From contig NZ_CP071444.1 in assembly GCF_017352215.1 (NCBI RefSeq), positions 496,001 to 560,000 on the forward strand: 64,000 nucleotides of DNA. Reading direction: 5' to 3'. This stretch comes from Alkalibacter rhizosphaerae. Its GTDB lineage: Bacteria > Bacillota > Clostridia > Eubacteriales > Alkalibacteraceae. The notes beneath the pieces are model-generated. The model saw nothing but the letters and a program-made list of their open reading frames with translations. It was not told where the DNA came from and ran no database searches. Shown one piece after another: positions 1 through 64,000 of this stretch. Positions within the stretch are counted from its first letter, which is position 1. The number at the start of each line of letters is the position of its first letter. The translations under genes were made by a program, and so were the position numbers.

Positions 1-1339
<1,339 letters not shown>

Positions 1340-1410
1340 AAATCTTTTGTTTCGTTTCCAAAACGATAGATGTTTAGATGATCGTTTGTTTCTTTACTTT
1401 ACTTTTCTTC

Positions 1411-1430
1411 CTATGCAGTTTTCAAAGATC
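1411..1430 (-). promoter_or_regulatory. boxA-like antitermination site before 23S
   Basis: The minus strand reads GATCTTTGAAAACTGCATAG, matching the Gram-positive rRNA boxA core (CTTTGAAAACT). It lies in the tRNA-Ile/23S spacer, where Nus-factor antitermination sites are expected. A similar element precedes 16S. Confidence 0.7.
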
Positions 1431-1544
1431 ACTGAGGATCAGCGAGGATCGCTGATTGTCTCTTTCTGGCGCTCCCCGGGTTTCTAGAGTAAAAACCGAA
1501 CCGTCTTTTCGACCGATTCGCTCTGTCTTCCCGATTCACTTAAA

Positions 1545-1621
<77 letters not shown>

Positions 1622-1626
1622 AAGTA

Positions 1627-1702
1627 TGGTGGAGATGAGGAGATTTGAACTCCTGACCCCCTGCTTGCAAGGCAGGTGCTCTCCCAGCTGAGCTACACCC
1701 CC
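1627..1702 (-). tRNA. tRNA-Ala (TGC)
   Basis: A 76-nt cloverleaf on the minus strand beginning GGGGGTGTAGCTCAG. The anticodon loop is CTTGCAA (anticodon TGC), the T-loop is GTTCAAATC and CCA is encoded. It lies 5 nt upstream of tRNA-Ile in transcription order, between 16S and tRNA-Ile. Confidence 0.97.
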
Positions 1703-1765
1703 ACACGCTTTCTGAGAAATACAAAGATCTCTCAAAATAAAATAGCACATTACTCGCTTGCTCCC

Positions 1766-3288
<1,523 letters not shown>

Positions 3289-3390
3289 TAAATAGTGTTT
3301 GAGTCCGTCTTAGAACTCTCTTTGGCTTTGATGCTTTTGGCATCAACGTTGTTTGGTTCTTTCTTCTAAGCTTGTTTTCATGTGCTATTC

Positions 3391-3404
3391 TATTTTCAAA
3401 GATC
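3391..3404 (-). promoter_or_regulatory. boxA-like antitermination site in rRNA leader
   Basis: The minus strand reads GATCTTTGAAAATA, about 105 nt upstream of the 16S 5' end. It resembles rRNA boxA and the copy before 23S. The surrounding leader (3410-3560) holds short hairpins such as GGAAAGCTTGCTTTCC and a GACCTTC/GAAGGTC stem, probably processing stems. Confidence 0.65.
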
Positions 3405-3693
3405 TTAAGCATCAGCAGGGATTCTGGCGAGTGATGGCGGAAAGCTTGCTTTCCGATCATCCTTCGGCGGAAGACCTATTGGGCGCAGCCCACGGACGGA
3501 GACCTTCTTCGAAGGTCGAAGTCTGTTGATGCTTCCTGCTCCACCCCCTTACCCGAAGGTTGAGGTCAGCTGAAGCGCTATGAAACTGTGTCCCCCCCGC
3601 CTGCTTTCCTCTTCCGAAGTCCGCTGACACGAAGGTTTGTCGCCCTTTATGTTGTCTCGTTCGTTGTTGGCATCTCTTGTGGCGACTCTTACT

Positions 3694-3722
3694 ATTATAC
3701 GCATCACCCTACCACGTGTCAA
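3694..3722 (-). promoter_or_regulatory. rRNA operon promoter (sigma-A)
   Basis: On the minus strand, -35 TTGACA (3717-3722), a 17-nt spacer and -10 TATAAT (3694-3699) match consensus exactly. The stretch just upstream (3723-3760) is A-rich on this strand and could act as an UP element. The start should be near 3687, about 400 nt before 16S. The gap 3289-3808 therefore holds the rRNA leader and promoter, and no gene is seen in it. Confidence 0.9.
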
Positions 3723-3808
3723 CCGCTTTTTTACATCTTTTTTAGTTTTTTAAAACGGCGCTTTTGCACATGGATTTTACATGTCGGGAGAGTCGTATCA
3801 ACATTTTA

Positions 3809-4519
3809 TCACTTTTTAGTAATAAATTCACTACCTATTTCTTTGATCTTTTGAATATAATCCACTTTCTTTTCTTCAGTAAATCGGATTTGAGGTATGG
3901 CAACCGACAAGCTGGCTACCACGTTTCCCTGCTCGGAGAAGATGGGAGCTGATATAATGGTACTGTCGATATCTTTAAGGTATTCAACCAGGTATCCGTT
4001 TTCTCGGGCCAATGCAAGTTCCTTTTCGCATTTCTCCATATCATCGCAGTAACACACGATCCGTTTTCGAATTTCATCCGGCAAAAATGCAAGCATGATC
4101 TTGCCACAAGCACCAGCACCCAAAACTTTCGTATCTCCGACTTGCTTGACGACTCTTAAATCGTGATGGCTGTTGATCCTCTCAATAACCACACATGTAT
4201 CTCCTTCTTTAATAGTAATAAAGGAAGTCTCCTGGGTATAATCGAATAATTTTTGCACAGCCGGGTAGGTGATCATTCCGGGCAGATTCATTTCTCGAAC
4301 GATCTCAGCGTAAAATATAAGGTTTAGGCCCAATGTATACAGTTTGCTGGTTGAGTCCTGATTCACAAATCCGGTTTTCTTCAACGCCTGCAACAATCGG
4401 TGGATCGTAGAAATGTTCATATTCAACTCATTGCTGATCTCTGTAGCTCTCCAAAGTTTCTTATTGGGGTTAGAAACCATTAATTGTAAAATTTCTGAAA
4501 TTTTTTCTACTACTTGCAT
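3809..4519 (-). CDS. IclR-family transcriptional regulator
   Basis: A 236-residue DNA-binding regulator. The N-terminal winged helix-turn-helix covers about residues 5-65, with recognition-helix region ELNMNISTIHRLLQALKKTG. An IclR effector domain follows to the C-terminus, with the usual GACGKIMLAFLP region and a C-terminal SVAIPQIRFT stretch. The ATG is preceded by a GTGAGG site. IclR proteins usually control uptake or catabolism of organic acids, aromatics or sugar acids from nearby genes. Here the downstream neighbour is the rRNA operon and the upstream neighbour a LacI regulator, so the target is not evident. The ligand is unknown. Confidence 0.88.
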   Translation of the reverse strand: MQVVEKISEILQLMVSNPNKKLWRATEISNELNMNISTIHRLLQALKKTGFVNQDSTSKLYTLGLNLIFYAEIVREMNLPGMITYPAVQKLFDYTQETSFITIKEGDTCVVIERINSHHDLRVVKQVGDTKVLGAGACGKIMLAFLPDEIRKRIVCYCDDMEKCEKELALARENGYLVEYLKDIDSTIISAPIFSEQGNVVASLSVAIPQIRFTEEKKVDYIQKIKEIGSEFITKK

Positions 4520-4569
4520 AACTTCGCCTCACTTCTTAGATTTTTTCAATAATTTCATGAATGGTTCAT

Positions 4570-5574
4570 TTAAAGTTTCTTGACGGAATCTCGAATGATC
4601 AATTCGTGTGGAACAATGACCGCCTTTTCGTCGATCTTGGAGTTGTTCAACATCTTGATCATGATCCTTGCACATATTGCCCCTATGTCATACATTGGCT
4701 GAGCAACCGTGGTGATGCCCGGCTTTAGCCATTCAGACAGTTGAAAATTATTGAATCCAACAACGCTCATGTCTTCCGGCACTTTTTTCCCGCTGTCCTC
4801 CAACTTGCGAATGGCTCCTATTGCCATCTCATCGTTCAACGCAACAACTGCCGTCGGCAGCTTGGTATTGGTCAGTAGTTCTCCCATCAAGTCGTACCCG
4901 CCTCTGATGCTGTACTTTCCTTTCAGTTCAAAAATCGGATTTTCTTTAAGCCCGTGCTTTTTCAATGCTTTCAAAAAACCCTTTTTTCTTTCCTGTCCAA
5001 CGTATGATTTTTCATCCTCATCTGTAAAAAACGCGATCTCCCGGTGTCCATTTTCGATAAGATGGTTTGTGATGTCGTAAGCCGCCAATTCGTTATTGAT
5101 TGCAACACTGTGATAACGACCCATCGCATCGTTTACTGCTCCCAACACGATAGGAGTTTTGTTGCTTTCGATCTTGTTGATCAAGGCTTGGCTCAGACCT
5201 TTCCCGATATACAGGATCCCATCCACCTGCTTCTCCAGGAAAACATCAAAATACTTTTCTTCCTTTGTTGGTTCTGAATCCGTATTGCACAAAATGATAT
5301 TGTAATTATAAATATTACACACATCCTCGACGCCACGGATCACTTGAGTGTAATAAGGCCGGGATATGTCTGGAATCATTATGCCAAAAGTATTAGTCTT
5401 CTGCATCTTCAAGCTCCGGGCTATGGCATTAGGTTTATACCCTGTCTTTTCGATTGCTTCCTGCACTCTTTTTTTTGTTTCGTCATTTACTAATGGTATG
5501 TTGTTTAAAACCCTCGATACAGTAGCTACCGAAACATTGGCTTCTTTCGCCACATCCTTGATTTTAACGCTCAT
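4570..5574 (-). CDS. LacI-family transcriptional regulator
   Basis: A 334-residue LacI/GalR repressor. The start chosen is the internal ATG at 5574 giving MSVKIKDVAKEANVS, because GAAGGGG lies 7-8 nt before it. A start at 5619 would add 15 residues ahead of the conserved N-terminus. The HTH is at residues 4-25 (DVAKEANVSVATVSRVLNN), with the hinge near residues 47-60. The periplasmic-binding-like sensor domain covers about residues 62-334. Family members repress sugar-utilisation genes and release on binding a sugar or nucleoside. No sugar operon is adjacent. The GPH symporters elsewhere in the window are possible but unproven targets. Confidence 0.9.
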   Translation of the reverse strand: MSVKIKDVAKEANVSVATVSRVLNNIPLVNDETKKRVQEAIEKTGYKPNAIARSLKMQKTNTFGIMIPDISRPYYTQVIRGVEDVCNIYNYNIILCNTDSEPTKEEKYFDVFLEKQVDGILYIGKGLSQALINKIESNKTPIVLGAVNDAMGRYHSVAINNELAAYDITNHLIENGHREIAFFTDEDEKSYVGQERKKGFLKALKKHGLKENPIFELKGKYSIRGGYDLMGELLTNTKLPTAVVALNDEMAIGAIRKLEDSGKKVPEDMSVVGFNNFQLSEWLKPGITTVAQPMYDIGAICARIMIKMLNNSKIDEKAVIVPHELIIRDSVKKL

Positions 5575-5587
5575 TTCATCATCCCCT

Positions 5588-6901
5588 TCACGATACTTGT
5601 TTATCAAACAACTGTTCAAATAAAGAAAATAGTTGATCCATGATTCGATCTAAAAATTCCACCAGCTTGTTTTCTTTCGCTTTTTCTTCCTGTTGGTCTG
5701 ACTTCTGATATTCTTCCTGAATGGAAGCAGGTTCTGATTTGCTGATCAATGTCCCTGAATTGAAATCCATCAAGTAACTGTCCGATGAAATCGCTTCCCC
5801 ATTGCGGCCTACCGCAATGATCCTCAAATCGTCGTAACCACCTTTTCCCAATTGCTGCACGAAGGAATCCGTATACACTCTCTGAGAAAAGCCATTGCGA
5901 TCCAACACCGTTCCGATCACAGCGTTCTTAGTTTCACTGTCAGAGATGCTTTTTATCGGCAAAAATTGATGGGTATTGCTATTCATAGCAACCAAGGTAT
6001 AGTTGATGGCTTCTTCGCCCTGTTCATTGATACTGGATGTCCATTCCAACGTTTGGGCGATATATCCATTACTAACTTCTTTTCGTTCCCCCAAAATAAG
6101 TTTCGGTTTTGAATATACACTTTTGTTCGAATCGATACCTGAAAGCTCCTGCCAATATCCCGTATTCACTTCTACTTCTAAAGCCAGCGGTATGTCCATA
6201 TTTTCTTGAGGTACAATATTGAAATATTGTGAAGAGTAATTCAGATCGTTGGTCAAAAGGCCCTTTTCCAACCGTTCGCTTATGTCATATACTTTTACCG
6301 ATTTTTTTGCCAGAGGTGACCCGTACAGTTGAACATAATCTTCCGCACATATCTCAGCGATCATCCAGCGATGGTCTGCTTGAGGGTCATCGCTCATCTT
6401 AGGATAAACATCACCTTCACGTATTTGGTAAAAACTACTTTCTTCCCAATCGAGAAAAAAATTCTTATCGTTTTTGGCCAAATAATATATGGTAAAATGA
6501 TGTCCATATTCATGGGATAAAACTCTGGCCAGATCTTTGATCTCCTGTTTCTCATCCATGTGATATAAATGTATGACGCTTCCTTTTTCCAAACTCACCG
6601 AAGTCCCGGTCAAATAATTCCATTTTTTGAGCGTATAGGAATACAGCCCTTCTTCCAACCCGTTTGGACTGGGACCTCCATGCAATTGGACGGAAGACAA
6701 ATGAGACAGTTCTTTTCCATGGGTGTTTTCCAGAAGTTCTTCATACACATTCTTAAGCTCTTCGCCTCTCCACGAAGGCGTATAGCTAACTATTTCGATC
6801 CCATCGGGGGCTGAATACTTATCGACATAGGCTTCTTCTCCTGACACTGGAGTGAGAAAAAGCAAGATCAATGTGAGCAGGATTGTTATTTTTGTTTTCA
6901 T
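5588..6901 (-). CDS. Secreted HExxH metalloprotease-like protein, family not recognised
   Basis: A 437-residue exported protein of no family I can name. The ATG at 6901 is preferred: GGTGAG lies directly before it, a signal peptide follows (MKTKITILLTLILLFLTPVSG), and a -10-like TATAAT overlaps the longer ORF start. The only catalytic signature is HEYGHH in a helix context (VLSHEYGHHFTIYYL), about residue 130. It is a gluzincin-like zinc site with a downstream Glu candidate in the WMIAEICAEDY segment. The rest (about residues 250-390) looks like a beta-rich extracellular module. The C-terminal 40 residues are charged and then amphipathic. Function, substrate and cell-surface retention are unknown. 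The ATG of the next gene, lacI, begins 13 nt after its stop. Confidence 0.7.
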   Translation of the reverse strand: MKTKITILLTLILLFLTPVSGEEAYVDKYSAPDGIEIVSYTPSWRGEELKNVYEELLENTHGKELSHLSSVQLHGGPSPNGLEEGLYSYTLKKWNYLTGTSVSLEKGSVIHLYHMDEKQEIKDLARVLSHEYGHHFTIYYLAKNDKNFFLDWEESSFYQIREGDVYPKMSDDPQADHRWMIAEICAEDYVQLYGSPLAKKSVKVYDISERLEKGLLTNDLNYSSQYFNIVPQENMDIPLALEVEVNTGYWQELSGIDSNKSVYSKPKLILGERKEVSNGYIAQTLEWTSSINEQGEEAINYTLVAMNSNTHQFLPIKSISDSETKNAVIGTVLDRNGFSQRVYTDSFVQQLGKGGYDDLRIIAVGRNGEAISSDSYLMDFNSGTLISKSEPASIQEEYQKSDQQEEKAKENKLVEFLDRIMDQLFSLFEQLFDKQVS

Positions 6902-6981
6902 CATCTCACCAAACACTTCGTTTATATTATAACACATTTTATTTTTTTTCATATATTGAAATACCCAAATTGTCTATTCTT

Positions 6982-7800
6982 TTACTCTTGTTCCTTGCTG
7001 CTCATTTCTATTGACTTATGGACGGCAGCATCCAAGGCAGACAAGACTGCTCCCCTGAAGCCTTTTCGATCCAATTCCTCTACCATGGCAATAGTGGTTC
7101 CACCAGGCGAACAGACCCGATCTTTCAACACACCAGGATGCAACTTGGTTTCCACAACCATTTTTGCAGATCCCAATACACTTTGCGCCGCCAGCTCATA
7201 TGCATCTTCTCTTTTCAACCCTGCTTTTACGGCGGCATCCGCCATAGCTTCTATAAGAATATAAACCATGGCTGGTGATGAACCGCTGGTTGCCGTAACT
7301 CCGTGAAAAAGTTCTTCCGGAATTACTTTGGTCTTTCCAAAACAATCAAAAATTTCGAGAACTGCATTCAATTCTTTTTCACCAACATTTTCATTGCCGG
7401 TGATCGCCGTCATACCCTCTCCTACCAAGGCAGGCGTATTTGGCATGACGCGAAGCAACTTTATGTTGGGAATGTCGATTTGCCTTTCCATCTGAGCCAG
7501 ATCCACGCCCGCTGCTATACTAACCAAAACCGTTTTCTCCGGTTCCAGATGATCTTTTACTTCCTTTAATACCATGTTCATGATATTCGGTTTTACTGCT
7601 ATGATCAAATAATCCGCCCATCTTGACACTTCCTTGTTGTCATTTGTAACGGAGACTCCATACTTTGTCTTTACCACTTCCAATTGTTCTTGGATCGGAT
7701 TGGATACAAAGATATCTGCGGCATCGACCACACCAGATTCTACCATTCCTCCGATCATGGCCTGTGCCATGTTCCCACAACCGATCATTCCGATTCTCAA
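6982..7800 (-). CDS. proC: Pyrroline-5-carboxylate reductase
   Basis: A 272-residue enzyme reducing 1-pyrroline-5-carboxylate to L-proline with NAD(P)H, the last step of proline synthesis. The N-terminal dinucleotide site is GMIGCGNMAQAMIGG (residues 4-18). The C-terminal dimer domain carries the family block with TSGSSPAMVYILIEA and the PGGTTIAMVEELD motif near residues 230-245. The start is TTG at 7800, eight nt after GGAGGG. The family is usually 265-280 residues. A TATAAT at 7868-7873 with a poor -35 is a likely promoter. Proline is also an osmolyte and a Stickland substrate in Clostridia. Confidence 0.95.
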   Translation of the reverse strand: MRIGMIGCGNMAQAMIGGMVESGVVDAADIFVSNPIQEQLEVVKTKYGVSVTNDNKEVSRWADYLIIAVKPNIMNMVLKEVKDHLEPEKTVLVSIAAGVDLAQMERQIDIPNIKLLRVMPNTPALVGEGMTAITGNENVGEKELNAVLEIFDCFGKTKVIPEELFHGVTATSGSSPAMVYILIEAMADAAVKAGLKREDAYELAAQSVLGSAKMVVETKLHPGVLKDRVCSPGGTTIAMVEELDRKGFRGAVLSALDAAVHKSIEMSSKEQE

Positions 7801-7923
7801 TTTTTTCGCCCTCCCGTTCCTGCATTCGTTATTGCTTCTTGTTTCAACGAAGTTTCACTGTAGTTTCATTATACATGCTATTTATAAGTTTTGCCACGGG
7901 TCACTAGCAATATGCAAAAAGAA

Positions 7924-7941
7924 AAAGGCCCAAAGGCCTTT
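7924..7941 (-). terminator. Terminator after apbE
   Basis: Stem AAAGGCC / GGCCTTT with loop TTTG on the minus strand, followed by a T-rich run. It overlaps the apbE stop codon and separates apbE from proC. Confidence 0.75.
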
Positions 7942-8986
7942 ATCGGTACTCAAGATCGTATATTTCGGAATACTCGTCATCGTTAAACTCGAAATGATCC
8001 TTCAACCCTTCTGTGACGACGACTTTATGGTCGTGGGTCACAAAAACCGCGTCGACTCCTTCCATGGATTCAATGAGTGCCAATCCTTGATCCAATCCCA
8101 ATAAAAACAGCGTCGTGGAAAGTGCATCACCATCTACGGAAAGGGGGGAGACGATGCTGACCTGTCGAATTTCCGTATCCGATGGATAGCCGGTGTCCGG
8201 ATCCAGTATATGGTGATAGCGAATGCCGTCCTGTTCAAAATATCGTTCATAATCTCCGGAGGATACAAGGGATGCATCCGAAGTTTTAATGACGCCCAAA
8301 TAGGTGTTTCTCGTTGCATCCGGGTCTTGCACGCCGATTCGAAAGTCAGTGCCGTCCACACGGCCGCCGACCAGTAAAACATTGCCGCCCAAATTGATGA
8401 TGGCGTGTTCGATTCCTTCTTCCAGCAAAAACTCTTTTACGACATCTGCAATGTATCCTTTTGCTATGGCGCCCAAATTGGCGATCATTCCTTCTTCCTT
8501 TAAAAACACGGTTTGCTTGTCTTCATCGATCACCAGTTTTCTGTAATCGATCTTGGTTAGCGCAGCTTCGAGTTCTCCCTGCGTGGGAACATGACCTGTC
8601 GGCGGCTGGATATTCCAAAGGTCGATCAATGGGCCTGCAGTGATGTCGAATTTGCCTTCTGTGATTTTTGCATAATCCATGCTGCGTTGGATCACTTTTA
8701 TGGTATGTTCCGATACGGAAACCGGTTTGATCCCTGCATTTATTTTGATATTATACAGATCGCTTCCGTCCTTATGAACACTCAACTGGTTTTCCAGCTC
8801 TTCGATCAGGTCAAAAGACCGGTCGATCAATTCACTCTTTTCTTCCGGTACATCATATAGCCGAATGCTGACTACCGTATCCAGTAAAAATTCATTGTCT
8901 GAGATGGATTCCACATTATTGTTTCCGCAACCGGTCAACATCATGGAAACAAGCACTACCAGAATTAGAATCGCTTTTTTAAACAT
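7940..8986 (-). CDS. apbE: FAD:protein FMN transferase (ApbE family, FmnB-like), lipoprotein
   Basis: A 348-residue membrane-anchored flavin transferase. It attaches FMN from FAD covalently to a Thr or Ser of extracytosolic proteins. The start at 8986 is chosen for its GTGAGGT site and lipoprotein signal (MFKKAILILVVLVSMMLTGC). Family features include the FLLDTVVSIRLYD start, GAIAKGYIADVV (about residues 165-176), the INLGGNVLLVGG strand and a C-terminal DALSTTLFLLG region that binds Mg and FAD. It follows the FMN-binding lipoprotein gene, the evident substrate. In Listeria the equivalent FmnB flavinylates PplA for extracellular electron transfer. It has its own promoter and terminator. Confidence 0.93.
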   Translation of the reverse strand: MFKKAILILVVLVSMMLTGCGNNNVESISDNEFLLDTVVSIRLYDVPEEKSELIDRSFDLIEELENQLSVHKDGSDLYNIKINAGIKPVSVSEHTIKVIQRSMDYAKITEGKFDITAGPLIDLWNIQPPTGHVPTQGELEAALTKIDYRKLVIDEDKQTVFLKEEGMIANLGAIAKGYIADVVKEFLLEEGIEHAIINLGGNVLLVGGRVDGTDFRIGVQDPDATRNTYLGVIKTSDASLVSSGDYERYFEQDGIRYHHILDPDTGYPSDTEIRQVSIVSPLSVDGDALSTTLFLLGLDQGLALIESMEGVDAVFVTHDHKVVVTEGLKDHFEFNDDEYSEIYDLEYR

Positions 8987-9036
8987 AAATACCTCACTCA
9001 TTTTCGTCGGTTTCTTCTATTAAAATACCGTTTTCC

Positions 9037-9065
9037 ATTATACAGTAAACGATGCATCTCATCAA
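9037..9065 (-). promoter_or_regulatory. apbE promoter
   Basis: On the minus strand, -35 TTGATG (9060-9065), 17-nt spacer, -10 TATAAT (9037-9042). It lies just downstream of the pplA-like terminator, so apbE can be transcribed independently. Confidence 0.8.
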
Positions 9066-9074
9066 TAAAAAAGA

Positions 9075-9102
9075 AAAAGCTTCAGGCAAGCCTGAAGCTT
9101 TT
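9075..9102 (-). terminator. Terminator after the FMN-binding lipoprotein gene
   Basis: A 13-bp stem AAAAGCTTCAGGC / GCCTGAAGCTTTT, followed on the minus strand by a T-rich tail. It makes the lipoprotein gene an independent, probably highly expressed unit. Confidence 0.85.
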
Positions 9103-9117
9103 GATCTTGCTTGTTGA

Positions 9118-10011
9118 TTACTGGATTCCCAAAGCGTCTTTGTAAAGATCTTCGTACTCATTCACGTGAATGGATACGCCGGTGATGGTGTCAGTGTGAC
9201 CTTCATCATCCTTGTACTCTACTTCGAATCCGTTGTTTGCTTCTACAAAGGCATCAATTTTCTCTGCGTTGCCTTTCCAGTCCATTCCATAGTCCATGCC
9301 CAACAATACTTTGTTGGAAGGCTTGTTTTCGTCGCCATCAATAAAGTATTTTTCATTGTCTGCATTGAAAGGTCCTACGAATACAGAGTTGTAGCTGGAA
9401 TCAACAATGGTTCCGTTAACTACGATCAGGTCCAATCGGTATTCCCAAACACCATCTGCTTCTGCCGGCAATACAGCAGTTGCTACGTGATCGTCCGGAG
9501 TCGTGTGCGGTCCTTCAGCTACCGGATCTCCAGCCAATGCTTTTTTCGCCAGTTCGAAGAATTCGATTACGTGTACAGAAACGGTGGTTCCATCGTCTGT
9601 TTGCAACGCGTCAGTGTGTCCTTCGTCGTCTGTGTACTTGTCATCAAACAAAGCAGGATCTTGGTTTTCGATCAACCAGGCAATAGCTGCGTCTGCTTGC
9701 TCGTACCATTCTGCTGCTCCGCCCATGTTGTAGTTTCCTTCAACAGAAGCAGTGTACTTGTTTCCTTGCGGTACCAGGTTGGTTCCACCCCAGTGAGCGT
9801 CAGCGATTTTGCCGTCTGCCACTTCTACCACAACAAAGTAAGTCCAGCTGGTGCCTTTTTCGTCTTGTGCGTAATAAACACCATCTTCGTACATTGCTGC
9901 ATCGCCGTTGTCGCCGTTGTCGCCGTTGTCACCGTTATTGGTTCCTCCGCAACCTACTGCAAAAGCAGCAACCATGAATACTACTAGTAAGATTGATAAT
10001 AGTTTTTTCAT
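9118..10011 (-). CDS. FMN-binding-domain lipoprotein, PplA-like EET electron carrier
   Basis: A 297-residue lipoprotein. The start at 10011 is chosen because AGGGGG precedes it and a lipobox signal follows (MKKLLSILLVVFMVAAFAVGC). A repeated Asn-Gly-Asp tether comes next (GGTNNGDNGDNGDNGD). There are then two homologous domains (about residues 42-165 and 172-297). Both begin with a DGVY/DGVW-like block and end in D-x-x-T-x-V-S followed by HV. The usual ApbE flavinylation motif is D-x-x-[S/T]-G-A-[T/S]. Domain 2 reads DTITGVS and domain 1 DDGTTVS, so both are non-canonical. The two-domain layout and the neighbouring ApbE and Ndh2 genes match Listeria PplA, which carries electrons outside the membrane. 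Flavinylation is inferred. Confidence 0.85.
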   Translation of the reverse strand: MKKLLSILLVVFMVAAFAVGCGGTNNGDNGDNGDNGDAAMYEDGVYYAQDEKGTSWTYFVVVEVADGKIADAHWGGTNLVPQGNKYTASVEGNYNMGGAAEWYEQADAAIAWLIENQDPALFDDKYTDDEGHTDALQTDDGTTVSVHVIEFFELAKKALAGDPVAEGPHTTPDDHVATAVLPAEADGVWEYRLDLIVVNGTIVDSSYNSVFVGPFNADNEKYFIDGDENKPSNKVLLGMDYGMDWKGNAEKIDAFVEANNGFEVEYKDDEGHTDTITGVSIHVNEYEDLYKDALGIQ

Positions 10012-10051
10012 TTTTTTCCCCCTAAAATATTTGGTTTCTTGGTTCGTCCTA

Positions 10052-10080
10052 ATTTTAACACTCCACCAAATAGTCGTCAA
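10052..10080 (-). promoter_or_regulatory. Promoter of the FMN-binding lipoprotein gene
   Basis: On the minus strand, -35 TTGACG (10075-10080), 17-nt spacer, -10 TAAAAT (10052-10057). A start near 10045 gives a short leader before AGGGGG and ATG at 10011. Confidence 0.85.
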
Positions 10081-10319
10081 TAGTTTTCGATAAATGAGAT
10101 AGATATTTTTTTTATATTTTCTTTTGAGATTTATTATAGTCCTTATTTATAGGTGGCGTGAAAAGTAAAAATGCAAACTTTCAGGAACTTGCACGAAAAA
10201 AACCTGTTTAACTTTAGGCGATTTTGGCTGTGACATCCTTTATATTGCATCGGATCCCTTATTTTTACATTTCAGAAAAATATCTTATGAATAAATAAAA
10301 TAATTTTTTATTGTCTATA

Positions 10320-10348
10320 TTGAAATTTATTTAACAATACTATATTAT
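10320..10348 (+). promoter_or_regulatory. Probable promoter of the ndh2-eetAB operon
   Basis: -35 TTGAAA (10320-10325), 17-nt spacer, -10 TATTAT (10343-10348), in a very AT-rich stretch. The leader to the ATG at 10444 is about 90 nt. The divergent gap 10012-10443 holds this promoter and the one for the lipoprotein gene. No gene was seen in it. A weak CodY-like match (three mismatches) lies at 10268-10282. Confidence 0.55.
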
Positions 10349-10443
10349 AATCATGTACGATGAAAGATGCAGTACAAAGAATTTCTGCACTTGTTATGAT
10401 TTTAGCATTTTTCATTCAAAACATAAACACGAGGAGGAAACTA

Positions 10444-12420
10444 ATGTCTAAGAAACAGATTCTTATTCTTGGAGGAAGTTATGCCGGTGTCAAGGCAGCA
10501 AAAACATTGCATAAAGCTTTCAAAAAGGATGAAAACGTCGAAATCACCGTTATAGACAGGCACAGTTATCATACATTGATGACGGAACTTCACGAAGTAG
10601 CTGGTCACAGAACGGATCCCGAATCCATAAAAATCGACTTGAAGCGAATTTTCGCCGGTCGAAAAGTCAACGTGGTCGTCGACGACATTGTAGATTTCGA
10701 TCTGGAGAACAAGAAGTTGTCTTCTAGATCCAAAACCTACAACTACGACTACCTTATTATGGGGACTGGAAATGAACCAAACTTCTTTGGCATCGAAGGA
10801 GCCAAGGAAAATGCACACACTTTGTGGTCTTATGAAGATGCCATCCGATTGAGAGAGCATATCGAGATCATGTTTATGAAAGCTTCCTGCGAGCCGGATG
10901 AGAAAGAAAGACGAAAACTTCTCACCTTTGCCGTATGTGGAGGAGGATTCACCGGAGTGGAAATGGTCGGTGAACTGGGCGAAGCCAAAAAGCACTTGGC
11001 CAAGAAGTACGACGTCAACCCTAAAGAGGTTTCCATCTACAACATCGAAGCCATGGATCGCATCCTCAACATGCTGGAAAGCGATGCACAAGTCGAAAAA
11101 GTAGAAAAAAGATACAAAAAGCTCGGCATCCGATTATTGAAAAATACGCCCATCGTCAAAATCGACGACGATTCCTTTACCGTCAAAGATGGAACGCAGA
11201 TCCCTACCTATACATTGATCTGGACTGCCGGCATCAAAAATACCGGTTTGGTATCCAGCATCGGTTTGGATATCGGTCGATGCGATCGGGTCAACGTCAA
11301 TGATTACATGCAACCATCCATAAACGGAAAAACGGTGGAAAACATCTACATTGTCGGAGACAGCGCATGCTATATCCCGGAAGACGATCAGCCCATGCCT
11401 CAAATCGTGGAAGCCGCAGAACAATCTGCTCATACGGCTGCTAAAAACATCATCTCCATGATCAAAGGCGGCGAACTCCACAAGCACGAACAAAAGTATC
11501 ATGGTTTCATGGTTTCCGTAGGATCCCGATATGCTGTTGCCGATGTCGGTTTCAAAAGTTCCGGATGGTTTGCCATGTTTGTCAAGCACATGGTCAATGT
11601 ATATTATCAATTCATGGTTGGCGGCGTACGACAAATCTGGAACTACGCAGGTCATGAATTCTTTCACATCAAGAATAAGCGATCTTTTGTCGGCGGACAC
11701 TTCTCCAGCGCTTCCAAGAATTTCTGGAAGATCCCATTGCGATTATGGCTGGGTTACATGTGGCTGGTGGAAGGTGTAGTCAAGATCACGGAAGGTTGGT
11801 TTAGCGAACCGAAAGTCATCAACATGATGAACATGATCGCCGGTTATGACGCTGGCGGTGGTGATGGCGGAACGGCAGCTTCCGCTGCAACAACTGGAAC
11901 TGCAGCATCTGGAGCAGCTGAAACTTATACAGCAGCCTCCGGTGCAGCAGAAGCTGTCACAGCAGCTTCCGGTGCTACCGGCGGTGGCGGTGCAGAAGTA
12001 GTCTCTGAACTTCCGGGCATCTTCCAGTGGGCCGTAGATAAAACGCCCTCCGGTTATGGTGATTCTCTGATGACTGCGCCAAAGTTCATGTTGGATATCA
12101 TGAACAAGTGGATGACACCTATCGAAGTTCCAGTGCAAACAGTAATGGTAATGATGGAGATCATCATTGGTCTTTGCCTGATCGCAGGTCTTTTCACTTT
12201 CGTAAGCTCTGCTGCAAGCATCGTGATCGGAATCGGCATCGTCTTTACGGGAATGGCCGACGCGTCCATGATCTGGTACATCGTAGCCGGCTTTGCTACA
12301 TTGCAAGGTGCGGGTTCATCCTTCGGTTTGGACTATTACGTCATTCCGATGTTGAAAAATTTGTGGTCAAAGATACGGATCGTAAGGAAATCGTATCTAT
12401 ACTTTGATTATTCTGAATAA
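10444..12420 (+). CDS. ndh2: Membrane-bound type II NADH dehydrogenase, Ndh2 of the EET system
   Basis: A 658-residue NADH:quinone oxidoreductase with a membrane extension. The ATG at 10444 follows GAGGAGGAAACTA. The flavoprotein part (about residues 1-395) shows the FAD site ILGGSYAGVKAAK, the NADH site VCGGGFTGVEMVGELG near residue 160 and the second FAD motif IYIVGDSACY near 300. About residues 430-455 form a first membrane segment. A low-complexity Ala/Gly/Thr linker with repeated TAASGA units follows (about 468-520). DoxX-like membrane helices complete the C-terminus (about 555-640). In Listeria, Ndh2 with a C-terminal membrane part feeds electrons to an EET-specific demethylmenaquinone pool. 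Ordinary Ndh proteins are about 400 residues and lack the extension. Confidence 0.9.
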   Translation: MSKKQILILGGSYAGVKAAKTLHKAFKKDENVEITVIDRHSYHTLMTELHEVAGHRTDPESIKIDLKRIFAGRKVNVVVDDIVDFDLENKKLSSRSKTYNYDYLIMGTGNEPNFFGIEGAKENAHTLWSYEDAIRLREHIEIMFMKASCEPDEKERRKLLTFAVCGGGFTGVEMVGELGEAKKHLAKKYDVNPKEVSIYNIEAMDRILNMLESDAQVEKVEKRYKKLGIRLLKNTPIVKIDDDSFTVKDGTQIPTYTLIWTAGIKNTGLVSSIGLDIGRCDRVNVNDYMQPSINGKTVENIYIVGDSACYIPEDDQPMPQIVEAAEQSAHTAAKNIISMIKGGELHKHEQKYHGFMVSVGSRYAVADVGFKSSGWFAMFVKHMVNVYYQFMVGGVRQIWNYAGHEFFHIKNKRSFVGGHFSSASKNFWKIPLRLWLGYMWLVEGVVKITEGWFSEPKVINMMNMIAGYDAGGGDGGTAASAATTGTAASGAAETYTAASGAAEAVTAASGATGGGGAEVVSELPGIFQWAVDKTPSGYGDSLMTAPKFMLDIMNKWMTPIEVPVQTVMVMMEIIIGLCLIAGLFTFVSSAASIVIGIGIVFTGMADASMIWYIVAGFATLQGAGSSFGLDYYVIPMLKNLWSKIRIVRKSYLYFDYSE

Positions 12421-12430
12421 AATGACATCA

Positions 12431-12467
12431 AAAAATATCCTTCTTCTTTACGGGGAAGGATATTTTT
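12431..12467 (+). terminator. Terminator-like hairpin between ndh2 and eetA
   Basis: A 13-bp stem AAAAATATCCTTC / GAAGGATATTTTT followed by a T-rich tail, in the 94-nt gap after ndh2. It may reduce expression of the downstream eetA-eetB-dmkB-luxS genes, unless a promoter lies in the short remaining gap. Confidence 0.7.
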
Positions 12468-12514
12468 AATAAAATGTACTTGTCCCCGGACAATTTTGCT
12501 ACGAGGTGAACTAC

Positions 12515-12862
12515 TTGAAGAAAAAAGATCTTTTTTTTATCGGCATCGTCGTTGTCATTGCCCTTGCCAGTTTGTTGGCTTTTCAATTACTGAAAGATGC
12601 GGATGCCAAATTGGATCTGATCATCACCATCGATGGTCAGGAATACAAACGAATGCCTCTGACCGAAGACACAAATGAAGTGATCAGAGTGGAAAACGAG
12701 GGCAACCTCAATATTGTTACGATCCAAAACGGCCAGGTCAGAGTCTCAGAGGCCTCCTGTCCGGATCAGATCTGCGTGCACACAGCACCTGCTGATGAAA
12801 ACGGGGAGATGATCGTATGTCTGCCCAACAAAGTGATCGTTGAAGTAAAGGCAAATGATTGA
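12515..12862 (+). CDS. eetA: NusG domain II-containing membrane protein, EetA-like
   Basis: A 115-residue protein with one N-terminal membrane helix (about residues 5-25) and an extracytosolic NusG-II-like beta domain. The TTG at 12515 (MKKKDLFFIGIVVV) is chosen because GAGGTG ends 6 nt before it. A GTG at 12506 inside that site is the alternative. A conserved pair of cysteines appears in SCPDQICVH, with a third in IVCLPNK near the C-terminus. In the Listeria EET cluster, EetA has this size and domain and works with EetB, probably in electron passage to surface flavins. The exact role is unproven. Confidence 0.82.
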   Translation: MKKKDLFFIGIVVVIALASLLAFQLLKDADAKLDLIITIDGQEYKRMPLTEDTNEVIRVENEGNLNIVTIQNGQVRVSEASCPDQICVHTAPADENGEMIVCLPNKVIVEVKAND

Positions 12863-12877
12863 AACTGAGGTAATTGA

Positions 12878-13399
12878 ATGAATAACAATACGAAACGACT
12901 TGTTTTTATCTCCATGTTGGTGACACAGGCCATGATTTTAAGTTATATTGAAACCTTGTTGCCCGCCATTCCCATTCAAGGTGCCAAGTTGGGACTGGCC
13001 AATATAGCAACTGTACTGGCATTATCTACACTTCCCCTCCGGTCTTGCTTGCTGATCGTTGTTGCTAGAACATTTTTGACCGGCTTGCTTTTCGGAAACA
13101 TGGCTTCCATCATCTATTCCATTAGTGGTGGTATTCTGAGTTTACTGGCCATGTTCCTCATGATGCGCATGTTCAACAATACCATGAGTCTGGTCAGTGT
13201 CAGCATCTTGGGAGCCATCATGCATAATTTGGGGCAACTGGGCGTTGCCATGATCATCCTGGAAAACTCCAGATTGATCGTATTGCTCCCATACTTGTTT
13301 TTGATTGCAATACCTACCGGACTATTTGTCGGCATGGTTTCCAAATATCTGCTTCGATACTTGTCGAGCAATCATTTCAACTTTAAAACGAATAGGTGA
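12878..13399 (+). CDS. eetB: Gx transporter family membrane protein, EetB-like
   Basis: A 173-residue integral membrane protein with about five helices. It starts MNNNTKRLVFISMLVTQAMILSYIE and carries the family block GAKLGLANIATVLAL. The family is often annotated as heptaprenyl diphosphate synthase component I because it sits next to the polyprenyl synthase gene. Its fold resembles ECF/Gx transporter S-components and it is the EetB component in EET clusters. It lies 15 nt after eetA and 4 nt before the polyprenyl synthase gene, so translation is probably coupled. A role in quinone or flavin electron passage is inferred. Confidence 0.85.
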   Translation: MNNNTKRLVFISMLVTQAMILSYIETLLPAIPIQGAKLGLANIATVLALSTLPLRSCLLIVVARTFLTGLLFGNMASIIYSISGGILSLLAMFLMMRMFNNTMSLVSVSILGAIMHNLGQLGVAMIILENSRLIVLLPYLFLIAIPTGLFVGMVSKYLLRYLSSNHFNFKTNR

Positions 13400-13403
13400 T
13401 AAG

Positions 13404-14369
13404 ATGAACGAACTTTGGATGGAATATCCTGAAATTGGTAATATGTTGGAGGAAGTGAACGCATTGATCTTGCGTTCCACAAACGATGCCGACGAGTTTA
13501 TAACAGAAGCGGTTTCCAGTGCTGTGGTTTCCAGCGGCAAAATGTTGAGGCCTGCTTTTGTGGTCCTTTCCGCAAAATTCGGAGATTACGACAAGGAATC
13601 CCTTCTCCGATTGGCGGCTGTTACGGAAATGCTGCATATCGCTACTTTGGTCCATGACGACATCATTGATGAAGCAAAACTGCGAAGAGGGATCGAAAGC
13701 GTGCAAAGCAGATATGGCAAGGACAGTGCCGTTTTTATCGGCGACTACCTTTTTGCCAAATGCTTTACCCTTCTCTCCGAGAAACAGCACAACAAATCCA
13801 TGGAAAAATTGGCCAATGCCATTTTAAAGATCTGCCGTGGGGAATTGAAACAGTATCGACTGCGCTATATGTACGATGTAAATATCATGAATTATTTAAA
13901 AATCATTACCGGTAAAACTGCCGCATTGTTCTCCATGAGCTTCCATATCGGCGCAGCGGAAGGCAACTTGTCGGATCGCCAGATCAAAACCCTGTCACGG
14001 ATCGGATACTATTGCGGCATGGCTTTCCAGATCATCGATGACTGTCTTGATTATTCCGACAAAAAAACCATTAAAAAGAGCACCATGAACGACTTGAAAC
14101 AAGGATATCTGACCTTGCCGGTCATTTATGCCCTCGGCAAGGACAAGGACAACAAGTTGAAACACCTTCTGGAAACAACGGACTTCAATAAAACAGACAT
14201 GGAGACGATCCATGATTTGATCATGTCTTACGACGGTTTGACACAAGCTCGTCAACTGGCCAAAAAATACACAGCCAAGGCATTCAAACTGATCGAAACC
14301 TTGCCTGCATCAGACAATCGAAATACCCTGGAGGATATCGTGAAAAAAATGCTGCACCGAAAGTATTAA
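13404..14369 (+). CDS. Polyprenyl (heptaprenyl-type) diphosphate synthase, DmkB-like
   Basis: A 321-residue trans-prenyltransferase that elongates isoprenoid diphosphates to make the quinone side chain. The ATG at 13404 is chosen. The longer ORF overlaps eetB and lacks a ribosome site. The first aspartate-rich motif LVHDDIIDEAKLRRG lies near residue 85 and the second, IIDDCLDYSDK, near residue 212, both needed for Mg-diphosphate binding. In EET clusters the dedicated copy (DmkB) makes the tail of demethylmenaquinone. The partner prenyltransferase DmkA (MenA-type) is not in this window. General quinone or undecaprenyl use cannot be excluded. Confidence 0.88.
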   Translation: MNELWMEYPEIGNMLEEVNALILRSTNDADEFITEAVSSAVVSSGKMLRPAFVVLSAKFGDYDKESLLRLAAVTEMLHIATLVHDDIIDEAKLRRGIESVQSRYGKDSAVFIGDYLFAKCFTLLSEKQHNKSMEKLANAILKICRGELKQYRLRYMYDVNIMNYLKIITGKTAALFSMSFHIGAAEGNLSDRQIKTLSRIGYYCGMAFQIIDDCLDYSDKKTIKKSTMNDLKQGYLTLPVIYALGKDKDNKLKHLLETTDFNKTDMETIHDLIMSYDGLTQARQLAKKYTAKAFKLIETLPASDNRNTLEDIVKKMLHRKY

Positions 14370-14379
14370 GGAGGCGACC

Positions 14380-14856
14380 ATGAAACCAATAGAAAGTTTT
14401 ACCATCGACCACACCAAATTGTATCCCGGACTATATGCATCCCGAAAAGATCGATACGGCGACACTACCTTGACCACCTTTGATCTGCGAATGAAAAAGC
14501 CGAACGTAGAGCCTGTATTGGGAACGGACAGCGTCCACGCCCTGGAACATCTGGGAGCCACTTATTTGAGAAATCACCCCGATTACGCCAGCCGCATCGT
14601 CTACTTTGGCCCCATGGGATGCAGGACCGGTTTTTATCTGATTTTAGAAGGAAATCTGGAAAGCAGGGATATAGTTCCCTTGATCATCGAATTGTTTGAA
14701 TTTATGGCAGGATACGAACAGGAAATACCAGGAGCAAGCGAAGTGGAGTGTGGAAATTTCAGGGACATGAACCTGGAAGATGCCAAAAAAGAAGCGAACG
14801 ACTATTTGCAGCTATTGAAATCCATCCCCGAAGACCGATTGCATTATCCACAATGA
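14380..14856 (+). CDS. luxS: S-ribosylhomocysteine lyase
   Basis: A 158-residue enzyme splitting S-ribosylhomocysteine to homocysteine and DPD, the precursor of autoinducer-2. The metal site HALEH (about residues 54-58) is present, together with the catalytic Cys in MGCRTGFYL and the third metal ligand in ECGNFRDMNL. Length matches the family (150-170). A strong AAGGAGG precedes the ATG. It is the last gene of the EET operon, 10 nt after the polyprenyl synthase gene, an unusual partner set. No methionine-cycle genes such as pfs or metK are nearby. Confidence 0.97.
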   Translation: MKPIESFTIDHTKLYPGLYASRKDRYGDTTLTTFDLRMKKPNVEPVLGTDSVHALEHLGATYLRNHPDYASRIVYFGPMGCRTGFYLILEGNLESRDIVPLIIELFEFMAGYEQEIPGASEVECGNFRDMNLEDAKKEANDYLQLLKSIPEDRLHYPQ

Positions 14857-14857
14857 C

Positions 14858-14883
14858 AAGAACCAGGCACATGCCTGGTTCTT
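14858..14883 (+). terminator. Terminator of the EET-luxS operon
   Basis: A perfect 12-bp stem AAGAACCAGGCA / TGCCTGGTTCTT with a 2-nt centre, followed by TCTTTATT on the plus strand. It starts just after the luxS stop and lies between luxS and the convergent lysC. Confidence 0.88.
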
Positions 14884-14889
14884 TCTTTA

Positions 14890-16098
14890 TTACATGTTGA
14901 ATTTTTCGTGGATGTGCTTCATGGCATCCTTGCCACTGCTGGTGTCTATAATACAGGATATTTTGATCTCCGAGGTGGAGATCATCTGAATGTTTACCCC
15001 GATCTCATACAATGCTTCGAAAAACTTGGATGCAACTTCTGCATTGGCCACTACACCTGTTCCCACCACCGAAAGCTTAGCAACACCTCGATCGAACTCC
15101 ACTTTCTCAGCACCGACTTCAAATGCAAATTGCTGGGCGATCTTTACTGCATTTTGCAGCTCATCCAGTGCCACCGTAAATGTTATGTCGTTGACGTTGT
15201 TTCTGTTCACGTTCTGTACGATCATGTCCACATGAATGTCCGCTCCTGCTAAAAAAGAAAAAAGCTTGAATGCGATCCCGGGTTTGTCCGGCACCTCCAG
15301 GACGGAAATTTTTGCTATGTTCTCATCCAATGATATTCCTCTGATCAATACTTTTTCCAACTCGCTAACCTCCCCTATAATGGTACCACTATTGTTGTTG
15401 AAACTGGATCTTACCTCCAAGGAAACATGATATTTGCCAGCCATCTCAACGGCTCTGGGATGCAATACCTGGGCACCCAGTGCGGCCAACTCCAACACTT
15501 CATCGTAGGATATTTTTTCGATCTTTCTTGCTGCTGGTACGATCCTTGGATCTGCCGTATATACGCCATCAACATCCGTGAATATTTGGCACTTATCCGC
15601 ATGCAACGCTGCCGCTAATGCAACCGCCGTAGTATCCGACCCCCCTCTGCCGAGGGTAGTAATGTCCATATCTTTATTGACGCCCTGAAACCCTGCCACA
15701 ATGACGATCTTACCGGCGCTGAGCTCTTTCTCCAATCGATCTGTATGGATGGCGTCGATTTTTGCCTTGCTGTGCCTGGACGACGTCTGTATGCCGCATT
15801 GGGCTCCCGTCAAGGAGATCACTTCATGACCCAAACTCTGAATGGCCATGGCCAGCAAGGCAATGGAGATTTGCTCCCCCGTTGACAACAACATGTCCAT
15901 TTCTCTTTTGTGAGGATCTTCACTGATGGCGTAGGCCATTTCTACCAAAACATCCGTCGTATCCCCCATGGCCGATACGACGACAACGACATTGTCCCCA
16001 TTTTCTTTTGTCCGGACGACACGTTTGGCCACATTCTTGATCCTGTCAATATCTCCAACACTGGTGCCGCCATATTTTTGTACGATCAACTGATCCAT
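14890..16098 (-). CDS. lysC: Aspartate kinase
   Basis: A 402-residue enzyme phosphorylating aspartate, the first step to lysine, threonine and methionine. The start at 16098 ([15 protein letters not shown]) is chosen because GGAAAGG precedes it and KYGGTSVG must be near the N-terminus. The kinase domain runs to about residue 240 ([29 protein letters not shown]). Two C-terminal ACT domains (about residues 265-402, with [12 protein letters not shown] and [11 protein letters not shown]) give feedback control by lysine and/or threonine. It lies 22 nt after hom in the same orientation. No lysine riboswitch is present. Confidence 0.95.
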
Positions 16099-16120
16099 CT
16101 TTCCGTCCTTTCCGGTCGAT

Positions 16121-17353
16121 TCAAGAAAGAATTCTTGCATAAAACACCGACGTTCCCATCGATCGCAACCGATCGACCAGGCTGTTGACCACAGCAGCGT
16201 CCAATTCTTCGGTGATCACAAAAACATTATTCTTCTCTACCATCATTTTTTTGATCTTGGATACTTCATCCACCAGATCCAACACTGCTGTAAAGGTTGG
16301 ATGGTCTTTCAGGGAAATGCGCAAATAATATTTGCCGTTAAATGCACCAAGGCCTTTGTTTGTCAAGTGCTGAGACAAATCAATGGACTCCCTGCTATTC
16401 TGATTGTTCATGATATACAGCAGATCCCCAACGACTGCATTTGCTGTGGGATTCTTACCGGCACCCTTTCCGTAAAACTGCAACTCTCCAATAATATTCC
16501 CTTTAATGGAAACGATGTTGAACTCTTCATTGACGTTGCTCATAATATCTTTGTTGGAGAGCAACACCGGTTCGACACTTGCAGAATATGTCCCATCCAT
16601 TCGTTTCGAATGGGCCAGAAATTTAAGAATGTATCCCAGATTCGAAAACATTTCCATGTCTTCCTTTCCCACATCCCGTATGCCTCTCTTGTAAATGTCC
16701 TCATCCTTTATATGACTGCCAAAAGCAATGGACGACAAAATGGCCAGCTTACGCGATACGTCAAAACCATCCACATCCGCGCTGGGGTCGGCTTCTGCAA
16801 ATCCCATTTCCTGCGCTTGCTGCAATACATCTGCAAAGGCTTTGCCCTCTGATGACATTTTACTTAGAATATAATTGGTCGTCCCGTTAAGGATCCCCTT
16901 GATCTCATCGATTTGATTGATCTGCAAGGTTCCCTTCAGGGATGTGATGATGGGGATCCCCCCTCCCACACTGGCTTCGAACAAAAACATCACGTTGTGT
17001 TTTTTTGCCAGATTCAAAAGTTCCTCAAAATATTCCGAAACGACGGCCTTATTCGCTGTTATTACGTGTTTCCCTTTTTCCATGGATCGTTTCATGAAAG
17101 TAAATTCCGGCTCCAGCCCTCCCATGGCAAAAATTACGGCATTGATCTCTTCATCATTCAAAATTTCATCAAAAGACTCCGTCAATATCTCTTCGTCGAT
17201 AAAATCATTTCTTTTCTTTCCTTTATCCCGAACCAAAACTTTCTTGATGGTGATCTTCTCTTGTGCTTTGGCAAAGTAATTTCCTTTTTCTTCATTTATG
17301 ATCTCATATACGCCGGAACCAACAGTCCCCATACCCAGCAGTGCAATTTTCAT
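16121..17353 (-). CDS. hom: Homoserine dehydrogenase
   Basis: A 410-residue NAD(P)H-dependent enzyme converting aspartate semialdehyde to homoserine. The nucleotide site [15 protein letters not shown] lies at residues 4-18. Catalytic-domain motifs include [22 protein letters not shown] with [11 protein letters not shown] (about residues 140-180). The essential Lys/Asp region [13 protein letters not shown] lies near residue 200. A C-terminal ACT-like domain gives threonine inhibition. With lysC downstream and thrC-thrB facing away upstream, it completes the aspartate-to-threonine branch apart from asd. Confidence 0.96.
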
Positions 17354-17392
17354 GACTCACCTCAAAATACTTTGTATTTAAAATAAAAACAC

Positions 17393-17421
17393 TTGTTTTT
17401 TAGACAAAAACATTTTATCAT
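17393..17421 (+). promoter_or_regulatory. Probable promoter of thrC-thrB
   Basis: -35 TTGTTT (17393-17398), 17-nt spacer, -10 TATCAT (17416-17421), in the 121-nt divergent gap between hom and thrC. No T-box or other leader structure is seen. Confidence 0.55.
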
Positions 17422-17474
17422 AAGGATGAGGCAAACACAATACAAGATTAAAGAATCCATGGAGGTTTTTCACG

Positions 17475-18941
17475 ATGAAATACATCAGTACACGTTCCAA
17501 TCAAACTGCACTGCCATCGGAGGCAGTCTTAAAAGGCATTGCCAGTGACGGAGGTTTGTTTGTGCCGGAAATCTTTCCTTCTGTTCCATTGTCGACTTTG
17601 GTCCACAAAAGCTACCAGGACCTTTGTTTTGAGATCATGAGCCCCTATTTCGATGAATTCCCGGAAGAAGAACTCGTATCCTACATCCAGCAAGCCTATG
17701 CCAAATTTTTGAGTCCCAGAGTCACACCTACCGTATCTTTTGACTCTTATCACCTGCTGGAGCTTTTTCATGGACCGACCCTTGCTTTCAAGGATGTGGC
17801 CCTCAGCATGCTTCCCCATCTGATGACCGGTTCTGCATCCATACAAGGAGTAAAAGACGAGATCGTAGTATTGACTGCGACTTCCGGTGATACTGGCAAA
17901 GCTGCCTTGGAAGGCTTCTCCGATGTGAAAGGTACCAGGGTCGTCGTTTTCTATCCAAAAGATGGTGTCAGCACGATCCAAAAGAAGCAGATGACCACAC
18001 AAAAGGGTGATAACGTTCACGTCGTCGCCATCGACGGCAATTTTGATGATGCCCAAAACGGAGTTAAGTCCATCTTCAGCGATAAAGAATTCAATGAAAC
18101 CTTAAAAAAGAAAAATCACCTTCTATCATCTGCCAATTCCATCAACATCGGACGTTTGGTGCCGCAGATCGTCTATTATTTTGCATCATATAGTCAAGCG
18201 GTACAGGAAAATCAAATCTCCCTTGGCGATCCCATCAATTTCGTGGTCCCTACTGGGAATTTTGGAAACATTCTGGCTGGTTACTATGCAAAGCAAATGG
18301 GTCTTCCCATTAAAAAATTGATTTGCGCTTCCAATGAAAACAACGTTCTTTACGACTTTTTCGCTACTGGAAAATACAACAAGAACCGACCCTTTATTTT
18401 GACAAGCTCCCCTTCCATGGATATTTTGATATCCAGCAATTTCGAGCGTTTGCTCTATCACGTTTCACAAGGCGACAGCCAGTTCATCAACGATGCCATG
18501 AAGGATCTTTCAACGAAAGGGACGTACGAAGTCACTCCTTCCATGAAAAAGGCCATCGATGAAGACTTTTTCGGCGGCTATTGCACGGAAGAAGAAACAG
18601 GAGCCACCATTCAGAAGATCTATGGCCAATTCGGCTATGTTTTGGATCCTCACACGGCAGTAGCTGTAAAAGTATATGACGATTATGTCAAGGAAACGGG
18701 AGACGATACCCATTCCGTCATTTTGTCCACCGCCAGTCCCTTTAAATTTACGAAATCAGTGTACGAAGCCATTTTCGGCAGTTCTTCGGAAGACGACATT
18801 GCCCTGATCTCCAAGCTCGCAAAAAAGACGGACTTGATCATACCTGCAGACCTTCTTCAAATGTGCGAAAGCGATGATCGCCACACATCAGTCTGTGGAA
18901 AGGAAGACATGAAAAACTGTGTCAATGAAATATTGTCATGA
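17475..18941 (+). CDS. thrC: Threonine synthase
   Basis: A 488-residue PLP enzyme turning O-phosphohomoserine into threonine. The PLP lysine is in HGPTLAFKDVAL (about residues 99-110). ATSGDTGKAALEGF near residue 137 is the phosphate or PLP-binding loop. Length fits the longer class of threonine synthases (about 480-500 residues), which start MKYISTR and act directly on phosphohomoserine. It is preceded by ATGGAGG. Its end overlaps thrB by 4 nt (ATGA). Confidence 0.96.
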   Translation: MKYISTRSNQTALPSEAVLKGIASDGGLFVPEIFPSVPLSTLVHKSYQDLCFEIMSPYFDEFPEEELVSYIQQAYAKFLSPRVTPTVSFDSYHLLELFHGPTLAFKDVALSMLPHLMTGSASIQGVKDEIVVLTATSGDTGKAALEGFSDVKGTRVVVFYPKDGVSTIQKKQMTTQKGDNVHVVAIDGNFDDAQNGVKSIFSDKEFNETLKKKNHLLSSANSINIGRLVPQIVYYFASYSQAVQENQISLGDPINFVVPTGNFGNILAGYYAKQMGLPIKKLICASNENNVLYDFFATGKYNKNRPFILTSSPSMDILISSNFERLLYHVSQGDSQFINDAMKDLSTKGTYEVTPSMKKAIDEDFFGGYCTEEETGATIQKIYGQFGYVLDPHTAVAVKVYDDYVKETGDDTHSVILSTASPFKFTKSVYEAIFGSSSEDDIALISKLAKKTDLIIPADLLQMCESDDRHTSVCGKEDMKNCVNEILS

Positions 18942-19849
18942 AACGCCAACACCAACGCGTATCGGTTACCGTACCAGCCTCATCGGCAAATATCGGACCT
19001 GGTTTTGATGCACTAGGCCTGGCCTTTCAACTGTACAACCGCTTTACATTGGAAACCACCGATACCTTATCCTTTATTGGTTGTGCGGATCAATATCAAA
19101 ATAAGGACAACACAGTTTACCAGGCAGCACAATTTTTATTCAAAAGACATGCAAATGATCCTGCATTCGAACAGCCCCTGACCATTACTTTCGATACAGC
19201 CATACCCACAGGTCGAGGTCTGGGCAGCAGTGCTTCCTGCATAGTCGGGGGGCTCGCTGGAGCCAATCTGATGTTGGGATCCCCCTATTCCAAAACCGAA
19301 CTTTTCCAAATGGCCTGCACTCTGGAAGGACATCCGGACAATGTGGCAGCTGCACTTTATGGAGGTCTGACTATAGCGGTTCGAACAGAGAAAGAGGATT
19401 ACTTCTGCAAGTCCATTCCTGTGGCAAATGCTTTTGATTTTTTTCTGGTCATACCGGATTACGAGATCTCCACAAAAACAGCCAGAGAGATCCTTCCAAA
19501 ATCAGTCTCCATGGACCAGGCGTCCACGAACGTTGCCAATTCCCTGTTATTGACTCTAGGCCTTATGGAAGGAGATGCAATTCTGGTGGAGTTGGGCAGC
19601 ATCGATCACCTATACGAAAAACAGCGCAAAACCCTGATCCCATCTTTCGATGAGATCAAGGATCTGGCCATGAGATCCGGTGCCATTCATTGCAGCATCA
19701 GCGGCTCAGGACCGACCATCTTGCTGATGGCACCCACCGGCCAATTTCATCCGGACTCTTTTCAAGACACATTGAGACTTTTGACCCCTTCGTCGTTGGT
19801 TCTGGAAGTCCTTCCAGATGACACCGGCGCAATTTCTCAAATACTATAA
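18938..19849 (+). CDS. thrB: Homoserine kinase
   Basis: A 303-residue GHMP kinase phosphorylating homoserine. N-terminal VTVPASSANIGPGFDALGLA is the typical first block. The ATP loop PTGRGLGSSASCIVGG (about residues 89-104) and the C-terminal ISGSGPTILLM motif are intact. It starts inside the thrC stop (ATGA overlap), so translation is coupled to thrC. Family length is about 300 residues. Confidence 0.96.
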   Translation: MKRQHQRVSVTVPASSANIGPGFDALGLAFQLYNRFTLETTDTLSFIGCADQYQNKDNTVYQAAQFLFKRHANDPAFEQPLTITFDTAIPTGRGLGSSASCIVGGLAGANLMLGSPYSKTELFQMACTLEGHPDNVAAALYGGLTIAVRTEKEDYFCKSIPVANAFDFFLVIPDYEISTKTAREILPKSVSMDQASTNVANSLLLTLGLMEGDAILVELGSIDHLYEKQRKTLIPSFDEIKDLAMRSGAIHCSISGSGPTILLMAPTGQFHPDSFQDTLRLLTPSSLVLEVLPDDTGAISQIL

Positions 19850-19861
19850 GGAGTGACATGC

Positions 19862-20296
19862 ATGTTGACCAAATATTTGATCGTAAGTAAAGAAATTTTA
19901 CCCACCTATTATGATAAAGTCATCGAGGCCCGAAACCTGATCGACAGCGGAAAAGTTGAAAACGTCAGCGATGCGGTAAAAGCCGTCGGCATCAGTCGAA
20001 GCACCTATTATAAATACAAAGATCACGTCTTTTCTCCTTCCACCCAATTTGGTCGAAAGGCGACCCTTAGTTTCGTCCTGGATCACAAGAAAGGAGTTCT
20101 GTCCCATCTGCTCAACTTGATGGCGGAAGAAGGCGCAAACATATTGACGATCAGCCAGGATATTCCCATTCACCAAAGAGCCATCGTGAACATGACCATC
20201 GACGTCTTGGACATGCAAAACTCTCTGGATTATCTCGTCGATCGATTGAAGGAATTGGATGGTGTATCCAAAGCGAAATTGCTGGCAATAGAATAA
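19862..20296 (+). CDS. ACT domain-containing protein, PheB/UPF0735 type
   Basis: A 144-residue protein with an N-terminal HTH-like region (about residues 20-55, GISRSTYYKYKDHVF) and a C-terminal ACT domain (about 68-142, KGVLSHLLNLMAEEGANILTISQDIP). The ATG at 19862 is preferred over GTG 19853, which lies inside the AAGGAG site. Homologues such as Bacillus PheB often sit beside hom-thrC-thrB or pheA. A regulatory role sensing an amino acid is likely. Given its position as last gene of the threonine operon, the ligand could be threonine or phenylalanine, but neither is shown. Confidence 0.88.
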   Translation: MLTKYLIVSKEILPTYYDKVIEARNLIDSGKVENVSDAVKAVGISRSTYYKYKDHVFSPSTQFGRKATLSFVLDHKKGVLSHLLNLMAEEGANILTISQDIPIHQRAIVNMTIDVLDMQNSLDYLVDRLKELDGVSKAKLLAIE

Positions 20297-20326
20297 GAAA
20301 GCAGCCTCTATATAGAAGCTGCTTTC
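20297..20326. terminator. Bidirectional terminator between thr operon and amt
   Basis: Stem GAAAGCAGC / GCTGCTTTC (extended by TCTATATAGA in the loop), with T-rich flanks on the plus strand. It lies between two convergent genes, so it can serve both. Confidence 0.85.
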
Positions 20327-20346
20327 TCTTATTTTACTACCGCCTG

Positions 20347-21591
20347 TTATTCGTGGACGATGGCCTTCAGTTGAAAATCTGCATAGCTTTCCATGCCGTG
20401 TTCTGTAATATCCAATCCTTCCAATTCTTCCACTTTTGAGACTCGAAGTCCTATGGTTGCATCGATGACTTTGAACAGGATAAACGCACCTGTCATGGTC
20501 CATGCAGCAACAGCCACCACTCCAATGGCTTGCACTCCCAACAATGCAAATCCGCCTCCGTACAACAATCCGCCATCTACAGCAAAGAAACCGACCAGAA
20601 GCGTCCCAAGAGCTCCACATACGCCATGAACACTGATGGCTCCCACCGGATCATCCACTTTCAAAACATGATCCACAAATTCCACCGCAAAAACGATGAC
20701 GATCCCCGCAATGCCACCGATGGCCGCAGCACCCATGGGAGATACGGCTGCCGTTCCTGCCGTGATCCCCACCAGGCCTGCCAAGGCACCGTTGAGGGTC
20801 ATGCTGACGTCAGGTTTTCCGTATTTGATCCAAGTGATGATCATGGACATGATCGCCCCCATGGCTGCTGCCAGGTTTGTTGTCACAAAAATTCCAGCAA
20901 TAGCTTGGGCATTCTCCGGACCGGAGGCTGCCAACTGGGATCCAGGATTGAATCCAAACCATCCAAACCATAGAATGAAAACGCCCAATGCTCCCAAGGT
21001 GATGCTGTGACCCGGGATGACTTTAGCTTTTCCGTCCTTGGTATATTTTCCGATCCTGGGTCCGATGATCTTCGCTCCTACCAGAGCCGCCCAACCACCG
21101 ACAGAATGGACCACGGTGGATCCGGCAAAATCGACAAATCCCAACTCCGACAGAAAGCCTCCACCCCAAACCCAGTGTCCCACCACAGGGTATATGATCA
21201 AAGATATGAAAAAGCTGTAACTCAAATAGGAGATGAATTTTGTACGTTCCGCCATGGCTCCGGAAACGATGGTCGCTGCCGTTGCACAAAAGACGGTTTG
21301 GAAAATCAAAAATGCAAAAGTAGGTACCCCAAAATCATATGTATTTCTCGCAAACAGATCCAAACCACCGATAAAACCGCCCATGGAGTCTCCAAACATG
21401 ATGCCGAAACCAAAGGCCCAATATACAACGGATCCGACGGCAAAATCCATCATGTTCTTCATGATGATGTTGCCTGCATTTTTTGCTCTGGTAAAACCTG
21501 TTTCCACCATGGCAAATCCTGCCTGCATGAAAAACACCAGTGCCGCTCCCAATAAAACCCAAACTGTATCCAAAGAATATGCCAAATCCAT
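20347..21591 (-). CDS. amt: Ammonium transporter
   Basis: A 414-residue channel-type ammonium carrier with eleven predicted membrane helices. The ATG at 21591 (MDLAYSLDTVWVLL) is chosen because GGAGG ends 7 nt before it. The family blocks ALVFFMQAGFAMVETG and GHSITLGALGVFILWFGWFGFNPGS are intact. The twin pore histidines fall in GGWAALVGA-flanking VHSVGG and VHGVCGALGTLLVG. The C-terminal tail (about residues 385-414) is the PII-sensitive region. It follows glnB by 23 nt, so PII gating of the channel is expected. Confidence 0.95.
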   Translation of the reverse strand: MDLAYSLDTVWVLLGAALVFFMQAGFAMVETGFTRAKNAGNIIMKNMMDFAVGSVVYWAFGFGIMFGDSMGGFIGGLDLFARNTYDFGVPTFAFLIFQTVFCATAATIVSGAMAERTKFISYLSYSFFISLIIYPVVGHWVWGGGFLSELGFVDFAGSTVVHSVGGWAALVGAKIIGPRIGKYTKDGKAKVIPGHSITLGALGVFILWFGWFGFNPGSQLAASGPENAQAIAGIFVTTNLAAAMGAIMSMIITWIKYGKPDVSMTLNGALAGLVGITAGTAAVSPMGAAAIGGIAGIVIVFAVEFVDHVLKVDDPVGAISVHGVCGALGTLLVGFFAVDGGLLYGGGFALLGVQAIGVVAVAAWTMTGAFILFKVIDATIGLRVSKVEELEGLDITEHGMESYADFQLKAIVHE

Positions 21592-21614
21592 GTTCATCCC
21601 TCCACTTTCCACAT

Positions 21615-21965
21615 TTAGTTTAGTGCGTCCACGCCTTCTTCACCGGTGCGTATCCGTATGACATTCTGCAATTCATAAATAAATATTTTTCCGGAACCGA
21701 TCTCTGAAGATCCCAGCACTTCCTTCGCCACTCGTACCACTTCATCCACCGGTACTACGGATACCACTACTTCCACCTTGACTTTTGGCAATAAATCGAT
21801 TTTGTATTCATTGCCCCGATAGAATTCCGTTTTCCCCTTCTGCCTCCCGCAACCCAGCACTTGGGTCACGGTCATGCCGGTGATCCCGATGGCATTCAAC
21901 CCTTCTTTTAAATCCTCCAGCCTGCTGTTTCTTGTGATGATCTCGATTTTCGTTAGCTTTGTCAC
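21615..21965 (-). CDS. Nitrogen regulatory protein PII (GlnB/GlnK family)
   Basis: A 116-residue PII signal protein that binds ATP/ADP and 2-oxoglutarate and gates the Amt channel. The GTG at 21965 follows AAGGAGG. The longer ORF would read through the terminator stem. The T-loop carries TEFYRGNEYKIDLLPKVKVE, with the Tyr pair at about 47 and 51. The C-terminal GSGKIFIYEL and IRTGEEG motifs bind nucleotide. Whether the T-loop Tyr is modified is unknown. It is the first gene of the glnB-amt operon, behind a leader with two terminator-like hairpins. Confidence 0.93.
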   Translation of the reverse strand: MTKLTKIEIITRNSRLEDLKEGLNAIGITGMTVTQVLGCGRQKGKTEFYRGNEYKIDLLPKVKVEVVVSVVPVDEVVRVAKEVLGSSEIGSGKIFIYELQNVIRIRTGEEGVDALN

Positions 21966-21987
21966 GGATTTCCCTCCTTTTAATAAA

Positions 21988-22025
21988 AAAGGCGTCTGCA
22001 ACCATGGTTGGTTGCAGACGCCTTT
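21988..22025 (-). terminator. Terminator/attenuator hairpin just before the PII gene
   Basis: A perfect 16-bp stem on the minus strand, AAAGGCGTCTGCAACC / GGTTGCAGACGCCTTT, running into TTTTTTATT. It is immediately followed by the AAGGAGG of the PII gene. It lies downstream of a good promoter (22098-22126), so transcripts must pass it to reach glnB-amt. Confidence 0.9.
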
Positions 22026-22043
22026 GTCCACGAGAACGAAAAA

Positions 22044-22069
22044 CGGCCTGTATAAAATTATACAGACCG
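22044..22069 (-). terminator. First hairpin of the PII-gene leader
   Basis: Stem CGGTCTGTATA / TATACAGGCCG (one G-T pair) with a 4-nt loop, followed by TTTTT on the minus strand. Both this and the next hairpin are preceded by the same GACAAAG sequence, suggesting a repeated recognition unit. Confidence 0.8.
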
Positions 22070-22097
22070 CTTTGTCTCATTTACTTTTAATATACGT

Positions 22098-22126
22098 AGT
22101 TTAAGCTGTTTCTTGCAAAATGTCAA
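22098..22126 (-). promoter_or_regulatory. glnB-amt promoter
   Basis: On the minus strand, -35 TTGACA (22121-22126), 17-nt spacer, -10 TAAACT (22098-22103). The start near 22091 is upstream of both leader hairpins, giving a leader of about 125 nt. Confidence 0.82.
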
Positions 22127-22142
22127 GTATATTTTTAATCAA

Positions 22143-23513
22143 TTATTGATCTTTTTTGCGTGCCGCAATTTCAGCCTGCATTTCTGCCTGTTTCTCCGGG
22201 GAGATCTTGTACAGGAAGAAAATAACGATCAATCCGAAAAAGATAAAGATCGCAGGGATCAAGGCAATACCATTCTTTATTCCATTGATCAACTGCTCTG
22301 TCGGTGCCATGTCGGCAATATAACCGGCAGAAGTCAGGATGGCAGTGATGATGACGCTTCTTACGAAGATGGCGGTCTTGATAGGCATGCTGATCAGGGA
22401 CATAACGAATCCTCTGGCATTCTTGCCTGTTTTCCACTCACCGTAATCGGCAGTGTTTCCATACATTGCAGGTCCCAAAGCATCCGGCATTCCATATCCC
22501 AAATAACCAATAAACATGACGATCAGGAATGTAGTGTAGTTCATTGGCAGAGCCCATACGATCAGCAACGCGATAACGAACAGAGACAAAGAGATCATGT
22601 AAGTAACTTTCTCCCCAAATTTCTTGGCCAATGGATTCGCTAAAAGAGCGCCTACGAAGGTGACCACATTCAATCCCAGGAAGAAGAAGGCAAGTCCGGC
22701 CAGGTTGTCGATGACATATTTGAAGTAATAGAAAGCCAAACCAAAGATGATGAATCTTCCCAAGTATCTTCCCAATTCTGCCAACATCAAGCCGATCAAC
22801 GGTGGATTCACAACGATTTGACCAAACATTTCTTTGGCGCTGAGCTTGTCCGCCTTTTGTCCGCCCGGCTTGGCTAAACCATGAAATCCATAGTCTTTGG
22901 TCAAGAAGAACAGGGTGTAATAGGTGATGATCATGATGGATGCCCCTAAAATAGTGGTCAGGGTATATCCCAAAGCTGGTGTAGTTGCCGCACCAAAGGT
23001 ATTGATCAGCGTGGTTCCAAAATAAGAAAATGCGATGGCGCCGATAGCGTTGAACATCCCCCGGTTGGAAGACATGCTGATCCGCTCTTCCCGAACAGTG
23101 GTCATGGAGTTGTTCATGGCGATATGGGCTGCGTAGAAAACGTTCCAGATCAAGTGGCTGACAATAAAGCCGATGGATACCAATACTGCTGTCATAGTGG
23201 GATTACCGAATTTGGTAAACTGCATGATGAAGAAGATCGCAGCAAAGGGTGGTCCCACAAGCAACCAGGAACGATAGCGACCCCACTTCATGTTGCTCTT
23301 GTCCAAAATAACGCCGGCAGTCGGCACCCAGACAATGTCAAAGATACTGGTGATCATCAAAACGGTTCCGGCCAAAGCGGCTGGGATCAGTGCAAAGTCG
23401 GTCAAAAATGCTGCGAAGAAGAAAACTTCCATGTTGACCATTACTTGAAAACCAAATGATGGCAATCCGTAAAGGTTGATGACACTTTTTTTCAAAGCTT
23501 TTTCTTGATTCAT
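22143..23513 (-). CDS. GPH-type MFS sugar symporter
   Basis: A 456-residue cation-coupled transporter of the glycoside-pentoside-hexuronide (MelB-like) group, with twelve predicted helices. The ATG at 23513 follows AAAGGAGAG. The MelB-type loop between helices 2 and 3 is WVPTAGVILDKSNMKWGRYRSWLLVGPP. A cytoplasmic C-tail (EKQAEMQAEIAARKKDQ) ends the protein. It is related to the two tandem symporters at 54-57 kb but clearly divergent. Substrates of the family are glycosides and hexuronates. Nothing adjacent names the substrate. A large inverted repeat overlaps its promoter. Confidence 0.85.
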   Translation of the reverse strand: MNQEKALKKSVINLYGLPSFGFQVMVNMEVFFFAAFLTDFALIPAALAGTVLMITSIFDIVWVPTAGVILDKSNMKWGRYRSWLLVGPPFAAIFFIMQFTKFGNPTMTAVLVSIGFIVSHLIWNVFYAAHIAMNNSMTTVREERISMSSNRGMFNAIGAIAFSYFGTTLINTFGAATTPALGYTLTTILGASIMIITYYTLFFLTKDYGFHGLAKPGGQKADKLSAKEMFGQIVVNPPLIGLMLAELGRYLGRFIIFGLAFYYFKYVIDNLAGLAFFFLGLNVVTFVGALLANPLAKKFGEKVTYMISLSLFVIALLIVWALPMNYTTFLIVMFIGYLGYGMPDALGPAMYGNTADYGEWKTGKNARGFVMSLISMPIKTAIFVRSVIITAILTSAGYIADMAPTEQLINGIKNGIALIPAIFIFFGLIVIFFLYKISPEKQAEMQAEIAARKKDQ

Positions 23514-23606
23514 TCTTTTCTCTCCTTTTCTAAAATATTTTTTTATAAATATAAATGATGAACCTCCCTTTTGTGATGCTTGAAATCGTCTGCAAACAAC
23601 ACAAAA

Positions 23607-23655
23607 CGGAATAATATTACTGTTATATAATATTACTCCGCTTGTCATTTGTCAA
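23607..23655 (-). promoter_or_regulatory. Promoter with overlapping inverted-repeat operator for the GPH symporter
   Basis: On the minus strand, -35 TTGACA (23650-23655), 17-nt spacer, -10 TATTAT (23627-23632). An inverted repeat with 13-bp arms CGGAATAATATTA / TAATATTACTCCG (23607-23619 and 23628-23640, one mismatch) covers the -10 and start site. That is where a repressor would sit. Confidence 0.75.
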
Positions 23656-23716
23656 GATTTTATTGAAATTAGTTATTTATTTTCAATTATACTAGTATTA
23701 CCCTCGAGAGGCGAAA

Positions 23717-25111
23717 TTACATCAATCCCAATATGCTCAGGGCGATGGGTACCCATATGGCTACGATAACTGCCAGAAACAACTGAATGAAGGCTGTAAC
23801 CTTTGGCATATCCTGCATTTTGTAGTATCCGGTCATATAGGTCAACAATGGAACCGTATCCAGTGGTAGCAAATAACAGTTTGCCACAGTCAGTCCCAAC
23901 ACCATCATGAGGAACACTGGAGAAATGCCGATGCTTACTGCCAACCCGACAAACGGTGCAGACAGCAATGGGATCAGTGCTGGCGCGACTGGAACGATGA
24001 TGAGCATCAAGAAAACGATGATCCCAGCCACAAATCCGATCCCGATGGTCGGAAGATTCAGCGTTTGCGGGAAAAAGTTGGCAACAAGCCATTGGCTGAC
24101 TCCATTGGAGATCAACGCACCACCTATAGTGATGACGCTACCCACCAGGAAAAATGCCGGCCAACTGACACTGGCCAGAAACTCATCCCATGTAATGATC
24201 TCGAATCCGGGAATGAACAAAAATGCAAAACCAACCAAAGCCACGATGGTGATATTGAATACTGGAAACCAGGAGCTCAAGATCCAAAGAGTGAACATGA
24301 TCGTCATCAGAAGGAGCACATAGCGTTCCTTGGCATCCATTTTTTCCGGAACATCCAGTGTGTCCACATAGTCCATGATGTCCTTTTCCGGTATCTCAAC
24401 AACAGGATAGATCTTCAACAAGATGAACCAGGCAAAAGGCAGTACTACCAAAACCACAGGCACCCCTATGACCATCCACTCCAGGAATGTTACAGACGCT
24501 CCCGTCAATTCTTCCAAGAAGCTCAAAGTCATCAGGTTCAAGGAAGAACCGGCCGGAGTCAACATCCCACCAATCATGCCGGCTACCGGCAATGCGATCA
24601 TAAATGTTTTTCCAGTCTTTCTTCGGTCTTCCTCTCTTTTGTAGATCTGCAGGAAACCTAAAACGATGCTGATGAACACGGCAGTAGCTGCCACGTTGGA
24701 TATGACGGAAGAAACGACAGCAATGGTGATCATGACAGCAAGCATGACCCGTTTTACATTTTTTCCGAATGTTTTAATCAAGACTTTCAGCAATCGATTG
24801 GAAAGTGGCACTTTCGTCAAGGCCCTGGATATTCCAAAGGATGCCAAAACAAAGAAGACGATGGGATTGGTAAACCCACCCAATGCCGCCGGTATGGTCG
24901 GAACGGCTTTAAACAACACCAACAATGGAATGCTCAACAAACAGGTCACCCCTATGGGTATCGGTTCCGTGATCAATAAAACAATAACCGTAAATAAAAT
25001 TCCTAAAGTATTCCGGCCGCCGATAGACAGGGTTTCAGACGCAGGCAGAAAATTCATTCCGATCAGAATTGCCAATGCCAAAATGAGTCCGATGATTTGC
25101 GATTTTTTCAT
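23717..25111 (-). CDS. SLC13/DASS-family anion (dicarboxylate or sulfate) transporter
   Basis: A 464-residue inner-membrane carrier with about eleven helices. N-terminal TEPIPIGVTCLLSIPLLVL and the family helix GGFTNPIVFFVLASFGISRAL are characteristic. The two SNT-like ion/substrate loops correspond to VVSSVISNVAATAVF (about residues 135-150) and TPAGSSLNLMTLSF near 190. Members use sodium to import succinate, malate, citrate or sulfate. It is divergent from a TetR regulator at 25302, a common local-control arrangement. A good ribosome site (GGAGG) precedes the ATG at 25111. Confidence 0.87.
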   Translation of the reverse strand: MKKSQIIGLILALAILIGMNFLPASETLSIGGRNTLGILFTVIVLLITEPIPIGVTCLLSIPLLVLFKAVPTIPAALGGFTNPIVFFVLASFGISRALTKVPLSNRLLKVLIKTFGKNVKRVMLAVMITIAVVSSVISNVAATAVFISIVLGFLQIYKREEDRRKTGKTFMIALPVAGMIGGMLTPAGSSLNLMTLSFLEELTGASVTFLEWMVIGVPVVLVVLPFAWFILLKIYPVVEIPEKDIMDYVDTLDVPEKMDAKERYVLLLMTIMFTLWILSSWFPVFNITIVALVGFAFLFIPGFEIITWDEFLASVSWPAFFLVGSVITIGGALISNGVSQWLVANFFPQTLNLPTIGIGFVAGIIVFLMLIIVPVAPALIPLLSAPFVGLAVSIGISPVFLMMVLGLTVANCYLLPLDTVPLLTYMTGYYKMQDMPKVTAFIQLFLAVIVAIWVPIALSILGLM

Positions 25112-25301
25112 GTAAATCCTCCTTTGATGTAATTTTTCATGCTTGCTTTACAAGATATTCTCAATACGTTATAATTTTGTATACGGAAGCGAGTTATATA
25201 CATATAAAATTATAACATCTATATTCTATATTATGTTGTAAACGATGTCAATTATATTAAATCTATTAATTAATTATGTGTAAATAAATGGAGGCCGGCA
25301 T

Positions 25302-25982
25302 ATGGCACAGTACAAAAAAGGTATCGAAACCAAGCATCGGATCCTATCTTCCAGTAAAAAATTGTTCTACCAAAAGGGATATACCCAAACATCCTGTAAG
25401 GCCATTTGTGAAGATGCCGGAGTAAACGTAGGACTGATCCCTTATTATTTCCGCAACAAGAACAGCATTGCATCCATCATTTATTCCTACTTCCTGATCG
25501 ATGTGAAGGAAATGGTCCAGAAGATCATTTTGGAACAGGGTATTCCTTACGAGTTGAAGTATGCCACAGCCGTGGAGAACTGGGTCTATATGAGCCTGCT
25601 GTTGAAGGACGACAGATACAAGCGCTTTTACTATGAAATATGTCGCGACCACGTACTCATCGACGAGAATACCCGGGTCATCGAGTTTTTTTTCAAACTT
25701 CACAACAACAAGTACAATCTAGGATTTACCAGCAACGAAATCAAGCTCATTCGCGTCGTTTCCGTTGCTGCAGGAATGAGCCTGGTGGAAAAATACGCCC
25801 AAGGATACTTTGACATGTCTTTGGAATCCTTGATCGAATACAAGATCCGGATCATGTATCGGGAATTGAATCATACCCCGAAAGACATCGATGAGATCAT
25901 TAAGACATCTTACGAAATATTTCAAAACCTGGATTTGGTACTGATGGAAAATTTCCGACTTCAACGAAAAAAACCGGATTGA
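25302..25982 (+). CDS. TetR/AcrR-family transcriptional regulator
   Basis: A 226-residue regulator. The HTH covers about residues 10-52 (TKHRILSSSKKLFYQKGYTQTSCKAICEDAGVNVGLIPYYF, with the usual YYF end). A variable all-helical ligand domain follows. It is transcribed away from the SLC13 transporter across a 190-nt AT-rich gap, and probably controls that gene and itself. The ligand domain does not resemble a subfamily I can name. A GGAGG site precedes the ATG. Confidence 0.85.
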   Translation: MAQYKKGIETKHRILSSSKKLFYQKGYTQTSCKAICEDAGVNVGLIPYYFRNKNSIASIIYSYFLIDVKEMVQKIILEQGIPYELKYATAVENWVYMSLLLKDDRYKRFYYEICRDHVLIDENTRVIEFFFKLHNNKYNLGFTSNEIKLIRVVSVAAGMSLVEKYAQGYFDMSLESLIEYKIRIMYRELNHTPKDIDEIIKTSYEIFQNLDLVLMENFRLQRKKPD

Positions 25983-25995
25983 TCTCCGGTTTTTT
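25968..25995. terminator. Bidirectional terminator between tetR and gltD
   Basis: Stem AAAAAACCGGA / TCCGGTTTTTT overlapping the end of the tetR reading frame. The A- and T-runs on either side let it act on both the plus-strand tetR and the minus-strand gltBD transcripts. Confidence 0.8.
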
Positions 25996-26006
25996 CTTGT
26001 CTATGA

Positions 26007-27491
26007 TCATTTTATCATGCTTTTCCCTGTCAAATATACATCCACTTCTTTCGCCGCCAGTTTACCCTCCTGGATGGCCCATACCACCAGGCTTTGTCCT
26101 CTTCTGGCATCCCCAGCAGTAAACACTTTCTCCTCACTGGTCTCAAAATCGCCGTAAGCCGCCAAAATATTGCTTCGGCCATCCCTCTTTAGGTGCAAGG
26201 CTTCTACCAGCGTGTCTTCCGGTCCTAAAAACCCCATGGCCATTAAAACCAGATCCGCTTTCCAAACCTTTTCGCTGCCTTCCACTTCTACCGGCACCAT
26301 GGACCCTGCAGGGTTTTTCTTCCATTCGATTTGGACCGTGTGGACTTCTTTCACGTTACCAAGGTCATCACCTACGATGCGTTTCGTGTTGATCAAGTAT
26401 TGTCTCGGGTCATCCCCGTACAAGGCCGCAGCCTCTTCTTGGCCGTAATCCATTTTTTGTTTTTTTGGCCATTCCGGCCACGGATTGGTTTCTGGATCTC
26501 GCTTGTCCGCCGGCTTGGGCATGATCTCAAATTGGTAGACGCTGTTGCACCCATGCCGGATGGCCGTCCCCACGCAATCCGTTCCCGTATCGCCGCCTCC
26601 GATCACCAAAACGTCTTTCCCCTTGGGGTCGATGTACTTTCCATCTTGAAAGTTGGAATCCAGCAAACTTTTCGTATTTGCCGTCAAGAAATCCACCGCA
26701 TAATGTACACCCTTCAGATCGGCTCCTTCCACTTGAAGTCCCCTGGCCTTTGTGGCACCGCAACAAAGGACCACCGCGTCAAACTCCTCGACCAAAGACG
26801 CTGCCGACTTTGTTTTCCCGATTTCGCAGTTTAGGGCAAAATCGATGCCGGCTTCTTCCATGATCCGGATCCGTCGCTCCACGATCTGCTTTTCCAGCTT
26901 CATGTTGGGGATACCATACATCAGCAAGCCGCCAGGACGATCGTTGCGTTCAAAAACTGTGACCCGATGTCCTACCGCGTTCAAATAATAGGCGGTAGAC
27001 AGACCAGCCGGACCAGACCCTACGATCGCCACCTTTTTGCCGGTCCTTTTTGGAGTTGCTGGTCCTACCCATCCGTTCCTGAAAGCTGTCTCAATGATCT
27101 CGTATTCGATGTTGCTGATGGTCACCGATTCCATTTGATAGCCCTCTGTACAGCTGCCTTCACAGGGGGCAGGGCATACCCTGGAGGTGAATTCCGGAAA
27201 GGGATTGGTCCTTTCCAACCGCTTATACGCCTCTTCCCACTGGTTGCGATAGACCAGATCGTTCCATTCCGGGATCAAGTTTTTCACCGGGCAACCAGCA
27301 GCCATACCCGCCAGAAGAACACCCCCATGGCAAAAGGGTATCCCGCAATCCATACATCTTGCGCCTTGGACCTGCATTTCTTCCTTGGACAAAGGGATCC
27401 GAAATTCGTTCCAGTCCTGGATCCGGTCTTCCGGATCCCTTTTATTTTGTTCTTTACGGTCGTATTCTAAAAATCCAGTCGTTTTTCCCAT
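26007..27491 (-). CDS. gltD: Glutamate synthase small subunit (NADPH)
   Basis: A 494-residue beta subunit passing electrons from NAD(P)H to the large subunit. N-terminal cysteines for two 4Fe-4S clusters are visible ([34 protein letters not shown] within the first 110 residues). The FAD site [15 protein letters not shown] lies near 152 and the NADPH site [13 protein letters not shown] near 300. C-terminal [18 protein letters not shown] is typical. It follows gltB by 11 nt, forming the enzyme that makes glutamate from glutamine and 2-oxoglutarate. Confidence 0.96.
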
Positions 27492-27502
27492 GTTTATCCC
27501 CC

Positions 27503-30500
27503 CTAATTCCCACTGACTCGGGAAACATCTTTGTAATTCTCTTCAAATGCCATCATCCAGGCTTCGTCGCCGGAAAGTCCAGCCTGATGCGCCTTTTCGA
27601 TGTTTTCCAACATTCTCTTGTAGTCTTTGGGAATCACTTTCGTAAAACGCTCACTGTAGCTTGACCAGTTGTGCAGGATCTTTTTACCCAGGGTGCTGTT
27701 GGTATATCGTACGTGGTTCTCGATAAATGTTTTGACCTCGTCCTTTTCTTGGGTAGATCCCAGTTTTTCCATCCACACCATGGCATTGTTGCAATTTTGC
27801 TCATCCAGATCCAATACATAAGCAATTCCGCCGGACATTCCGGCTGCAAAATTTCGTCCCACATCTCCCAGTATAACGACGCTGCCTCCGGTCATGTACT
27901 CGCAACCATGATCCCCAACGCCTTCCACTACAGCATTCATGCCACTGTTTCGAACACAAAATCGCTCTCCGGCAATGCCTTTGATGTACGCTTCACCGCT
28001 GGTTGCCCCATAAAAGGCAACGTTGCCGATCAAAATATTGTCTTCCGGCACAAAGGTTGCGTTTTTAGGCGGATACACCAATACTTTTCCGCCGGACAAT
28101 CCCTTGCCGATATAATCGTTGGCGTCCCCTTCCAATTCCAAGGTGATCCCCTGGGGTATGAAAGATCCGAAACTTTGGCCGGCCGACCCGACGAACACCA
28201 CTTTTATGGTGTCTTCCGGGAGACCTTTTTCTCCAAATCTTCTGGTCACTTCACTTCCGATAATGGTACCGACCACCCGATTCGTATTGTTGATCTTCAA
28301 TTTTGCTCGGATGGGCTTTTCGTTCTCCAAAGCAGGCTTGCACATACGGAGCAATTTCTGCATGTCCAAAGACTCCTCCAAATTATGGTTTTGGACCGAT
28401 GTATTGTACCGTCCTGTATCTGCTGGAACATAAGGCTGGTACAAAAGGGAGGAAAGATCCAATCTTGCCGCTTTCCAATGGTTGACGTTGTCTTTTGGTC
28501 GAAGACGGTCGGATCGTCCAACTACGTCTATGATTCGTCGAAATCCCATTTTGGCCATGATTTCCCGCATCTCCTGGGCGATGAACTCCATGAAATTTAC
28601 GACGTATTCCGGCTTTCCGGTAAAATATTTTCTCAATTTTTCATCTTGTGTTGCAACGCCTACAGGGCATGTGTTCAGATTGCATACACGCATCATGATG
28701 CATCCTAATACGATCAACGGGGTGGTCGCAAATCCGAACTCTTCTGCACCCAACATGGCGGCAACGATCACGTCCTTGCCGGTCAACAGCTTGCCGTCTG
28801 TTTCCAAAACCACTCGATCCCTCAGCCGATTCAACAAGAGGGTCTGGTGGGTTTCCGCCAAGCCCAGCTCCCAGGGCAATCCGGTATTTCGGATGCTGGT
28901 TCTTGGGGAAGCTCCCGTCCCCCCGTCATAGCCACTGATGAGGATCACATCGGCTTTCCCTTTTGCCACACCGGCGGCAATGGTCCCCACACCCACTTCT
29001 GAAACCAATTTTACGTTGATCCTTGCATTCCGGTTGGCATTTTTCAAATCGTGGATCAACTCCGCCAAATCTTCGATGGAGTAGATGTCGTGGTGTGGAG
29101 GCGGTGAGATCAACCCCACGCCAGGGGTGGAATGTCTGGTTTTGGCAATGGACGGATACACTTTCCTTCCAGGCAACTGACCGCCTTCTCCTGGTTTTGC
29201 TCCCTGGGCCATCTTGATTTGGATCTCTTTGGCGTGGATCAGATAATTGCTGGTCACACCGAATCTTCCAGAAGCCACCTGCTTGATGGCGCTGCATTTG
29301 GAATCTCCGTTTTCCAGAGGTTTGAACCGTTCAATATCTTCTCCGCCTTCTCCAGTATTGCTCTTGCCGCCCAGTCGATTCATGGCAATGGCCAGGCACT
29401 CATGGGCTTCCTTGCTGATGGAACCATAAGACATGGCTCCGGTTTTGAACCTTTTGACGATGTCTTCCACCGGTTCCACTTCTTCAATGGGGATGGCGTC
29501 TCCAGGGCGGATGTTGAAATCCAGCAGGTGGCGCAGCGTATAGATCTCTTCGTTGTTGATCTTCTGAGAATAGGCTTTGAACCCTGCGTAATCTCCTTCC
29601 CTGCAGGCTTTTTGAAGCATATACACCGTCTCCGGATTGTACAAGTGGACTTCTCCATCCTCCTTGCACTGAAAATATCCACCGATTTCCAGGGTGTCTT
29701 TGAAAAGGGCACCTTCTCCGAATGCGCTCTCATGGCGCATCCTGTTTTCGATGGCGATCTCCTTCAACCCGATTCCTTCCAGTCTGGAAGGTGTCATGGT
29801 GAAGTACTTGTCCACCAGATCCCTTTTCAGGCCGATGGCTTCAAATATCTGGGCTCCATGGTAGCTTCTCATGGTAGATATCCCCATCTTGGTCAAAACC
29901 TTCAGAATGCCCTTTACAGACGCCTTGATGTAGCTCTCTTTTGCTGCTTCTTTGGTTTTCCCCTCCAACAACCCTTTTTCGTGAAGGTCGTTGATGGTAT
30001 CGAATGCCAGATAGGGGTTGATTGCCGTAACACCATAACCGATCAGTGTACAAAAATGATGGACTTCACGGGGTTCTCCCGATTCCACCACGATGCCAAC
30101 TCTGGTTCTTATCTCTCGTCGGATCAGGTGGTGATGCAAGGCGGAGGAGGCCAACAATGCAGGTATTCCCGCCACTTTCTCGTCCACTCCCCGGTCGGAA
30201 AGAATAAGGATGTTGCAACCTTCCTCCATGGCTTTGTCCGCCTGCTTGCAGATCCTGTCCAAAGCTCTTTCCAGGGTTTGTTCTTCCCCGGCAGGGTCAT
30301 AGAGCATGGAGATGGTGGTGGCTTTTAAACGCTTGTTGTTCAATTTTTTTATGGTTTGCAACTGGGCATTGTTCAAAATGGGATGGTCCAGAAACAAGCT
30401 GTTGAAGTCGGGATCCTGGGGATCCAGTAAATTTCCCGAACCGCCCAACAGCAAACTGGCAGAAGTGACGATCTCCTCCCGGATCCCGTCGATGGGCGGA

Positions 30501-32083
30501 TTGGTCACTTGGGCAAACAGCTGTTTGAAATAAAGATACAGCATCTGAGGCTTTTCCGATAAAACAGCCAGAGGGGAATCCATTCCCATGGACCCCAATG
30601 GATCGATGCCCTCCACCGTCATGGGCAATAAGATCTTGGTGATGTCTTCAAAGGTATATCCGAAAGCTTTTTGGAGGGATACCAGATCTTTTGGGATCAT
30701 CGTTTTCTTCTCCACTTCTGTCGGTAATGCTTTCAGGTCGGTGATCCGCTGTGTTGCCCACTCGTCATAAGGATGAAGCAGGGCAATGTTCTTTTTGATT
30801 TCCTCGTCAGATATGATCCGTTGTTGTTTCGTATCGATGAGGAGCATCTTACCGGGTTCCAGACGACCCTTTCTCTCCACATTCTCCGGCTTTATATCCA
30901 GCACGCCCACTTCAGAGGCCAATATGACCTTGTCGTCTTTTGTCACGTAATATCGGGACGGGCGCAATCCGTTTCGGTCCAGTACGGCACCAATGACCGT
31001 TCCATCCGTAAAACCCATGGCGGCCGGACCATCCCATGGCTCCATGATAAAATTGTTGAACTCGTAAAAACTGCGTTTTTCCGGCGACATCCGATGATTT
31101 TTCTCCCATGGCTCCGGGATCATCATCATGATGGCGTGAGGCAGGCTGCGACCCATCAAATACATGAATTCCAGACTGTTGTCAAACATGGAAGAATCGC
31201 TGCCAGTTTCATCCACGATGGGATACACCTTGTTCAAATCGTCAAAAAGATGGGATTTCAAACATTGTTGTCTTGCCTTCATCCAGTTGACATTGCCGCG
31301 AATGGTATTGATCTCCCCGTTATGGACAAGATAGCGGTTGGGGTGGGCCCTTTCCCAACTGGGAAAGGTATTGGTGCTGAATCGAGAGTGGACCATGGCC
31401 AAGGACGACACAAAATCCAGATCCGACAGATCCAGATAAAATCGCCGCAATTGAGCTGCCGTCAACATTCCCTTGTAAACGATGGTCTTGGAAGAGAGAC
31501 TGGCTACATAAAACATGCCTCCCTTCTCTTCCCCCATGGGAACGATTTTTTTCTCCGCTCTTTTTCGAATCACATATAGCTTGCGCTCAAATGACAACCC
31601 GTCTTCCAATTCCTTGTTTTTTTCAATAAAAACCTGTATGAACCGCGGCATGACGGCTTTGGCTCCTTCGCCGACTTCCGTCTTGTCCACTGGTACTTCC
31701 CGCCATCCAAGGATCGTTTGACCTTCTTCTTCCACAATTTTTTCGAAGATCTCCTTTTGCGTTTGGCGAAAATCGTCATAGCGGTGGGCAAAGATCATCC
31801 CTACTCCGTAAGATCCCTCCTCCGGCAAATCAAATCCCAGAACCTGGCATTCCCTTTTATAAAAGTCATGAGGGATCTGGACCATGATCCCTGCACCGTC
31901 ACCTGTATGTTCATCGGCTCCGCTGGCTCCCCGATGGCTCAAGTTTTCCAAAACGGTCAGGGCATCGTCGATGATGTCGTGGGCTTTTTCCCCTTTGATA
32001 TGTGCAACAAATCCCATGCCGCAGGCATCCCGTTCCATTAATGGATCGTACAATCCCTGTTTTTTTGGTATTGCGTTAAACAT
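27503..32083 (-). CDS. gltB: Glutamate synthase large subunit
   Basis: A 1526-residue alpha subunit. A short propeptide ends before Cys21 ([15 protein letters not shown]), the N-terminal nucleophile of the class II glutaminase domain (to about residue 430). The central and FMN-binding synthase domains follow ([24 protein letters not shown] and [13 protein letters not shown] at about residues 905-1100). The 3Fe-4S site is [19 protein letters not shown] near residue 1135. A C-terminal beta-helix GXGXG domain completes it. Length is normal. A promoter, a CodY-like box and an ATGTAAT palindrome lie upstream. Confidence 0.97.
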
Positions 32084-32107
32084 GCTTCCACATCCTCACT
32101 TTGTTTG

Positions 32108-32122
32108 AATTTTCAGAATATT
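32108..32122. promoter_or_regulatory. CodY-like box in the gltB leader
   Basis: AATTTTCAGAATATT differs at one position from the CodY consensus AATTTTCWGAAAATT. It lies just downstream of the predicted gltB start site, a repressing position. A second one-mismatch box lies in the livK promoter. Confidence 0.65.
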
Positions 32123-32134
32123 TTGCTTTTAGTT

Positions 32135-32163
32135 ATTATAGACGCTTTTATAATGTAATTCAA
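32135..32163 (-). promoter_or_regulatory. gltB promoter
   Basis: On the minus strand, -35 TTGAAT (32158-32163), 17-nt spacer, -10 TATAAT (32135-32140). The start is near 32128, about 45 nt before the gltB ATG. Confidence 0.82.
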
Positions 32164-32174
32164 ACACTTTTTTC

Positions 32175-32190
32175 ATGTAATCAATTACAT
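32175..32190. promoter_or_regulatory. Palindrome upstream of the gltB promoter
   Basis: The perfect inverted repeat ATGTAAT-CA-ATTACAT lies about 12 bp upstream of the gltB -35, with a further TTACAT half-site at 32193-32198. The position suits an activator. The livK leader carries a related TTACAT-N6-ATGTAA repeat. Confidence 0.5.
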
Positions 32191-32205
32191 CTTTACATGA
32201 AAAAA

Positions 32206-32231
32206 GAGGATGAAAAAACTTTTTCACCCTC
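32206..32231 (-). terminator. Terminator of the liv operon
   Basis: Stem GAGGGTGAAAAA / TTTTTCATCCTC (one G-T pair) followed by TTTTTT on the minus strand. It overlaps the last codons of livF. Confidence 0.82.
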
Positions 32232-32931
32232 CCAAATATGCTTTTTTGATCTCGTCCCGATTCATCAATTCCTTTGCATCGCCCTGCATGACGATCTTTC
32301 CCGTCTCCAGTACATAAGCCCGATCCGCGATCTGAAGTGCGCGGTTCGCATTCTGTTCCACCAGCAAAATGGTGGTCCCTGCATTGTTGATCTCTTCGAT
32401 GATGTTGAAGATCTCATCCACTAAAATGGGGGCCAGTCCCATGGAAGGTTCATCCATCAAGAGGATCTCCGGTTTGGACATCAATGCCCGGCCGATGGCC
32501 AGCATCTGTTGTTCTCCGCCGCTCAAGGTTCCTGCAGTCTGGCTCCTTCGTTCCTTCAATCGGGGAAAACGGGTGAAAACCACTTCCATTTCCTGGGCCA
32601 GTTGGGCCTTGGTTTCTTTGCGTATGAAAGCTCCCATCTCCAAGTTTTCCAAGACCGTCATTTGGGAAAAGATCCGGCGACCTTCCGGTGCATGGGCCAG
32701 TCCCATTTTGATCATGTTATAGGGCTGGATGCTCTTGATGTTTTCTCCTTTGAAGATCACATCCCCGCTGGTGGGCTTCAATATTTTGGACAAGGTTTTT
32801 AAAATCGTGGTCTTTCCGGCGCCATTGGCCCCGATCAAGGTGACGATCTCCTTGTGCTTCACTTCAAAGCTTATATTTTTGATGGCATGTATTTTGCCGT
32901 AGTGAACGTCGATGTTCTGCACTTGAAGCAT
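32224..32931 (-). CDS. livF: Branched-chain amino acid ABC transporter ATPase LivF
   Basis: A 235-residue ATPase of the Liv (HAAT) importer. Walker A is GANGAGKTT (about residues 34-42), the signature LSGGEQQMLAIGRAL near 135 and Walker B ILLMDEPSMGL. LivF proteins are about 235 residues and end in a YLG-type tail, as here. It is the last gene of livKHMGF, 9 nt after livG. It probably acts as a heterodimer with LivG on the LivHM membrane pair. Confidence 0.95.
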   Translation of the reverse strand: MLQVQNIDVHYGKIHAIKNISFEVKHKEIVTLIGANGAGKTTILKTLSKILKPTSGDVIFKGENIKSIQPYNMIKMGLAHAPEGRRIFSQMTVLENLEMGAFIRKETKAQLAQEMEVVFTRFPRLKERRSQTAGTLSGGEQQMLAIGRALMSKPEILLMDEPSMGLAPILVDEIFNIIEEINNAGTTILLVEQNANRALQIADRAYVLETGKIVMQGDAKELMNRDEIKKAYLGG

Positions 32932-32940
32932 GGCTTCCTC

Positions 32941-33699
32941 CTATTCTCCCAGATACGCTTTGATAACATCCGGGTTGGATTTGATTTCATCCGGTTTTCC
33001 TCTTGCAATGATCTTGCCGTAGTCGATGACGGTGATGTTTTCACAGATCCCCATGACCAGACTCATGTCGTGCTCGATCAGCAATATGGCGATGTTGAAT
33101 TTGTCCCGGATAAAATGGATGGTTTCCATCAATTCCTTGGTTTCGTAAGGATTCATCCCTGCCGCCGGTTCGTCCAACATCAAAATTTTCGGCTTGGTGG
33201 CCAGGGCGCGGGCGATCTCCAGTTTTCGCTGTTTCCCGTACGGCAAGTTTTTCGCCAGGGTATCTGCATACATTTTCATGTCGAAAATATCCAACATCTC
33301 CAGCGCATACTCCTGGGCCTGCTTCTCTTCCTTCCAGTACATGGGCAATCGAAAGATCCCCTGCAATACATTGTATCCCATGTGGTTGTGGTAGGCGATC
33401 TTCACATTGTCCACCACTGTCAAGTCTTTGAATAACCGTATGTTCTGAAAGGTTCGGGCAGCCCCCAGTTCAATGATGTCGTAGGGCTTTTTGCCCACTA
33501 CCGATACACCGTTGAGGCGGATCTCCCCTTCCGTCGGCAAATAAACACCAGTAAGCATATTGAAGACCGTGGTTTTTCCGGCTCCGTTGGGTCCGATCAA
33601 ACCAACCAAGTCGTTTTCTTCGATGGAAATCTCAAATCCGTCTACAGCGGTCAAACCGCCGAATTTTATGGTAAGGTTTTTTACATCCAGAAGCGCCAT
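32941..33699 (-). CDS. livG: Branched-chain amino acid ABC transporter ATPase LivG
   Basis: A 252-residue ATPase. Walker A is GPNGAGKTT (about residues 37-45), the LivG-type signature LPYGKQRKLEIARAL near 155 and Walker B ILMLDEPAAGMNP. The AAGMNP variant and the ending YLGE are typical of LivG. Its start overlaps the livM stop by one base, so translation is coupled. With LivF it powers leucine/isoleucine/valine uptake. Confidence 0.95.
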   Translation of the reverse strand: MALLDVKNLTIKFGGLTAVDGFEISIEENDLVGLIGPNGAGKTTVFNMLTGVYLPTEGEIRLNGVSVVGKKPYDIIELGAARTFQNIRLFKDLTVVDNVKIAYHNHMGYNVLQGIFRLPMYWKEEKQAQEYALEMLDIFDMKMYADTLAKNLPYGKQRKLEIARALATKPKILMLDEPAAGMNPYETKELMETIHFIRDKFNIAILLIEHDMSLVMGICENITVIDYGKIIARGKPDEIKSNPDVIKAYLGE

Positions 33700-34715
33700 T
33701 ATAGATTGCCTCCTTTTCCGTTATCTCCGGAAGCCTTCTTTCGAACGCTCTTGAAAAATCCTTTTGGGGAAGAGATCATGGATTCCAGAGAAAATTCTGC
33801 CGTACCGAAAATGCCTTGGGGTCGGAAGATCATCATGACCACCAATACAAAGGAATAGATCAGCAGCCGGTACTCTGCAAATCCACGAAGAAGTTCCGGC
33901 ATAGATGTCAATACGGTAGCAGCCAAGATGGTTCCCGTCAAACTTCCCATTCCACCAAGGACCACGATAACGACGATCTCCACGGATTTCATGAAATTGA
34001 AGATCATGGGATCCAAATAGGCCATGTAATGGGCAAACAGGCCGCCGCCGATCCCGGCGAAGAATGCAGAGATGGTGAATCCAAGTGCCTTGTAACGCAC
34101 CGTATTGATACCTACTGCTTCTGCTGCGATCTCATCTTCCCGGATGGATATGATGGCCCTTCCGTGTCTGGAACGAAGCAAGGCATACAGCAAAGCCAAG
34201 GTGAGGACGGCGATCCAATAGGAGTTGGTAAACGTCGCCAACTTTGGGATCCCGCTCAACCCCTGGGCTCCTCCGGTAAATTTCAAGTTGTTGATCACCA
34301 CACGGATGATCTCTCCAAACCCCAGTGTGATGATGGCCAGGTAATCGCCACGAAGCCGAAGGGCGGGTAATCCGATCAAATAGCCAATGGCTGCCGCCAC
34401 AAAACCTCCAAAAAGCAGGACCAGCCCCAAATGAAGCCACACCGGCAACTCCAAGGTTCGAAAATAGATGCTCAGCAGTGCGGAAGCGTATGCCCCAACC
34501 GCCATGAATCCGGCATGACCCAGCGCCAACTGGCCCAAAAAACCCAAAGTCAGATTCAAACTGCTGGCAACGATAACGTTGATGCATATAAATACTAAGA
34601 TTCCCTGATAATACCGATTGATAATATTGTTGCTCATCATTAATTGAAGAATGGCGTAGAGCGCTGCAACAGCAATAAGATTGACGATGTAGTTCTTCTT
34701 GTTGTTTCGATTCAT
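33699..34715 (-). CDS. livM: Branched-chain amino acid ABC transporter permease LivM
   Basis: A 338-residue permease with about ten helices. The family block NLTLGFLGQLALGHAGFMAVGAYASAL and the later LRLRGDYLAIITLGFGEIIRVV loop are clear. The ATP-subunit contact segment SIREDEIAAEAVGINTVRYK is near residue 195. The C-terminus is charged. It overlaps livG by one base and lies 4 nt after livH, so it is part of the same operon. Confidence 0.95.
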   Translation of the reverse strand: MNRNNKKNYIVNLIAVAALYAILQLMMSNNIINRYYQGILVFICINVIVASSLNLTLGFLGQLALGHAGFMAVGAYASALLSIYFRTLELPVWLHLGLVLLFGGFVAAAIGYLIGLPALRLRGDYLAIITLGFGEIIRVVINNLKFTGGAQGLSGIPKLATFTNSYWIAVLTLALLYALLRSRHGRAIISIREDEIAAEAVGINTVRYKALGFTISAFFAGIGGGLFAHYMAYLDPMIFNFMKSVEIVVIVVLGGMGSLTGTILAATVLTSMPELLRGFAEYRLLIYSFVLVVMMIFRPQGIFGTAEFSLESMISSPKGFFKSVRKKASGDNGKGGNL

Positions 34716-34719
34716 TCCG

Positions 34720-35592
34720 TCACACCTTCTCTCTAACGTTCTTGCCCAAAATACCGGTAGGTTTTACGGACAATACTAAAATCAGGATCCCAAAAACGAT
34801 GGCATCCGCCCATCGGCCGGAAATATACGCTTTCGCAAGAGTCTCCACAAACCCCAGGATAAATCCACCGATCATGGCCCCCGGAATGATGCCGATCCCT
34901 CCCAGTACTGCCGCAACAAAAGCTTTCAAACCCGGCAATACACCCATAGTGGGTGCAACTTGGGTATAGGCCAACGCATATAGGATCCCACCCAATGAAG
35001 CCAGGGCAGAACCGATGGCAAAAGTCAGGGTAATGGTGCTGTTGGCATTGATCCCCATGAGAGTGGCTGCTTCCTTGTCTTCGGAGACGGCACGCATGGC
35101 TTTCCCTGGCTTGGTTTTACTAATGAACAAGGTCAGCAGTATCATGAAAACGACGGAAATGATAAATGTTATGATGGTGATGTTGCTGATTTGCAGGCTT
35201 CCTATCATTATTGGGTTGGATGGAATGATTCTGGGCATGACTTTAGGATCCGCCTTGAATACGACCAAAGCCAGATTCTGCAAAAAAAGACTCATACCAA
35301 TGGCGGTGATCAACGCCGAAATTCGCGGGGCTTCCCGCAAAGGCTTATAGGCGACCCTTTCGATGACCATACCCATCACTGCGGATCCCACCATGGAAAT
35401 GAGAAATACCGCCCAAATGGGCATTCCTGCCGTTGCCGCCAAAAAAGCAAAATAAGCGCCCATCATCATGACTTCTCCATGAGCGAAATTGATCAATTTG
35501 ATAATTCCATACACCATGGTATAACCCAATGCGATGACAGCGTAGATGCTTCCGATCTGCAACCCATTGATCATTTGCTGAATAAAAAGCAA
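34720..35592 (-). CDS. livH: Branched-chain amino acid ABC transporter permease LivH
   Basis: A 290-residue permease with about eight helices. The TTG start at 35592 follows GGAGGAG. Family blocks GYTMVYGIIKLINFAHGEVMMMGAY (residues 23-47) and the contact loop RAVSEDKEAATLMGINAN (about 165) are present. It is preceded by a terminator-like hairpin separating it from livK. The binding protein is therefore probably made in excess over the membrane complex. Confidence 0.95.
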   Translation of the reverse strand: MLFIQQMINGLQIGSIYAVIALGYTMVYGIIKLINFAHGEVMMMGAYFAFLAATAGMPIWAVFLISMVGSAVMGMVIERVAYKPLREAPRISALITAIGMSLFLQNLALVVFKADPKVMPRIIPSNPIMIGSLQISNITIITFIISVVFMILLTLFISKTKPGKAMRAVSEDKEAATLMGINANSTITLTFAIGSALASLGGILYALAYTQVAPTMGVLPGLKAFVAAVLGGIGIIPGAMIGGFILGFVETLAKAYISGRWADAIVFGILILVLSVKPTGILGKNVREKV

Positions 35593-35621
35593 AGGTTCTC
35601 CTCCTCACTGAATGAAAAGAA

Positions 35622-35646
35622 TATAGGAGAGATAAACTCTCCTATA
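35622..35646 (-). terminator. Terminator-like hairpin between livK and livH
   Basis: A 10-bp stem TATAGGAGAG / CTCTCCTATA with a 5-nt loop, followed by ATTCTTTTC on the minus strand, in the 74-nt gap. It is a partial terminator of the kind that sets binding-protein excess in ABC operons. A matching one lies between pstS and pstC. Confidence 0.7.
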
Positions 35647-35666
35647 CTCGAATCGTATTCTCGTGC

Positions 35667-36830
35667 TTATTTTGCGGAAATTTTTTCTTCCAATACATGC
35701 TTTCCATCGACGATTTTGATGATGGCGATGTTTTTATTGGCTGCGTCGCCCTCGTCGTCAAATCGGATCGGTCCGGTCACACCAGTGTATTCAATGTCCG
35801 CCAGAGCATCGATGATGGCTTGTGCATCCGTCGACCCGGCGTTTTTGATGGCTTCCGCCAAGATGTACGCTGCGTCGTATCCCAAAGCACCCAAGGCATT
35901 GGGTTCACGATCAAAAGCATCCTGGAATGCAGCGATGAAGTTTTGAACGATGGGGTCTGGATCGTCTTTTGCAAAGTGATTGACGAAGAAGAATCCTTCC
36001 ACTTGCTCAGCATAGTCGATCTCCACGCTGTCCCATCCGTCTACGCCAACTGCGATCTGCTCCATCCCCAAGTCTTTCATTTGGGTGGCGATCAAACCGA
36101 TTCGATTGTAGTAGTCCGGCAAGAAGATGATGTCGGGAGCTGCACTTTGGATCTGGGTCAAATAAGTATTGAAATCTCGTACTTCGCTGGTATATGCATC
36201 GTAGTACACTACTTCCAATCCTTCTGCTTCTACAGCAGCCTTGTAAGCTTCTGCGATCCCTTCCGAGTAAGCGTCGTCGCTGTTGTACAGAACGGCTACT
36301 GTTTCTGCTCCAAGTGTCTCAACACTGAACGCAGCTGCAGCAGAACCTTGGTATGGGTCCAGGAAGCAGGCTCTAAAGATGGATGGCGCTCCGATGGTCA
36401 CGTCTGCACTGGTTGCGGTGGGTGTCAGCATTGGCATGTTATCAGCAATGGCCAACTCTTTCACTGCCAGGGTCTCTCCACTGATGGTCCCGCCGATGAT
36501 GGCGACGACTTCATCCTGGTCTCTCAACCGATTGTAGATGTTGACGGCTTCCGCTTTGTCTGCTTTCGTGTCGTAAACGAAAAGTTCGATTTGTTTTCCA
36601 TCGATCCCTCCGGCAGCGTTGATCTCCTCAACTGCCAGCTTGGCGCTGTCTGTCATTGCCGTACCATAAGCGGCAACTTCACCGGACAATGGGCCGAATG
36701 CACCGATCTTGATGGTTTCCGCATCGCCGTTGCCGCCGTCTCCGTTGTCGGATCCTCCACAAGCTGCGAAAGTAAACATGGATGCGATCAGCATCGTTGC
36801 GACTGCAACTTTCAAAAATTTCTTTTTCAT
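35667..36830 (-). CDS. livK: Branched-chain amino acid ABC transporter substrate-binding lipoprotein
   Basis: A 387-residue periplasmic-binding-type lipoprotein. The signal and lipobox are MKKKFLKVAVATMLIASMFTFAAC, followed by a short Gly/Asp/Asn tether. The mature part is a type I binding protein: IKIGAFGPLSGEVAAYG at the start, VAIIGGTISGETLAV and MLTPTATSADVT at the ligand cleft, and the YDAAYILAEAIKNAG helix late. Such proteins bind leucine/isoleucine/valine but also other amino acids or amides. The exact ligand is not decided by sequence. First gene of the operon. Confidence 0.93.
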   Translation of the reverse strand: MKKKFLKVAVATMLIASMFTFAACGGSDNGDGGNGDAETIKIGAFGPLSGEVAAYGTAMTDSAKLAVEEINAAGGIDGKQIELFVYDTKADKAEAVNIYNRLRDQDEVVAIIGGTISGETLAVKELAIADNMPMLTPTATSADVTIGAPSIFRACFLDPYQGSAAAAFSVETLGAETVAVLYNSDDAYSEGIAEAYKAAVEAEGLEVVYYDAYTSEVRDFNTYLTQIQSAAPDIIFLPDYYNRIGLIATQMKDLGMEQIAVGVDGWDSVEIDYAEQVEGFFFVNHFAKDDPDPIVQNFIAAFQDAFDREPNALGALGYDAAYILAEAIKNAGSTDAQAIIDALADIEYTGVTGPIRFDDEGDAANKNIAIIKIVDGKHVLEEKISAK

Positions 36831-36875
36831 TCCTTTTCCCCCTTGTTTTACATAAGATCATGTAATTTAGATATA

Positions 36876-36904
36876 ATCTTAATATAAATTATCTGAAAAT
36901 TCAA
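36876..36904 (-). promoter_or_regulatory. livK promoter with embedded CodY-like box
   Basis: On the minus strand, -35 TTGAAT (36899-36904), 17-nt spacer, -10 TAAGAT (36876-36881). From the -35 into the spacer the strand reads AATTTTCAGATAATT, one mismatch from the CodY consensus AATTTTCWGAAAATT. This predicts repression when branched-chain amino acids are plentiful. An inverted repeat TTACAT-N6-ATGTAA (36848-36865) follows the start site. Confidence 0.75.
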
Positions 36905-36928
36905 GCATTTTTTCTTATGGTCAAAAAA

Positions 36929-38002
36929 TTATGCAAAAACCCGCTCTGCTTCAGAAATCAAACGTTTCAGAACTTGTTCCACTGTGGTGATCTCTTTGGT
37001 CTTTCCCACTTCCGAACCGCAGAAGATCAAACCGTTGTCCGTATCTCCGGTGACGGAGACGATCAAGGCATCGGAGATGCAGTACAGTGTGTCTTTGGGA
37101 TCGCAGGGAACGATGCAGTTGGTGCAGCGCACCGGGGGGATCCTCCCTTTGTCGATCCGGTCTAAAAACTTGTTTTGAATGGCGCGCCCCGGCAATCCTA
37201 CGGGACTCTGTACGATGACGGCATCTTCCGGATCGGCATTTACGTATGCTTCCTTGAATTTTTGGTGGGCGTCGCATTCCACTGTAGGTACCAGCACGGT
37301 GGATATTTGCACGCCGCTGGCGCCTTCCTTCAGGTATTGGGCGATCTCCTCCCCTTCTCTGATGCCCCCTGCAACGATGATGGGGATCTTTTTCTCGTAC
37401 TCTTTTTCAAATGGGTGAACGGCTTCCAGTACTTCTTTGAGCAAGGTGGACAAGGTCGTCTTCCCTTCGGTGATCACTTCTTTTGCAAATCCAAGATGCC
37501 CTCCGGCTTTGGGACCTTCCAGGATCATGGCATCCGGAAGATACCCATGGTTTCTGGTCCATAGCTTGGACATGATCTTTGCCGCCTTGCCCGAAGAGAT
37601 GACGGGAATGATCTTTGTTTTGGTTCCTTCCACATATTTTGGGAGATCTTTCGGCAACCCGGAACCGGCAATGATGACATCCACCTTTTCCCGGACGGCA
37701 GCTTCCACCAGTTCCTTGTATTGGGTGGCAACGGTCATGATGTTCACGCCGATGATCCCTTTGGGCGCCAGTTCTTTTGCTTTACGGATTTCCTTTTGTA
37801 TTGCCCGTACATTGGCCGCCAAATTGTTCGTATAAAAATCCGGTTCCCGAAATCCGGTCTGTACACCGGAAATGATCCCGATACCACCCTGATTGGCTAC
37901 CGCTGCAGCCAGGTTGGACAAGGATACGCCAACGCCCATTCCTCCTTGTATGATAGGAATTTTTGCGATCAGATCACCGATCACCAATTCTGGTAACTTC
38001 AT
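36929..38002 (-). CDS. FMN-dependent nitronate monooxygenase / FabK-like protein
   Basis: A 357-residue TIM-barrel flavoprotein of the 2-nitropropane dioxygenase/FabK superfamily. The ATG at 38002 follows GGAG by 8 nt. GTG 38011 is a less likely start. Visible motifs are PIIQGGMGVGVSLSNLA (about residues 15-31), GIIGVNIM (near 86), the substrate/FMN block LEGPKAGGHLG (near 180) and VAGGIREGEEIAQYL with GASGVQISTVLV. Clustered cysteines near the C-terminus (CTNCIVPCDPKDTLYC) are an unusual extra. It could be an enoyl-ACP reductase II or a nitronate oxidase. The duplicated TTTGATxATCAAA operators in front slightly favour lipid metabolism. Confidence 0.8.
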   Translation of the reverse strand: MKLPELVIGDLIAKIPIIQGGMGVGVSLSNLAAAVANQGGIGIISGVQTGFREPDFYTNNLAANVRAIQKEIRKAKELAPKGIIGVNIMTVATQYKELVEAAVREKVDVIIAGSGLPKDLPKYVEGTKTKIIPVISSGKAAKIMSKLWTRNHGYLPDAMILEGPKAGGHLGFAKEVITEGKTTLSTLLKEVLEAVHPFEKEYEKKIPIIVAGGIREGEEIAQYLKEGASGVQISTVLVPTVECDAHQKFKEAYVNADPEDAVIVQSPVGLPGRAIQNKFLDRIDKGRIPPVRCTNCIVPCDPKDTLYCISDALIVSVTGDTDNGLIFCGSEVGKTKEITTVEQVLKRLISEAERVFA

Positions 38003-38024
38003 GTCATCCACTCCATTAATTTAT

Positions 38025-38053
38025 TTTGATTATCAAATTATTTGATAATCAAA
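38025..38053. promoter_or_regulatory. Tandem palindromic operators for the FabK/NMO-like gene
   Basis: Two 13-bp palindromes, TTTGATTATCAAA (38025-38037) and TTTGATAATCAAA (38041-38053), lie 16 bp apart. They cover the predicted start site immediately downstream of the -10. The symmetry fits a MarR-family repressor of FabT type, from memory and unchecked. Confidence 0.75.
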
Positions 38054-38081
38054 TATTATGATATTTTTCTGCGATTGTCAA
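38053..38081 (-). promoter_or_regulatory. Promoter of the FabK/NMO-like gene
   Basis: On the minus strand, -35 TTGACA (38076-38081), 17-nt spacer, -10 TAATAT (38053-38058). It is near-consensus and abuts the two operators. Confidence 0.85.
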
Positions 38082-38131
38082 TGAAAGGAAAAAGCAACCC
38101 GTCAAATAGGTTGCTTCATTTTTTTAATGAA

Positions 38132-39064
38132 TCAATACATGTCCACGATATCAAAAGGCTCCGGTTCCTTTTCCGGCACAAACATCTGCACGCCTCCCTT
38201 GATCATGGAAATATTCAAGGGCATGCTGGGTCCTCTTTCTCCATCCACATCGGTGACATTGTGGCAATAGGTCCCAACGCATTCGATTTTGATCCGATCG
38301 CTTTTGAAATAAAGTATGTTCTTGTTGTTTTTGTAATTCCCCATCAGGATCTGTGCAAAAATAATGGACAACTCACTCATGGGACACTCCCGGATCCCGA
38401 TAAAATCCAAAAGTCCGTCCTGCATGGACGCTTCCAGCGCCAGGTTTCGAAAACCGCCTACGCTTTGCCCGTTGATGACCAGGTACAAAAACAAGGTTTC
38501 CTCGTAGGTTTGTTCCGGTGTTTCAATAAGGGTGTCCATACCCTGAAAGTTAGGCATCTCGCTGATCCCCTTGAGGTAATAGGCGACACGCCCCAGCATG
38601 TTCTTCATGTCCCGGTCCGTGGTGTGGGCAACATCGACAAACAAACCGGCTCCGCAGGAGTTCATGAAGTACTGTCCGTTGACCACTCCCACGTCGTATC
38701 GTTCCAACTTCATGTTCAACAAGGACTTGATCGCATTAAGGATGTCCTGTGGGATCCCCAAATTATAACTGATGTCGTTTACGGTCCCGGCAGGAATGAT
38801 CCCTACGGGAATATCCAGGCCCATGGACAGCATCTCATGTATGGCCATGTTTACCGATCCATCCCCGCCGGCGATAAAAATGGCTTCGTAGTCTTTAATG
38901 TTGTCTCGATGAAAGACCGCCTTGAAGTCATCCGGTCCCTTGCTTCGGATCGGATGCACCTCGTAACCCTGCACCTGCATGAAATGAATGAAAATATCCA
39001 AGTGAATGGCGAAACCCTTTGTACCGGAGACCGGATTGTAGATCAGCAGTGCCTGTTTGTCCAT
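38132..39064 (-). CDS. Diacylglycerol/sphingosine kinase-like lipid kinase
   Basis: A 310-residue member of the YegS/BmrU/DgkB lipid-kinase family. The ATG at 39064 follows GGAAGGTG. The catalytic domain carries the nucleotide loop LLIYNPVSGTKG (residues 6-17) and the glycine-rich motif AIFIAGGDGSVNMAIHEM (about 85-102), with GIIPAGTVNDISYNLGIP near 115. The C-terminal beta-sandwich is complete. It phosphorylates diacylglycerol or a related lipid at the inner membrane face. It is divergent from the HAD gene. The specific lipid is not known. Confidence 0.87.
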   Translation of the reverse strand: MDKQALLIYNPVSGTKGFAIHLDIFIHFMQVQGYEVHPIRSKGPDDFKAVFHRDNIKDYEAIFIAGGDGSVNMAIHEMLSMGLDIPVGIIPAGTVNDISYNLGIPQDILNAIKSLLNMKLERYDVGVVNGQYFMNSCGAGLFVDVAHTTDRDMKNMLGRVAYYLKGISEMPNFQGMDTLIETPEQTYEETLFLYLVINGQSVGGFRNLALEASMQDGLLDFIGIRECPMSELSIIFAQILMGNYKNNKNILYFKSDRIKIECVGTYCHNVTDVDGERGPSMPLNISMIKGGVQMFVPEKEPEPFDIVDMY

Positions 39065-39178
39065 AAATTCACCTTCCAATAATTCATTATATCATTTATT
39101 CCCCGGTCCAACTCTTTGACACATTAAATTTTCGAAAAACAGATATTTGTATGGTAAAATAAATCGGAGGTGAGAGAT

Positions 39179-39859
39179 ATGGATATGGATTTGGCGGTTT
39201 TTGATTTGGATGGAACATTGGTTGCTTCCCTGGAGGGAATCCAATATTCCATGAACAAGGTCTTGATGGAAAATGACTTTCCCACCCACGATCTGGAGTC
39301 CTACCGATTGTTTGTCGGAGATGGTTTGAAAATGGTGGTGGTGCGTTCGCTGCCTCTGGAATACCGGGACCCGAAATACATCGAAACCTTGTACGCACAA
39401 CTTTTAGATGTTTACAGCAGTGGGTATGCGTTTGGCATGCACCTCTACCCCGAAATGGCAGAAGCGTTGGACGGACTGGTGGAGCGAAAGATCCGGCTGG
39501 CTGTCAACACCAACAAAAATCAAAACATCGCCCAGCGGATCGTGGATACTTATTTGAAAGACTGGCCCATCCTCCGGGTTGCCGGAAGTTTGGCGGACCG
39601 ACCCAAGAAACCGGATCCCGCCGGGTTGCTTGCCATCATGACCGAACTGAAAGCCACCGCTGCGAATACCATATATATAGGAGATACAGCCGTAGACATC
39701 AACACGGCAAGAAATGCAGGTGTTCCCTGCATCAGCGTTACCTACGGGTTTCGCACCAGGCAGGAGCTAATGACAGCTCATCCTGACATTCTGGTGGACT
39801 CTCCCCAAAAGATCCTCCAAGTCATCGACAAGGGGATCTCTGCCTTCAACGATAGTTGA
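39179..39859 (+). CDS. HAD-family hydrolase, phosphoglycolate phosphatase-like
   Basis: A 226-residue HAD phosphatase. The ATG at 39179 lies 8 nt after GGAGG, preferred over GTG 39170. Motif I is AVFDLDGTLVAS (residues 5-16). Motif II is in LAVNTNKNQN (a Thr instead of Ser context). Motif III Lys is at RPKKPDPAGLL and motif IV is YIGDTAVDINTARNAG. The helical cap lies after motif I, subfamily IA. The likely substrates are small phosphorylated metabolites such as phosphoglycolate. The actual one is unknown. A short hairpin follows the stop. Confidence 0.85.
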   Translation: MDMDLAVFDLDGTLVASLEGIQYSMNKVLMENDFPTHDLESYRLFVGDGLKMVVVRSLPLEYRDPKYIETLYAQLLDVYSSGYAFGMHLYPEMAEALDGLVERKIRLAVNTNKNQNIAQRIVDTYLKDWPILRVAGSLADRPKKPDPAGLLAIMTELKATAANTIYIGDTAVDINTARNAGVPCISVTYGFRTRQELMTAHPDILVDSPQKILQVIDKGISAFNDS

Positions 39860-39952
39860 AACTCTACATGAAACAGTTGTAGGAGTTCAGCGGCTTATGA
39901 TACAATCAGTCCTATTATCAAGCAAATATTGAAACGATATGGAGTGGATACG

Positions 39953-41167
39953 ATGAAATTAGTTACGATACTGGTGGACGGCATGGCCGATCACAAAATC
40001 CCAGCCTTGGGAAACAAAACTCCCTTGGAGGTGGCCCTCATTCCCACCATCGACCATTTGGCAAAGCATGGTGAGATCGGCACAGTGGACACCATACCGG
40101 AGGGCATGTCCCCCGGCAGCGACATCGCCAACCTTTCGGTCATGGGATACGATCCGAAACGATACCACCGGGGCCGTTCTCCACTGGAAGCTGCCAGTAT
40201 GGGAGTGGCCATGGAAGAAACGGACGTAAGCTTTCGGTGCAATCTGGTGACTTTGACTACAGAAGCAGACTATGCTTCCCGCACCATTCTGGATCATTCT
40301 GCCGGTGATATCACCACAGAAGAAGCGGCCGCTCTTGTTTCCGAAATAAAAAAGAAATTGGACCAGGAAGATCTTCACTTTTTTCCCGGCTTCAGTTATC
40401 GTCACCTGATCCTATGGAACCATGGGCCGGAAGGCTACGATCTGACGCCACCCCACGACATCCTGGGACAAAACATCGCCAACCATCTGCCAAAAGGACC
40501 TTCCGGTAAAAGATTGCTGTCCCTCATGGAATCTTCCGTTGCCATTTTGGAAAATCATCCTGTCAATCTCGAACGCATAAAAAGAGGATTGAGACCTGCC
40601 AACTCCATATGGATCTGGGGGGAAGGAAAAAAACCGAGCCTGGATCCCATCCATGAAAAATATGGCGTCAAAGGGGCTGTCATTTCAGCGGTAGACCTGA
40701 TACAAGGCATCGGCGTTCTAACCGGTATGGAGATCATCAAGGTGGAAGGAGCCACCGGCACCATCCACACCAATTTTGACGGAAAATGCCTGGCTGCCAT
40801 CCATGCATTGGAATCCGGAAATGATTTTGTCTATGTCCATTTGGAAGCGCCGGATGAATGCGGTCATCAGGGGGATCTGGACGGGAAGATCCGATCCATC
40901 GAACTGATCGATGAAAAGATCGTAAAGCCCATCTACCAGCACCTTGAAAAAAAGGGAGAACCTTATCGAATATTGATCCTGCCCGATCACCGAACGCCGG
41001 TGGCTCTTCGAACCCATACGGCGGATCCGGTGCCCTATGTACTCTACGACAGTCAACAGACGATAAACAACGACACCCATGCTTTTACAGAGGATGCAGG
41101 TTCACTGGGATCCCACTTTCCCAGCGGCGTCGCCTTGGCCGATCATTTCTTTTCCCCTCGTACATAA
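39953..41167 (+). CDS. Cofactor-independent phosphoglycerate mutase (ApgM type)
   Basis: A 404-residue alkaline-phosphatase-superfamily enzyme interconverting 3- and 2-phosphoglycerate. The ATG at 39953 is chosen for GGAGTGG upstream and because MKLVTILVDGMADHKIPALG is the conserved start. The Asp metal ligand is in ILVDGMAD. The Ser nucleophile region is MSPGSDIANLSVMGYDP. C-terminal metal ligands are in VHLEAPDECGHQGD, LPDHRTPV and the AGSLGSHFPSG segment. The archaeal-type ApgM is common in Clostridia and often labelled homoserine kinase-like. A TTGTAG-N18-TACAAT promoter precedes it (-10 at 39901-39906). Confidence 0.9.
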   Translation: MKLVTILVDGMADHKIPALGNKTPLEVALIPTIDHLAKHGEIGTVDTIPEGMSPGSDIANLSVMGYDPKRYHRGRSPLEAASMGVAMEETDVSFRCNLVTLTTEADYASRTILDHSAGDITTEEAAALVSEIKKKLDQEDLHFFPGFSYRHLILWNHGPEGYDLTPPHDILGQNIANHLPKGPSGKRLLSLMESSVAILENHPVNLERIKRGLRPANSIWIWGEGKKPSLDPIHEKYGVKGAVISAVDLIQGIGVLTGMEIIKVEGATGTIHTNFDGKCLAAIHALESGNDFVYVHLEAPDECGHQGDLDGKIRSIELIDEKIVKPIYQHLEKKGEPYRILILPDHRTPVALRTHTADPVPYVLYDSQQTINNDTHAFTEDAGSLGSHFPSGVALADHFFSPRT

Positions 41168-41173
41168 TGAAAA

Positions 41174-41221
41174 TATCGAAACAGGGATCCTTCATCCATG
41201 GATGAGGATCCCTGTTTCGAT
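41174..41221. terminator. Long near-perfect palindrome, probable bidirectional terminator
   Basis: Arms of 22-23 nt centred near 41197 (left arm AAACAGGGATCC through CATCCA, right arm mirror) with only a one-base bulge. It lies just after the phosphoglycerate mutase stop and overlaps the 3' end of the convergent GIY-YIG gene. T-runs are short. Confidence 0.6.
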
Positions 41222-41449
41222 CAATTCCAATTTCTTTTTACGATTCCAACTCTTGATTTCCAATTCCCGTTTTGTTGCACTGCTGCGGTCTTCCGACTTT
41301 TCTGAATACACCATTCGTACTGGCCTCCGGGGTCGTGTGTACTTTGAAGCTGTTCCTTCATTATGTTCCATCAAACGGCGTTTCAGGTCCGTTGTGATCC
41401 CCGTATAAAATGTTCCGTCAGCACAACGAACTACATAAATATAGTACAC
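41192..41449 (-). CDS. GIY-YIG domain protein, UPF0213/YhbQ type
   Basis: An 85-residue single-domain GIY-YIG nuclease-like protein. The GTG at 41449 (VYYIYVVRCADGTFYTGITTDL) follows AAGGTG by 7 nt. A longer start would overlap the upstream gene. The motif halves are YYIYVVRC and YTGIT (Tyr-Thr-Gly-Ile-Thr in place of GIY), with the catalytic Arg in LKRRLMEHN and the late Glu in SATKRELEIKSW. Small stand-alone members are thought to act in DNA repair or maintenance, unproven. Its last codons lie inside the long palindrome. Confidence 0.85.
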   Translation of the reverse strand: MYYIYVVRCADGTFYTGITTDLKRRLMEHNEGTASKYTRPRRPVRMVYSEKSEDRSSATKRELEIKSWNRKKKLELIETGILIHG

Positions 41450-41453
41450 GGCT

Positions 41454-41984
41454 TTACACCTTGTTGTACAAAACCAGGGTAAAATAACCCACATTGCCGG
41501 CACCTGCATTATACGTCATTTTCAAATTCATAGACATACGAACCACATCGATGCCGCTTCCCTCCATGGAGTATTCGATCTTTTCCGGAAATCTGCAGGG
41601 TTTCCCTTCCAGTGCGGTACAAGTCTTGCAGACCGTACAAGGGCCGGCACCCATGACCAGGATCTCTTCCCCAGAGACGGCCTTGCGCAGTGCTTTTGTT
41701 CGATTTGCTACCTTTTCCATGGATTCGATCATGTCTTTTCTGGTTTTGATGGGCACGATCATGGAAAGCATGTATCCATTCTTATATTGAAAAACGCGGT
41801 TTTTTCGTTCTTCTTCCGATCCGGCATGGGGCGGACAACCGTGATTCGTTCCAAAGCTGCCGCACGTATTTCTTTCGCACTGGTAAAAGACATCTTTTGA
41901 AATAATGATGTCTTCCGGAACCAGTTCTTTATATTCATCAAACTCCAATTCTTTAAAAATGCTTTCCAAATTTTCCTTATTCAT
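41454..41984 (-). CDS. DUF2284 putative metal-binding protein
   Basis: A 176-residue protein rich in cysteines. The ATG at 41984 follows GGAGG. The cysteine groups are CERNTCGSFGTNHGCPPHAG (about residues 27-46) and CTVCKTCTALEGKPCRFPEK (about 113-132). The spacing is typical of the DUF2284 family and suggests an iron-sulfur or zinc site. Families of this type often sit near redox or corrinoid enzymes in anaerobes, but no partner is clear here. The GIY-YIG gene follows after 4 nt, and the GNAT gene ends 10 nt before its start. Confidence 0.8.
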   Translation of the reverse strand: MNKENLESIFKELEFDEYKELVPEDIIISKDVFYQCERNTCGSFGTNHGCPPHAGSEEERKNRVFQYKNGYMLSMIVPIKTRKDMIESMEKVANRTKALRKAVSGEEILVMGAGPCTVCKTCTALEGKPCRFPEKIEYSMEGSGIDVVRMSMNLKMTYNAGAGNVGYFTLVLYNKV

Positions 41985-41994
41985 ATTGCCTCCG

Positions 41995-42507
41995 TTATTC
42001 TTCATTCCGTATTCTGCTCATGACCATTTCGTCCGCATATCGTCCGTTGCGTATGGCCGCTTTGCGTCGGATCCCTTCGATCTCAAAGCCCATCTTTTGA
42101 TAAAGGTTGATGGCTTTCTCGTTGTCGGAAAACACTTCCAGTTCCAACCGTTTCAACATCAGCCAGTTGTCGGCCAGATCGATGACCGTTTCCAACAACC
42201 TGGTTCCGATCCCCATGCTCTGGTACTCCCGATGCACCATGATCCCCAAAGATCCACAGTGTCTTTTCCGTGGCAGCGGATTGACATGGAGTCCCACAGT
42301 ACCAACCACCATCTCCGTGTTCCGATCCACTTTGACCACTGCAACGAATTGATGCCGCATTGCATCCATTCTGTTCAAATATTCCTGACTATTCTGCACC
42401 GTTTCCGAGGGCAGGCCCAAAATGTTTTCCATGATGCCTTCCATTCGTCGCATGTCGTTGATTTCTTTTGCATCGTTCATTTCTACAGGTCGTATGGTCA
42501 GATCCAT
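41995..42507 (-). CDS. GNAT-family N-acetyltransferase
   Basis: A 170-residue acetyl-CoA-dependent acetyltransferase. The acetyl-CoA loop REYQSMGIGTRLLETVI (about residues 98-114) is clear, preceded by the GTVGLHVNPLPRKRHCGSLGIMV strands and followed by LELEVFSDNEKAINLYQKMGF, typical of RimJ/PhnO-like members. The substrate (protein N-terminus, amine or polyamine) cannot be told from sequence. It starts with a GGAGG site. Confidence 0.85.
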   Translation of the reverse strand: MDLTIRPVEMNDAKEINDMRRMEGIMENILGLPSETVQNSQEYLNRMDAMRHQFVAVVKVDRNTEMVVGTVGLHVNPLPRKRHCGSLGIMVHREYQSMGIGTRLLETVIDLADNWLMLKRLELEVFSDNEKAINLYQKMGFEIEGIRRKAAIRNGRYADEMVMSRIRNEE

Positions 42508-42602
42508 GATTTCTCCTCCTCATAAATTCATCCTGATTTGAGTATAATCCAATTGCTCCTTTGCTTCAAGAAAAAGAAAGCAGTCCCATGGACCGCTTTC
42601 TT

Positions 42603-43832
42603 CTATTTTTTGTTTTCCACTTGAAATGGCCGACCTTCCCAATTTCGCATGACCACCTTGTCTTTTCCCATGTAAAGCAGATAGTTTGGCATGATGGGTG
42701 TTTTCCCCATTCCTTCGCTGCCGTTGACGATATACGTGGGTATGGCCATTCCGGATGTCCGTCCTCGCAACGACTCCATGATCTCCATCCCTTCCTCCAT
42801 GTTGACCCAGAAATGAGATGTTCCCTTAACGGTTTTCGGATGGAAGATGTAATAGGGTTTCACACGGATCTTCAACAACTGTTGGTTCAATTTGCGCACG
42901 ATAAACGGATCGTTGTTGACGCCGTTTAGGAGCACCATCTGGTTGCCCAGTGGAATACCGGCATTGGCCAGCATTTCGCAAGCTTCTTTTGATTCTTCCG
43001 TGATTTCACGCTGGCTGTTGAAATGGGTGTTGACATAGATGGGGTGATATTTCTTTAAAATATTTACCAATTCCGGTGTGATCCGTTGTGGGAGTGTTAC
43101 CGGTGTTCTGGTCCCCAAGCGAATGATCTCCACATGTTCGATCTTTCGCAGTTCTCCCAACAGCCAATCCAGGCTTTGGTCCGACAACATGAAAGCATCG
43201 CCGCCGGTGATGAGCACGTCGCGGATCTTGTCATGGTCTCGCACATATTCGATGGCGTTTACCAGAACTTCTTTGGAAACGTGTACATCGTGTTCTCCGA
43301 TCATTCTTCGTCTCTGGCAGAACCGGCAATACATGCCGCACATGTTTGTAACTTTGATGATCAGTCGATCCGGATATCTTCTTGTGATCCCTTCTACAGG
43401 AGACCAACCGGCTTCATCCATGGGATCCAGCATCCCGGTTTCATCCAGTTCGTCGTGGCATGGCATGGCCTGCTTTCGGATGGGGCAGTTGGGATCATCC
43501 GGATCGATCAATGCCATATAATAGGGCGAAATGGCATATCGAAAAGTCTCCCCCACTTTTTCGATCTGCTTTTTTTCCTCGTCGCTCAATTCGATGATGT
43601 CCCCAATGTCTTCCACCGTTTCAAAGCGATGGGCCATTTGCCATTTATGATCCCGCCATTGCTCTTCCGTTGCTTGAAATTTTTCTAAAATCCGCTTCTT
43701 TTGTCTTTTGATTTTTTCCTTGTCTTCCATGCCCGTTTTTATGGAGCCTTTTACGTTCTCGTATTCCTCTATGCTCGCTTCCAGCTTTTCAAATCTGTTT
43801 TCATCGTAAGAATGCAAGTCTTGAATTTGCAT
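42603..43832 (-). CDS. eam: Radical-SAM glutamate 2,3-aminomutase (KamA family)
   Basis: A 409-residue radical-SAM/PLP aminomutase. The 4Fe-4S site is MCGMYCRFCQRR (about residues 148-159). The PLP lysine is expected in the C-terminal GMGKTPIMPNY segment. Lysine 2,3-aminomutase uses two aspartates to hold the substrate side-chain amine. At those positions this protein has Lys (HPKTVKGTSHF) and Asn (YIVNGSEG), the substitutions reported for Clostridioides glutamate 2,3-aminomutase. It therefore probably converts L-glutamate to beta-glutamate, a compatible solute. A c-di-AMP riboswitch precedes it, supporting an osmotic role. A good AGGAGGG precedes the ATG. Confidence 0.85.
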   Translation of the reverse strand: MQIQDLHSYDENRFEKLEASIEEYENVKGSIKTGMEDKEKIKRQKKRILEKFQATEEQWRDHKWQMAHRFETVEDIGDIIELSDEEKKQIEKVGETFRYAISPYYMALIDPDDPNCPIRKQAMPCHDELDETGMLDPMDEAGWSPVEGITRRYPDRLIIKVTNMCGMYCRFCQRRRMIGEHDVHVSKEVLVNAIEYVRDHDKIRDVLITGGDAFMLSDQSLDWLLGELRKIEHVEIIRLGTRTPVTLPQRITPELVNILKKYHPIYVNTHFNSQREITEESKEACEMLANAGIPLGNQMVLLNGVNNDPFIVRKLNQQLLKIRVKPYYIFHPKTVKGTSHFWVNMEEGMEIMESLRGRTSGMAIPTYIVNGSEGMGKTPIMPNYLLYMGKDKVVMRNWEGRPFQVENKK

Positions 43833-43877
43833 ACGATCCCTCCTGTTTTCAATCTACCATTATTTGTTGCAACAAAT

Positions 43878-43908
43878 AAGCAGTCTAAACCCTGGGGTTC
43901 GACTGCTT
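43878..43908 (-). terminator. Riboswitch expression-platform terminator
   Basis: Stem AAGCAGTC / GACTGCTT, extended by AACCC/GGGTT, followed on the minus strand by ATTTGTT. It lies between the c-di-AMP aptamer and the eam ribosome site. Confidence 0.75.
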
Positions 43909-43944
43909 CGAAGGCATGCAAACAGATATACTCTGATTTCCTTC

Positions 43945-44080
43945 TAAGCTTCCGAGGTTAGCTGACGGATTCGGACCGAAGTTTAGCCCTATCGACTGAT
44001 CGAATTCACCCCATGAATGGTTCCCCCGTATCTTGCAGTGCAAGAATTCAGCATCGTTGCATCAAAGATTCTTTAGCTTA
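43945..44080 (-). ncRNA. c-di-AMP (ydaO/yuaA) riboswitch
   Basis: The minus-strand leader carries the signature blocks of the ydaO aptamer in order: CGGGGGAACC, GGGGTGAAT, TAGGG, then CCGAATCCGTCAGCTAACCT (from about 43973 down) and CGGAAGC. Outer helix P1 forms between TAAGCT (44075-44080) and AGCTTA (43945-43950). These riboswitches sense cyclic di-AMP and usually turn expression off when it binds, here through the terminator at 43878-43908. The controlled gene is eam. Confidence 0.93.
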
Positions 44081-44083
44081 CTA

Positions 44084-44112
44084 ATTATATCAAATTATTC
44101 AAATTATTTCAA
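44084..44112 (-). promoter_or_regulatory. Promoter of the riboswitch-eam transcript
   Basis: On the minus strand, -35 TTGAAA (44107-44112), 17-nt spacer, -10 TATAAT (44084-44089). The start is near 44077, right at the riboswitch P1 helix. Confidence 0.85.
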
Positions 44113-44117
44113 TGAAA

Positions 44118-45719
44118 TCAAACTATGGACCCTACATAAACCAAGATCAGAACAAAAAAACCTGCGATGGTTCCGCACACACCGTTGAAGGACAATTCAA
44201 AAGAATTGAGAATGGCCAAATAATTTCTTTTTCGCAATATGCCAAAATACAGGAGACTTGCCACAACCACCGATCCCAAAAATATAAGGGTCTTCATCCA
44301 GTAGGCCAAAGGGTCCACCACAAAGGTAACATTATATACCTCTTGAATGATGATGCGTCCAAATATCCCGCCAACAAGGCACAAGGATCCCATGACCATG
44401 ACCACTGCTTTTCTTAAAGGATCGCATTTGGCTCGATTCACACCCTTTTCTCCCCCAAAAAGCATGGTTCCATATTTGATAAAGGAAACAATGGTACCCA
44501 GATTGACTAAGATCAGCCCGTATTCCACCCAGCTGCCCGTTGCGCCATAGGACAAGAGGTACTTTGAAATGCTGCCGTTGAACAATGGGGCCCCGGTGAT
44601 CCCCAAAATGGCAAAGAGAGTAGCCATCCCTACGGCGGGCATCTTTCTCATAAGGCCTTTCACTTCATAAACATTTCTGGTGCCGTATTCGTCGATGATC
44701 ATGCCTGCCGTCAGAAAGAGAGCGGTTTTGAACACGGCATGATTCAAAATGTGGTAAACGGCACCCCAGTAGGTGTGGATCCTCCCCATATTCAGCCCCA
44801 TCATGATCAAACCGATCTGGGAGACCGTATGATAGGCCAAAATCAATTTCATATCCTTTTGGGCAATGGCCAATAAGAAACCGATCACCGCCGTGATGAA
44901 TCCCATCAACAAAAAGAAGTCTGATGTGTCCAGTACGGATGAGAACACATCCTGGATCCGAATAAAAAGATACAATCCATTTTTTACATACAATCCGGAA
45001 AGAACCGCCGAAACGATGGATGGAGCACTTGGCGTGCCGTGGGCTTTGGGTAGCCAGCTAAACAAGGGCATCAATGCAGACTTCAAACTGACTGCTGTGA
45101 TAATGAAGGCATAGGGAAGAAGGATCCCTTTTGCAGAGTCCAGCTGGGAAACGGCTAGCTTCAATCCCGTCAGATCGATAACTCCAAGGCGCTTGTAAAG
45201 CATTCCCAAACCAAAGAGGAAAAAGGACATGCCTACAATATTGATCAACAAATACAGCATTCCATCATATATGGACCTGCTGTCTTGCTTGTACATGATC
45301 AGGATGCTGATCACTACCGTAGCAACCTCGACCAAAACAAAAATATTAAAGAGATCATTGGATAGAAAAATACCGGTGATCAGACCTTCCAGTACGGTAA
45401 ATAGAAACAAGAACAACCGATCGCTGTATTTTTTCCGATAATTGAACAAGACGGTCATCAAAAACAGAAACGATGTCAGCCACACCATGGAAGCTGCCAG
45501 CAGGTCGGCCCGCAATGTGATCCCAATAAAGGTCGGCCAATTGCCCACATGTTCTACAATGGTCCCTTCCACCCGGACGCGACTCAATAGAATCGTGGCA
45601 TTCAAAAGCAACACTCCGTGGAGTGCAAGCGTCATTCTTCTTCCTGTTTTTGCCGGGATCAGCATTCCCAAGCTTCCCACTATGACGGGGAAAAGAACCA
45701 ACCAATGCAGATCTACCAT
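44118..45719 (-). CDS. Mrp/Mbh-type antiporter subunit D (MrpD/MbhH-like)
   Basis: A 533-residue ND4/ND5-like membrane subunit with about fourteen helices, the only ion-pumping subunit of this size in the cluster. Conserved features include the early Glu helix LITGIFLSNDLFNIFVLVEVATVVISIL (about residues 110-140), the broken-helix Lys region KSALMPLFSWLPKAHGTPSAPSIVSAVLSG (about 213-242) and LAYHTVSQIGLIMMG. It ends the eight-gene operon, with one nt or less between it and subunit C. Substrate ions are probably sodium and protons, inferred from family. Confidence 0.92.
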   Translation of the reverse strand: MVDLHWLVLFPVIVGSLGMLIPAKTGRRMTLALHGVLLLNATILLSRVRVEGTIVEHVGNWPTFIGITLRADLLAASMVWLTSFLFLMTVLFNYRKKYSDRLFLFLFTVLEGLITGIFLSNDLFNIFVLVEVATVVISILIMYKQDSRSIYDGMLYLLINIVGMSFFLFGLGMLYKRLGVIDLTGLKLAVSQLDSAKGILLPYAFIITAVSLKSALMPLFSWLPKAHGTPSAPSIVSAVLSGLYVKNGLYLFIRIQDVFSSVLDTSDFFLLMGFITAVIGFLLAIAQKDMKLILAYHTVSQIGLIMMGLNMGRIHTYWGAVYHILNHAVFKTALFLTAGMIIDEYGTRNVYEVKGLMRKMPAVGMATLFAILGITGAPLFNGSISKYLLSYGATGSWVEYGLILVNLGTIVSFIKYGTMLFGGEKGVNRAKCDPLRKAVVMVMGSLCLVGGIFGRIIIQEVYNVTFVVDPLAYWMKTLIFLGSVVVASLLYFGILRKRNYLAILNSFELSFNGVCGTIAGFFVLILVYVGSIV

Positions 45720-46076
45720 TTATTTCACCCTTTTTTTCTTCACCTTCATCCAGTTCGTCGAACCATACCGATGATACAAATGAATGAACATGGTAAGTCC
45801 GGCTGCCGTCACACCAACACCGATAACGATGTCCGTGATCATCAAAGCTTGGGGTAGCGGGTCCGCAACCATTGCACCCACAGGCAACTGCCCAATGGGG
45901 GGAATGCTTCCCGGTTCCACATTCGCCGATATGAAATATAAGATCGTCGCCATTTGCATGATGCCGAGGGAAATGATGGACTTGACGATATTTCGTCTTG
46001 CGATCAATCCGTAGACACCCAGAAAAAACAGAAGAATACTGATGTTTTCTCCGTTGATCCAATCCAAAAACTCCAT
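45720..46076 (-). CDS. Mrp/Mbh-type antiporter subunit C (MrpC/MbhG, NuoK-like)
   Basis: A 118-residue membrane protein with three helices. The ATG at 46076 overlaps the subunit B stop by one base (TAATG) and gives MEFLDWINGENISILLFFLGVYG. An upstream extension would be out of family. NuoK-like features are GLIARRNIVKSIISLGIMQ and the late DPLPQALMITDIVIGVGVTAAGL helix. Family length is 110-120. Confidence 0.92.
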   Translation of the reverse strand: MEFLDWINGENISILLFFLGVYGLIARRNIVKSIISLGIMQMATILYFISANVEPGSIPPIGQLPVGAMVADPLPQALMITDIVIGVGVTAAGLTMFIHLYHRYGSTNWMKVKKKRVK

Positions 46077-46465
46077 TATTCTCCTCCTTCGTAAAAGACA
46101 AATCGGTAGAATATGATGGTCAGACCACTGGAAACTTTCAATCCGATCAACAGATTCATGACGACCAGATAGATCGTATTGGCCATAGCGCTGTCGTTGC
46201 CTGTGGATGAAAACAAGAAGAGGGTCGGAATCAGAATGATGCAAAAGAAGAGAACTTTTTCCAAGGTTTGCATATACTTGATTCGAATGCTTTCTTCCGG
46301 AATCACCAGGTATCTGCTGATAAAAGCGGAAGCCAGCACGGCACCGCCTTGAAACCCCCCTCCTGGGCTGACATGACCATTGATGATAATATAAAACCCG
46401 ATCAGGATGATAAAGGGATAGAGCAAACCTGTAACCCTGGCTATGATCTGGGAATTACTCTTCAT
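46076..46465 (-). CDS. Mrp/Mbh-type antiporter subunit B (MrpB/MbhF-like)
   Basis: A 129-residue protein with four helices and the MnhB motif YIIINGHVSPGGGFQGGAVLASA near residue 25. It overlaps the end of the MbhE-like gene by 11 nt and the start of subunit C by one. This places it firmly in the operon. MrpB is a structural subunit next to the MrpA C-terminal part. Confidence 0.92.
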   Translation of the reverse strand: MKSNSQIIARVTGLLYPFIILIGFYIIINGHVSPGGGFQGGAVLASAFISRYLVIPEESIRIKYMQTLEKVLFFCIILIPTLFLFSSTGNDSAMANTIYLVVMNLLIGLKVSSGLTIIFYRFVFYEGGE

Positions 46466-46721
46466 GATCTCGCCTCCAGGAAAAATTGATGACGGCAGTC
46501 ACGCTGACCAACAAAATCAAGGTTTCAAACATGCTGTCGAACATCCGATAATTCAAATAGATGGCTGCCACGGCATTTTGTGCAAAGGTATCTTTTGTGA
46601 AATTGGCAATGTAGTAATCCACAACATAGGGATCTGGCGTCAACGTGGTACCGTTATAAATGAAAAGCACATAAGCTGCCACTGCCAGGCAAAAGATCAT
46701 TGCAAAGGCTCTTCGCATCAT
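46455..46721 (-). CDS. MbhE-like subunit (MrpA C-terminal equivalent)
   Basis: An 88-residue protein with two helices, similar to MbhE or the far C-terminus of MrpA. It starts MMRRAFAMIFCLAVAAYVLF and has the RMFDSMFETLILLVSVTAVI helix. In full Mrp antiporters this part is fused to the end of the large MrpA. Here it is a separate small gene, overlapping the MbhD-like gene by 4 nt and subunit B by 11. Confidence 0.8.
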   Translation of the reverse strand: MMRRAFAMIFCLAVAAYVLFIYNGTTLTPDPYVVDYYIANFTKDTFAQNAVAAIYLNYRMFDSMFETLILLVSVTAVINFSWRRDHEE

Positions 46722-47266
46722 TTTCCACCACCTGCCTCATGTCGTATGAATTTGGAACGCAATGGATCGTATGGTTCCTTTTGTACGTGTTCTTCAAAGG
46801 CATCCACCTGGTAGTCTTCCTTATTCCCGTAAAAATATACTTCATCAAAATCCTGATGGATCAACAGATCAAAATTCCTGTTTTCCAGCACAAATCGATA
46901 GTCGTGGGTGGTGTAGATGATTTGAGGCTCCATCTCTCTCTCCGCAAAAAACTTTTCCACATCCCGCAGTACTTGGGCACGGCCTCTGGTGATCTGACTG
47001 TCCGTGATCTGGTTGTAATTGGCATTGGTGTAATAAATGGTGAACACGTGATATTTTTTTAGTGCGACCAGATACAAAACCGTAGAGATGGCACTTCCGA
47101 TGATCGCTTCCGCAATGGCTACATCCGGCGCTCCATAAAGAAGATAGATAAAAGAACTGGCCAAAGACAGGATCCCCAGATATATGACAGCCCTACGAAG
47201 TTTCGGAGTATTCAGAGACAGCATGGCCAACAAGACCATCAGGATCAAAAACACTTTTTCAACCAC
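46718..47266 (-). CDS. MbhD-like subunit with soluble C-terminal extension (DUF4040)
   Basis: A 182-residue protein. The first 75 residues form three helices with the DUF4040 pattern LYGAPDVAIAEAIIGSAISTVLYLVAL, equivalent to MbhD. The following 105 residues are hydrophilic and probably cytoplasmic. They have no family I recognise, and simple MbhD proteins lack them. The MbhE-like gene starts within its stop codon (4-nt overlap). Confidence 0.8.
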   Translation of the reverse strand: MVEKVFLILMVLLAMLSLNTPKLRRAVIYLGILSLASSFIYLLYGAPDVAIAEAIIGSAISTVLYLVALKKYHVFTIYYTNANYNQITDSQITRGRAQVLRDVEKFFAEREMEPQIIYTTHDYRFVLENRNFDLLIHQDFDEVYFYGNKEDYQVDAFEEHVQKEPYDPLRSKFIRHEAGGGK

Positions 47267-47567
47267 GATCCTTCTTCTCCCTTCCTGTTTTATACCCGCT
47301 GATATAGGCAGAACGAGCTACCGCATGGGTGGATAGGGGATTGGTGATGATCGCCATCAGTCCGATCAGCAAGATCTTCAACGTAGAATAATCCCATCCG
47401 GTCCGAAGCATCATCCCAAGCAACATGGTGATAAATCCCACCGTTTCCACCTTGGAAGAGATCAGGATCCTGGAATAGAAATCATCAAAACGAAATATTC
47501 CGATGATGCCGAATGCCATAAAAAACAAGGCTACGGCGATCATGACATTTGACAGTATCAGCAACAT
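47259..47567 (-). CDS. Mrp/Mbh-type antiporter subunit G (MrpG/MbhC-like)
   Basis: A 102-residue protein with three helices. The ATG at 47567 (MLLILSNVMIAVALFFMAFG) overlaps the subunit F stop by one base. The MnhG motif GIIGIFRFDDFYSRILISSKVETVG near residue 22 is clear, as is the NPLSTHAVARSAY segment near residue 83. It overlaps the MbhD-like start by 8 nt. Confidence 0.92.
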   Translation of the reverse strand: MLLILSNVMIAVALFFMAFGIIGIFRFDDFYSRILISSKVETVGFITMLLGMMLRTGWDYSTLKILLIGLMAIITNPLSTHAVARSAYISGYKTGREKKDRG

Positions 47568-47827
47568 CAGATCTTCCCTTTCCTTTCCACAAAACGAGCG
47601 ATCAAAACAGTACCTATAAATCCCAGTACGGAATATACCAACGCGATGTCCAATAAATAGCTCCGCTCCGTCAATACCGCCAACACAATGATGGAGATGA
47701 TGATTTTTGCCGTGATCATATTGAGGCCCAACAGGCGATCCCAAATGGTTGGTCCCATGATCACCCGGATCAGAACCAAAAAAATGTACACGGAAATGAC
47801 CAGCAGTGTACTGTTTAAAGTAGTCAT
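47567..47827 (-). CDS. Mrp/Mbh-type antiporter subunit F (MrpF/MbhB-like)
   Basis: An 86-residue protein with three helices. The ATG at 47827 is inside the subunit E stop (4-nt overlap). A longer reading frame is only an overlap with subunit E. The MnhF block LIRVIMGPTIWDRLLGLNMITAK and the LDIALVYSVLGFIGTVLIARF helix are typical. Length matches the family (80-95). Confidence 0.92.
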   Translation of the reverse strand: MTTLNSTLLVISVYIFLVLIRVIMGPTIWDRLLGLNMITAKIIISIIVLAVLTERSYLLDIALVYSVLGFIGTVLIARFVERKGKI

Positions 47828-48309
47828 CGTCTCAGTCCTCTTAAGATCTTCTCGAACTCCTGAAATACGGAAACATCCATCTTCTCCATTTCCGGTGCTA
47901 CAAAAGCCAATATTTTCAATCGTTTGTCCTTCTTGTTCGCCGTTACAGTACCTGGTGTCAGGGTGATGGAATTTGCCAAAAGACAAACAGCCAGATCGTC
48001 ATCCAGATCCGATTCAAAATCGAAGATGTGGACTTCATATTTTCGGTGCAGAACGATTTTGATTGCAGAAAGCCCGGATTTGTAGATTTGAAAAATCAGG
48101 AAGAAAAGATATTTGACAAGAATAAAGGGTTTTAGGGAGTATTCGTCAGCATAATGTTTTTCCAAAAGAAAAAAGTCGGTCAAAAACAACGCAATCGCAG
48201 AAAACACCACTCCGGACAACATCACTCCCGCATCGGCTTTCTCGTTGAGTATGACCCACATTATGGTAAAAACCAGGATTAACATCCAATACCGTTTAAA
48301 TACATTCAT
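47824..48309 (-). CDS. Mrp/Mbh-type antiporter subunit E (MrpE/MbhA-like)
   Basis: A 161-residue protein with an N-terminal membrane pair and the MnhE pattern SGLSAIKIVLHRKYEVHIFDFESDLDDDLAVCLLANSITLTPGTVT near residues 85-125. First gene of the operon, which continues F-G-MbhD-MbhE-B-C-D with each junction overlapping or adjacent. A promoter TTGACA-N16-TATAAA lies at 48400-48427. Confidence 0.92.
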   Translation of the reverse strand: MNVFKRYWMLILVFTIMWVILNEKADAGVMLSGVVFSAIALFLTDFFLLEKHYADEYSLKPFILVKYLFFLIFQIYKSGLSAIKIVLHRKYEVHIFDFESDLDDDLAVCLLANSITLTPGTVTANKKDKRLKILAFVAPEMEKMDVSVFQEFEKILRGLRR

Positions 48310-48399
48310 AGCATCACCTACTTTGAAATTTCATGAAACCCATGAAAAACCCATCATTTCCGTCGGTACTATGGATAACATTTACTTGTGTAACCCTAT

Positions 48400-48427
48400 T
48401 TTATATAGCGATGGAACATACTGTCAA
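48400..48427 (-). promoter_or_regulatory. Promoter of the Mrp/Mbh-like antiporter operon
   Basis: On the minus strand, -35 TTGACA (48422-48427), 16-nt spacer, -10 TATAAA (48400-48405). It lies between the phoU terminator and the first antiporter gene. Confidence 0.8.
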
Positions 48428-48446
48428 TGTTTTTCGTGCACAAAAA

Positions 48447-48468
48447 AAAGCGACATTCCTGTCGCTTT
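48447..48468 (-). terminator. Terminator of the pst-phoU operon
   Basis: Stem AAAGCGACA / TGTCGCTTT with a 4-nt loop, followed by TTTTT on the minus strand. It overlaps the phoU stop codon. Confidence 0.88.
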
Positions 48469-49114
48469 AGAACTTCATCCGTTCCCCGGTCTGCATGAAA
48501 ATTAGGCGTTCGCATATGTTGGTGGCATGATCGGCGATCCGCTCCAGGTATCTTCCGATCAAAATATGACCGATGATCCGGTCTTCGTCCGCCTTTTCTT
48601 CTTTGATGCTAAGCAGCAGATAGCGGTAGATATCGTCGTAGAGATCATCCACCAATTCATCCCTGCCGGCGGTACCTTTTGCCAGCTCGATGTTTCGATC
48701 AAAGTAAGCCGCCATGCTGTCTTTGAGCATGCCTTTTACTTCATTCTCCATTTCTTTCAATCGGGGCACCAGCAAGCCTTTGCCTGTATCACCCATCTCC
48801 AGCACCACTTCTGCGATGTTGCAGCTGTAATCTCCGATCCGTTCCAGATCCGTCACTACTTTAAGGATGGTGATCAGGCGGCGCAAATCACTGGCAACAG
48901 GACTTTGGGTGGCCGCAAATTTGACGCACAAATCTTCGATCTCTTCCTCCACGACATTGATGTCCAAATCTCGTTTCAAGACTTCTTTGGCCAAAACAAA
49001 GTCTCTATTTTCAAAGGCTTCGAAAGCCATTTCGATCCCTTCCGTCACCATGCTACTCATTTTCGTTACCATATTATTGATATTCATGATTTGTTCCTGC
49101 ATTTTATCTCTCAT
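48467..49114 (-). CDS. phoU: Phosphate signalling regulator PhoU
   Basis: A 215-residue all-helical protein made of two three-helix PhoU repeats (about residues 5-100 and 110-205). Each repeat has the E/D-rich metal-binding patterns (EEEIEDLCVKFAATQSPVASDLRRL; DDIYRYLLLSIKEEK) and the closing RIADHATNICERLIFMQTGE. It links Pst transport to the PhoR/PhoP phosphate response. A clean AAGGAG precedes the ATG at 49114. Last gene of pstSCAB-phoU. Confidence 0.95.
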   Translation of the reverse strand: MRDKMQEQIMNINNMVTKMSSMVTEGIEMAFEAFENRDFVLAKEVLKRDLDINVVEEEIEDLCVKFAATQSPVASDLRRLITILKVVTDLERIGDYSCNIAEVVLEMGDTGKGLLVPRLKEMENEVKGMLKDSMAAYFDRNIELAKGTAGRDELVDDLYDDIYRYLLLSIKEEKADEDRIIGHILIGRYLERIADHATNICERLIFMQTGERMKF

Positions 49115-49129
49115 GATCTGCTCCTTTTT

Positions 49130-49909
49130 TCAACCGAATCGACCGGTTATGTAATCTTCCGTGCGCTGATCCCTTGGATTGGAGAAAATGACAGAGGTAT
49201 TGTCAAATTCGACCAACTCACCCAACAGGAAAAAGGCTGTTTTGTCCGATATCCTGGCAGCCTGCTGCATGGAGTGGGTGACGATGGCAATGGTGTAGTC
49301 CTTCTTCAGAGAATCAATCAACTCCTCTATTTTGAAGGTTGCTATGGGATCCAGTGCAGATGTGGGTTCATCCATCAAGATGACATCGGGCTGAACGGCC
49401 AAACACCGGGCGATGCACAACCGTTGCTGTTGTCCGCCGGAAAGTCCGTAGGCATTGTCGTTTAGCCGATCCTTCACTTCGTCCCACAAGGCTGCTGCCC
49501 GGAGGCTGGTTTCCGCTATCTCCATAAGAAGGTTTTTATCCCGGATCCCATGGATCCTTGGACCATAGACCACATTTTCAAAGATGGACTTGGGAAACGG
49601 GTTGGGTTTTTGAAAAACCATACCCACTTTGGTGCGAAGTTCTTCCACCCGCACCGACTTGTCAAAGATGTTTTGTCCGTGATAGAGGATCTCTCCTGTG
49701 GTTTTTACGATGGGGATATTCTCCACCATCCGGTTCAGTGTCTTAATGTAGGTGGACTTCCCACACCCGGATGGACCAATGATGGCGGTGACCTGATTCT
49801 CTTCGATGGACAAATCGATATTTTTCAACGCTTGATCGTCTCCATACCATAGGTTTAATCCCTTCGTATCAAAAACGATCTCCCGATCTTTTTTCATTTG
49901 TTCGTTCAA
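49130..49909 (-). CDS. pstB: Phosphate ABC transporter ATPase PstB
   Basis: A 259-residue ATPase with Walker [20 protein letters not shown] (about residues 41-59), signature [17 protein letters not shown] and Walker [16 protein letters not shown]. The TTG at 49909 is preferred because GGAGG sits 8 nt upstream. The first in-frame ATG (49897) has no close site. PstB energises phosphate uptake through PstAC. It lies 14 nt after pstA. Confidence 0.95.
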
Positions 49910-49923
49910 CAGAAATTCCTCCA

Positions 49924-50865
49924 CTAAAATTTTTTCTGAAACTTGTTGCGTATGATGATCGCCGCTGCATTCATCAGGAACAATACCAGCAGCAAAACCA
50001 CGATGGTGGCCGCCGCCAGGTTGGCATATTCCGGCGTTAGTACCGTATCCAATGTCCAATAGTAGATCTGGATGGGCAATGCCGTAAAGTCATCCATGAT
50101 GCTGGTGGGGATCTTTCGAATCAAGGTCGGGATCCCCAACACCACCAGTGGCGCAGTCTCTCCGATGGCACGGGACATGGCAAGGATGGAGCCGGTCAAA
50201 ATCCCCGGCAATGCAACAGGCAGCACCACTTTTCGAATGGTGGTCCATTTATCGGCGCCCATGGCATAAGAGGCATCCCTCAAAAATCCGGGCACGGCAC
50301 GGACCGCTTCCTGGCTTGCCACCACCACTATGGGCAAAACCAACAGGGACATGGTCAACCCCCCTGCCAAAATGCTGGACCCAAGACCCAAAAACCGGCT
50401 GAAAATCGCCAATCCCAACAAGCCGAAAATGACGGAGGGGACGCTGGCCAGATTGGAAATGTTCACACGGATAAAGTTTGCCACTTTCCCCCTGGACGCA
50501 TACTCCTCCAAATAAATGGCCGTCGACACCCCCAAAACCAGGGTGGTCGGTATCACGATCAGCATCAAATACACCGAACCCTTGATGGCGCCCCATATAC
50601 CCGCTTTTTCCGGGAAAATGGACAAGTTTCGCGTCAAAAATCCGGGGGTCAGCCAGCCGATGCTGTCTTTTCCCACGTTGAACAACAACAGCAGCAAAAC
50701 CACGAAAGCAAATACCACGGCCAGGGAAAAAACATGCTTCGCCATGGCGCTGACCCAAATTCGACGGCGGATCCGCTCCCTGCTGATGGTCCATTCCGGT
50801 TTTTCCTTTGCTTTTTTCAATCGGATCCGATTGTCCTTGATCCGCTGGTTCTCCACACCCAACAT
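49924..50865 (-). CDS. pstA: Phosphate ABC transporter permease PstA
   Basis: A 313-residue permease with six helices after a charged N-terminal extension of about 40 residues. The family blocks [35 protein letters not shown] (about residues 105-140) and the EAA-like loop [21 protein letters not shown] (near 203) are present. Its ATG follows GGAGGAG and begins one base past the pstC stop. Confidence 0.95.
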
Positions 50866-50866
50866 G

Positions 50867-51787
50867 TCAATACTCCTCCCGCAGTTTTTTGCTGATGTAC
50901 TGGGCGATCAAATTGACCACCATGGTAAATAAAAACAGGATCAATCCCACTGCATATAAACTATAATATCCCGTCGTCCCGCTGGCTGCATCTCCACTGG
51001 TAAACTCTACAATGTAGGCCGTCATGGTCTGCATGGATTTTGTAATGTCAAAGGTAAAATTCTTCGTACTCCCGCTGGCGATGGTCACGATCATGGTCTC
51101 TCCCACCGCTCTGGAAACGGCCAGGACGATGGAAGCCAGGATCCCTGAGATCGCCGACGGGATCACCACCTTTGTCGCCACTTCCAATTTAGTGGAACCC
51201 AAACCGTAGGCTCCTTCTCGCATGATCTCCGGAACTGCATTCATGGCGTCTTCCGACAAGGATGCTACCATGGGGATGATCATGATCCCCATGACGATGC
51301 CGGGGCTGAGGGCATTCTTTGGTTCCAAAGAAGGGATCAGGTTCATCAACAAGGGTGTAACGAAGGAATAGGCAAAAAAACCATACACGATGGTGGGAAT
51401 CCCCGCCAGCACCTCCAGAACCGGTTTTAAGACTTTTCGCAATTTTGGGGATGCAAACTGGCTCAAGTAAACAGCTGCTGCCATCCCAATGGGGACTGCC
51501 ACCAAAATGGCCACCAGGGTGGTCATGGCCGTTCCCATGAGCAAAGGCAGGATCCCATAGGAAGGTTGGGCACTAAGAGGCGCCAGTTTTGTACTGAATA
51601 TTTCCCGCAGTGGCACCGACGCAAAAAACTTGGATGCATCCGTGACCAAGGTCAGCACGATGCCGATGGTGGTGGCAACGGATAACAAGGCCATCACCAA
51701 AAAAAAGGTGGGCATGACCCGGTCCAACCGGTGATTTTTCCTTGTTGCATTGTTTTGTATGATCTCTCGAACTTTCACATTATTCAT
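50867..51787 (-). CDS. pstC: Phosphate ABC transporter permease PstC
   Basis: A 306-residue permease with six helices. Typical regions are TTLVAILVAVPIGMAAAVYLSQFASPKLR, LEVLAGIPTIVYGFFAY and the cytoplasmic loop EIMREGAYGLGSTKLEVATKVVIP near residue 190. It starts with GGAGG upstream. It is separated from pstS by a terminator-like hairpin, so it is probably expressed at a lower level than pstS. Confidence 0.95.
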   Translation of the reverse strand: MNNVKVREIIQNNATRKNHRLDRVMPTFFLVMALLSVATTIGIVLTLVTDASKFFASVPLREIFSTKLAPLSAQPSYGILPLLMGTAMTTLVAILVAVPIGMAAAVYLSQFASPKLRKVLKPVLEVLAGIPTIVYGFFAYSFVTPLLMNLIPSLEPKNALSPGIVMGIMIIPMVASLSEDAMNAVPEIMREGAYGLGSTKLEVATKVVIPSAISGILASIVLAVSRAVGETMIVTIASGSTKNFTFDITKSMQTMTAYIVEFTSGDAASGTTGYYSLYAVGLILFLFTMVVNLIAQYISKKLREEY

Positions 51788-51836
51788 TTATATCCTCCAA
51801 CGGACTCGATTTCTAATAAGGTCATCATGAAAAAGA

Positions 51837-51857
51837 GGAAGAGGGGGCCCCTCTTCC
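51837..51857 (-). terminator. Terminator-like hairpin between pstS and pstC
   Basis: A 10-bp GC-rich stem GGAAGAGGGG / CCCCTCTTCC, followed by TCTTTTTC on the minus strand. It probably lets through only part of the pstS transcripts, as in other ABC operons. Confidence 0.8.
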
Positions 51858-51864
51858 GGACAAC

Positions 51865-52836
51865 TTACTGGATCGATTCCAGCGTACTCAGGTAATCGTC
51901 GTGGATCGCATCAGGCAATGGTGCAAACCCATTGTCACCGGCCAGCTTTCGCGCTCCATCCTCGGAGACGATAAACTTTGCAAAATCCAACAATTGAGGT
52001 TTTTCTTTGGCATATTCCAGATTCAGATACGTATACACCAATCTGGTAAATCCTGCATATGGCAGATCTTCTCCAATGGTTTCCAAGCCGGGTTCCACCG
52101 GACCGTTGCCAAAATCGACCTTAACTGCCTGCAGTTTGTCCTGATTGTTCACGTAGTAGCCAAATCCGAAAAATGCAATAGCGTTTTTATCTTTTGAGAC
52201 CAGATCCACCAAGGTGGAATACTCCTGCTCCAACTTTGCAGTAGTGACCATCTCCTGTTCGTCAAGGATCACTTCGTAAAAGAATTCGTAGGTTCCGTGA
52301 TTCTCGTTTGGTCCGTAAAATTTGATTTCTTCCGCCGGCCATTCTGGTCGTATATCGGACCACAGTACTTTGTCGTCGGCTTTATATTGACCGGAAAGAT
52401 ACATGTTGACCACTTCTTCCCGGGTCATTTTTCTTGCCCAGTCGTTGTCTTTATTAATGACCATGGTCAATCCATCATAGGCCAGTTTTATTTCCATGAT
52501 CTGTTCGTCCATGTTCCAACCTTTTGCTGCCAGCTCTTCCACTTCCGTATCTTTGATTTTTCTGGAAGCATCAGACAAGTCCGTTTCTCCGGGAATGAAC
52601 ATTTTAAATCCTGCACTGGAACCGGCTCTTCCCACTTGCACGCTCACATCGGGTGCCACATCCGTCATGTAGTTTTCAGCGATATGAGCCATCAGCGGAT
52701 AAACCGTCCCGGATCCGTCCACGTTGACGGTGCCGCTCAAAACATCTCCATTATCATCTCCGTTGTTTGTGGTACCGCAACCTGCTACCGCCAGCAACAT
52801 GGTCATTAACAACAACAGCGCCATCCATTTTTTCAT
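51865..52836 (-). CDS. pstS: Phosphate-binding lipoprotein PstS
   Basis: A 323-residue lipoprotein that captures phosphate outside the membrane. The ATG at 52836 follows GAGGAGG. The signal/lipobox is MKKWMALLLLMTMLLAVAGC. Ligand-binding blocks are GSGTVYPLMAHIAENY (near residue 45), RAGSSAGFKMFIPGETDLSDASR (near 80) and the NHGTYEFFYE loop. Gene order is pstS-pstC-pstA-pstB-phoU. Three Pho-box repeats precede it. Confidence 0.95.
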   Translation of the reverse strand: MKKWMALLLLMTMLLAVAGCGTTNNGDDNGDVLSGTVNVDGSGTVYPLMAHIAENYMTDVAPDVSVQVGRAGSSAGFKMFIPGETDLSDASRKIKDTEVEELAAKGWNMDEQIMEIKLAYDGLTMVINKDNDWARKMTREEVVNMYLSGQYKADDKVLWSDIRPEWPAEEIKFYGPNENHGTYEFFYEVILDEQEMVTTAKLEQEYSTLVDLVSKDKNAIAFFGFGYYVNNQDKLQAVKVDFGNGPVEPGLETIGEDLPYAGFTRLVYTYLNLEYAKEKPQLLDFAKFIVSEDGARKLAGDNGFAPLPDAIHDDYLSTLESIQ

Positions 52837-52892
52837 CAAGAGTCCTCCTCGGATCATCATTATTTTTGCACCCTTTTCCTGAGCACAACTGA

Positions 52893-52898
52893 AGTATA
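52893..52898 (-). promoter_or_regulatory. pstS -10 element
   Basis: TATACT on the minus strand with no good -35 at 17 nt (an A-rich AAACCG-like hexamer). This fits an activator-dependent promoter driven from the Pho boxes 32 bp upstream. Confidence 0.6.
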
Positions 52899-52929
52899 GC
52901 ACATCCTTTTTTCGGTTTTGTTTTGCCGG

Positions 52930-52957
52930 GGTTAAGGATTTGTTAAGCTTGTGTTAA
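52930..52957 (-). promoter_or_regulatory. Pho box: three TTAACA-type repeats
   Basis: On the minus strand, TTAACA (52952-52957), TTAACA (52941-52946) and TTAACC (52930-52935), each separated by 5 nt, so every 11 bp. This is the direct-repeat pattern known for PhoP of Bacillus. It predicts induction of pst under phosphate limitation. Confidence 0.82.
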
Positions 52958-52965
52958 ATAAAAAA

Positions 52966-52996
52966 ACGCCCTGCAGAAGTTTGTTCTGCGGGACGT
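52966..52996 (-). terminator. Terminator of the APC permease gene
   Basis: Stem ACGTCCCGCAGAA / TTCTGCAGGGCGT (one or two non-Watson-Crick pairs), then TTTTTTATTT on the minus strand. It insulates the pst promoter from the permease gene upstream. Confidence 0.88.
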
Positions 52997-53011
52997 GTCC
53001 TTACATCCTTG

Positions 53012-54346
53012 TTACTGTTTTCGATAAAACAGCAGACCGGCAACCAAGACTAGAATGGAGATCAACAGATTCATTCCAATGCTTGGATTACTGGCACCAC
53101 CATACAGGATCACCATGGCCCCCATCAAGGCAAAAGTGGGGATCACAAATCGTTTGAACCACCCAAGATCGCGAAATCGTTTCATGTACCATATATAAAG
53201 AAACACATAGAGTCCGTAGACCATGACGATGGGGATCTCATCCAAAGCCACGAACCGACCCAATGCCCCGTTGAGACTGGCATGCCACAACAACAAATAG
53301 CCAAAGGAGATACATCCGGCCAACAGGGCAGCCGGTAAGGGCATGCGGATCGTAGGATGGATCCTGGACAGGTACCGGGGAACAGGGCCCTGGTTTCGAA
53401 CCGCCATGCTGTATGGCAGCCGTATGGTGGACAGGACCAGACCATTCAAAGTCCCCAGACAAGAGACCACCACAAACCCCAGCAGGATCGTCGCCGCCAA
53501 CGGGCCGAACAGGGTGTTGGACGCCAAGGAAACGGCTTGATCCCCCTGGCTGACGATCTGCTCCGTGGGCATCACTCCGGCGATCCCGAAAAAGTAGGCA
53601 ATGTATGTGATAAAAACAATGAATGCTCCCAGGGTCAAAGCCTTGGGCAAATTTTTTCGAGCATCTTTAATTTCCGAATTGATGGTAACGGCAATGATCC
53701 AACCTTCATAGGCAAAGGCGGTGGAAACAACGGCAGAAGCCAGGGTCCCCCTGGATCTGGAAAGTGTTTGGGTCGCGACCAGGATATTATCCATGGTGAT
53801 GCCTTCTTTCATTCCATAAATGGTACCAACCACACCGATCAACGCCAATGGTACCAATTTGACCACAGTGGTCCCCACTTGCAGGTTCCCCGCAAGTTTC
53901 GGTGCAAGGGCATTGAGAACATATGCCAAGAGCATGTATCCTGCTGCAAGGAGCCATGTGATCCCGGCGTTTTCCGGATTTTGTACACCAAAAAGGATCC
54001 CCGTATACATGGCGGATACCCAAGACAAAATGGCCGCCAGGGGTGAAAAGTACAAGATCCAGTTGAACCACCCTACCATATATCCCGCTTTGGGACCATA
54101 CGCTTCTTCCGTATAATCAATGATCCCGTTGGATCGTTCGATCCGTTGTGCAAATTCTGCAAAAACCAAGGATCCAAAGATCATGGAGAATGCACCGATC
54201 CCCCAGGCGATCAACGCCAATATAAGATTTCCATCGGTCATGGACAATACGTCGTCAGCCTTGAAAAAGACGCCGCTGCCAATGACCACACCTACCACCA
54301 TGGCTGTTGCAGTGAACAAGCCATATTTTTTCTCCAATGTATCCAA
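53012..54346 (-). CDS. APC-family amino acid permease
   Basis: A 444-residue permease with twelve helices of the amino acid-polyamine-organocation superfamily. The TTG at 54346 (LDTLEKKYGLFTATAMVVGVVIGSGVF) is preferred because GGAGGGG precedes it. A GTG at 54370 lies too close to a likely -10 TATAAT at 54377-54382. The substrate-site helix 1 motif is VVIGSGVFF. Helix 6 region TAFAYEGWIIAVTINSEIKDARKNLP (near 230) resembles LAT-type transporters that exchange large neutral amino acids. The substrate is not certain. Confidence 0.87.
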   Translation of the reverse strand: MDTLEKKYGLFTATAMVVGVVIGSGVFFKADDVLSMTDGNLILALIAWGIGAFSMIFGSLVFAEFAQRIERSNGIIDYTEEAYGPKAGYMVGWFNWILYFSPLAAILSWVSAMYTGILFGVQNPENAGITWLLAAGYMLLAYVLNALAPKLAGNLQVGTTVVKLVPLALIGVVGTIYGMKEGITMDNILVATQTLSRSRGTLASAVVSTAFAYEGWIIAVTINSEIKDARKNLPKALTLGAFIVFITYIAYFFGIAGVMPTEQIVSQGDQAVSLASNTLFGPLAATILLGFVVVSCLGTLNGLVLSTIRLPYSMAVRNQGPVPRYLSRIHPTIRMPLPAALLAGCISFGYLLLWHASLNGALGRFVALDEIPIVMVYGLYVFLYIWYMKRFRDLGWFKRFVIPTFALMGAMVILYGGASNPSIGMNLLISILVLVAGLLFYRKQ

Positions 54347-54411
54347 TCCATCCCCTCCAAGTCTTTCCACTTGGGTATTATACTATGAATCTGCCTTCTG
54401 CCATAGAAAAA

Positions 54412-54442
54412 AATCGGACACCTCCCAAGGAAACGTCCGATT
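54412..54442 (-). terminator. Terminator of the first GPH symporter
   Basis: Stem AATCGGAC / GTCCGATT with a 15-nt loop, then TTTTTTCTATGG on the minus strand, just after the symporter stop. Confidence 0.75.
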
Positions 54443-54457
54443 CCTGGTCTGAATTCT

Positions 54458-55876
54458 TTAAACTGCCTTTTTCATGGCATCGCCATTCTTGTTGGCATCG
54501 ATATCCGCCTGCATGTCTGCAACTTTCTCCCGGGTCAGTTTGTAGCCAAGGAACAAGATGATCGATGACAGCACCGCCGTGATCCCCGGAACCAGCATGT
54601 TGACCGTCAATACTGCTTGTTTGACGGCTTCCGTTGCCATGGCGGGATCCAACGCTGCATCAAATCCTGCCAGGGACAATACCAGCGGTATGACCGTACC
54701 TCTGGAAATGATGGCCGTTTTTAAGGAGATGTTCATCAACCCCATGACAAAGGGTGTCGCATTTTCCCCGGTTTTCCATTCACCATAGATAGATACATCT
54801 GCATACATTGCCACAAAGGATGCGCCGACTGCTCCCAGGAACAATCGAGCCAGGGTGGCGAAAATGAAGAACATGGGAACGCTCAGGGATACAAAGTTTC
54901 CAAAGATCAGAACGATCCCTGTCAACAACAAACAAATCATGGTGGTGACCCTGCTGGAAAGCTTTTGGATCAGGGTGGAACTCATGGCCGCTCCTATTAC
55001 ACCGGCGATGGAACTGATCAACAAGTACAAAGGCAGCAATGCCATGTTTTGTGCCACATAATTGAAGTAAAAGGCTGCAGATGCCGTAATGATGAAAAAT
55101 CCTACAAATCGGAAAAAGTCACCCAAAAGCAGTACCATGAGCGGTGGATTCTGATACAGGTTCTTCAACATCCCGCCAAATGTGACTCTGGCCTTCCCGG
55201 ATGTCAATGCCATTGCTGCCTCTTCTTCACCGGTGGGCTCGTAACCTTTTGTCAGTTTGAATACGACCATGTATCCCAAGAACATCAATGTAGCCATGAT
55301 TCCGGCTAACAAGGTGTATCCCAACGCCTCATTGTTCGTAACGTTGCCGATATAGATCGCAGTCGGTTGACCAATGTAGGAAAAGAATACGCCGGCCAAT
55401 GCGGTCCATGTAGCTCGTCTGGAAGAAAGCAATCCACGCTCTTCCGGATTGTTGGCCATTGCCGGGATCATGGAAACGTTTGCCACCCAGGCGATGTTCC
55501 AGACAATGTGGCTCAAGATGAAGCCGGCACACACGATGGCGGCAGCAATGATCTCACTGGAACTGATCCGGGTGTACTGCAGCATGTATAGCGGAATAAC
55601 AAGGGGCGGTGCGATCAGCATCCAAGATCGATTGCGACCCCATCGCATCGGCTTTGTTCCGGAAATGATGGCTCCGTAAAAAGGTGATAAAAGTGCATCC
55701 CCGATACTGGTGATGGATCCGATCAATGCCACCATAGGCAAAGAGAATTTTGCCACGTTGGTCAAGAAAAAGACGAAAAAGAATAATTCCACACTGGTCA
55801 TCAGGGAGAATCCCATGTCTCCCAGACCGTAAAACGTTTTGATGCCTTTGCTAAGCGGTTTTTTTGTAAAACCCAT
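54458..55876 (-). CDS. GPH-type MFS symporter, tandem copy A
   Basis: A 472-residue twelve-helix cation/glycoside-type symporter (MelB-like). The ATG at 55876 follows GGAGG. MelB-like features are the SIGDALLSPFYGAIISGTKPMRWGRNRSW loop (about residues 45-73) and the central cytoplasmic loop LTKGYEPTGEEEAAMALTSGKARVTFGGMLKNL. It is about 90 % identical by eye to copy B just upstream. The N-terminal 180 residues are nearly identical, while the C-terminal 60 residues diverge (MQADIDANKNGDAMKKAV tail). It has its own promoter. The substrate is unknown. The neighbouring URO-D-like genes suggest an unusual methylated or cyclic compound. Confidence 0.87.
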   Translation of the reverse strand: MGFTKKPLSKGIKTFYGLGDMGFSLMTSVELFFFVFFLTNVAKFSLPMVALIGSITSIGDALLSPFYGAIISGTKPMRWGRNRSWMLIAPPLVIPLYMLQYTRISSSEIIAAAIVCAGFILSHIVWNIAWVANVSMIPAMANNPEERGLLSSRRATWTALAGVFFSYIGQPTAIYIGNVTNNEALGYTLLAGIMATLMFLGYMVVFKLTKGYEPTGEEEAAMALTSGKARVTFGGMLKNLYQNPPLMVLLLGDFFRFVGFFIITASAAFYFNYVAQNMALLPLYLLISSIAGVIGAAMSSTLIQKLSSRVTTMICLLLTGIVLIFGNFVSLSVPMFFIFATLARLFLGAVGASFVAMYADVSIYGEWKTGENATPFVMGLMNISLKTAIISRGTVIPLVLSLAGFDAALDPAMATEAVKQAVLTVNMLVPGITAVLSSIILFLGYKLTREKVADMQADIDANKNGDAMKKAV

Positions 55877-55919
55877 AAATAAATCCTCCGTTTCTGTAGT
55901 TGATTTTGTCATGATTTAA

Positions 55920-55948
55920 ATTTAAACATATATAATATTAGTTGTCAA
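55920..55948 (-). promoter_or_regulatory. Promoter of GPH copy A
   Basis: On the minus strand, -35 TTGACA (55943-55948), 17-nt spacer containing TAATATTA, -10 TTAAAT (55920-55925). Confidence 0.8.
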
Positions 55949-56023
55949 CTGTTTCTCTACAAATTTATAATTCTGGTTGTTTTTGAAAAAAACTCAATTG
56001 TTTCAAAAACAAGACATAAAAAT

Positions 56024-56050
56024 AAGAACCATGATGGAATCATGGCTCTT
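56024..56050 (-). terminator. Terminator of GPH copy B
   Basis: A 12-bp stem AAGAGCCATGAT / ATCATGGTTCTT, followed by ATTTTTATG on the minus strand, between the two copies. Confidence 0.78.
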
Positions 56051-56074
56051 AGATCCAGATTTAAATGATCGAGC

Positions 56075-57484
56075 TTAGGCGTTGGCTTCCTGCTGCTTTC
56101 GGCTGTCGATCTCCGTTTGCAACTCGGCAACTCTTTCCCGAGTCAATTTGTAACCAACAAAGAGGATGATGGCGGATGCGATGGCGGTACCGCCGGGAAC
56201 CAGCATGTTGACGGTCAATACTGCTTGTTTGACGGCTTCCGTTGCCATGGTGGGATCCAAGGTTGCATCAAATCCTGCTAGAGACAATACCAGTGGAATG
56301 ACCGTACCTCTGGAAATGATGGCTGTTTTTAAAGACAGGTTCATCAAACCCATGACAAAAGGAGTTGCATTTTCTCCCGTTTTCCATTCTCCATAGATGG
56401 ATACGTCTGCATACATTGCCACAAAGGATGCTCCACAAGCTCCCAGGAACAATCGGGCCAACGTTGCAAAGACGAAGAACATTGTGACGTTCAGTGCCAG
56501 GAAATTTCCGATGATCAGGGAGATCCCTGCTGCCAACAGACAAACCATGGTGGTAACTCTGCTGGAAAGCTTTTGGATCAGGGTGGAACTCATGGCCGCT
56601 CCTATTACACCGGCGATGGAACTGATCAACAAGTATAACGGGAATAGTGTCATGTTTTGTGCAACATAGTTGAAGTAAAACGCTGCGGAAGCGGTGATGA
56701 TAAAGAATCCAACAAATCGGAAGAAGTCTCCCAACAACAAGCCGATCAGCGGAGGATTCTGGAACAAGTTTTTCAACATCCCGCCAAATGTGACTCTGGC
56801 CTTCCCGGATGTCAATGCCATGGCCGCCTCTTCTTCACCGGTGGGCTCGTAACCTTTTGTCAGCTTGAATACGACCATGTATCCCAAGAACATCATGGTA
56901 GCCATGATTCCGGCTAGCAAGGTGTAACCCAATGCTTCATTATTCGTTACTCGACCAATATAAAGTGCCGTCGGTTGACCAATGTAGGAAAAGAATACGC
57001 CGGCCATTGCGGTCCATGTAGCTCGTCTGGAAGAAAGCAATCCACGCTCTTCCGGATTGTTGGCCATTGCCGGGATCATGGAAACGTTTGCCACCCAGGC
57101 GATGTTCCAGACAATGTGGCTCAAGATGAAACCGGCACACACGATGGCGGCGGCAATGATCTCACTGGAGCTGATCCGAGTGTACTGCAGCATGTATAGT
57201 GGAATAACAAGGGGCGGTGCAATCAGCATCCAGGATCGGTTGCGACCCCATCGCATCGGCTTTGTTCCGGAAATGATGGCTCCGTAAAAGGGTGACAAAA
57301 GTGCATCCCCGATACTGGTGATGGATCCGATCAATGCCACCATAGGCAAAGAGAATTTTGCCACGTTGGTCAAGAAAAAGACGAAAAAGAATAATTCCAC
57401 ACTGGTCATCAGGGAGAATCCCATGTCTCCCAGACCATAAAACGTTTTGATGCCTTTGCTAAGCGGTTTTTTTGTGAAGCCCAT
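56075..57484 (-). CDS. GPH-type MFS symporter, tandem copy B
   Basis: A 469-residue twelve-helix symporter. The ATG at 57484 follows AAGGAGG. It opens with the same MGFTKKPLSKGIKTFYGLGDMGF as copy A and shares its loop motifs. Differences cluster in the second half: helix 7-10 regions (FPLYLL, CLLAAGISLIIGNFLALNVTM) and the C-tail (QTEIDSRKQQEANA). Each copy has a separate promoter of the same TTGACA/TTAAAT type and a separate terminator. The pair therefore looks like a recent duplication with independent expression rather than one operon. Confidence 0.87.
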   Translation of the reverse strand: MGFTKKPLSKGIKTFYGLGDMGFSLMTSVELFFFVFFLTNVAKFSLPMVALIGSITSIGDALLSPFYGAIISGTKPMRWGRNRSWMLIAPPLVIPLYMLQYTRISSSEIIAAAIVCAGFILSHIVWNIAWVANVSMIPAMANNPEERGLLSSRRATWTAMAGVFFSYIGQPTALYIGRVTNNEALGYTLLAGIMATMMFLGYMVVFKLTKGYEPTGEEEAAMALTSGKARVTFGGMLKNLFQNPPLIGLLLGDFFRFVGFFIITASAAFYFNYVAQNMTLFPLYLLISSIAGVIGAAMSSTLIQKLSSRVTTMVCLLAAGISLIIGNFLALNVTMFFVFATLARLFLGACGASFVAMYADVSIYGEWKTGENATPFVMGLMNLSLKTAIISRGTVIPLVLSLAGFDATLDPTMATEAVKQAVLTVNMLVPGGTAIASAIILFVGYKLTRERVAELQTEIDSRKQQEANA

Positions 57485-57564
57485 ACTACGTCCTCCTTCT
57501 TTTGGTTCTTCGTTCAAAGTCCCATTGCGGATATTCTTTAAACGATGTATAAGATTTTATAAAA

Positions 57565-57593
57565 ATTTAACCACAACCAATATTATATGTCAA
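57565..57593 (-). promoter_or_regulatory. Promoter of GPH copy B
   Basis: On the minus strand, -35 TTGACA (57588-57593), 17-nt spacer starting TATAATATTG, -10 TTAAAT (57565-57570). The rest of the gap 57485-57839 is AT-rich with a terminator at its far end. A 72-codon frame at 57603-57821 shows no family features or good start. Confidence 0.8.
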
Positions 57594-57798
57594 GAATATT
57601 TTTTAATATCTACCCGCAACTTTTATTTTAATTATTATAAATTTACAATATTTCATTTCATATATTGATATTATGAACCATCCCTTCCTATAAAAATCCA
57701 ATATTCTTACATCGATAAGGGTTTCCCGTTTTTCAATAAAACACGTATGATTTATACATTGTTTATAAAAGATGGTAATCATTTCTTTTTTTGTCACA

Positions 57799-57832
57799 AA
57801 AAAAGATGCCTGCTGTTGCAAGCATCTTTTTT
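57799..57832. terminator. Terminator after the small ORF
   Basis: Stem AAAAGATGC / GCATCTTTT with an inner TGC/GCA pair and T-runs on both strands. It ends the small-ORF/URO-D transcript on the minus strand. Confidence 0.85.
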
Positions 57833-57839
57833 GATAATA

Positions 57840-57983
57840 TTACAGGTGATAGGACAAAAATCGGTATACCGCCTTTTCGATGTCTTCCATGGTGTCTAGA
57901 AGATACACTTGATCGTCTTCCGACAAGTCATACCGTTCGATCAGCTCTTCCCTGCTAAGGACCAGTTTGTTGTTCTCGCTCAT
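57840..57983 (-). CDS. Small acidic protein, 47 residues, unknown
   Basis: A short frame coding for 47 residues: MSENNKLVLSREELIERY, then DLSEDDQVYLLDTMEDIEKA, then VYRFLSYHL. A strong purine site (AAAGGGGGGG) lies 6 nt before the ATG. The gene lies 15 nt after the URO-D-like gene stop and right before a terminator, so it is very likely the last gene of that transcript. It is acidic, predicted helical, without cysteines, signal or membrane segment. No family is recognised. It could be a small partner or regulator of the URO-D-like enzyme. Confidence 0.7.
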   Translation of the reverse strand: MSENNKLVLSREELIERYDLSEDDQVYLLDTMEDIEKAVYRFLSYHL

Positions 57984-57998
57984 GATCATTCCCCCCCT

Positions 57999-59144
57999 TT
58001 AATACTTTCCATATTCCTTGACGAACTCAACCAAGGCTTGAACATTATCCATGTTGGTATCGTTTTTCCGCAAAAACGGCTTTGTGATGGCAAAAATATA
58101 GTTTTCTCCCGGCGCCAGAATGTCCAACAATTCCTTGGCCTTGTCGATGCACTGCTCTTTTGTGCCGGTTTTCAACAACTCCGTTGGATATCCGTTGGCA
58201 AATATGTGTTTCTTGGATACCACAGCAGCAATTTTTTTCGGATCCGATGTTTCAAAGGCGATCTGGCATCGTCCCGGCAGGTCGTTTAGTGCTTCCAAAT
58301 GGGGCGTCCAGTTTTCTTCACAGTACATGTTGGCCTGGTATCCCCGCTCCTGGATCCCTTCAATAAGCCGTTGGAAAGTGGGCCAATAGAATTTTTCAAA
58401 ATCAGATGGTTTCATGAATGGCGCCATATGAAGAGGCAGCAGTATGGTCGGTACCGTTCCGGGAAATGGCTTGGGAAGCATTTCCACCTGCTTGAGTTCA
58501 TATTCCAAAATGGCTTCGCAGGCTTCCAGCACCCATTCGGGTTTTTTCCGAATGTCCAAAAGTACGTTGGAGAAACTGCGAATGTAATCGGCCAGAAAAT
58601 CGAATGGGGCCCATATGAGCAACCCAACGGAGACGGCTCCCGATCGCTGGTACTTTTCCATCAACCTTGGTACCTGGCCGGCGAATTGATTGGCCACCAC
58701 TTGTCGTGCGATATTGATGCGAACATGGCCGAATTCGGGATCATCTTCTAAAATGCCAAAGACTCTTGGTTGGATCTTTTTGACGATAAAGTCCAACGGG
58801 TTCTTTGAAAACTCCGGATACTCTTCCTGGGTCAACGGCGAAATGTTGGGATGTTGAAAAAAACCGTCGTTTCCGGGTACCATAAACTGGGCTTTGGTAT
58901 AACGGAAAACCGCAGATTCATTGTTGGGAATCGTAGGCAAATTGTCGGAGTCGATCAACTCTGCCATTTTTTCAGCTGCCTCCACACATTTTTCCGCACT
59001 ATAAAGTTCCCGTTTTAAGGAATAACCCATATACTCGATGGCATAGGTCAAATTTGCCATGATCTCAATGGGCACCCGCTTGGGACGCTTGCCTTCCCAA
59101 AGATCGAAGTAAAGTTGCTCCCTTTCCTGACGAAGTGTTGTCAT
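57999..59144 (-). CDS. URO-D-fold (uroporphyrinogen decarboxylase-like) protein 1
   Basis: A 381-residue protein of the uroporphyrinogen decarboxylase/MtaA methyltransferase superfamily. The ATG at 59144 follows AAGGGTGG. True HemE has an N-terminal FxRQAGRY-type motif, which is absent, so haem synthesis is unlikely. Corrinoid methyltransferases of this fold use an H-x-C...C zinc site. Here the equivalent strand reads ANMYCEENW, and a conserved C appears in GTKEQCIDKAKELLD (near 335). The same GTKxQCIDKAKEL motif is in the two related proteins at 62-64 kb. Catabolic or methyl-transfer function is inferred only from the fold. Confidence 0.75.
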   Translation of the reverse strand: MTTLRQEREQLYFDLWEGKRPKRVPIEIMANLTYAIEYMGYSLKRELYSAEKCVEAAEKMAELIDSDNLPTIPNNESAVFRYTKAQFMVPGNDGFFQHPNISPLTQEEYPEFSKNPLDFIVKKIQPRVFGILEDDPEFGHVRINIARQVVANQFAGQVPRLMEKYQRSGAVSVGLLIWAPFDFLADYIRSFSNVLLDIRKKPEWVLEACEAILEYELKQVEMLPKPFPGTVPTILLPLHMAPFMKPSDFEKFYWPTFQRLIEGIQERGYQANMYCEENWTPHLEALNDLPGRCQIAFETSDPKKIAAVVSKKHIFANGYPTELLKTGTKEQCIDKAKELLDILAPGENYIFAITKPFLRKNDTNMDNVQALVEFVKEYGKY

Positions 59145-59202
59145 CGTACCACCCTTTCTGATTTGTCCCTGATCGTATCTAGGAACATTTTTATTGTATT
59201 CA

Positions 59203-59231
59203 ATTGTATCATCATTCTTGTAATTGGACAA
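59203..59231 (-). promoter_or_regulatory. Promoter of URO-D-like gene 1
   Basis: On the minus strand, -35 TTGTCC (59226-59231), 17-nt spacer, -10 TACAAT (59203-59208). Confidence 0.72.
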
Positions 59232-59369
59232 TCATTTCCAAACTTCAATTTCCTTTAGAAATCGATTATACTGATAAAAGTAAGAAATGTTTGAATTTCT
59301 TAAGATTTTTGTTTGCGGTTTTGACGAAAGTCTGTTTTATAATGCGAAGTAGTGAAGGAGCGATGGAAA

Positions 59370-60077
59370 ATGAACGATGTGAAAATATTGGTGGTAGACG
59401 ACGACAAGGAGATCGCCGGGGCCCTGGAAAAACTTCTCCAACCGGAAGGCTATCATGTATACAAGGCAGCAAACGGCGCCGAAGCCCTTCAGATCCTGGA
59501 ATCGACGGACATCCAGCTGGTCCTCATGGACATCATGATGCCCAAGATGGACGGCCTGTCAGCCACCTTGAAGATCCGGGAAAAGAAAAACCTGCCCATC
59601 ATCGTTCTCTCTGCAAAATCCGAAGACAGCGACAAGGTGCTGGGATTGACCATGGGCGCCGACGACTATGTGACCAAACCATTTCAACCTTCGGAGCTGA
59701 TCGCAAGGGTACAAAGCCAGCTGCGACGCTATTTGAAGTTGGGGGATGTGGGAAACAACGGCATCTCTTCTATGCTGCAAACGGGAGGTCTGGCACTGGA
59801 TCCGGATGCCAAGGAATTTTATGTGGACGGCGTCAGCATCAAATTGACGCCAAAAGAATTTCAGATCATGGAGTTTTTGCTTCGACACCCGGGCATGGTC
59901 TTCTCCGCCGAGCGCATTTATGAAAACGTTTGGAACGAACCGGCCTATGCAGTGGAAAACACGGTCATGGTCCATATCCGTCGAATTCGCGAAAAGATCG
60001 AGATCGATCCGAAAGAACCAAAATATTTGAAAGTTGTATGGGGAGTTGGATATAAAATTGAAAAATATCATTCGTAA
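59370..60077 (+). CDS. OmpR/VanR-like response regulator
   Basis: A 235-residue regulator. The receiver domain (residues 1-120) has the acidic pair DDD (near 10-12), phosphoacceptor Asp in LVLMDIMMPKMDG (about 53), Ser/Thr in VLSAKS and Lys in YVTKPFQPSE. The winged-helix output domain (about 140-232) ends with VENTVMVHIRRIREKIE and VVWGVGYKIEK, as in VanR. The ATG at 59370 lies 9 nt after AAGGAG. A TATAAT at 59337-59342 has only a poor -35. It overlaps the kinase gene by 20 nt. Confidence 0.92.
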   Translation: MNDVKILVVDDDKEIAGALEKLLQPEGYHVYKAANGAEALQILESTDIQLVLMDIMMPKMDGLSATLKIREKKNLPIIVLSAKSEDSDKVLGLTMGADDYVTKPFQPSELIARVQSQLRRYLKLGDVGNNGISSMLQTGGLALDPDAKEFYVDGVSIKLTPKEFQIMEFLLRHPGMVFSAERIYENVWNEPAYAVENTVMVHIRRIREKIEIDPKEPKYLKVVWGVGYKIEKYHS

Positions 60078-61890
60078 CATTTGGCTGAAAGTATTAGTTT
60101 TTGTGCTGGCTGCAGGATTTTTGACTTTTTCCGTCCTTCAAGTCCAGACATGGCTTTATCTGGACCTGTCACCCCAGTTGTTGTGGACCCAAACCTATGA
60201 GGAAAGTCTCTTTGAAGAGGATCTGAACGAGACGCTATATTCATTAAGTTATTTCCTGGAAACCGGCGATGAGGACAGCATCCCTGCAGATGCAGAATTT
60301 GATTACCGTATCGAACGCGGAGAGCAGATCCTTACCAACATGGATACGGATGATCCTGCTTATTTCAAAGATCTTCCCAAGGGACACTATGAGCTGGAGG
60401 ACAACAGATGGGTTGCAAAGGGAAATGCCCTGGATGCAGTGGAGATCCACTATCCATCCATAACCAGCGACGCCGTCGTTTACGTCGGTTTCTCCGCCAA
60501 TTTCTTTAAAAACCAGGAGGCTGGCTTCCAATCCCAAAAGAGCCTTGCCATGGAACTTTTCCGCAACGCCGCCCTTGGACTTGGCGCCTTCCTTGTACTT
60601 TTGGTATTTCTCCTGACCGTAGCCGGCAAAAAACCGGATGGGGACGACATCCACCTATGCTTTTTTGATCGGATCTATTCGGACCTGCTCCTGATCCCCT
60701 TTGTTATCGTCGGTTTTTTCTGGCTGGCAGGAATGGACGCTCTTCAAACCTACGGGTACAGGGAACTGATCCTCTCTGCCAGGCAAAAATCTTACCTGAT
60801 TCTGGTGGGGGTCCTCACCTTCGCAGCCGCCCTAGCCTTTGGAACGCTCCTCTTGTCCTGGGTGCGAAAAGGAAAGAAGGGCAATTTGCTGAAACATTCG
60901 CTGATTTACCAGGTTTTTCATGGTTCATGGAGTTTTTTTACTAGTTTCCTGGACGGTCGCCGGTTTCAGCAGTTCCCCTTGACCAAATCCCTCTTCTATC
61001 GACAATGGATCTTTATCGGGGCGAGTTTTATGATGGTATTTTTGTTTTTGATTTTATTATCTACAGGACCCTCTCTCTTCTGGATCCCTATCGCAACGGA
61101 AGGGGTGTTGATCTACCTTTATGTAAAATACAACAACAAGACTTATGAAGCCATCAACCTGGGCTTCAACGAAAGCCTGGAAGAGCAGATGAAGGCGGAA
61201 CGGATGAAAGTGGCCCTGGTCACCAATGTGTCCCATGATTTGAAAACGCCATTAACTTCCATCATCAGTTATACGGACCTCTTGTCCAAAGAGGAAAACC
61301 TGTCGGAAAATGCAAAAGAATACATCCAGATCCTTTCGGAAAAATCCAACCGATTAAAAAAAATCGTGGCCGATCTGTTCGATCTGGCAAAAAGCACTAC
61401 AGGAAACATTCAAGTCAACCTGGAATCATTGGATTTGAAGACCTTGCTGCAACAGGCTGTTGCCGACATGGACGATGAGATCCGTTCCTCCCAGGCAACC
61501 CTGCGCACCAGCTTCCCGGAGGAGGGTGCACCCATCCTGTCCGACGGAAACAAGTTGTACCGGGTCATTCAAAACCTGATGGACAATGCTTTAAAGTACA
61601 GCATGCCCGGCACTCGAATCTTCTTGGACCTGACGACAAACCAAGATGAATCGATCGTTTCCCTGAAAAATACCGCCGGATACGAAATGGATTTTACAAA
61701 AGAGGAGATCCTCCAGCGCTTCAACCGGGGGGATTCTTCAAGAACAACGGAAGGCAGCGGCCTGGGCCTGTCCATCGCAGAAAGCTTCACCAAAGTCTGC
61801 GGCGGCGATTTCGATCTGGAGATCGATGGAGACCAGTTTAAGATCACGTTGCGTTTTCCAATAAGAAAAACGATTGATGGTTCATTGTAA
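60058..61890 (+). CDS. Sensor histidine kinase, VanS-like with multi-helix membrane domain
   Basis: A 610-residue kinase. The TTG at 60058 is my choice. TTG codons at 60034 and 60046 are alternatives. Layout: helix 1 (about 5-25), an extracytosolic region of about 120 residues, then five more helices (about 170-365). Next come the phosphoacceptor helix VTNVSHDLKTPLTSIISYTDLLSKE (near 400) and the ATPase domain with N-box QNLMDNALKYS and G-box GSGLGLSIAESF. Six helices rather than the two of VanS is unusual and resembles sensors detecting membrane-borne signals. The signal is unknown. Confidence 0.88.
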   Translation: MKNIIRNIWLKVLVFVLAAGFLTFSVLQVQTWLYLDLSPQLLWTQTYEESLFEEDLNETLYSLSYFLETGDEDSIPADAEFDYRIERGEQILTNMDTDDPAYFKDLPKGHYELEDNRWVAKGNALDAVEIHYPSITSDAVVYVGFSANFFKNQEAGFQSQKSLAMELFRNAALGLGAFLVLLVFLLTVAGKKPDGDDIHLCFFDRIYSDLLLIPFVIVGFFWLAGMDALQTYGYRELILSARQKSYLILVGVLTFAAALAFGTLLLSWVRKGKKGNLLKHSLIYQVFHGSWSFFTSFLDGRRFQQFPLTKSLFYRQWIFIGASFMMVFLFLILLSTGPSLFWIPIATEGVLIYLYVKYNNKTYEAINLGFNESLEEQMKAERMKVALVTNVSHDLKTPLTSIISYTDLLSKEENLSENAKEYIQILSEKSNRLKKIVADLFDLAKSTTGNIQVNLESLDLKTLLQQAVADMDDEIRSSQATLRTSFPEEGAPILSDGNKLYRVIQNLMDNALKYSMPGTRIFLDLTTNQDESIVSLKNTAGYEMDFTKEEILQRFNRGDSSRTTEGSGLGLSIAESFTKVCGGDFDLEIDGDQFKITLRFPIRKTIDGSL

Positions 61891-61904
61891 TCGACACATA
61901 CTCA

Positions 61905-61936
61905 AAAAGACTCGAAGAGAACTCTTCGAGTCTTTT
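61905..61936 (+). terminator. Terminator of the two-component operon
   Basis: A perfect 15-bp stem AAAAGACTCGAAGAG / CTCTTCGAGTCTTTT with a 2-nt centre, ending in TTTTGTGTTT. It can also act on the minus-strand URO-D gene 2 transcript. Confidence 0.9.
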
Positions 61937-61996
61937 GTGTTTGATGATTGAAAGATGTGTTCATGTTCGGTACTGTCAAGGTGGAATGGTCACTGC

Positions 61997-63373
61997 CTAC
62001 AATCGGGAACGATCGATCATGTTCTGATACTTTTCGTGAGCCGCCCGCATCAACGGTTCCACCCTTGGGTCTGCCGGCGGATGGTCTTTGGTCAATTCTT
62101 CGAAACTCTCCACATACTTGGATTCGAATTTCGGATACAGATGGGAGTATTTTTGTATGGAATCTTCTTTCTTTTCGGTAGTGACCAATTCTCCTGCATT
62201 GTCATACTTGCCGTTTTCCAAAATGTATTCCAGGACGGCAACGTAGTTTTCCGGATTGACGTCGCCTAGCGCCAAGGCCGATTTATCTGTGATGAACTGG
62301 TAGTTTCCACCGGGAGCCAGAATATCGATCAATTCTTTCGCCTTGTCGATGCACTGCTGCTTGGTACCGTTGCCCAGCAGCGTAAGGGGATAGAATCCAC
62401 CCAGTACCATCTTTTTACCCAATTTATCCTTGAATTTTTGCGGATCTCCGTATTCCATCCAAAGCTGGGTACCTTGAGGCAATTCCTGCAGATGATCAAT
62501 GAAACGGGTCCAGTCTCCTTCCAGGAAGATCTGCATGGGTTGTCCCTGCTCTGCCGCTATATGGCAAACTTTATTGAAGGTGGGGAAATAGAATTTTTCA
62601 AATTGTTCCGTACTCAGGAAAGCCGCCATGTGGGTCATGATCATGTTGCATCCAAGAGGATTGATCACATTGGGCTTGCCCAGCCAAATGGCATAAGGCA
62701 TAATGGCTTCCAATGCCTCCAGCAGCTTCTCCGGACAACGTCTCATATCCATGGGGATCTTGGAGAATCCACGATACATGTCGGTTATAAAATCGAATGG
62801 GACGATCTGCATGCCTACACTGCCAAAAGGCCGTCTGAACAACCCATATCTTTCGACCATAGTAGCTTCCGCCTCACCGAATGCCCTTCCCTGCTCCATA
62901 CCGGAAAGAAGGGATTTTGCATAATTATGGGCACGGTTGACGTCGTTGTCGTATCCCTTGTTGATCCTGGGCTGGAGTACTTCCAACACAAAATCATAAG
63001 GGTTTTTGATGAATTCGTCGTAATCTTCTGCATCCATGACCGATTTTTCCGCGTGTTGAATGAATCCGGATTTGCTCATTTCCATCAAACTGGATTTTTG
63101 GAACATCAGTCCGATGGGATCCCTTGCAAAAGCACTGACGGGGGTGTCTCCTCTGCAGATCTCTCGTCCTTTCTCAAAAATATCGACAAGCAATTCAGTA
63201 CTGTACTGATACTGGGTGGTCATCAGGTCTCTTCCGGAGTACTGGATCAAAAATTCCAGTCCCACCGCATCTTTTACAGGAATGCGATCGGGGATCACAC
63301 CGGTAAAGAGATCTTCAAACAACTTGGTTCTGTACTCTTTCATCTGCTGGGGGTTATCGGGTCGTTGTGTCAT
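61997..63373 (-). CDS. URO-D-fold protein 2
   Basis: A 458-residue URO-D-superfamily protein, longer than HemE (about 350) by a C-terminal extension of about 70 residues. The extension is rich in charged and aromatic residues (SIQKYSHLYPKFESKYVESF and DHPPADPRVEPLM). It lacks the HemE active-site motif and the H-x-C zinc pair: the equivalent strand reads QIFLEGDW. It has the shared GTKQQCIDKAKELIDILAPGG motif (near 355). The ATG at 63373 has AGAGGATGAGGTG upstream and a good promoter at 63404-63432. It is a close paralogue of the truncated protein 3. Role unknown, possibly methyl transfer or decarboxylation of an imported compound. Confidence 0.75.
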   Translation of the reverse strand: MTQRPDNPQQMKEYRTKLFEDLFTGVIPDRIPVKDAVGLEFLIQYSGRDLMTTQYQYSTELLVDIFEKGREICRGDTPVSAFARDPIGLMFQKSSLMEMSKSGFIQHAEKSVMDAEDYDEFIKNPYDFVLEVLQPRINKGYDNDVNRAHNYAKSLLSGMEQGRAFGEAEATMVERYGLFRRPFGSVGMQIVPFDFITDMYRGFSKIPMDMRRCPEKLLEALEAIMPYAIWLGKPNVINPLGCNMIMTHMAAFLSTEQFEKFYFPTFNKVCHIAAEQGQPMQIFLEGDWTRFIDHLQELPQGTQLWMEYGDPQKFKDKLGKKMVLGGFYPLTLLGNGTKQQCIDKAKELIDILAPGGNYQFITDKSALALGDVNPENYVAVLEYILENGKYDNAGELVTTEKKEDSIQKYSHLYPKFESKYVESFEELTKDHPPADPRVEPLMRAAHEKYQNMIDRSRL

Positions 63374-63403
63374 GCTATCACCTCATCCTCTTTTTATAAT
63401 TTG

Positions 63404-63432
63404 ATTTAATCATATCAAAATTTGTAAGTCAA
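63404..63432 (-). promoter_or_regulatory. Promoter of URO-D-like gene 2
   Basis: On the minus strand, -35 TTGACT (63427-63432), 17-nt spacer, -10 TTAAAT (63404-63409), the same -10 as both tandem GPH genes. Confidence 0.75.
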
Positions 63433-63460
63433 GGCACGTATATTATTTTCACAACAAAGA

Positions 63461-63488
63461 AAGCGCCAAGTCAGATTTCTTGGCGCCT
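63461..63488 (-). terminator. Terminator after URO-D-like gene 3
   Basis: Stem GCGCCAAG / CTTGGCGC with an 8-nt loop, followed by TTTCTTTG on the minus strand, between URO-D genes 3 and 2. Confidence 0.72.
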
Positions 63489-63500
63489 TGCGACGATCCT

Positions 63501-64000
63501 CTACAGGAAGAATCCTCGATCGATCATGTTGTGGTATTTGTTGTAATGCTCCCGCATCAACGGTTCCACTCTTGGATCTGCCGGCGGATGATCCTTGGTC
63601 AGTTCTTCGAAACTTTCCACGTATTTGGATTCGAACTTTGGATACAAGTGAGAATATTTTTGGATGGAATCTTCTTTTTTTGCTGTTGTAACTTGCTCTC
63701 CCGCATTGGAATATTTTCCGTTTTCCAATACGTATTCCAAAACCGCCACGTAGTTTTCCGGATTCAAATCCGACATGACCAAAGCTGCCTTGTCCGAGAT
63801 AAACTGATAGTTTCCTCCAGGAGCCATGATGTCCATCAGTTCCTTGGCTTTGTCGATACACTGTTGTTTTGTTCCCTTGCTAAGCAGGGTAATGGGATAA
63901 AAACCACCAAGAACCATCTTTTTACCCAATTTGTCCTTGAATTTTTGCGGATCTCCGTATTCCATCCAAAGCTGGGTACCCTGAGGCAATTCCTGAAGGT
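63501..64000 (-). CDS. URO-D-fold protein 3, C-terminal part (cut by window end)
   Basis: The reading frame is open to position 64000 and must start beyond the window. The apparent TTG start at 63989 lies inside the conserved LQELPQGTQLWMEYGDPQKFKDKLGKK block. The visible 160-plus residues match the end of protein 2 almost residue for residue, including GTKQQCIDKAKELMDIMAPGG and the long charged C-terminal extension ending HYNKYHNMIDRGFFL. It is a tandem paralogue of protein 2, and the two are separated by a terminator. Function is as uncertain as for protein 2. Confidence 0.78.
   Translation of the reverse strand, partial: LQELPQGTQLWMEYGDPQKFKDKLGKKMVLGGFYPITLLSKGTKQQCIDKAKELMDIMAPGGNYQFISDKAALVMSDLNPENYVAVLEYVLENGKYSNAGEQVTTAKKEDSIQKYSHLYPKFESKYVESFEELTKDHPPADPRVEPLMREHYNKYHNMIDRGFFL

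Follow-up and report, generated by a model that had tools for sequence, protein, structure and literature searches.

A c-di-AMP riboswitch ahead of a glutamate 2,3-aminomutase-type gene in Alkalibacter rhizosphaerae and its clostridial relatives: a predicted control of β-glutamate synthesis

Known c-di-AMP riboswitches and the organization of the locus

Riboswitches of the ydaO class are usually found ahead of osmotic-shock and cell-wall genes, as summarized in the sections of White et al. 2022 considered here (PMC9337991). According to the same sections, c-di-AMP causes transcription termination in vitro ahead of the ablA gene of Dehalobacter sp. CF, where it acts through a tandem Na+/c-di-AMP riboswitch; a tandem of this type is also described at dapB, and eam, the gene for β-glutamate formation, is named as a target of Na+ riboswitches. 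For ablA, a c-di-AMP riboswitch acting on osmolyte synthesis is therefore already in the literature, and the novelty that an earlier note on this DNA had seen in a biosynthetic rather than a transport target is forestalled by the ablA and dapB cases (PMC9337991, in the sections named). The surprise of the present locus is limited for the same reason, since such riboswitches have been published for the lysine branch. None of those sections mentions a c-di-AMP riboswitch in front of eam and, as far as literature searches show, the pairing of this aptamer with eam gives a known riboswitch class a new and widely conserved target.

PMC1224877, in the part considered, describes β-glutamate as a compatible solute that forms a static osmolyte pool in methanogens, and reports that early NMR work excluded an aminomutase route to it in these organisms. 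In Moorella, a glutamate 2,3-aminomutase gene is induced by blue light, and an osmoprotective role has been suggested for it (PMC7835215, in the part seen).

The locus lies in the 64,000-nucleotide stretch of Alkalibacter rhizosphaerae DNA analysed here, which we call the window. It comprises the following elements, given in the direction of transcription:

44118–45719, minus strand: Mrp/NuoM-type antiporter subunit D-like gene, upstream of eam (PF00361)
44084–44112, minus strand: sigma-70-type promoter, TTGAAA-17 nt-TATAAT, with 11 of 12 consensus matches and a TG before the second hexamer
43932–44063, minus strand: c-di-AMP (ydaO/yuaA) riboswitch aptamer, RF00379, by covariance-model match
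43940–43949, minus strand: GCTTAGAAGG, the 3′ side of P1 and proposed 5′ arm of an antiterminator, by predicted pairing
43898–43914, minus strand: proposed 3′ arm of the antiterminator, predicted to overlap the 5′ arm of the terminator
43871–43907, minus strand: intrinsic terminator, a hairpin (43907–43879) with a T-rich tail, TTATTTGTT, to 43871
43838–43844, minus strand: Shine-Dalgarno sequence AGGAGGG, 5 nt before the ATG of eam
42603–43832, minus strand: eam-type gene for a KamA-family radical SAM aminomutase of 409 aa, by profile matches and Lys333/Asn370
42573–42603, minus strand: terminator-like hairpin at the eam stop codon (60-nt region at −22.6 kcal/mol, T-rich 3′ side)

The earlier note had read a near-consensus promoter, all ydaO-type sequence blocks, a P1 helix and a terminator directly ahead of a KamA-family gene from the range 42603–44112, and each of these was recovered there, everything on the minus strand. 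The aptamer matches RF00379 over its full length (model positions 1–134 of 134). Its score of 90.4 bits, where the gathering score is 38, places it in the family (E 7.2e-20 over the whole 64 kb), and its P1 helix contains one non-standard pair in the Rfam alignment. The aptamer is followed by an expression platform, the terminator at 43907–43871, and stands about 100 nt from the gene. As regards the promoter, the region contains five promoter-like sites versus 2.9 expected, so that a match taken alone would weigh little; the remaining four, however, reach only 9 of 12 matches. The 45-nt segment up to the end of the terminator hairpin folds at −16.0 kcal/mol. A simple consensus scan for terminators listed neither this hairpin nor the one at the stop codon of eam; a bulge in the stem is perhaps the reason why the leader hairpin was missed. 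On the 3′ side of P1, GCTTAGAAGG (43949–43940) is predicted to pair with CCTTCGAAGC at 43914–43905, reaching the 5′ arm of the terminator, in a duplex of −11.7 kcal/mol, a value as low being reached by 4% of 300 simple shuffles.

The leader shares with the ydaO/yuaA class a full-length match to the model and differs in the gene that it would control. The closest described switch is that of Dehalobacter sp. CF ablA (PMC9337991, as far as seen), in which a c-di-AMP aptamer and then a terminator likewise precede an aminomutase for the precursor of a β-amino-acid osmolyte; there, however, the gene is called lysine 2,3-aminomutase and the switch begins with a Na+ aptamer, whereas the window has an EAM-type (glutamate 2,3-aminomutase) enzyme behind a c-di-AMP aptamer alone.

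From this arrangement of aptamer, terminator and gene, an OFF switch can be inferred. With enough K+ and turgor, high c-di-AMP would hold the aptamer in the ligand-bound conformation, so that the hairpin behind it would form and transcription would end before eam. A drop in c-di-AMP, for example under hyperosmotic stress, would free the 3′ side of the aptamer to base-pair with the terminator's 5′ arm, leading to read-through and to an enzyme that would turn L-glutamate into β-glutamate, a poorly metabolized anionic compatible solute that would balance K+. We hold it to be highly probable that a transcription-terminating c-di-AMP OFF riboswitch controls a glutamate 2,3-aminomutase-type enzyme in this way, β-glutamate being made when c-di-AMP is low.

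The flanking genes bear on how eam is transcribed. The terminator-like hairpin at its stop codon makes eam likely to be monocistronic in the window. Upstream, only 5 nt separate the end of the Mrp-like open reading frame (44118) from the −35 box of the eam promoter; among NCBIfam models its product fits Na+/H+ antiporter subunit D best, without reaching the curated cut-off. This frame is the last gene of a Mrp-like Na+/H+ antiporter cluster (44118–48309, minus strand), in which it was searched with profiles and the others were read from the letters. Homologous Mrp-like frames also precede eam in two other loci, L004 and, with two such frames, L005; in both, a homologue of the last gene is the immediate upstream neighbour of eam. 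Behind the hairpin, a GNAT gene (42507–41995) and a DUF2284 gene occupy 41454–42507 of the minus strand; both recur in L004, at 68% and 70% identity, and the GNAT gene recurs in L005 at 74%. Among 38 other loci, the GNAT gene lies downstream of eam only in L004, L005 and L120, the last being the L005 locus itself. A role of this gene as a β-glutamate acetyltransferase, by likeness to AblB, was considered and set aside, given its position behind the hairpin, NCBIfam matches below the cut-offs and this narrow distribution.

The aminomutase and its probable substrate

The product of eam contains the Pfam domains Radical_SAM and LAM_C. Its best-fitting model is that of glutamate 2,3-aminomutase (TIGR04368), at 635.1 bits and thus 15 bits short of the equivalog cut-off of 650, ahead of lysine 2,3-aminomutase (TIGR03820) by 160 bits (475.6 against a cut-off of 525.4) and of the arginine 2,3-aminomutase model at 361.5 bits. 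The earlier note had placed Lys and Asn at the two positions that are Asp in lysine 2,3-aminomutase, and the alignment bears this out, with Lys333 and Asn370 standing at chain positions 293 and 330 of 2A5H, that is, at Asp293 and Asp330 of the lysine enzyme. This exchange was reportedly described by Ruzicka and Frey in 2007 as the mark of glutamate 2,3-aminomutase. The sequence CGMYCRFC fits the CxxxCxxC motif of radical SAM enzymes, and the PLP lysine is represented by the Lys in GKTP, which aligns with chain position 337 of 2A5H. The enzyme thus has the functional signature of an EAM without formal membership of the family. A lysine 2,3-aminomutase was rejected, the residues being Lys/Asn rather than Asp/Asp and the score lying below the TIGR03820 cut-off. 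The closest named relative, with 85% identity, is the enzyme of Alkalibacter mobilis, to which the protein of a further genome of the same genus (G140) is identical over the part compared.

A survey of 391 Clostridia genomes, in which at most four candidates per genome with E up to 1e-120 were scored, contains at least 41 EAM-type genes with 608 bits or more against TIGR04368, the next score being 522. Lys/Asn is kept in all 41, and the residue that follows the Asn divides them into an NG type, which includes the motif of the window gene (n = 21), and an NA/NS type (n = 20). Every one of the NG-type genes scores below the cut-off of 650, at 608–639 bits; the window enzyme shares Lys/Asn, Radical_SAM and LAM_C with the glutamate 2,3-aminomutase of TIGR04368 but belongs to a separate, sub-cut-off group.

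These scores leave room for an enzyme of the NG type that acts on another substrate, converting for instance glutamine to β-glutamine or using another acidic amino acid, in which case the riboswitch would be as described and the osmolyte would not be β-glutamate. We know of no characterized member of the type. The characterized glutamate 2,3-aminomutase of C. difficile presumably belongs to the NA/NS type, and the substrate assignment of the NG type accordingly rests on two residues and family likeness. We nonetheless regard a different substrate as unlikely, since the Lys/Asn pair at the two substrate-contact positions is invariant across the 41 genes, scores with the lysine and arginine models are much lower (476 and 362 bits) and a Re-citrate-synthase-like neighbour, found in seven of 30 loci, points to a glutamate route. 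Judged by signature and family, the eam product would therefore convert L-glutamate to β-glutamate. A KamA-family gene outside this pattern was seen in one relative (L031, 4001–5182), with Lys/Thr instead of Lys/Asn or Asp/Asp and perhaps a different substrate.

Conservation of the pairing and of its expression platform

In the survey, RF00379 was counted as upstream when it lay on the same strand and no more than about 520 nt separated its end from the point where the gene match starts, under stricter filters that can lose weak matches. It precedes 15 of the 41 EAM-type genes, namely 15 of the 21 NG-type genes versus none of the 20 of the NA/NS type (Fisher p 1.1e-6, in a test that ignores relatedness). 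The NG-type genes without it are those of G193, G149, G322, G253, G120 and G347. A cmscan search likewise gave no RF00379 match for any of the 20 NA/NS loci or of the six NG loci that lacked a survey match, one of the scanned loci (L102) offering 627 nt before the gene, less than the reach of the farthest aptamer, which begins 730 nt before the match (G312).

A second set was assembled from named relatives by likeness to the window gene, with 80 loci kept of 198; it overlaps the 391-genome set in 11 identical proteins. Its loci L004–L027 are of the EAM type, with Lys/Asn seen in 23 and L026 cut by the end of a contig. RF00379 is upstream in 16 of these 24, among them those of Alkalibacter mobilis, Thermoclostridium caenicola, Clostridium thermopalmarium and Carboxydothermus islandicus; in L016 and L022, with about 30 and 85 nt of upstream sequence, its absence carries no information. 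Seven of the 56 non-EAM named loci (L028–L083) were scanned for riboswitches and none was found.

The split between motifs is imperfect, as Carboxydothermus islandicus (L023) has the NA motif and yet carries the riboswitch. In the tree its long branch adjoins the NG group, whose 27 rows form one group (100/98), and the riboswitch is retained in 22 of the 28 rows made up of these 27 and L023. Left out of the tree were L026 for the contig end, L103 for an in-frame stop, L129, which is the L094 gene, L016, L022 and the 11 identical proteins. The stop in L103 (G285) is a TAG within the eam gene, in an assembly that is 86% complete. Group II intron matches (RF00029) occur upstream of the riboswitch-eam unit in L012 (3119–3191) and L023 (47–117). 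In L111, L119 and L026, an eam gene that lacks the riboswitch is preceded by an open reading frame of one cluster; in L026 this frame exceeds the cut-off of the model for PdxR, a MocR-like regulator, and it is possibly a replacement control.

The expression platform recurs together with the aptamer. A hairpin with a T-rich tail lies 41–68 nt past the aptamer in 15 of 18 leaders, that of the window included; L010 has its hairpin at +115, L006 has candidates only at +227 and +324, and in L018 no hairpin with a T-rich tail was found at the threshold used. The antiterminator stays a prediction, because its duplex was at or below 10% of simple letter shuffles in three of 15 loci. Since the pairing of riboswitch and eam recurs in many relatives, c-di-AMP probably shuts off β-glutamate synthesis when the solute is not needed. 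The earlier note's central claim, repression of an EAM by c-di-AMP, thus keeps the riboswitch class, the signature residues, the OFF-type layout and the pairing in 15 of 21 genes, which make it a probable reading of the sequence, although the protein misses the TIGR04368 cut-off; the part of the note that did not hold is the implied novelty of a biosynthetic target.

Examples of the lysine branch are also present in the survey. In G278, RF00379 is followed by a lysine-type ablA with a GNAT gene behind it; in G330 the order is RF00379, dapB, ablA, GNAT gene. Their ablA enzymes have the Asp/Asp signature, in contrast to the Lys/Asn of the window eam behind the same riboswitch class. By score, the 41 genomes with an EAM contain at least 18 lysine-type rows, and the riboswitch is upstream in two, directly in G278 and with dapB between in G330. 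A possible further case of the lysine branch is found at G318:C8:37335-37463, where RF00379 is followed, after about 200 nt, by an aminomutase match with a lysine-type score.

Gene neighbours, the c-di-AMP regulon and the use of β-glutamate

A gene of the isopropylmalate/homocitrate synthase superfamily adjoins eam in seven of the 30 loci examined, following it in L008, L009, L010, L015, L017 and L019; in L014 it separates eam from the riboswitch, which is present in all seven loci. NCBIfam gave no above-cut-off name to the four copies tested. In the window no such gene stands beside eam, and the homologue elsewhere in its genome, 57% identical, adjoins aconitase. Re-citrate synthases are kin to homocitrate and isopropylmalate synthases and have been misannotated as these, and many Clostridiales are expected by the authors of PMC12016533, in the part of it considered, to need glutamate without a citrate synthase. 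These points, with the aconitase neighbour, suggest that the superfamily gene encodes a Re-citrate synthase. In several relatives, then, the riboswitch also precedes a Re-citrate-synthase-like gene, which would supply 2-oxoglutarate and glutamate.

The same neighbourhoods contain genes of another kind. About 350 nt past the Re-citrate-synthase-like gene and on the same strand, an MreB-like gene is found in L008 (6960–7835), L009 (6946–7821) and L019 (3585–4460), the L008 copy scoring 409 bits with TIGR00904 against a cut-off of 365.75. L008, L010 and L019 share a further-downstream open reading frame of one cluster, whose L008 copy is a weak match, below the cut-off, to an acyl-CoA dehydratase activase. 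L008, L009, L010 and L019 are near neighbours in the tree.

The remaining riboswitches of the genome point to osmoregulation. RF00379 occurs three times, the eam leader included; the two others lie 1.3 kb apart, each ahead of one ehuB gene of an ehu ectoine-uptake cluster in which ehuA-D all exceed their curated cut-offs and which trkH- and trkA-like genes adjoin. One protein with a diadenylate cyclase domain was found in the genome. Ectoine import and the EAM thus appear to stand under one shared signal. In this cluster (L115, 7554–12240), one ehuCDA set stands behind the two riboswitch-ehuB units, a duplicated unit of riboswitch and binding protein. With respect to sodium, no Na+ aptamer (RF03071) reached the gathering score in the window, where the leader is thus no tandem Na+/c-di-AMP riboswitch, and none was found in the genome among the 104 of 497 first-look candidates that were scored. 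Among the 41 EAM genomes, G261 is the sole case of a Na+ riboswitch in tandem with RF00379 ahead of eam.

It is on these observations that a non-osmotic use of β-glutamate has to be weighed, in which it would serve as a building block of the cell wall or of secondary metabolites, or be catabolized, with c-di-AMP control reflecting cell-wall or K+ homeostasis. Cell-wall genes are indeed under c-di-AMP riboswitches too (PMC9337991, in the sections seen), the MreB-like gene behind the Re-citrate-synthase-like gene in L008, L009 and L019 lends some weight to a link with cell shape, and the activase-like frame, weak as its match is, lies downstream in L008, L010 and L019. Yet the two other riboswitches of the genome precede ectoine uptake, G261 combines the aptamer with a Na+ riboswitch, and 27 of the 30 loci showed no MreB-like gene next to eam, although several of these end within 1.5 kb. 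We consider such a use improbable, somewhat more so than a different substrate; an account in terms of osmolytes only is nevertheless incomplete, because the MreB-like gene in the three loci stays unexplained. That the pairing is due to chance or hitch-hiking, with a degenerate riboswitch or with eam read mainly from the upstream Mrp-like cluster, is very improbable: the 5 nt between that frame and the eam promoter on the same strand would permit read-through, but such transcripts would still cross the aptamer and the terminator, the aptamer is full-length and high-scoring, and the riboswitch is kept in 22 of 28 rows of the tree group.

If a c-di-AMP OFF riboswitch does govern the aminomutase as proposed, glutamate 2,3-aminomutase would gain a testable bacterial role, osmolyte synthesis under turgor control, and the reach of c-di-AMP riboswitches would extend from the import of solutes to a route of synthesis that may begin at citrate synthase. 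The pairing would predict which anaerobes make β-glutamate, and in the genome of the window ectoine import and β-glutamate synthesis would answer to one signal. A broader reading, for which we see even chances, is that in a wide range of anaerobic Firmicutes c-di-AMP directly commands a dedicated de novo synthesis of β-glutamate as the main home-made osmolyte, a single riboswitch gating Re-citrate synthase and EAM in step with ectoine import. Were it to hold, RNA alone would carry turgor sensing into central carbon metabolism, and a so far orphan group of EAM enzymes would acquire a physiological role.
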